Notes under the pieces: generated by a model
The model's input: only the letters and a program-made list of their open reading frames with translations
What the model was told of the DNA's origin: nothing
Database searches by the model: none
Shown here: positions 1-25,420 of the stretch, in pieces
Layout: each line of letters starts with the position of its first letter
Numbering within the stretch: the stretch's first letter is position 1
Position numbers and translations under genes: made by a program
Assembly (NCBI GenBank): GCA_948470005.1
Contig: CAOKNI010000014.1
Span: 1-25,420, forward strand
Length of the DNA stretch: 25,420 nt
Reading direction: 5' to 3'
From: an uncultured Mycoplasmatota bacterium
Lineage (GTDB): Bacteria; Bacillota_I; Bacilli_A; RF39; UBA660

Positions 1-98
1 ATTAATCTATCCTTATTACATTTTCTATTAAACATATCATTAAAAATATCATGATTAAAAAAGTAAAAAGAATCTTTGTATTTATAAGGTTTATTCAT
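1..98 (-). CDS. Partial CDS, unknown protein (5' end only)
   Basis: An open reading frame begins with ATG at 98-96 on the minus strand and runs off the left edge of the window. It is preceded by a very strong ribosome binding site, AAAGGAGG, ending 4 bases before the ATG. The visible 32 residues start MNKPYKYKDSFYFF and are rich in Phe, Asn, Asp and Lys. I recognise no family in this fragment. It follows a terminator for the upstream amidase fragment, so it probably has its own promoter in the short gap between. The strong RBS is the main reason to call it a gene. The function is unknown. Confidence 0.55.
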   Translation of the reverse strand, partial: MNKPYKYKDSFYFFNHDIFNDMFNRKCNKDRL

Positions 99-138
99 AA
101 ATCCTCCTTTCATGCTACTATGATAAAATAAATAAAAG

Positions 139-166
139 AAAAAATAAAGTTTGACTAAATCAAACT
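139..166 (-). terminator. Rho-independent terminator after the amidase fragment
   Basis: On the minus strand a 7-bp perfect stem (AGTTTGA / TCAAACT, loop of 5) is followed by a T-rich tail (TTATTTTTTCTTTT). It lies just after the stop codon of the truncated amidase gene and would end the minus-strand transcript. There is no T-tract on the plus-strand side, so it acts one way. Confidence 0.7.
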
Positions 167-175
167 CTATTAGCT

Positions 176-487
176 TTAATCGTTATACATACTTTTTACA
201 CAATGACTATCTCCTCCTCCTGCATTTATGTGATTAGATACAACTATAACATCATTACCTTTTCCAAATAAGCTTTGTGTTTTCTTTGGTCTGTCAGAAG
301 CACTAAGTGTCGTATCGCTAGTTCTAGTAAGAGCATTTTCTATACCTAATTCATTTAGCCTATCTGCCATATATTTACTTATCATTAAAGTATAATCTTT
401 CTCTACTATTCCATTCGCGCTAGTACCTGGGTCACTCCCGCCATGACCTGGATCAATTACTACTTTTTTATTTGCCCTTTCATTCAT
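176..487 (-). pseudogene. Truncated N-acetylmuramoyl-L-alanine amidase (Amidase_3), N-terminal half only
   Basis: The 103-residue product begins at ATG 487, chosen because AGGTGAT lies just upstream; that SD overlaps the alternative in-frame GTG at 496. Residues 8-90 match the first half of the Amidase_3 zinc-dependent peptidoglycan amidase fold: VVIDPGHGGSDPG with zinc ligand His15, Glu29 in the VEKDY segment, and His86 in SNHINAGGGD. After GGGD the sequence changes to a short unrelated tail and stops. The second half of the catalytic domain, including the catalytic Glu expected near the C-terminus, is missing. I found no continuation in the other two frames, so this looks like a deletion and not a single frameshift. 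There is no signal peptide. It is most likely a gene remnant; a retained zinc-binding fragment is less likely. Downstream is a terminator, upstream the sigma-like gene. Confidence 0.7.
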
Positions 488-534
488 GATTATCACCTAA
501 TGTAATATATGAAAAACTAAAAAAATTGTCCTTA

Positions 535-562
535 AATAGTATTTTACCCTCAAAATATTATT
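535..562 (-). other. AT-rich hairpin directly after the 260-aa gene
   Basis: An 11-position stem with one A-C mismatch and a 6-base loop (GAGGGT on the minus strand) starts immediately after the TAA of the upstream gene. A run of seven Ts follows only about 10 bases later, so it is a poor match to a classical terminator. It may stabilise the 3' end of the mRNA or act as a weak terminator. Confidence 0.35.
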
Positions 563-1345
563 TTAAGAAGAAATAAAATCATATCGGCACTTATTCTCAA
601 AAATACTATCTTCAAAATGTACATTATTTTTCTCTTTATCATTATTAATATATTTAATCACTGCATACTTTGCATGTATATTTAAATATTTCATAATTTG
701 AGGTATATTATTCAAATATATATTATTATACAATTTTAATTCATTAAGCATAATTTCGCTAAAAATATCTTCTTTGTTATTTTGATAATATAAACGATTA
801 TAAATATTTCTATTAATTATATTCATTATAATTCTCTGTCTTCTTCTTAATAAATATTCTTTTGCTTCATTATTACCAAGCTTTATAAATAAAATTATAA
901 CCATTAACTCATTTTCAATATCAAACTCAATAGTATTATAAATATCTATAAATTCTACAATTTTTTTATTAGATATACTAATTTTTCCTGATTTATTAAT
1001 CCTATCATATAAAAACCACACAATATAAAAAGCTTCTTTTTTTGAAAAGCCATATTTTTGAACCCGCCTCATAGCATTATATTCAATATTTAAAGTTGTC
1101 GCAATGTTTAATAAACTAACAATATTCCTTTCTTCTATATTTTTAATAAAAGCTATAATATCATTATTCCTTTTTCTTTTTATATATTTATCTAATACAT
1201 AATTAATAATCTCTTCTAAATTTTTCTTCACCCATTTTTTAGAATAATACCTTACCATAAATGAAATACATCCGTAAGATAAATGATTCTCAGTACAATA
1301 GCTATATAATTTTTGACCATTTTTTAAAATATATTTACACTTCAT
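563..1345 (-). CDS. Hypothetical protein with a possible sigma-70 region-2-like C-terminal segment
   Basis: A 260-residue, very Ile/Asn/Lys-rich protein, not assigned to a known family by eye. Two helix-turn-helix-like stretches can be proposed: residues about 10-33 (YSYCTENHLSYGCISF) and about 78-110 (TTLNIEYNAMRRVQKYGFSK). Residues about 158-234 resemble a degenerate sigma factor region 2: an Ala/Leu/Arg-rich helix (EAKEYLLRRRQR), an acidic KEDIFSEIMLNELKLYNN stretch like the DxFQExxLxLxKA helix, then IPQIMKYLNIHAKYAVIKYI in the place of the region 2.3-2.4 helices. There is no signal peptide or membrane segment. A -10-like TATGAT or TAGAAT lies upstream, but the RBS is weak (AAGG about 20 bases before ATG). 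It lies downstream of the jag terminator, in the position where B. subtilis has mnmE, mnmG and the soj-spo0J region. The regulatory role is inference. Confidence 0.6.
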   Translation of the reverse strand: MKCKYILKNGQKLYSYCTENHLSYGCISFMVRYYSKKWVKKNLEEIINYVLDKYIKRKRNNDIIAFIKNIEERNIVSLLNIATTLNIEYNAMRRVQKYGFSKKEAFYIVWFLYDRINKSGKISISNKKIVEFIDIYNTIEFDIENELMVIILFIKLGNNEAKEYLLRRRQRIIMNIINRNIYNRLYYQNNKEDIFSEIMLNELKLYNNIYLNNIPQIMKYLNIHAKYAVIKYINNDKEKNNVHFEDSIFENKCRYDFISS

Positions 1346-1399
1346 AAAATATACACCAAAACCTTACTTATACATTCTATCATACTTTTAATAAATTAA

Positions 1400-1425
1400 C
1401 AAAAAAAGGAAAGCCTTTACTCTCC
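1400..1425 (-). terminator. Intrinsic terminator overlapping the jag stop codon
   Basis: On the minus strand a 6-bp stem GGAGAG / CTTTCC (one G-U pair) with loop TAAAGG is followed by seven Ts. The TAA stop codon of jag lies in the loop. It closes the rpmH-rnpA-yidC-jag transcript. Confidence 0.75.
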
Positions 1426-2028
1426 CACATACTTAATTATAATATGTCTATCTGGTTCCTCGCCAACGCTTTCCGTCTTAATATCTTTAAAATTAGTAAG
1501 AACATTATGTACAATTCTTCTTTCATAAGAATTCATACTATCCATTTGTGCATCAACTTTTGTCTTTCTAACATCAAAAGCTAAATTCTTCGCAAGTCGC
1601 TCCAATCTTTTAATTTGCTTTTCTCTATAATCTTCCACATCTAAAATAATTCTTGGGCCATTAAAAGTAATGTTTTTCACCAACTGTTTCGCAAGCACAC
1701 TAAGTGCTGCTAAATTTTGACCATTTTTACCAATTATCAAAGCACTATCTGGAGAATATATTTTAATTGTCGTCGTATTCTCACTTGTACTTACTTCTAA
1801 ATTAACAGTTGCACCCATGCTTGTAATAACTGTTTTCACATATTCTTCTACATCTGCTATAATATCAAGTTTTAAAAAACCTGAACATTCATAAGTTGTT
1901 CCTTTAAATAACCCCCCTTTAATCTCTAAGAAATCATAATTTACTTCTGCTTCGCTCGCATTTAATTCTTTTAATACTAAATTTAAAGCTTCTTCTTTCG
2001 TCTTTGCACTCTTTTTTACTACATTCAT
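1417..2028 (-). CDS. khpB: RNA-binding protein KhpB (Jag, SpoIIIJ-associated)
   Basis: A 203-residue cytoplasmic RNA-binding protein of the Jag/KhpB/EloR family. The N-terminal Jag-N domain covers residues about 3-50 (SAKTKEEALNLVLKELNASE). A type II KH domain follows with the GxxG loop G100-K-N-G103. The C-terminal R3H domain contains ERRIVHNVL (Arg170, His174). Jag forms an RNA-binding pair with KhpA and in several Bacillota affects cell elongation and division; in B. subtilis its gene follows spoIIIJ. Here it starts 2 bases after the yidC stop, with RBS AGAGGT overlapping the end of yidC, so the two are translationally coupled. It is the last gene of the operon. The length is normal and both RNA-binding signatures are intact, so I am confident. 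Confidence 0.95.
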   Translation of the reverse strand: MNVVKKSAKTKEEALNLVLKELNASEAEVNYDFLEIKGGLFKGTTYECSGFLKLDIIADVEEYVKTVITSMGATVNLEVSTSENTTTIKIYSPDSALIIGKNGQNLAALSVLAKQLVKNITFNGPRIILDVEDYREKQIKRLERLAKNLAFDVRKTKVDAQMDSMNSYERRIVHNVLTNFKDIKTESVGEEPDRHIIIKYVGE

Positions 2029-2030
2029 TA

Positions 2031-3035
2031 CTACTTACCTCTTTTCTTCTGAGCTTTTTTAGGTTTAATTATTTCACCTTTTTTATCCTTACGTTCATCA
2101 AGCTTTTTAAACACAAACGTCTGCAATACTACAAATCCATTAGTAGCAATCCAATATAAGGCAATCGCTGTTGATAAATAAAGAGATGCTACCGAAATCA
2201 TTACAATCATAAATTTAAACATAAATTGCATTTGTTTTTCCATTTCCGGATTTCCCGTCTGTGTTGTTGAAGACATCGAATGTCTAAAAGATAAATAAGT
2301 AGTTAAGATAATAAGGACAATAATTATTATATAAAGCCACTCATGATATTCAAATAATCCCACCATTGGCGTCCTACCTAAAACCAAACCTAAAAATTTA
2401 TCCTCAAAAATCGCTGGTGTTCTATTAATCGCTTGTAAGAAAGCAAAGAACAACGGAAGTTGTATAAAAGCAAGTAAGCAACTACCAAAAGGACTTATAC
2501 TATATTTTTTATAGACCATCATCATTTCTTGCGATTTTGCAATCATCGCTTCATTATCCGTTTTATTTGCATATTTTTTCTCAATTCTCGCTAATTCTGG
2601 CTGAGCTTTTTTCATGTTTTCTGATTGTCTCATCGTTTTTCTTGAAATAGGCATTAAAATAAGTCTAATTGCTAAACCAATTAAGATAACCGCAAGCCCA
2701 AAACTGTTAATTAAATATCCAAACTTCAAAATAAGAAATGCTAATGGTTTTACAAATATGCCTTCCCAAATTCCCGTTGATTTATTACTAGATAATTTAA
2801 AATCACTACATTTTGGCATCTTATCATAATCAATCTTTGTTTGGTCCTTATATTTCGTATAAAGTTCATCCAATTCTTTATCTTCCGGCTTACATAAAAT
2901 ATCTTTCTGTAAAATCTGTCCTGTTGATTTATTTTCAACAGTTTTTTTATCACCATCCATAATATAATTACTATTACCACAAGCGGTTAATGATAAAAGC
3001 ATTATTGCTAACACGCCAATTTTTAATTTTTTCAC
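2031..3035 (-). CDS. yidC: Membrane protein insertase YidC/SpoIIIJ (lipoprotein)
   Basis: A 334-residue YidC/Oxa1-family insertase that helps the Sec system, or acts alone, to insert proteins into the cytoplasmic membrane. The N-terminus is a lipoprotein signal (MKKLKIGVLAIMLLSLTAC) with lipobox LTAC and lipidated Cys19. A long outward-facing segment (about residues 20-88) contains Cys48 and Cys76. The 60KD_IMP domain starts around residue 92, with the conserved groove Arg124 in GLAIRLILMPISRK, an amphipathic cytoplasmic loop (residues about 131-165), and four further hydrophobic segments. The C-terminal tail is strongly basic (KPKKAQKKRGK), which suits ribosome contact. The start is GTG, overlapping the rnpA stop by 4 bases (GTGA), with AAAGG upstream. 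The region between the lipid anchor and the first conserved segment seems longer than in B. subtilis SpoIIIJ. Confidence 0.95.
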   Translation of the reverse strand: MKKLKIGVLAIMLLSLTACGNSNYIMDGDKKTVENKSTGQILQKDILCKPEDKELDELYTKYKDQTKIDYDKMPKCSDFKLSSNKSTGIWEGIFVKPLAFLILKFGYLINSFGLAVILIGLAIRLILMPISRKTMRQSENMKKAQPELARIEKKYANKTDNEAMIAKSQEMMMVYKKYSISPFGSCLLAFIQLPLFFAFLQAINRTPAIFEDKFLGLVLGRTPMVGLFEYHEWLYIIIIVLIILTTYLSFRHSMSSTTQTGNPEMEKQMQFMFKFMIVMISVASLYLSTAIALYWIATNGFVVLQTFVFKKLDERKDKKGEIIKPKKAQKKRGK

Positions 3036-3367
3036 TTTTCTGTTCCTTTCTTAAGTACTAAATTTATCAAATTATATTCCATTTCTTGATAACTAATACT
3101 TCCAATATCTTTTCTCACCATTATAATATAATCATTAAAAGCGTTAAATAAATTTTTATTATTATCTACAATCATTCTAAGTTGCCTTTTTAATTTATTC
3201 CTCACCACCGCATTACCACATTTTTTACTTACAGCAAAGCCAAACTTAGGAAATTTGGTAACACTATCCTTATAATATATATTATAATATTTATTCTTTA
3301 AAAACTTCCCTGTTTTAATTATATCATTAAACTCTATATTTTTCTTTACAATTTCATACTTTTTCAA
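3032..3367 (-). CDS. rnpA: Ribonuclease P protein component
   Basis: The protein subunit of RNase P, which assists the RNA subunit in 5' processing of tRNA precursors. The family signature NAVVRNKLKRQLR is at residues 52-64, preceded by FGFAVSKKCG. I choose TTG at 3367 as the start because it gives MKKYEIVKKNIEF, the usual RnpA opening, and has GGATGTGAT about 6 bases upstream, close to the consensus GGAGGTGAT. A longer in-frame extension to 3409 would add a hydrophobic stretch encoded by the rpmH terminator tail, which is implausible. The product is 111 residues, typical for the family. It ends with a 4-base overlap with yidC. A terminator sits between rpmH and this gene, so expression probably depends on partial read-through. 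Confidence 0.93.
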   Translation of the reverse strand: MKKYEIVKKNIEFNDIIKTGKFLKNKYYNIYYKDSVTKFPKFGFAVSKKCGNAVVRNKLKRQLRMIVDNNKNLFNAFNDYIIMVRKDIGSISYQEMEYNLINLVLKKGTEK

Positions 3368-3393
3368 ATTTTTATCACATCCAATAATTATTA

Positions 3394-3423
3394 AGAAAAA
3401 AAATACCACTTAAAAATAGTGGT
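3394..3423 (-). terminator. Intrinsic terminator/attenuator between rpmH and rnpA
   Basis: On the minus strand a 6-bp stem ACCACT / AGTGGT with a 7-base loop is followed by ATTTTTTTTCTT. The stem begins at the last base of the rpmH TAA and ends about 27 bases before the rnpA TTG. It should let most transcripts stop after rpmH and pass a fraction into rnpA-yidC-jag. Confidence 0.75.
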
Positions 3424-3545
3424 TACTTACATAATACTTTGCGACCTTTTTTACGTCTATTTTTTAAAATATTAGTTTCTTTACGAGCAAAAAATCCATG
3501 TTTCTTCGCTTTTTTCCGATTATTAGGTTGATATGTTCTTTTCAT
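3423..3545 (-). CDS. rpmH: 50S ribosomal protein L34
   Basis: A 40-residue basic protein beginning [18 protein letters not shown] and ending [11 protein letters not shown], which is ribosomal protein L34 of the large subunit. It is about four residues shorter than the usual 44, the shortfall lying between the HGFFAR motif and the RRKKGRK motif. The RBS is excellent (AAGGAGGTGC), 5 bases before the ATG at 3545. A near-consensus promoter lies about 35 bases upstream. It is the first gene of the leftward operon with rnpA, yidC and jag, the conserved arrangement next to bacterial origins, and is separated from rnpA by a hairpin terminator. Confidence 0.97.
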
Positions 3546-3578
3546 ATATTGCACCTCCTTAAAAGTTCAAGTGGTTTA

Positions 3579-3607
3579 ATTATAATATTTTATTGCATTA
3601 TAGTCAA
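3579..3607 (-). promoter_or_regulatory. Sigma-A type promoter for rpmH
   Basis: On the minus strand TTGACT (3607-3602), a 17-base spacer and TATAAT (3584-3579) form a near-consensus vegetative promoter. The transcript would start about 7 bases past the -10 and carry the strong rpmH RBS. It is the only evident promoter for the leftward operon. Confidence 0.85.
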
Positions 3608-3609
3608 GT

Positions 3610-4117
3610 TTTTTCCACTAAAACCTCATGGAAGTCATTTTAGACAACTTTTATCTAAAGACTATTTTTACTAAAAATTATTCTTAAAACATCAAATTAT
3701 TCCCATCCATTGTTAGTAGTGTTATTAAAATTCACTATAAACAAAAAACTAACAACAACATAAAATTAAATTATTTCTATCTATTTTCTATCAACAGCCT
3801 TTTTCGCTAAAAAAGTGCATAAGTATAAAGTTATCCACAAATCATTAGTACCAACTTTTCCCCGTATTTCCTCATCACTTCTAAAATTTCTCTATACTTA
3901 TCCACAAAACTAACTTTAAAAACATAATATTCACTTTGTTAATTGTTAAAATTATTCTAAAAAAGTTGTGAATAATGTTGATAAATGTCGATTTATAAGG
4001 TATTATAAGGTCATATGCCTGTTTATAACTTGTGAATAAAAAATATTTTCATTTTTAGGCTTTTCTTTAAAAACAAAATGCGTTAAAATGGAGCTATAAA
4101 CATTTACAGACTGCGGG
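3610..4117. other. oriC: oriC: replication origin region between rpmH and dnaA
   Basis: About 500 bases without a gene. DnaA boxes seen: TTATCCACA at 3831-3839 and 3898-3906 (plus strand); TTATTCACA at 3967-3975 and 4031-4039 (minus strand); TTATCAACA at 3976-3984 (minus strand, directly abutting the previous box); and a variant CTATCAACA at 3788-3796. Two direct TTATAAGGT copies at 3993-4001 and 4003-4011 are spaced exactly 10 bases apart. Very AT-rich tracts at 4036-4080 and 3650-3780 are candidate unwinding elements. A -10-like TAAAAT at 4084-4089 may serve dnaA. Position between rpmH and dnaA matches known Bacillota origins. Additional boxes lie in the dnaA-dnaN gap. Confidence 0.88.
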
Positions 4118-4126
4118 GTGAGGTTT

Positions 4127-5473
4127 TTGGGAAATGATGAATTATTAAAAAAATTCTTAGACAGCATCTATAAAGAGATAAATCCAGCATCTTTTCATGC
4201 CTGGTTTAATGAATTAAAAATAATTAACTTAACTGATACTTCCGTCACTTTTGAAGTACCAATGGAAATTCACAAAAAAATGCTAGGCGATAACTACTAC
4301 AGTCTAATTGAAAAAACTTTATATTCTATCACTAATATCAATTACGATATCGATTTCATTTTAGAAGAAGAAATAGTTAATATTAAATCTCCAAGTGTTA
4401 ATAACGAAGATTTTACTAACAAAGATTTTGATACCAACTTAAATCCTAATTTAAATTTTGAAAACTTCGTCGTTGGTGATACTAACCGTCTAGCCAAAGT
4501 TGCAGCCATGGCTGTTGCCGAAGCTCCAGGACGTATTCACAATCCTTTATTTATATATGGTAAAAGTGGTCTTGGTAAAACCCATTTAATGCATGCGATT
4601 GGAAACTTTATTACTGCAAATTCAAATCGTAAAGTCCTGTATTGTACTTGTGATGAATTCATGACCGAATATACCAATATTGCTAACCCTGATAATGCTA
4701 AAAACACTATTGAATATGCAACCGAATTTAAAAACAAATACCGCAATGTAGATGTATTAATAATTGATGACATTCAATATCTAGTCGGTGCCGAAAAAAC
4801 CCAACAAGAATTCTTTAACACTTTTAATTATCTGCATCAATCGAATAAACAAATAATTATCAGTAGTGACCGCTCTCCAGATGACTTAAAAATATTAGAA
4901 GAACGACTAAGATCAAGATTTATGTGGGGTCTTCCCGTTGATATTTATCCTCCTGATTTCGATTTAAGATGTCGAATTATCCGAAAAAAAATCGAAAATA
5001 CCAGTCTGGCATCCATTATCAAAGAAGAAAGTATCGAATATATTGCTAATGCTTGTCTTAATGACATCCGATTTTTAGAAGGTGCTATCAACAGGCTTAT
5101 GGCTTATACCGCAATGATAGTTCCTAAAAGTATTGACTTGGAATTCACCTGTGAAGCTTTAAAAGATTTTGTTAATAAAAACATTTATTCTAACAATAAT
5201 ATCACAAAAATTCAAAAAGCTGTCGCAGACCATTATAATATTACTATTGATGACTTAAAAGGCAAAAAGCGTAGTAACAAAGTAGCGCATCCACGACAAC
5301 TTGCCATGTATCTATGCCGCATCGAAACTGATGAAACATTTCCAAGAATCGGGCTAGAATTTGGAGGACGAGACCACTCCACAGTAATATTTGCTTGTGA
5401 TAAAATTGAAAAAGAGTTGTTATCCAATAAAGAACTCGAGAAAATTATAAAGGAGATAAAAGCCAAATTGTAG
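4127..5473 (+). CDS. dnaA: Chromosomal replication initiator protein DnaA
   Basis: An AAA+ initiator that binds DnaA boxes at oriC and opens the duplex. Domain I (residues about 1-80, including PASFHAWFNELKI) mediates self-interaction and helicase loading; domain II is short; domain III holds Walker A GKSGLGKTHL (about 145-154) and Walker B VLIIDDIQ (about 209-216); domain IV ends with the DNA-binding signature GGRDHSTVIFACDKI (about 412). I favour TTG at 4127 because GGGGTGA lies 5 bases upstream and the product then opens MGNDELLKKFL. GTG at 4118 is the alternative and would add three residues, but it has no RBS. At about 448 residues it is of normal length. The gene lies immediately right of oriC. 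An A8 run occurs at 4984-4991. Confidence 0.97.
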   Translation: MGNDELLKKFLDSIYKEINPASFHAWFNELKIINLTDTSVTFEVPMEIHKKMLGDNYYSLIEKTLYSITNINYDIDFILEEEIVNIKSPSVNNEDFTNKDFDTNLNPNLNFENFVVGDTNRLAKVAAMAVAEAPGRIHNPLFIYGKSGLGKTHLMHAIGNFITANSNRKVLYCTCDEFMTEYTNIANPDNAKNTIEYATEFKNKYRNVDVLIIDDIQYLVGAEKTQQEFFNTFNYLHQSNKQIIISSDRSPDDLKILEERLRSRFMWGLPVDIYPPDFDLRCRIIRKKIENTSLASIIKEESIEYIANACLNDIRFLEGAINRLMAYTAMIVPKSIDLEFTCEALKDFVNKNIYSNNNITKIQKAVADHYNITIDDLKGKKRSNKVAHPRQLAMYLCRIETDETFPRIGLEFGGRDHSTVIFACDKIEKELLSNKELEKIIKEIKAKL

Positions 5474-5617
5474 ATAAAATATTAAAATAATGTTAATAAA
5501 CACCGATCTATCAACATCCAAAACCTAAAAAAACTAAGAAAATAAAAGAAAAAAACGGGTTACAAACATTATCAACAGTATAATAAATATTAATATATTA
5601 GAAAGAAGGAATTAAAT
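5474..5617 (+). promoter_or_regulatory. dnaA-dnaN intergenic region with DnaA-box-like sites
   Basis: This 144-base spacer contains TTATCAACA at 5569-5577, CTATCAACA at 5508-5516 and a reverse TTATTAACA at 5491-5499. A TATAAT at 5579-5584 follows directly after the first of these and could be a -10 for dnaN, with no good -35. DnaA binding could therefore regulate dnaN or assist origin function. The RBS AGAAAGAAGGAA precedes dnaN. Confidence 0.5.
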
Positions 5618-6736
5618 ATGAAATTCACAATTGAAAAAAATATTATTTTAGAAGGATTAAACAATGTTATAAGAGCAATATCAACCAAAAATGTCATTCC
5701 TATTTTAAATGGAATAAAATTTGAACTAACAGATAAAGGATTATTTCTAACTGCTAGTGATTCAGAATTAACAATTAAAGTTTTAATTGAAGCAAAAGAC
5801 ATTAAAAATATTACAAATACTGGAGGTATAATAATTCAAAGTAAATATATATTAGACATTATTAGAAAAATGCCAAGTAACACTATAAATTTTGAAGTTA
5901 TAGATGGACTTAAAATTAAAATCTATACCGACAATAACCAATATAATTTAAACTGTTTAGACATTAATGATTATCCCGATATTAAACTAGAGGAAAGTAA
6001 AGAACCTATAACTATTGCTGGCGATTTATTTAAAACCATAATAAATCAAACAGTTTTTGCCATTTCAAATCAAGAATTAAGACCAATTTTAACAGGTATA
6101 AATCTAAAATTTAATAAAGACGTTTTAGAAACAGTTGCTACCGACTCTTACCGTTTAGCAAAGAAAAACATTAAATTATCCACAACGGTTGAAAAAGAAT
6201 TTGAAATTGTCATTCCTGGCAAAAATATTATGGAATTAGAACGAATTATATCTGATGAAGAACCAGTAGAAATTCATATTTTCAACAACAAAGCTTTATT
6301 TAAATATAAAAACATTAATTTTCAAACAAATCTTTTAAGCGGAACATATCCCAATACTTCAAATTTAATTCCTAGTGAATTTGCTTATATTGTTAAAGTA
6401 AATAAAAAGGATTTCAACGATGCTATTGATAGAGCTGCTTTACTTACTCAAGGTAAAGACAAGAATATTGTTAAAATGTCTTTAGAAAATACAAAAATGA
6501 TTATCAATTCTTATGCTTCCGAAATAGGTAAAGTTGAAGAAAATTTAACAGTTGAAACCAACAATAAAGAAAAACTTGAAATATCATTTTCTTCTAAATA
6601 TATGTTAGAAGCTTTAAAAACTATGCAAGAAGACGACATTTTATTATTACTAAATAGTGATGTTAAACCTTTAATAATTAAATCTTTAACAGACGAATCT
6701 TTAATTCAATTAATATTACCTATAAAAACATACTAA
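5618..6736 (+). CDS. dnaN: DNA polymerase III beta subunit (sliding clamp)
   Basis: A 372-residue protein matching the bacterial sliding clamp, which encircles DNA as a dimer and tethers the polymerase. The three repeated clamp domains can be followed: MKFTIEKNIILEGLNNVIRAISTKNVIPILNGIKFE at the start, the second domain around LRPILTGINLKFNKDVLETVATDSYRLA (about 148-175), and a C-terminal domain ending LIQLILPIKTY, where the conserved C-terminal segment forms the partner-binding pocket. The ATG is preceded by AAGGAA. It is the second gene after oriC, in the standard dnaA-dnaN arrangement. A perfect DnaA box TTATCCACA occurs inside the coding sequence at 6176-6184, which may be chance. Confidence 0.97.
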   Translation: MKFTIEKNIILEGLNNVIRAISTKNVIPILNGIKFELTDKGLFLTASDSELTIKVLIEAKDIKNITNTGGIIIQSKYILDIIRKMPSNTINFEVIDGLKIKIYTDNNQYNLNCLDINDYPDIKLEESKEPITIAGDLFKTIINQTVFAISNQELRPILTGINLKFNKDVLETVATDSYRLAKKNIKLSTTVEKEFEIVIPGKNIMELERIISDEEPVEIHIFNNKALFKYKNINFQTNLLSGTYPNTSNLIPSEFAYIVKVNKKDFNDAIDRAALLTQGKDKNIVKMSLENTKMIINSYASEIGKVEENLTVETNNKEKLEISFSSKYMLEALKTMQEDDILLLLNSDVKPLIIKSLTDESLIQLILPIKTY

Positions 6737-6757
6737 AATTTAACATTACCGCCACGC

Positions 6758-6786
6758 TTCGACAAATATCGCATTCCTTTTATGAT
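6758..6786 (+). promoter_or_regulatory. Candidate promoter of the comK-like gene
   Basis: TTCGAC at 6758-6763, a 17-base spacer and TATGAT at 6781-6786 form a plausible vegetative promoter, about 38 bases before the chosen TTG start. It suggests that the ComK homologue is transcribed separately from dnaN as well as by read-through. Confidence 0.6.
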
Positions 6787-6823
6787 ATAACATAAACATT
6801 TATACATGAAAGGGGGCATAAAG

Positions 6824-7273
6824 TTGACATATATCATAAATGAAAAAACTTTAGCCATTATGCGAGAAAAAAAGGAGTCTCGAATTATTGAAGACCACAA
6901 TTGTTTTTTAGTACCAGAGGACCCAGTCGATATTATAAATATGAACTGTCAATTAAATGGTTCAAGTTTAGAGGGATGTCAAAACGGAAGTTCCTATCTT
7001 ATAGGCACAAGTTATAAACCGCCAATAGTAATTAATAATGTTAAAAATTTAATTTTAATTCCTACGCATTCGCATCGCAATAAAAAATGCTGTTGGATAA
7101 TTTTGCATAATCTTGCTAATTACTATCCTTACGATTCTGAAGTCATAGTTGAGTTTCAAAATCAATTAAAAATGCTTGTAAATATTAGTTATACTATATT
7201 TGATAAACAAGTTTTAAGAGCTATCCGTTTAGAATCAACAATAAGAAAACGAAATAACAAAAAACACCTTTAA
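6824..7273 (+). CDS. comK: ComK-family competence transcription factor, short form
   Basis: A 149-residue protein that aligns by eye with B. subtilis ComK, the master activator of competence genes. Matching blocks in order are: NCFLV...DPVDIINMNCQLNGSSLEG (residues about 26-51, compare RSCRFFGSSYAG), GTSYKPPIVINNVKNLILIPTHS (61-83, compare SHKPPIMVDPSNQIFLFPTLS), CCWI (89-92, compare CGWI), and ISYTIFDKQVLRAIRLEST (121-139, compare ISYNSFENQVYRTAWLRTK). TTG at 6824 is preferred because AAAGGGGG lies 7 bases upstream; ATG at 6806 overlaps that RBS. B. subtilis ComK has 192 residues; this one ends before the region with the FMLYP MecA-recognition motif. The gene occupies the slot of the small S4-domain gene rlbA/yaaA. 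It has its own promoter and terminator. Target genes are unknown. Confidence 0.82.
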   Translation: MTYIINEKTLAIMREKKESRIIEDHNCFLVPEDPVDIINMNCQLNGSSLEGCQNGSSYLIGTSYKPPIVINNVKNLILIPTHSHRNKKCCWIILHNLANYYPYDSEVIVEFQNQLKMLVNISYTIFDKQVLRAIRLESTIRKRNNKKHL

Positions 7274-7287
7274 AAAGGTTTTTTTTT
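7266..7287 (+). terminator. Terminator overlapping the comK-like stop codon
   Basis: A 5-bp stem ACCTT / AAGGT with loop TAAA is followed by eight Ts. The TAA stop codon occupies most of the loop. A TATAAT at 7292-7297 directly after the T-tract could be the -10 of a recF promoter, although its -35 would be weak. Confidence 0.75.
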
Positions 7288-7362
7288 ATGATATAATTAA
7301 TCTAGGTATAGGAGTACATAAATACCACTTATCTTAAAATAACATCAAAGTAGGGGCTAAAA

Positions 7363-8451
7363 ATGGAAATTATCAATTTAAAATTACTAAATTTTCGAAA
7401 TTATGAAGAATTAGAAATTAATTTTTCCAATAAGACAAATATTATTTATGGTCAAAATGGTATGGGAAAAACTAATTTAATCGAAGCAATTTACATGTTA
7501 GCTGTTACTAAAAGCTTCCGCTTTGGCGCCGATGATGTTGTTATTAAAAAAGGTAAAAGCATTTCTAAAATTGAAGGAACAATTAAAGATAATATTTCTA
7601 ATAAGTATAAAATTATTATTAATGAAGCTGGCAAACGTCTCAAAATTGATAACAATAAAATTGTTAAAACAAGTGACTACATCGCTAGAATAAATATTAT
7701 TTTATTTAGTCCTGATGATTTAAAAATTATTAAAGACACTCCTATGACTAGAAGACGTCTTTTAAATATCGAAATCTCAGGCATTAATAGTGCTTACGCT
7801 GTTTTATTAACCAAATACAATAAAGTTTTAAAACAAAGAAATGCTTATTTAAAAGCTCTTAATAAAAAAAATATATATCAAAATGACTTTTTAATTATTT
7901 TAACTGAACAATTAATAGATATTGGTCTTAAAATTGTAGAAATACGAAAAAAGTTTATAGAAAATATTAATACTTACATTAGCGATATATATTTTAGTAT
8001 AACCAATAAAGGCCAGTTATCACTTAATTATAAAAGTGAATTTAAAAACAAAACCAAAGAGCAATTATTAAAAATTTATGCTAAAAATATTTCCCGGGAA
8101 ATAATTATGGGTAAAACTTTGTTTGGCCCTCATCACGATGACTATGAATTTGTCGTTGATAAAGAGCTTGTTCGGGAATATTCATCAGTTGGTGAACAAA
8201 AAAATAGTGTTATTGCTTTTAAGCTTGCCGAGATAAAAAATATTGAAGAAGAGCTTCATAAGAAACCTATTTTAATATTAGACGACTTATTTAGTGAATT
8301 AGATAAGAAAAAAATAAATAATATAATAAAATTAATTGATAACGAATTACAAACATTTATAACAACAACTGAAATTGATAATGTTGATGCAAATTTATTA
8401 TCTAAATCTTGCATTTATCACATCTATGACGGTAAAATAAAGGAGGAGTAA
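7363..8451 (+). CDS. recF: DNA replication and repair protein RecF
   Basis: A 362-residue SMC-like ABC ATPase that binds ssDNA-dsDNA junctions and, with RecO and RecR, loads RecA at gaps. Walker A is GQNGMGKT (residues 30-37), the ABC signature region is EYSSVGEQKN (about 268-277), and Walker B is ILILDDLFSELD (about 300-311). The N-terminal MEIINLKLLNFRNY is typical. The ATG follows AGGGGC. It is located upstream of gyrB, whose RBS (AAGGAGGAG) overlaps the recF stop codon, so recF, gyrB and gyrA form one operon. An unusual 16-bp perfect palindrome lies inside the gene at 8088-8103. Confidence 0.96.
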   Translation: MEIINLKLLNFRNYEELEINFSNKTNIIYGQNGMGKTNLIEAIYMLAVTKSFRFGADDVVIKKGKSISKIEGTIKDNISNKYKIIINEAGKRLKIDNNKIVKTSDYIARINIILFSPDDLKIIKDTPMTRRRLLNIEISGINSAYAVLLTKYNKVLKQRNAYLKALNKKNIYQNDFLIILTEQLIDIGLKIVEIRKKFIENINTYISDIYFSITNKGQLSLNYKSEFKNKTKEQLLKIYAKNISREIIMGKTLFGPHHDDYEFVVDKELVREYSSVGEQKNSVIAFKLAEIKNIEEELHKKPILILDDLFSELDKKKINNIIKLIDNELQTFITTTEIDNVDANLLSKSCIYHIYDGKIKEE

Positions 8452-8454
8452 AAA

Positions 8455-10368
8455 ATGGAAAATAATTACACAGATAATGATATTCAAGTATTAGAAGGAT
8501 TAGAAGCAGTTCGAAAACGACCTGGTATGTATATTGGGTCCACAAGTGTAAAAGGTCTTCATCACCTTGTTTGGGAAATAGTCGATAATGCTGTTGACGA
8601 ATCTTTAGCGGGATATTGTGATGATATTGAAGTAGTAGTTCATAAAGACAATTCTGTATCTGTCCGAGATGATGGTCGTGGAATGCCGACAGGAATTAAC
8701 CAAAAAACTGGACTTTCAACGATTGAAACAATATTCACAGTATTACATGCTGGTGGAAAGTTTGGTGGCGGTGGCTACAAAGTCTCAGGCGGCTTACACG
8801 GTGTTGGCGCGAGTGTCGTAAATGCCTTATCAACTTGGCTTGAAGTTCGTGTTTATCGCGACGGCGAAGTTCACTATCAACGCTTTGAAAATGGTGGCCA
8901 TCCATGCGAACCAATGCGCATAACCGAGACTTGTGCTAAAGAACGTACTGGTACTACGGTTACATTTAAAGCTGACCCGAAAATATTTCAGGAAACTACC
9001 GAATTTAACTACGAAACTTTGGCTACGCGTCTTCGCGAATTAGCTTTCTTAAATAAAGGGCTTAGAATAACTTTAATAGACGAACGTGTTGACGAGAAAA
9101 AAGATGTATTTTGCTATAATGGTGGAATCATTGAATATGTAAATATGCTTAATAAAAATAAACAAGCTCTTCATGAAGAAGTAATATATGTTGAAGGAAA
9201 AATCGATAATATTAGCATTGAAGTTGCCATGCAATATAATGATTCTTATAATTGTAATTTATATTCCTTTACTAATAACATTAATACTTATGAAGGCGGA
9301 ACTCACGAAGATGGAGTTAAGAATGCTTTAACTAGAATCATTAATAATTATGCTCGTAATAATAAAATATTAAAAGAAAAAGATGACGCTTTAAGTGGCG
9401 ATGATGTTCGTGAAGGCTTAGCAATGATTATTTCTTGTAAACATCCCGACCCTCAATTTGAAGGTCAAACCAAAACCAAATTAGGTAATAGTGAAGTAAG
9501 AAAAATTGCAAGCGACATATTTGGCGCTGGGTTAGAACGTTTCTTAATGGAAAATCCCAATGTAGCTAAATTAATTATTGAGAAATGTATGACCGCCTCT
9601 CGTGCTCGTCTTGCTGCCAAAAAAGCTCGCGAAGCAACCCGTCGAAGTGGAGCTTTAGATGTTTCTAACTTCTTTGGTAAATTATCAGATTGTAAAAGTA
9701 AAGATGCTACAATTAGTGAAATATTCCTGGTTGAGGGTGATTCCGCTGGAGGATCAGCAAAAAAAGGTCGTGATAGTATGACTCAAGCTATTCTTCCCTT
9801 AAGAGGTAAAATTTTAAATGTTGAAAAAGCTCGTTTAGATAGAGCCTTATCAAATGAAGAAATTAGGACAATTATTACCGCATTTGGAACCGGAATTGGC
9901 GATGATTTCAACTTAGATAAACTTCGTTATCACAAAATTATAATTATGACCGATGCCGATGTTGATGGTTCACATATTCGTGTATTATTATTAACCTTAT
10001 TTTATCGCTTCTTTAAACCAATAGTAGAGGCCGGACACGTTTATGCTGCCCAACCTCCATTATTCTGTATAAAACATGGTAAAACTATTAAATATGTGCT
10101 TAATGAAGCGGAACGTGATGAATATTTAGCATCACTTTCACCAACTACCAAATATGAAATATCTCGTATGAAAGGTTTAGGCGAAATGGACGCCGAGGAG
10201 CTTAATGAGACAACAATGGATATTAATAAACGTGTTTTAAGGCAAATTACCGTTGAGGATGCAGTTGCTGCAGATGAAATATTTACTAAACTTATGGGTG
10301 AAGAAGTAGAGCCACGTCGCGAATTTATAGAAACCAACGCTACATACGTTAAAAATTTAGACATATAG
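8455..10368 (+). CDS. gyrB: DNA gyrase subunit B
   Basis: The ATPase subunit of DNA gyrase, which with GyrA introduces negative supercoils. The 637-residue protein shows the GHKL ATPase pocket (DNAVDES with Asn45, DDGRGMP at 72-78, [15 protein letters not shown] at 112-126), the transducer domain, and the Toprim domain with [14 protein letters not shown] (about 425-438) and the metal-binding [10 protein letters not shown] (about 498-507). The QRDR-like segment [13 protein letters not shown] looks wild type. The length and the context directly upstream of gyrA support GyrB and not ParE. The start ATG is 3 bases after the recF stop, with the RBS AAGGAGGAG within recF. GC content and codon use are a little higher than in neighbouring accessory genes. 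Confidence 0.97.
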
Positions 10369-10378
10369 GAGGTTTAAT

Positions 10379-12847
10379 ATGGATAGATTAGAAAAAAATA
10401 ATATAGTAAAAGAAGTACGAGATTCCTTTCTTGATTATTCTATGAGTGTTATTGTCTCTCGTGCTTTACCAGACCTTCGTGATGGTTTAAAACCTGTTCA
10501 CCGTCGTATTTTATATGATATGCTTCAAAATGGATTAACTCCCGAAAAACAGCATCGTAAAAGTGCCACAATAGTAGGTGATGTTATGGGGAAATACCAT
10601 CCTCACGGCGACTCAAGTATTTATGAAGCTATGGTTCGTATGGCTCAAGATTTCAATTATCGCTACATGCTTGTTGATGGTCATGGTAACTTTGGTAATA
10701 TCGAAGGCGATGGTGCCGCGGCATATCGTTATACTGAAGCTAAGTTAGCTAAAGTCTCAATGGAATTACTCCGTGATATAAATAAAAACACAGTTAATTT
10801 TACACCTAACTATGATGAAACTACCAAAGAACCTGAAGTTTTACCAGCCAGATTTCCTAATATTTTAGTTAATGGAACCATGGGAATCGCCGTTGGTATG
10901 GCAACAAATATTCCCCCTCATAATTTAGGCGAAGTAATCGATGGATGCATAGCATATATTAATAATCCTGAAATTGATACCATGGGGTTAATGGAACATA
11001 TCAAAGGGCCTGACTTTCCAACTGGCGCAGTAATTTTAGGTAATAGTGGTATCAAAAAAGCTTATGAAACTGGTCGTGGAAGTATTACTATTCGCTCCCG
11101 TGCTCATATTGAAGAAAAAAATGGCCGCGAATACATTATAGTTGAAGAAGTTCCTTATGGTATAAACACCTTAGAACTAAAAAACAAAGTCGCAGAATTA
11201 GTTCATAATAAAGTTTTAGATGGCATTACGGATTATCATACAGATTTAAAAGATGGTGTTAAAATAACAATTACATTACGAAAAGATGCAAATGCCCAAG
11301 TTATTCTTAATAAATTATATAAGCATACTGCTTTTCAAACAACTTACGGTATTATTTTCTTAATGTTAGATAATGGTGTTCCGAAAACTCTTGGTTTAAA
11401 AGATATCATTTCTAAATATATCGACCATCAAAAAGAAGTAATTATTCGTCGTACAAAGTTTGACCTTGATAAAGCTGAAAAAAGAGTTCATATTTTAGAA
11501 GGTTTAAAAATTGCTTTGGACCATATCGACGAAGTAATAAAGGTCATTAGAGCCGCTGAATCAGACGAAAATGCCAAAGCTGATTTAATGAGTAAATTTG
11601 GTCTATCTGAAATTCAAGCTGAAGCTATTCTGGAAATGAAATTACGGCGATTAACTGGCTTAGAACGTGATAAAGTAGAATCTGAATTAAAAGAATTATT
11701 AGCTCTAATTGATGAGCTTCGAAGCATTTTAGCATCTGAAGAGAAAGTATTAAACATTATTAAAGAAGAATTAGAAGAAATTAAAGATAAATATGGTGAC
11801 AAACGTCGTACTACAATTGATATGACAGCCATTGAATATATCGAAGATGAGTCCCTAATACCAGAAGAAAATGTTCTTATTGCTCTTACTAATAAAGGAT
11901 ATATTAAACGTACTAGTAGTGATACATTTAAAGCTCAAAAACGTGGTGGAATGGGTATTAAAGGTATGAGTACAAATGAGGAAGATTTTGTCGAGCAAAT
12001 GATTAATCTTTCTAGTCACGATTATTTATTATTCTTCACTAATAAAGGGAAAGTATATCGCTTAAAAGGATACGAAATACCTGAATTTGGGCGTCAATCA
12101 AAGGGTTTACCAATAATAAATCTATTACAAATTGATAAAGACGAAAGTATTAATTCTATGATTAGTATTTCTCCAAATGATGAAGCCAAATATTTGTTAT
12201 TTACTACTAAAAAAGGTCTGGTTAAAAAAACCGCAATTAGCGAATTTGAGAACATACGTACGTCAGGGAAAATTAGTATTAGTTTACGTGAATCAGACGA
12301 ATTAATAGCAGTTAAGAAAACAACAGGCGAAGATTATATCTTACTAGGTAGCGATAAAGGTCGTATGGTTAAATTTAAAGAAGAATACATTAGAGCTATG
12401 GGTCGTACAGCCAGTGGCGTTAAAGGAATAAACTTAGATGGCGGTAAATGCGTATGCGCTGAAGTAGTAACAGAGACTGATAAAATATTGTTAGTAACTG
12501 AAAAAGGATATGGTAAGAAGACATTAGTAAGTGATTTCCGTGAAACAAGTCGTGGAAGTAAAGGCGTAAAAGCTTTAAATATTACTGAAAAGAATGGAAA
12601 TATTGCTTCTGTTAAAGTTGTCGATGAAGACAAAGAGCTTGTTATAATGACTAATACTGGAACAACAATGCGAATGACTTTGGAACAAATTAATACGTTA
12701 GGTCGTGTAACACAAGGAGTTAGATTAATTCATTTAAAAGAAAACCAATATGTTACAACAATTAGCTTAGTTGATAAAGAACCAGAGAATTTAGAAGAAT
12801 TAGACTCTGAATCAAAATCATCAGAAGAAGAAAATAGTGCTGAATAA
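10379..12847 (+). CDS. gyrA: DNA gyrase subunit A
   Basis: The DNA-cleaving subunit of gyrase, 822 residues. The catalytic tyrosine is Tyr118 in [11 protein letters not shown]. The quinolone-resistance region reads [17 protein letters not shown] with Ser79 and Glu83, the usual susceptible-type residues. The C-terminal half carries repeated beta-pinwheel blades, and a GyrA-box-like motif QKRGGMG occurs near residue 520, which supports gyrase over ParC. The C-terminus is acidic ([12 protein letters not shown]). ATG follows AGGAGGTTTAAT, 10 bases after gyrB. A terminator overlaps its stop codon, so it is the last gene of the recF-gyrB-gyrA unit. Confidence 0.97.
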
Positions 12848-12866
12848 GCATTATTTTTTTTGTTTT
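12833..12866 (+). terminator. Terminator overlapping the gyrA stop codon
   Basis: A 9-bp stem AATAGTGCT / AGCATTATT (one G-U pair) with loop GAATA runs into a T-tract (TTTTTTGTTTT). The gyrA TAA stop straddles the loop and the 3' arm. It closes the recF-gyrB-gyrA transcript. Confidence 0.8.
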
Positions 12867-12928
12867 ATTTAATATAATCTCTAAAAATAAAGTGTGGATA
12901 ACTTAAAAAGCACACGGAAAATCTAAAA

Positions 12929-12944
12929 TGTTCCACGTGAAACA
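12929..12944. promoter_or_regulatory. parS: parS site 1 (ParB/Spo0J binding)
   Basis: TGTTCCACGTGAAACA is identical to the known B. subtilis parS consensus bound by Spo0J/ParB. It is one base away from the fully symmetrical form. Confidence 0.92.
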
Positions 12945-13034
12945 TCAACCTGCCCTACTTTCTGGATGATAACATCATTACTCTGCTATTTTTCCTTTTC
13001 TACTATTCAAAACAATTAAATAAGTTATTAACAA

Positions 13035-13050
13035 TGTTTCACGTGAAACA
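13035..13050. promoter_or_regulatory. parS: parS site 2 (ParB/Spo0J binding)
   Basis: TGTTTCACGTGAAACA is a perfectly symmetrical parS 16-mer. Symmetry extends four bases on each side, giving a 24-bp palindrome over 13031-13054. Confidence 0.93.
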
Positions 13051-13511
13051 TTGTTTTATATTCTAAAGTCAAAAAAATAAATTTATTATAACTTTTTTTA
13101 TGTATTGTTTTAAAATTTATTTTTCTATAAATTTAAAAGCATTACAATTTATCTTATCAAAAAGAAAACATGGTGCGCAATCAAATTAACGATTATAAAT
13201 TGTTATCCATGTATTTATGCCTTTGCTAAGAAAATTAATATAAAAAATCTCGCTTGGTTTTGCCACAACAAAAAAATTTGCCTCTTGATCTCTCATACCG
13301 ATTATTATAGTTTAATATTACTCCGATTTTGTGTAAGTTAGAGCTTTCAAGTCTATTTATATCGCAAATTTAATGCTGATTATTAATTATTTATTTTATT
13401 TATATATAGACAGTTATAGTAAAAATTTTTATGCAAAATTTAACTAATATATTTGTTTTTAAGTATAAATCATAATTAAAAAATATTTTAAAACTTCAAT
13501 TTTTAAATACA

Positions 13512-13527
13512 TGTTTCACGTGAAACA
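13512..13527. promoter_or_regulatory. parS: parS site 3 (ParB/Spo0J binding)
   Basis: A second copy of the symmetrical TGTTTCACGTGAAACA, 461 bases after site 2 and about 75 bases before the SRP RNA. It shares the following TC dinucleotide with site 1. Confidence 0.92.
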
Positions 13528-13603
13528 TCAAAAAGCAAAGAAATAATCCAAAATCAAACCTAAAAGTATTGTAAAATAAATGAAAATATGATAAATTAAA
13601 TAC

Positions 13604-13682
13604 GTGCAACAAATATATTGTAATCTGGTCAGGACTGGAAAGTAGCAGCCATATCAATCTCTGTTTGTGTGCACTTTTTTTG
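13604..13682 (+). ncRNA. ffs: Signal recognition particle RNA, small bacterial (4.5S) type
   Basis: The universally conserved SRP domain IV core GGTCAGGACTGGAA followed by AGCAGCC is present at about 13627-13650. The ends pair: GTGCA at 13604-13608 with TGCAC at 13670-13674, then ACAAA with TTTGT after a one-base bulge, giving a single long hairpin of about 71 nt. The terminal stem runs straight into TTTTTTT, so the RNA also serves as its own terminator. A -10-like TATGAT at 13587-13592 places the start at about 13604. There is no Alu domain, unlike the longer B. subtilis scRNA. The RNA pairs with Ffh for co-translational targeting to the membrane. Confidence 0.93.
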
Positions 13683-13702
13683 TTTAAAGGAGTTATATAT
13701 CA

Positions 13703-14128
13703 ATGAATGAAGAATATTTAAAAATATTATTGCTTTTAGCAAGAAAAGCTGCCCAAAAAAATGAAGTGCCTGTGAGTGCTTTAATTACATATAAAGGGAA
13801 AGTAGTCGCTAAAAGTTATAACACAAGGCATAAAAAGAATAATATTTTAAATCATGCTGAAGTAAATGCTATAAAAAAGGCTAGTAAAAAACTTAAAACA
13901 TGGCATTTAAGGGATTGTGAACTTTATGTAACTTTAAAACCTTGTAGTATATGTGAACACATAATCAAGCAATCTCAAATAAAAAATGTTTATTATATTT
14001 TAGATAAACCAGAAAATAAAAAAGAATATAATAAAACCAATATAATCAAAGCGAACAAATATATGTTAGAAAGCGAATATTCGCAATATTTAAAGGATTT
14101 TTTTCAAAAGCACAGAGACAAAAAATAA
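13703..14128 (+). CDS. tadA: tRNA-specific adenosine deaminase TadA
   Basis: A 141-residue zinc-dependent deaminase that converts A34 to inosine in the tRNA-Arg(ACG) wobble position. The active site is HAE (His51, catalytic Glu53) and PCSIC (zinc ligands Cys81 and Cys84), with WHLRDCELYVTLKPC matching the family. The conserved Glu of the usual LEPC is Lys here. The C-terminal part is divergent and basic, and the related cytidine deaminase-like families remain a small possibility. The RBS AAAGGAG is 10 bases before ATG. Next to SRP RNA and dnaX it keeps the B. subtilis neighbourhood, although the RNA lies upstream and not downstream of it. Confidence 0.88.
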   Translation: MNEEYLKILLLLARKAAQKNEVPVSALITYKGKVVAKSYNTRHKKNNILNHAEVNAIKKASKKLKTWHLRDCELYVTLKPCSICEHIIKQSQIKNVYYILDKPENKKEYNKTNIIKANKYMLESEYSQYLKDFFQKHRDKK

Positions 14129-14143
14129 TATGTATGATATAAT
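14115..14143 (+). promoter_or_regulatory. Candidate promoter of the dnaX cluster
   Basis: GAGACA at 14115-14120, a 17-base spacer and a consensus TATAAT at 14138-14143 lie across the end of tadA and the start of the spacer, about 18 bases before dnaX. The -35 is a 4/6 match. Confidence 0.5.
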
Positions 14144-14160
14144 TTAAATGGGTGATTAAA

Positions 14161-15717
14161 ATGGATTATAAAGTTCTTTATCGTAAATATAGACCGGATA
14201 ATTTTAACAATATAATAGGGCAAGAATATGTTACATCCATTTTAAAAAATGCTGTAAAAAACAACAAGATTTCGCACGCCTATATATTTTCAGGCCCTAG
14301 AGGTACGGGTAAAACTAGTACAGCTAAAGTATTTGCTAAAGCAATAAATTGTCTTAATCCGACCGAAGAAGGGCCGTGTAATGAATGCGAAAGTTGTAAG
14401 CAATTTAAAAGTAATGCCGATATAATTGAAATTGATGCTGCTTCTAATAATGGTGTCGATGAAATTCGCGAAATAATTAATAATATTAAATTGGCCCCAG
14501 CCTATTCTAAATACAAAGTATATATAATAGACGAGGTTCACATGTTAAGTACTAGTGCCTTTAATGCTTTGCTTTTAACTTTAGAAGAACCTCCTAAACA
14601 TATAGTATTTATATTAGCGACCACCAATATTGAAGCTGTTCCAATAACTATTTTATCCCGAACTCAACGCTTTGACTTCCATAAAATATCTAATGTTGAT
14701 ATTATTTCACGTTTAGAATATGTTGTAACATCCGAAAATATTGAAATTTCTCCAGAAGCTATAGAAGAAATTGCCTATCTAAGTGATGGAGGCATGCGCG
14801 ATGCTTTAAGCATATTAGATCAATTATCTAGTTCTAGTAATAAAATATCAGCCGATGATGTTATAAAGCATTTTGGCTCTATATCCAAAAAGCAAATAAT
14901 CAATATGTTTGAGTATATAAATACTAATAACATTAATGCATTCTTAGAATTAATGGCTAAAATTAAAAGTATCGCCGCTGATTATAAATTAATGATTAAA
15001 AAATGTTTAGAAATAATTGAAGAAGAAGCTATAAAATCGAAAACTGAATCTAATTATAATGGCTTACCATATAGCAAACTAAAAGAAATGGCTTTTGAAC
15101 TAGCAGGAATTTCTAACTATGTAAACGTTAATATAGACCCTTACAAGCTAATAGAGCTAACCCTTTTAAAATATTTTGAAGATAAAGCAGCTCCGAAACC
15201 TTTAAAAATGGAAGATGAACCCCTCGAAGAAAAAAAATCTTCCAAAATAGTCCCAGATTTTGAAAATTTAATTAATATTCGTCTTAATAACTGTTTTGTA
15301 AATGCCAAAAAAGAATATTTACAAGAAATTCAAAAATTATGGCCGGAATATGTTAGCAACTTAAAGGATAATAACATCTTAAATGTCCTTATTGATAGTT
15401 CTATTGCCGCGGCTAGTGATAAAGTAATTATAATTACCAATAATAGCGATAGCGCTGCTAATCTAGTAAATGAAAAACTTAAAGTTATTACCGATGATTT
15501 TAATAATCAGTTTAATAAGAATTATAGCTTTATCGCTATTTCAAACAATAGATGGCAACTTGAACGTCAAAAATATATTGAAAACTTAAAAAATAAAGTT
15601 AGATATAATTTTATAGATGAACCAGAAACAAATGTATGCAAAGAAACAAATGAAACATCAAATATCGAAGAAATAGCATTAAATATCTTTGATAGTGATA
15701 AAATAGAAATAGAATAA
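14161..15717 (+). CDS. dnaX: DNA polymerase III subunits gamma/tau
   Basis: The clamp-loader ATPase subunit, 518 residues. It begins MDYKVLYRKYRPDNFNNIIGQ, has Walker A GPRGTGKT (45-52), a four-cysteine zinc module (Cys64, Cys73, Cys76, Cys79), Walker B IIDEVH (122-127) and the SRT sensor motif near 166. The region after about residue 345 is variable, as usual for tau-specific domains. ATG at 14161 is chosen over GTG at 14152, because GGGTGAT between them is the RBS and the product then has the normal N-terminus. An A8 run at 15230-15237 lies at the domain III/IV boundary. It heads a long co-directional cluster with ebfC and recR. Confidence 0.96.
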   Translation: MDYKVLYRKYRPDNFNNIIGQEYVTSILKNAVKNNKISHAYIFSGPRGTGKTSTAKVFAKAINCLNPTEEGPCNECESCKQFKSNADIIEIDAASNNGVDEIREIINNIKLAPAYSKYKVYIIDEVHMLSTSAFNALLLTLEEPPKHIVFILATTNIEAVPITILSRTQRFDFHKISNVDIISRLEYVVTSENIEISPEAIEEIAYLSDGGMRDALSILDQLSSSSNKISADDVIKHFGSISKKQIINMFEYINTNNINAFLELMAKIKSIAADYKLMIKKCLEIIEEEAIKSKTESNYNGLPYSKLKEMAFELAGISNYVNVNIDPYKLIELTLLKYFEDKAAPKPLKMEDEPLEEKKSSKIVPDFENLINIRLNNCFVNAKKEYLQEIQKLWPEYVSNLKDNNILNVLIDSSIAAASDKVIIITNNSDSAANLVNEKLKVITDDFNNQFNKNYSFIAISNNRWQLERQKYIENLKNKVRYNFIDEPETNVCKETNETSNIEEIALNIFDSDKIEIE

Positions 15718-15735
15718 GAAAGAAGGAATTTTAAA

Positions 15736-16032
15736 ATGAATATGCAAAGTATAATGGCGCAAGCCCAAAAGATGCAAAGAGATATTGCAAAAAAGAAAGA
15801 GGAAATTGATAATACCACCTATGAAGGCACATCAGAATGGGTCAAGGTTGAAATAAATGGTAAAAAAGAATTATTGAAACTTAATATTACATACACAGGC
15901 CAAATTGATGCTGAAGATAAGGAAATGCTAGAAGATATGATAAAAATAGCTTTAAATGATGCTTTTCATAAAGTAGATAAAGATTTAGAAGAAAAAATGG
16001 GTTCATATGGCTCACTAGGTGGTTTATTTTAA
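15736..16032 (+). CDS. ebfC: Nucleoid-associated protein, YbaB/EbfC family
   Basis: A 98-residue protein opening MNMQSIMAQAQKMQRDIAKKKEEI, typical of the YbaB/EbfC (YaaK) family of small dimeric DNA-binding proteins. The rest includes the family-typical YEGTSEWVKVEINGKKELLKLNI and the C-terminal GSLGGLF. Its role in Bacillota is poorly known; it is usually found between dnaX and recR, exactly as here. The RBS AAGGAA is almost identical to that of dnaN. The stop TAA overlaps the recR ATG by one base (TAATG). Confidence 0.95.
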   Translation: MNMQSIMAQAQKMQRDIAKKKEEIDNTTYEGTSEWVKVEINGKKELLKLNITYTGQIDAEDKEMLEDMIKIALNDAFHKVDKDLEEKMGSYGSLGGLF

Positions 16033-16634
16033 TGGGCTATCCTCATGATTTAGAAAATCTAATTAGTTACTTTAAGAAGCTACCAGGAGTAGGTGAAAAA
16101 AGTGCAGAAAGATATGCTCTAGCAGCTATTGAATATAGTAAAGAAGAAATTGCTGAATTTAGCGAAGCATTAACTAAAGCTAAAAACAATTTAGGACGTT
16201 GTACGATATGTGGCCATATTACCGATAATGAAATATGCAATATTTGTGCGGATGAAACCCGTGATAAAAACTTAATATGCGTTATTGAAGATTTCAAAAG
16301 CGTAATTTCTTTTGAAAAATCGGGCAAATTTAATGGAACTTATCACATTTTAAATGGTCTTATCTCACCAATGGAAGATATCGGACCTGAAGATGTAAAC
16401 ATACCATCTCTCATTTCCCGAATTTCTAAACTTGAAAATCCCGAATTAATTATGGCTCTTAAACCCACAATTGAAGGGGAAGCGACTATGCTATATATCA
16501 AAAAACTTTTAGAAAATAAGAAAGTAACTATATCTCGTTTATCCCATGGAATTCCCATTGGCGCCGATATTGATTATTTAGATAATGTCACTTTAGAAAA
16601 AGCTTTAGAAGACCGCAAAAAAATATCTGAATAA
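16032..16634 (+). CDS. recR: Recombination mediator protein RecR
   Basis: A 200-residue DNA repair protein that works with RecO and RecF to load RecA. It has the N-terminal helix-hairpin-helix (KLPGVGEKSAERYALA, about 16-31), a four-cysteine zinc finger (Cys57, Cys60, Cys69, Cys72), and a Toprim domain from LICVIEDFKSV to about residue 175, including NGTYHILNGLISPM. The length is normal. Its start overlaps the ebfC stop, so the two are translationally coupled. It lies in the dnaX-ebfC-recR cassette found across Bacillota. Confidence 0.97.
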   Translation: MGYPHDLENLISYFKKLPGVGEKSAERYALAAIEYSKEEIAEFSEALTKAKNNLGRCTICGHITDNEICNICADETRDKNLICVIEDFKSVISFEKSGKFNGTYHILNGLISPMEDIGPEDVNIPSLISRISKLENPELIMALKPTIEGEATMLYIKKLLENKKVTISRLSHGIPIGADIDYLDNVTLEKALEDRKKISE

Positions 16635-16670
16635 AATCCTATTGTTCACATATAGTTTAATGTGATAATT

Positions 16671-16856
16671 ATGGTAAATAAAATAATAAAGATTTTAAGA
16701 AAAATATGTATTGCTTTTGTAATGTTATATGGTTTAAATATCTTATTAAGTCCTACGGATATTTTTATTCCTATAAATATTATTACCATAGTCTTGGTTA
16801 GCATTTTAGGGACACCGGGAATTCTAGGGCTCGTTGTTACATATTTTATAATTTAA
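16671..16856 (+). CDS. Small membrane protein of the BofA family (pro-sigma-K processing inhibitor-like)
   Basis: A 61-residue protein with two hydrophobic segments: residues about 8-25 (LRKICIAFVMLYGLNILL) and about 28-61 (IFIPINIITIVLVSILGTPGILGLVVTYFII). The second part matches the BofA C-terminus, in which IPIN, a Thr a few residues on, and an LG.PG motif are conserved. In B. subtilis BofA inhibits the SpoIVFB protease in the forespore membrane, and bofA lies just after recR, as here. This form is shorter than B. subtilis BofA and lacks its N-terminal part. ATG at 16671 is preferred to GTG at 16662; the RBS is weak either way. The identity rests on the motif and position; a sporulation function is not proven. 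Confidence 0.72.
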   Translation: MVNKIIKILRKICIAFVMLYGLNILLSPTDIFIPINIITIVLVSILGTPGILGLVVTYFII

Positions 16857-16874
16857 ATATAGTAGGTGAATTGT

Positions 16875-17738
16875 GTGCAAAATAAATTAGTTTTAGAAGA
16901 ATTAATAAACAGATATCGTGAGAAAAAATTAGCTCACGCTTATTTAATTGAAACAAATAATAGCGAAAAAGCATTAAATGATATAAAAGAGTTAGTTAAA
17001 ATTTTGAATTGTGAAAATGATTTTATTGAATCTTGTACTAAATGTAATTTATGTAATTTAATAAATAAAAATAACTTACCAAGCCTAAAGATTATATATC
17101 CTGATGGAGCTAGCATTAAAAAAAGTCAAATAGAGGAGTTAAAAAAAGATTTTAGCAGTATTCCTATTTATAGTAAATATAATATATATATAATCTTAAA
17201 TGCTGAAAAACTAAATAATAGTAGTGCTAATTCCATGCTAAAATTTATTGAAGAGCCCAGTCCAGGTATCATTGGTTTCTTTATAACAACTAATAAAGAT
17301 TTTATGATTGATACTATAAAAAGTAGATGCCAAACTCTTACTCTAAAATATGACTGTAAAAACATTTTTGAACATCTTAATTTAGATGAAGAAATAAAAG
17401 AGAAGTATATTAATGCTATAAGAAAATATTTAACCAAAATAGATAATAATGATTATATCAATACGAAAGAAGTCATTTTATCAGAATTTCCCGAGCGAAA
17501 AGACATTGAAGTTATATTAGAAATAATCTTAGAACTATATTATAATACTTATTTAAAAAACTTAATGCAACCATATGACTCCAATATATTAAAAATATAT
17601 GATATTAAAGATAATTTATTAATAATTTCTAAAAAAATGCAAATAATTACTAAATTATTAGGAGATTTGAGTTATAATGTAAATATAGAACTTATTTTAG
17701 ATAAATTTGTAATAGAAATGCGAGGTACTCATGGATAA
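16875..17738 (+). CDS. holB: DNA polymerase III delta' subunit
   Basis: The clamp-loader delta' subunit, 287 residues. The AAA+ fold is recognisable (LAHAYLIETNN, a Cys cluster ESCTKCNLCNLI, YIILNAEKLNNSSANSMLKFIEEPSPGIIGFFITTNKD, and the SRC motif in IKSRCQTLTL), but there is no Walker A loop, as expected for delta', which does not hydrolyse ATP. GTG at 16875 is chosen because AGGTGA is 5 bases upstream; the GTG at 16866 lies within that RBS. It overlaps ricT by 8 bases. Placement before ricT matches B. subtilis. Confidence 0.93.
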   Translation: MQNKLVLEELINRYREKKLAHAYLIETNNSEKALNDIKELVKILNCENDFIESCTKCNLCNLINKNNLPSLKIIYPDGASIKKSQIEELKKDFSSIPIYSKYNIYIILNAEKLNNSSANSMLKFIEEPSPGIIGFFITTNKDFMIDTIKSRCQTLTLKYDCKNIFEHLNLDEEIKEKYINAIRKYLTKIDNNDYINTKEVILSEFPERKDIEVILEIILELYYNTYLKNLMQPYDSNILKIYDIKDNLLIISKKMQIITKLLGDLSYNVNIELILDKFVIEMRGTHG

Positions 17739-18534
17739 AAGATACATATACGGAGTAAATTTTAAAGACAATGGCAAAATTTATAATTTTAAATCTCACA
17801 TACGATGCCCAATTAATGTCACTGTAATTACCGAAACAGAAAAAGGTGAACAATTTGGGAAAGTAGTCTCATTAATAGATGAAAAAACAATAAAAAATGT
17901 TGATGAGCTAAAAGAAATAAAAAGAATTTCTACCAAAGCAGATTATGAGCAATACTTAAAAAATCTTAAAGATGCAGATAAAGCTTTAAGAGAGTGTCGT
18001 GAAATAGTTAAAGAATTATCATTAGATATGAAAATAATAAATGCAACTTACACATTTGATCGTAAGCAGTTGATTTTTAATTTTCTCGCTGACGAACGTA
18101 TTGATTTCCGCGAGCTAGCCAAAAAATTAGCGGCCATATATCGCACAAGAATTGAATTAAGACAAATAGGTGCTCGCGACAAAGCCCGTGAAATTGGTGG
18201 CGTTGGTCCATGTGGTCAAAAATTATGTTGTGCAAATTTTTTAAATCATATAGACTCTATATCTATGAATATGGCTAAAAATCAAGGTTTAGCTTTAAAT
18301 CCTTCTAAAATAAATGGTTTATGTGGTCGTCTTTTCTGTTGTCTTACATATGAAGATGAAGAATATTTAAATTGTAATGAAGGTATGCCTGAAATTGGTG
18401 AATATATCGAAACTTCATCTGGCAAAGGTCAAGTAATCAGTAAAGATATTTTATCTAGAAGTTATAAAGTTTTAGTCAATAACGAAAAAATTGATATTAA
18501 ATTAGATTGCGGGATTAAGGAGAATAGTAAATAA
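17731..18534 (+). CDS. ricT: RicT (YaaT), PSP1-domain protein
   Basis: A 267-residue cytoplasmic protein of the YaaT/RicT family. In B. subtilis RicT joins RicA (YmcA) and RicF (YlbF) in an iron-sulfur complex that steers RNase Y cleavage and affects competence, sporulation and biofilm formation. The PSP1 C-terminal domain covers about residues 60-145, followed by two cysteine clusters: GPCGQKLCC (Cys161, 166, 167) and GLCGRLFCC (Cys198, 203, 204), which are the likely cluster ligands. The start ATG overlaps holB by 8 bases. The yabA gene that usually follows is absent. Confidence 0.93.
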   Translation: MDKRYIYGVNFKDNGKIYNFKSHIRCPINVTVITETEKGEQFGKVVSLIDEKTIKNVDELKEIKRISTKADYEQYLKNLKDADKALRECREIVKELSLDMKIINATYTFDRKQLIFNFLADERIDFRELAKKLAAIYRTRIELRQIGARDKAREIGGVGPCGQKLCCANFLNHIDSISMNMAKNQGLALNPSKINGLCGRLFCCLTYEDEEYLNCNEGMPEIGEYIETSSGKGQVISKDILSRSYKVLVNNEKIDIKLDCGIKENSK

Positions 18535-18535
18535 A

Positions 18536-19246
18536 ATGAGCGTAGTCTTAAATGATTTATATGATTACAATTTAAAAATATATCAAGATGAAGAAATTTT
18601 TAAATTTTCTTTAGACTCACTTTTACTCGCAGAATTTGTGGATATCCAAAAAACAGACCGGAAATTGTTAGACTTATGTAGTGGTAATGCTCCAATTCCT
18701 TTAATTTTAGCTAGCCGTTACGATATTTCTATAACCGCTGTGGAGCTGCAATCCGAAGTATATGATTTAGGAGTAAAAAGTGTTTTTTACAATCACTTGG
18801 AAGAAAAAATTAAAATGCTAAATATTAATGCTTTAGATACTAACAATTATTTCCCAGAAAATAATTTTGATGTTATAACATGCAATCCACCCTTTTTTAA
18901 AATCCATGATACTTCCTTGATTAATCAAGACGAAAAGAAAGCTTTAGCCCGCCATGAAATAGCCATAACTTTAAAAGATATTTTTGATATTACAAGTAAG
19001 CTATTAAAAGATAATGGCAAATTTTATCTAGTCCATCGTCCTGAACGCCTAGAAGAAATTATTACGTTAGCTAGTTCTAGAAATTTACATGTTAAAAAAA
19101 TTGAATTTATTCATTCCAAAGAAAAAGATTATGCTATAATGGTATTACTCAAATTTGTTAAAAACTCTCAAATAGGTGCTAAAGTAGGTTGTTCTGTTAT
19201 TAATCGTGATACCAAAACATATCAAAATATATTTAAAAGAAGGTGA
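18536..19246 (+). CDS. tRNA1(Val) (adenine37-N6)-methyltransferase-like protein
   Basis: A 236-residue SAM-dependent methyltransferase of the TrmN6/YabB type. The SAM-binding motif I is LLDLCSGNAPIPLILASR (about 44-61), motif IV is CNPPFF (116-121), typical of N6-adenine methyltransferases, and the opening segment FKFSLDSLLLAEFV matches family members that read FxxxxDxxLLAxF. B. subtilis yabB, at this position, belongs to the same family. The substrate is inferred by family. The only clear SD (AAGGAG) is 13 bases from the ATG, so initiation may depend on coupling with ricT, which ends just 1 base upstream. Confidence 0.87.
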   Translation: MSVVLNDLYDYNLKIYQDEEIFKFSLDSLLLAEFVDIQKTDRKLLDLCSGNAPIPLILASRYDISITAVELQSEVYDLGVKSVFYNHLEEKIKMLNINALDTNNYFPENNFDVITCNPPFFKIHDTSLINQDEKKALARHEIAITLKDIFDITSKLLKDNGKFYLVHRPERLEEIITLASSRNLHVKKIEFIHSKEKDYAIMVLLKFVKNSQIGAKVGCSVINRDTKTYQNIFKRR

Positions 19247-19250
19247 AAAC

Positions 19251-19817
19251 ATGAAACTTATTGTGGGACTTGGTAATCCTGGCAAAGAATATGAAAATAC
19301 TCGTCATAATATTGGTTTTATGGTAATAGATAATTATTTACAAACTAAAAATGCTACTTGGCAGGAAAAATTTAATTCCTTATACACCATATTAACTATA
19401 AATAATGAAAAAGTATATTTCCTAAAGCCTCTTACCTATATGAATCTATCCGGCCTTGCTGTACGTGAAATAGTGAATTATTTTAAAATAGAATTAAAAG
19501 ATATTTTAATCATACATGATGATTTAGATTTACCAGTTGGAGCTTTTCGCATTAAAACTAATAGTAGCGCTGGTGGTCATAATGGAATTAAATCAATTAT
19601 TGAAAATTTACATACTAATTCTCTTGCTCGTCTAAAAATTGGTATTTCCAAAAACAATTTAGAGAATACTAAAGATTATGTTTTAGGCCACTTTTCTTCC
19701 AATGAAAAATCCATTTTCGAAAAAAACATGTCTATTTACCATGATATTATAAGTGATTTTTTAGTTTATGATATTGCCAAAATAATGAATAAATATAATC
19801 GTAGAAAGGTAGAGTAA
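19251..19817 (+). CDS. pth: Peptidyl-tRNA hydrolase
   Basis: A 188-residue enzyme that releases peptides from prematurely dropped peptidyl-tRNA. It starts MKLIVGLGNPGKEYENTRHNIGF with catalytic His19, and has the KPLTYMNLSG and HDDLDLPVGAFRIKTNSSAGGHNGIKSI blocks of the family. ATG at 19251 is 4 bases past the trmN6-like stop, with RBS AGAAGGTGA, so a longer reading from 19206 is rejected. In B. subtilis pth is likewise upstream of mfd. Confidence 0.97.
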   Translation: MKLIVGLGNPGKEYENTRHNIGFMVIDNYLQTKNATWQEKFNSLYTILTINNEKVYFLKPLTYMNLSGLAVREIVNYFKIELKDILIIHDDLDLPVGAFRIKTNSSAGGHNGIKSIIENLHTNSLARLKIGISKNNLENTKDYVLGHFSSNEKSIFEKNMSIYHDIISDFLVYDIAKIMNKYNRRKVE

Positions 19818-19818
19818 T

Positions 19819-20325
19819 ATGACTTTAACAAATACTACAAAATGGGAAGAAATATATACTAAATTATTAGAAATAGAAAAAAGTTTTTTAGCTAAATATT
19901 TAAAAGTTGAACCATCATATCATGAAAAAAATTGTATAGAGTTCCAAGTTGAGTTTGGCGAATTTTTAAATGAAACCAAATGTTTTAAATTTTGGACAAC
20001 TAAAAAACCTCAAAAAGATAAAGTATTAGAAGAGTTTGTTGATTGTTTAACCATGATTTTTCTCTTCGCCGATACAGTTCATTTAACAATATCAAGTCTT
20101 TTAGCCGCCTCTTCTTTTAGTAATTTAAATTTATTAGAAATAATTAATGAAGTATATTTAGATAGTACAAAACTTATGCATCATTTAAATTCTGATTTAA
20201 TAAAAAAATTATTTTCTAATTTAATTTATATAAGTATTATTCTAAACTTAAATGAAGACGAAATCATTTCAGCTTTTAATATCAAATTAGCTAAAGTCGA
20301 AAATAGATTAGTAACAGATTATTAA
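19819..20325 (+). CDS. Dimeric (type 2, all-alpha) dUTPase-like protein
   Basis: A 168-residue all-helical protein of the dUTPase_2/MazG-like NTP pyrophosphatase superfamily. Motif 1 is EFQVEFGEFLNETKCFKFW (residues 41-59: the E-x-x-E pattern Glu45 and Glu48, with Asn51, Glu52 and Trp59), and motif 2 is VLEEFVDCLTMIF (69-81, Glu71, Glu72 and Asp75), which together bind magnesium and the pyrophosphate. It would convert dUTP to dUMP and keep uracil out of DNA. It starts 1 base after the pth stop, with AAAGG upstream. The B. subtilis slot between pth and mfd holds fin instead. Confidence 0.82.
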   Translation: MTLTNTTKWEEIYTKLLEIEKSFLAKYLKVEPSYHEKNCIEFQVEFGEFLNETKCFKFWTTKKPQKDKVLEEFVDCLTMIFLFADTVHLTISSLLAASSFSNLNLLEIINEVYLDSTKLMHHLNSDLIKKLFSNLIYISIILNLNEDEIISAFNIKLAKVENRLVTDY

Positions 20326-20341
20326 TTTCTAGGGAGGGACT

Positions 20342-23300
20342 ATGGACTTTTTAGATAAGTATTTTAAATATGATAATGATTTAACTATAACAGGGTTAAC
20401 AAATGAGTTAGCTTTTCTTTACGTGGTTAAACTTTACCAAAAAAAGCAAAAAAACATTATTGTCTTAACTAGTACTCTTTACGAAGCAAATAATTTTTTT
20501 AATGGAATTAAGTTTTATATACCAGATACATATCTTTTTCCCATGGACGATTTTCTAACCAGTGCTGCTCTCGCGACCTCACCAGAACTTAAAACTACTA
20601 GAATTGAAACATTAGAACATTTAAAAAATGGCACAGGAATAATTATTACTAATTTAATGGGCTATTTAAAATATTTGTCAGATGCTAAACTTCAAAATAA
20701 AATAAATATTAAATTAAAGAAAGGCGATGAAATAAAGCGCGAAAAACTAATCGAAGTATTAGATAGTCTAGACTATAAACGAGATACTATTGTCACTATC
20801 ACCGGTGAATATGCCGTAAGAGGTTTTGTTATTGATATTTTTGTTACTCTAAGTGAACATCCTATTCGTTTAGAATTCTTTGGTAACACTATTGAATCCA
20901 TTCGTTATTTTGATGAAACCACCCAAATGTCAATGCAAGAACTATCCGAAATAACATTAATCCCTAATGGAGAAATTACTACCGAAAACAAATCTAGCCT
21001 CTATGATTATGCTCAAAATCCCACAGTAATTACTATTGATAAAAATCCTCTTCATGCTAGCATTAATGAGCTTGAAGAAACTATGTTTGAATATCGACGT
21101 AGTAAGGGTCTTGCTCCAGACACAAAATTTATGTTTTCATATGCTGAAATAAATCCTAAAGAAAATATTTATCTTAATTTAATTGATAACATACCCGATA
21201 ACTCTAATGTTGTTGCTTATTCTAGTCGAGAAGTTACTAATTTCAATTCTAATTTTGAACATTTAGCTGAATTTTGTGCTTCTTGGTCGCAAAAGGGCTA
21301 TAAAATAATCTTTTATTTACCTAAACAAAAAGAACGAGATATTATCAATGAAAAAATAAAATCACCACATGAAATTATTGTATCTCCTTTAGCTAAAGGT
21401 TTTATATTTGAAAAATACATCGTAATTAGTGAAAATGATATTGAACATGTCACTAAATCGGAAATAAAATATAAAAATAGTTATAAAATAGGTCGCAAGA
21501 TAAAAGATTTAAATTCAATAAATAAAGGTGACTATGTTGTCCATATGGCTCATGGTATTGGTATTTATAACGGCATTAAAACATTAACTCAAAACGGTTT
21601 AAAAAAAGATTATATAGAGATTTTATATGAAGGTAATGATAAGGTTTATGTTCCTGTTGAAAAAATTCATACTATTTTAAAATATGCCAGTAAAGATGGT
21701 CTAAAACCTAAAATTAATAAATTAAATTCCACTTCCTGGGCTAAAACTAAACGAGCTGTCGAAAAGAAAATCAAAGATATTTCTACGGAACTTCTTAAAC
21801 TTTATGCCGAAAGAAAAGCTTTAAAAAGTGATGCATATGAAACTTATGATTTAGAAACAGATTTTGCTAGTTCCTTTGAATATATTCCAACCAAGGATCA
21901 AGAAAAAGCTATTTTGGAAATTGATAATGATTTAAAAAGCTCCGTGCCTATGGATAGATTATTATGTGGTGATGTTGGATTTGGTAAAACTGAAGTAGCT
22001 TTTCGTGCTATATTTAAAACTGTAGCTAATAATAAACAAGTATTTTATTTATGTCCAACGACAATTTTATCTAAGCAACAGTACGATTCTGCTTTAAATC
22101 GTTTTAAAGATTACCCGGTTTCTATCGCCTTATTAAATCGTTTCACTACTCCAAAAGAAACTAAAAGAATTCTAACAGAATTAGAAGATGGCAAAATCGA
22201 CATTGTTTTTGGAACACATCGTCTTTTAAGCGATGATGTAAAATTTAAAAAACTAGGTTTATTAATTGTTGACGAAGAGCAACGTTTTGGCGTATCTCAT
22301 AAAGAAAAAATTAAAAAATATAAAACAGATGTTAACGTCTTAACCTTATCTGCAACACCAATTCCTAGAACTCTTAAAATGGCTATGTCTGGTCTTCGTG
22401 ACCTATCAGTTATAGATTCCGCGCCCACAAACAGATATCCTATTCAGACCTATGTTTTAGAAGAACAAGATTTAATAATTAAAGATGCTATTTACAAAGA
22501 ATTATCACGTCAAGGTCAAATCTTCGTTCTATTTAATAACATTGAACAATTAGAATCTCTAAAATATAAGCTTCAAAAATTAGCTCCTGATGCCCGTATA
22601 ATAAGTGCTCATGGGCGTATGGCTAAAGATGAACTAGAAAATATTATGCAAGATTTTATTGATTATAAATATGATATTTTAGTATGTACTACCATCATCG
22701 AAACAGGCATTGATATTCCTAATGCAAATACATTAATAATTTATAATGCTGACCATTTTGGCTTATCTCAACTTTATCAAATCCGTGGACGGGTTGGAAG
22801 AAGTAATAAAATTGCTTATGCTTATCTTTTATATGATAAAAGCAAATTATTAAATGAAGTTGCTATTAAACGTTTAGAGGCCATCAAAGAATTTACTGAA
22901 CTAGGAAGTGGCTACCGTATTGCCATGCGTGATTTAGCAATACGTGGTGCGGGCGATATTCTTGGAAGTGAACAAGCTGGCTTTGTCGACTCTGTTGGTA
23001 TTAATTTATATATGCAAATGATTGAGGAAGAAATGCATCGCTTAAAAGGTGAAGAAATAACTAAAGACGAAAGCACAACAGCGTTAATAAATGTTAGTAC
23101 GCATATTTCTAACGACTATGTTAGTGATGACGAATTAAAAATTGAAATACACAATAAAATTAATGAAATAGACTCCGAAACTAAACTACAAGCTGTAAAA
23201 AGGGAATTAGAAGACCGTTTTGGTAAAGTATCCGAAGAAATAGTTATCTATATGTATGAGGAGTGGTTTGAAAAACTTGCTAATACCTTAAATATTACCC

Positions 23301-23524
23301 GTGTAACTCAAACAAATAGTTTTATCGAAATAGAATTACCCGAAGAAATATCAAATAATCTAAAAGCCGATAAATTATTTTTAGAATCATACAATATTAA
23401 TCCTAATTTAAAAATCCGTTACCAAAATAAACGGATAAAAGTATCACTATTAATAAAACACACAGATAAACATTTTCTTTACACTTTTGTTCCATTACTA
23501 GAATTAATTAAAAACAGTCTCTAA
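20342..23524 (+). CDS. mfd: Transcription-repair coupling factor Mfd
   Basis: A 1060-residue translocase that removes RNA polymerase stalled at DNA lesions and recruits UvrA. The UvrB-like N-terminal region contains FPMDDFLTSAALATSPE (about 64-80). The RNA-polymerase-interacting CarD-like domain is GDYVVHMAHGIGIYNGI through VYVPVEKI (about 395-445). The SF2 helicase part has Walker A GDVGFGKTE (about 543-551), DEEQRFG (about 644-650), LSATPIPRTL, and the RIRGRVGRS motif VI, followed by the translocation motif region and C-terminal domain. It is somewhat shorter than the roughly 1170 residues of B. subtilis Mfd. The RBS GGGAGGG is 4 bases before ATG. It is the last gene of the dnaX cluster. 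Confidence 0.97.
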   Translation: MDFLDKYFKYDNDLTITGLTNELAFLYVVKLYQKKQKNIIVLTSTLYEANNFFNGIKFYIPDTYLFPMDDFLTSAALATSPELKTTRIETLEHLKNGTGIIITNLMGYLKYLSDAKLQNKINIKLKKGDEIKREKLIEVLDSLDYKRDTIVTITGEYAVRGFVIDIFVTLSEHPIRLEFFGNTIESIRYFDETTQMSMQELSEITLIPNGEITTENKSSLYDYAQNPTVITIDKNPLHASINELEETMFEYRRSKGLAPDTKFMFSYAEINPKENIYLNLIDNIPDNSNVVAYSSREVTNFNSNFEHLAEFCASWSQKGYKIIFYLPKQKERDIINEKIKSPHEIIVSPLAKGFIFEKYIVISENDIEHVTKSEIKYKNSYKIGRKIKDLNSINKGDYVVHMAHGIGIYNGIKTLTQNGLKKDYIEILYEGNDKVYVPVEKIHTILKYASKDGLKPKINKLNSTSWAKTKRAVEKKIKDISTELLKLYAERKALKSDAYETYDLETDFASSFEYIPTKDQEKAILEIDNDLKSSVPMDRLLCGDVGFGKTEVAFRAIFKTVANNKQVFYLCPTTILSKQQYDSALNRFKDYPVSIALLNRFTTPKETKRILTELEDGKIDIVFGTHRLLSDDVKFKKLGLLIVDEEQRFGVSHKEKIKKYKTDVNVLTLSATPIPRTLKMAMSGLRDLSVIDSAPTNRYPIQTYVLEEQDLIIKDAIYKELSRQGQIFVLFNNIEQLESLKYKLQKLAPDARIISAHGRMAKDELENIMQDFIDYKYDILVCTTIIETGIDIPNANTLIIYNADHFGLSQLYQIRGRVGRSNKIAYAYLLYDKSKLLNEVAIKRLEAIKEFTELGSGYRIAMRDLAIRGAGDILGSEQAGFVDSVGINLYMQMIEEEMHRLKGEEITKDESTTALINVSTHISNDYVSDDELKIEIHNKINEIDSETKLQAVKRELEDRFGKVSEEIVIYMYEEWFEKLANTLNITRVTQTNSFIEIELPEEISNNLKADKLFLESYNINPNLKIRYQNKRIKVSLLIKHTDKHFLYTFVPLLELIKNSL

Positions 23525-23532
23525 TTACTAAC

Positions 23533-23556
23533 AAATTATTTCCCGGGAAATAATTT
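23533..23556. promoter_or_regulatory. 24-bp perfect palindrome, candidate operator
   Basis: The half-site AAATTATTTCCC is followed directly by its exact reverse complement, with no spacer. It lies 9 bases after the mfd stop and 18 bases before a strong promoter. There is no T-tract on either side, so it is not a standard terminator. Uninterrupted dyad symmetry around CCCGGG suits a homodimeric DNA-binding protein. Confidence 0.6.
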
Positions 23557-23574
23557 AATTAAAAAAATAAAAAA

Positions 23575-23602
23575 TTGACTTATCAAATAAATATGATATA
23601 CT
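23575..23602 (+). promoter_or_regulatory. Sigma-A type promoter for the two unknown genes
   Basis: TTGACT at 23575-23580, a 16-base spacer and TATACT at 23597-23602 form a strong vegetative promoter. Transcription would start about 23609, giving a leader of about 19 bases to the ATG at 23628. Confidence 0.8.
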
Positions 23603-23627
23603 AATAAATCAAGAAAAAAGGTAAAAA

Positions 23628-24311
23628 ATGTTTTTTAAAATAAGCCAGGTTTTTAGTAACTTTTACAAAAATGGCAATTGTAAATTTTATATTATTCCAA
23701 AATATCAAAGTAATACCGTGCAAACATATATATTAAGAGTAGGTCCTGATGGTAAACTACTAATTACAACAGAAGTAGAGGAATATAATAAACCTATAAA
23801 TAAAGAATTGTTAGAAAAAAAAGAAGATGCTCCAATAGACAAATTGTTTAGTAAGATTTGCACTCCCGAAGAATATCCTGAGGTTATTGCTCATTTAATA
23901 GATGCTTCCCTATTTGAAGTTGCAGAATATTTTTTTGAAACAAAGAAATCAACTGAAGATATTTCAACTGACTTAGCTCTTAATGAATTATATCAAATGC
24001 TAAGACCATTTTTAGAAATGCCTGAAAGCGAATTTGGACGATTTGCTAAATCTTCGTATGATTATTCTAACATTATAAATTTTTTAGTTTTTAAAGGGCG
24101 AACACCAATGGAGCCATCGCCATTAATAGCAGGAAAATATCTAGACTTTACTGTTGAATATGAATTTGCTGAATTTTATGCTAAATTTCGCAAAGCTCGT
24201 TTAATATGGTATAAAATTAGAAATGCCCAGACCGAAGAAGAATATCAACAAGCATGTTCAGAATGGGATAGTATGTACGAAAATCCTACCCCAGTATCGT
24301 TAACGAAATAA
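23628..24311 (+). CDS. Hypothetical protein, 227 aa
   Basis: I do not recognise a family. The protein has no signal peptide and no convincing membrane segment. The N-terminal half (residues about 20-55, CKFYIIPKYQSNTVQTYILRVGPDGKLLITTEVEEY) looks beta-rich, and the rest is largely helical and acidic (EEYPEVIAHLIDASLFEVAEYFFETKKS; later EFAEFYAKFRKARLIWYKIRNAQTEEEYQQACSEWDSMY). The aromatic and acidic content suggests a soluble protein with a helical C-terminal domain. It has its own strong promoter and a nearby palindrome, and a weak RBS (AAAAGGT). With the following 132-residue gene it splits the otherwise conserved mfd-spoVT pair. The function is unknown. Confidence 0.8.
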   Translation: MFFKISQVFSNFYKNGNCKFYIIPKYQSNTVQTYILRVGPDGKLLITTEVEEYNKPINKELLEKKEDAPIDKLFSKICTPEEYPEVIAHLIDASLFEVAEYFFETKKSTEDISTDLALNELYQMLRPFLEMPESEFGRFAKSSYDYSNIINFLVFKGRTPMEPSPLIAGKYLDFTVEYEFAEFYAKFRKARLIWYKIRNAQTEEEYQQACSEWDSMYENPTPVSLTK

Positions 24312-24319
24312 TATGCTTT

Positions 24320-24343
24320 CATATCCACTAAGATATGCTTTTT
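24320..24343 (+). terminator. Weak hairpin between the two unknown genes
   Basis: A 6-bp stem CATATC / GATATG with a 6-base loop is followed by CTTTTT and then the RBS AAGGAG of the next gene. It could be a weak terminator or attenuator that reduces expression of the second gene. Confidence 0.45.
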
Positions 24344-24357
24344 AAGGAGAAACTATA

Positions 24358-24756
24358 ATGGAACAAAATATTGGAGTATTAAAAGCAATAGATGGAACAA
24401 TATGTGCAACAACAGAAGAAGTAGAACAAGTAAATAATGCTTTTTGGGCAAATGACTTTCTTAATAAGAATAATGGTTTAAACATTTATTTAGAAAAGTT
24501 TAAATCTTACTATTATTGTTATCTTGAAAATGTAAATAATCCCTATGAAAAATGGGCAAGTATGGTGCGAGATTATAAGCATTTACTAAATAAAAATCTT
24601 TTAAATCCCAATTTTGCTCGTATTATTGCAGGACTTTTAATATTATATAAGCCATCTATAATCATATTAAATGAATTTTTTGGTCACCATGAATCAGTTA
24701 CTGAATTACATGGCATTTATCAAGCATTATTACAAGATAAGTTAACTTTAAATTAA
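24358..24756 (+). CDS. Hypothetical protein, 132 aa
   Basis: I do not recognise a family. The product begins MEQNIGVLKAIDGTICATTEEVEQVNNAFWANDF, has an aromatic-rich middle (KSYYYCYLENVNNPYEKWASMVRDYKH) and a hydrophobic stretch at about residues 88-102 (IIAGLLILYKPSIIIL) that is too short and interrupted to be a confident membrane segment. HGIYQALLQDKL lies near the end. The RBS AAGGAG is 8 bases before ATG. It probably shares the promoter at 23575 with the 227-residue gene, with a weak hairpin in between. The function is unknown. Confidence 0.75.
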   Translation: MEQNIGVLKAIDGTICATTEEVEQVNNAFWANDFLNKNNGLNIYLEKFKSYYYCYLENVNNPYEKWASMVRDYKHLLNKNLLNPNFARIIAGLLILYKPSIIILNEFFGHHESVTELHGIYQALLQDKLTLN

Positions 24757-24768
24757 TTAAGTTTTTTT
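24744..24768 (+). terminator. Terminator overlapping the stop codon of the 132-aa gene
   Basis: A 5-bp stem AACTT / AAGTT with a 10-base AT-only loop is followed by five Ts. The TAA stop (24754-24756) lies in the loop. The stem is weak but the layout matches the other terminators of this window. Confidence 0.5.
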
Positions 24769-24822
24769 AGTATAAAAAGTTACAACTAGCTAATATTAAT
24801 ATTAGAATGGGGTTGTAAAAGC

Positions 24823-25338
24823 TTGAAGTCCACAGGAGTAATAAGAAGAATAGATGAATTAGGAAGAATTGTAATACCAAAGGAAATTCGCCGAAATTTA
24901 GGCATCCACGACGGAGAAAATGTTGAGATATTTACAGAAGAGGATAGTATAATTTTAAAAAAGCATTATCGTATGAGTTCTAATTTAGAATTAGCCTCAA
25001 GTTTATGTGAACTTATCTATTCCAATTTTAATTATGAAATAGCTATAACTGATCGGGAAAAAATAATTGCCACATCTGGTTTTTCTGCGGAACTTTTAAA
25101 TAAAAGATTATCAAAAGAGTTTTTAAATATCATTGAAAATCGTGAAATAATTGAAAAAGAAGAATACTCATTAACTATTGAAACAGAAAATGTTTTTGGA
25201 AATTTTGTTTTTATACCTATTATATCTTTAAATGATAGTATTGGTCTTGTCATTATTAAGTATTCTAAAGAACAGAATGTACCAACTAATATAGGTAAAC
25301 TTATAGCTAGTATTTTTGCCAAAAAATTAGACATATAA
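24823..25338 (+). CDS. spoVT: SpoVT/AbrB-family transcriptional regulator
   Basis: A 171-residue regulator. Residues 1-50 (MKSTGVIRRIDELGRIVIPKEIRRNLGI...) are an AbrB-type swapped-hairpin DNA-binding domain, almost identical in layout to B. subtilis SpoVT. Residues about 55-170 would form the GAF-like C-terminal domain of SpoVT (178 residues in B. subtilis), a length that AbrB itself, with about 95 residues, lacks. In B. subtilis SpoVT modulates sigma-G-dependent genes in the forespore and its gene follows mfd, as here apart from two inserted genes. The start is TTG with GGGGTT upstream. A TTACAA-17-TAGAAT element (24780-24808) exists but would leave an 8-base leader, so I do not call it a promoter. 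A hairpin pair ends the gene. Confidence 0.88.
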   Translation: MKSTGVIRRIDELGRIVIPKEIRRNLGIHDGENVEIFTEEDSIILKKHYRMSSNLELASSLCELIYSNFNYEIAITDREKIIATSGFSAELLNKRLSKEFLNIIENREIIEKEEYSLTIETENVFGNFVFIPIISLNDSIGLVIIKYSKEQNVPTNIGKLIASIFAKKLDI

Positions 25339-25341
25339 AAA

Positions 25342-25366
25342 ATAAGTTTAGATAATTTAAACTTAT
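25342..25366. other. Hairpin after spoVT
   Basis: A perfect 9-bp stem ATAAGTTTA / TAAACTTAT with a 7-base loop starts 3 bases after the spoVT stop. It is not followed by a T-tract, so it may protect the mRNA end or work together with the terminator that follows. Confidence 0.5.
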
Positions 25367-25375
25367 CAGACTGTT

Positions 25376-25410
25376 GACAAATAGGTATAAATTTTACTTA
25401 TTTGTCTTTT
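25376..25410 (+). terminator. Terminator after spoVT
   Basis: A 12-bp stem (GACAAATAGGTA with TACTTATTTGTC, one G-U pair) with a 7-base loop is followed by TTTTAATTTG. It is the second of two tandem hairpins behind spoVT. The short T-run makes it only moderately strong. Confidence 0.7.
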
Positions 25411-25420
25411 AATTTGTTCA

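Follow-up and report, generated by a model that had tools for sequence, protein, structure and literature searches.

The window analysed here is a stretch of 25,420 nucleotides from an uncultured Mycoplasmatota bacterium (contig CAOKNI010000014.1), in which a comK gene lies between dnaN and recF (Table 1). Both flanking genes were named by sequence and place, and no other plausible gene was found from the end of dnaN to the start of recF in the window. The ORF listing bounds comK at 6806/6824-7273. The TTG codon at 6824 is the start that agrees with the relatives in the alignment, and it lies 7 nucleotides past a Shine-Dalgarno sequence kept in them.

Table 1. Features of the comK locus and other features of the window
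Feature	Position	Strand	Remarks
CwlD-like amidase piece, short	176-496		below NCBI cut-off
dnaN	5618..6736	+	left flank of comK
comK promoter module (Spo0A-box region and extended -10)	6746..6792	+	model R2, 39.9 bits, E 7.4e-12
Degenerate half-site ACCGCCA (4/7)	6748..6754	+	10 bp upstream of TTCGACA
TTCGACA, reverse complement of 0A-box core TGTCGAA	6758..6764	+	exact in 31/33 close upstreams
Extended -10 TGATATAAC, TG-A-TATAAC	6783..6791	+	TATAAC starts 21 nt after TTCGACA
Shine-Dalgarno AAAGGGGG of comK	6809..6816	+	window sequence; kept in relatives
comK	6824..7273	+	149 aa, TTG start, TAA stop 7271-7273
Terminator-like hairpin, weak, with comK stop and T-run	7266..7287	+	fold energy
recF leader element AGGTATAGGAGTA	7292-7316		starts about 6 nt past recF -10
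recF	7363..8451	+	right flank of comK
Bacterial small SRP RNA	13595-13685		RF00169, 60.6 bits
SpoVT_C-domain protein	24823-25338		below NCBI cut-off for SpoVT

The product matches the Pfam family PF06338 (ComK) with 112 bits and an E-value of 2.8e-32, the gathering cut-off being 22.3, and the alignment places residues 2-144 on positions 3-151 of the 152-position profile, which is membership over the whole domain. A sequence-only reading of this DNA had proposed a ComK homologue and a comparison with the Pfam profile to check it; with this match the gene is confirmed, at the level of sequence, as a genuine member, with the full core, of the ComK family, which switches on DNA uptake in Bacillus. 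Among about 5.8 billion proteins searched, 36 matched, one of them being the window's own entry. The remaining 35 all belong to PF06338, measure 146-157 residues and are 45-73% identical to the window ComK, and the alignment of the 36 sequences has 27 invariant columns. No NCBIfam family matched the window ComK, a PDB sequence search with it found no solved structure, and the 36-sequence profile gave there just two rows at chance level.

At the 3' end of comK, a hairpin at 7266-7279 and its T-run have a folding energy of -5.8 kcal/mol (z -1.29), which 17 of 200 shuffles reach, and a similar hairpin is visible by eye in many close relatives, not all. The terminator attributed to the gene by the earlier reading is plausible as a hairpin but weak, and the terminator pattern scan found none at comK. 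The leader element past the recF -10 is also present in close relatives. Over 1.5 Mb of retrieved sequence, in which some places are included twice, GGTATAGGAGTA was counted 49 times; TATAAT plus GGTATAGGAGTA also has 49 occurrences, at recF by context, and at least 11 of the 13 positions of the motif are matched in 25 of 42 recF upstreams across the order. When window positions 8455-12847 were compared with one relative (L025), gyrB/gyrA showed 96% identity, recF 72% and comK 50%; the gyrB-gyrA stretch is a possible recombination tract.

Scanning named genome contigs with the ComK alignment yielded 32 loci, nearly all from metagenome-assembled genomes (MAGs) whose titles read uncultured Bacilli, Tenericutes or Mycoplasma. 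comK directly follows dnaN in 32/32 and recF is next in 30, the sequences of L004 and L015 ending before the recF position. The distant genome L031, whose ComK and DnaA are 36% and 39% identical to those of the window, shares this gene order. ComK was found in 184 of 193 sampled genomes of the order to which G006 belongs, and MAG incompleteness may account for some absences. Fifty order loci were inspected, comprising the 30 best-scoring ComKs (L111-L140) and 20 hand-picked from the listed matches (L141-L160). Judged by tblastn with the window's proteins over about 1.5 kb, comK adjoins dnaN and/or recF in 44 of them (24 of the 30 best-scoring and 20 of the 20 others) and lies outside the slot in six (L127, L130, L132, L136, L138 and L140); in L149 an extra ORF separates comK from recF. 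The position between dnaN and recF, and the proposal that related genomes share it, thus held on survey. The earlier reading also regarded comK as a replacement of rlbA. That gene is indeed absent from the window's slot, and no rlbA-like ORF was seen by eye in the wider comK-recF gaps of ten order members, but this is the normal state of the order and nothing special to the window. comK is a core gene of the order with the dnaN-recF slot as its usual home, not a local oddity; the finding of an order-wide, short ComK in the origin slot is confirmed, sound, broader in range and less strange than originally stated. Judged by title, the papers covered on ComK with RF39 and on comK together with dnaN and recF are incidental, and the main text of a 2024 paper on these orders mentions neither ComK nor competence.

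Such a conserved slot (32/32 and 44/50 loci) would fit a dosage mechanism, in which comK is kept near oriC so that its copies multiply when forks stall, setting off competence. We regard this as very improbable: comK is elsewhere in six of the 50 order loci, origin linkage by itself requires no dosage effect, and comK has a strongly conserved transcriptional site of its own.

That site is the promoter region, and the promoter assigned to comK by the sequence-only reading is conserved in relatives. The gaps before comK keep a block made of TTCGACA, 16 bases, TATGNTATAAC or -GTA, and then the Shine-Dalgarno sequence. TTCGACA corresponds on the opposite strand to the 0A-box core (PMC3485338, available in part). 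The exact heptamer is present in 31 of the 33 close comK upstreams, the window included, versus 1 of the 384 regions lying upstream of ten other genes, where the motif had first been spotted by eye in the same 33 upstreams and some of the 384 controls lie within the preceding gene. Shuffling the close comK upstreams gave a mean of 0.32 per 33, and the reverse strand of the real ones 0 of 33. Pairs of copies are spaced by 10 bp in 20 of 40 cases and by 20 bp in 17, shuffles giving none at 10. In some relatives TTCGACA or TTGACA-like copies take the place of the window's degenerate half-site in the 10-bp register; the 0A-box core and the register occur together in close relatives, the second copy of the window matching 4 of 7 positions. 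An initial motif search locked on to the poly-A in which the upstream gene ends, and its result was set aside.

Across the wider order the exact core was found in 17 of 50 comK upstreams (1 on the opposite strand), and this may be an undercount because gene starts are misplaced in a few order loci (certainly in L131 and L157). With one mismatch allowed, 37 of the 50 score, but so do 31 of 73 dnaN upstreams, which makes that test weak. The exact core is kept by two of the six relocated comKs (L127 and L136), and in L031 a TTCGACC repeat accompanies the gene.

We built a model of the promoter module, R2, from 47 promoters of comK and PDDEXK_2 genes, the window's among them; in a scan of the window with filters off, the match at comK was followed by a next match at E 0.0076. 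Matches of R2 at comK are partly due to construction, because comK promoters are in the training set, whereas those at sirA, which was outside it, are not. In the genome searches with R1 and R2, 150 of 1,500-3,400 first-look candidates per genome were scored. At E<=0.02, R2 gave at least 4-19 matches per genome in 19 close relatives and, among the candidates scored, 0-2 weak ones in each of five more distant order genomes. At least 101 matches had E <1e-4, and 40 places were fetched, 36 of these and four at E 1.3e-4 to 2.9e-4. The next gene is sirA at 11 places (in 11 genomes), a double-HTH gene at six and, by eye, a PDDEXK_2-like gene at about 15 to 18, the remainder being other or unread; several of the PDDEXK_2-like genes are cut by contig ends, and Pfam was run on one, L316. 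One R2-linked SirA exceeds the PF10747 cut-off. TTCGACA is present at 13/13 sirA loci, which is no independent test because they were fetched through R2, and the strict promoter pattern matches 16 of 24 PDDEXK_2 loci. SirA is an inhibitor of DnaA, and its gene is controlled by Spo0A. Families of PDDEXK_2 (Rpn-like) genes with Spo0A-box-like promoters were seen in genomes of about 1 Mb (L252-L281, L312-L351), and TTTGACAAAGTTCGACATACATTTTCGACA upstream of one pilin gene (L102) resembles Spo0A boxes.

Spo0A itself was found in the one close genome searched, where a protein of L010 scores 226 bits with TIGR02875 (cut-off 200). This spo0A (L010:2370-3158) lies about 2 kb upstream of dnaA, a region that in many other relatives holds rnpA, yidC and jag. 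In the window, the SpoVT_C protein and the CwlD-like piece are signs of a sporulation heritage.

Concerning the control of comK, the earlier reading had suspected a regulation different from that of B. subtilis. This part now has a concrete candidate that it missed, the tandem Spo0A boxes, and on promoter sequence Spo0A appears the better-supported control of comK than gene dosage. We infer that Spo0A~P switches comK transcription at an extended -10 promoter by binding 0A boxes that lie in the 10-bp register around its -35, and that a comK-like promoter would also drive sirA and the PDDEXK_2-type nuclease genes. The TTCGACA repeats could instead be bound by ComK, as autoregulation, or by another regulator; the sites do accompany comK in L031 and at some relocated genes, and B. 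subtilis ComK activates its own promoter (PMC3297582, available in part). This seems improbable, however, in view of the exact 0A-box core in its 10-bp register, the presence of sirA in the same set and the AT-boxes that constitute the ComK sites of B. subtilis (PMC3536758, available in part). Control by Spo0A also agrees with known Spo0A-controlled promoters (B. subtilis PcomK; sirA) in the TGTCGAA core, the 10-bp register and the inclusion of sirA, but the set described here differs from them in including PDDEXK_2-type nuclease and double-HTH genes. At sigma-A promoters activated by Spo0A, the -35 and -10 lie far apart. The PcomK of B. subtilis is a direct target of Spo0A~P, which both activates and represses it (according to the available part of PMC3297582), and there the sites differ from the consensus at 1-2 of 7 positions (A1 and A3 by one), whereas the core is exact and at the -35 here. 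PMC12090719 gave no information on box spacing.

The second peculiarity of this ComK is its length. The ComK of B. subtilis has 192 residues and the FMLYP motif, and the window ComK is about 40 residues shorter. We extracted 82 ComKs and, leaving out L131 and L157 for their misplaced start codons, the remaining 80 measure 146-170 residues; all of these are too short to carry a tail of the B. subtilis kind. The lack of the C-terminal region, stated earlier for the window alone, is thus general. Searching 20 genomes (G001-G020, selected for holding ComK) for MecA (PF05389) gave no match in any of them, the same search being positive in the B. subtilis and L. lactis controls. On both counts ComK does not appear here as a substrate of MecA-ClpCP, and loss of the tail fits loss of that control because MecA was found in none of the 20. 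The ComK of B. coagulans likewise has a shorter C-terminus in which the MecA region is unconserved; it differs in being just 11 residues shorter and in that putative MecA homologues are present (PMC3536758, available in part). With B. subtilis the window's system shares the Pfam family over the full core and, in relatives, comEA-comEC, and differs in the origin slot and in the MecA result. That a ComK acting without MecA is switched by Spo0A, the core of our explanation, we consider quite probable. The kind of promoter shared with sirA and PDDEXK_2 genes would then place competence in a starvation or pre-sporulation window, not under release from MecA-ClpCP.

The AF2 model of the window ComK (pLDDT 93.8) contains a LytTR-type beta fold together with helices at 34-60 and a long C-terminal helix. 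The predicted fold resembles LytTR DNA-binding domains (S. pneumoniae ComE, 4cbv; AgrA, 3bs1; 3d6w), and a second ComK, 34% identical to that of the window, gave the resemblance again. Unlike these regulators, ComK had no sequence match with the LytTR profile, and Pfam hmmscan gave ComK alone at E<=1. No Foldseek match of the model reached E 0.001, and a viral-structure search gave nothing useful. No published link between ComK and LytTR was found by title, subscription journals being mostly outside the coverage.

The late competence genes by which the earlier reading proposed to check the function are present in close relatives: in G001-G020, ComEC was found in 18 of 20 genomes, N-methyl pilins in 19 and T2SSE-type ATPases in 20, a 405-aa-like form resembling PilB/ComGA in 17. 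A ComEA-like gene precedes ComEC, as in L040. In the same 20 genomes DprA (PF02481) was found in none, nor was the prepilin peptidase N-domain, although pilins are present in 19. Parts of the DNA-uptake machine are kept, and with DprA in 0/20, transformation proper is uncertain. Among 29 order genomes ComEC is present in 27, including eight of the nine without a ComK match.

Four-copy arrays of 22-bp repeats are clear in seven relatives (G009, G011-G014, G016 and G018; loci L218-L239), where they lie directly upstream of the -35 of comEA-comEC. There are several copies of the arrays per genome, before PDDEXK_2, DUF1016, KilA-N and HicA/HicB genes, and some contigs end inside them. Nine other close genomes have mixed arrays with a period of 21-23. 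In the wider order, arrays are not evident in the upstreams listed (26 of 27 loci), some of the picks lying inside genes and L174 having similar-looking repeats, and in the window no convincing array was found (best E 0.034 with filters off). The arrays before comEA were also read as ComK boxes, AAAA-Nk-TTTT with k from 3 to 11 in 16 upstreams, and this reading was rejected: the AAAA-N5-TTTT boxes expected by the sequence-only reading are not enriched in the 16 relatives (z -1.6 in both groups). AAAA-N7-TTTT is enriched in the comEA upstreams of the seven array genomes (z 4.1). By eye, pilin genes, which are scattered, and PilB/ComGA-like genes have ordinary sigma-A-like promoters without arrays.

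We further infer that ComK binds the arrays, with DNA uptake as an output; for the binding itself we would put the chances at even or slightly under. A LytTR-like ComK would bind direct repeats about two helical turns apart and would drive comEA-comEC along with several nuclease, KilA-N, DUF1016 and HicA genes behind arrays. A serious competitor, though somewhat short of an even chance, is that the arrays serve some regulator other than ComK or represent phased A-tract bends, in which case the ComK regulon is unknown. It draws on a half-site spacing unlike AAAA-N5-TTTT, on the wider order having ComK where arrays are not evident, and on the retention of ComEC in 8/9 ComK-negative genomes. Against a different regulator, comEA-comEC, the best-placed target, carries arrays, and the LytTR-like fold and the LytTR sites, which are 9-bp direct repeats mostly separated by 12, sometimes 11 or 13, bp (PMC6193735, available in part), fit the array period of 21-22 bp.

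It may also be asked whether so short a protein activates at all, since it could bind DNA without activating, as a repressor, an anti-repressor or an accessory of another regulator. B. subtilis ComK lacking 25-35 C-terminal residues does not induce comG (PMC3536758, available in part), which counts against a short ComK acting as a simple activator; the pilus genes have no arrays by eye; and ComK diverges far faster than its neighbours, with 45-59% identity to the window in close relatives (L031 left out) versus 81-96% for dnaN, gyrB and dnaA and 67-76% for recF. Yet ComK persists in 184/193 genomes and keeps 27 invariant residues in 36 sequences, and the arrays occupy an activator position directly upstream of the -35. 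The short form being order-wide, the activation surface may lie elsewhere in ComK, and we consider the non-activating alternative unlikely.

Taken together, the earlier interpretation is partly supported. The whole explanation, in which a short, MecA-independent ComK from the core gene set of the order, normally encoded between dnaN and recF, would be gated by Spo0A and act via 22-bp arrays, has in our estimate marginally better than even chances. A bolder reading, which we offer tentatively, is that ComK, the master competence regulator of bacilli, is a divergent LytTR-type DNA-binding protein sharing fold and two-turn direct-repeat logic with ComE, its streptococcal counterpart, and acts in this gut order within a starvation programme linked to Spo0A and SirA. 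In that programme Spo0A would fire comK, beside dnaA-dnaN, together with SirA, and the output would comprise DNA uptake plus PDDEXK nucleases, KilA-N, DUF1016 and toxin-antitoxin genes.

Among the new results, those of most use are the promoter with Spo0A boxes, the search that found no MecA, the fold resembling LytTR and the regulon that shares the arrays. A ComK switch is near-universal in an uncultured gut order with small genomes, and the data point to a natural ComK circuit without MecA in which Spo0A is likely a direct gate. If control by Spo0A holds, it is either ancient or convergent at comK, and here it lies within the core promoter. The genes behind the arrays offer a defined candidate ComK regulon for testing. 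A LytTR-like ComK would account for the spacing of ComK sites by whole helical turns and could unite two competence systems that are studied separately, and the starvation programme, if true, would join replication arrest, DNA import and DNA cutting.
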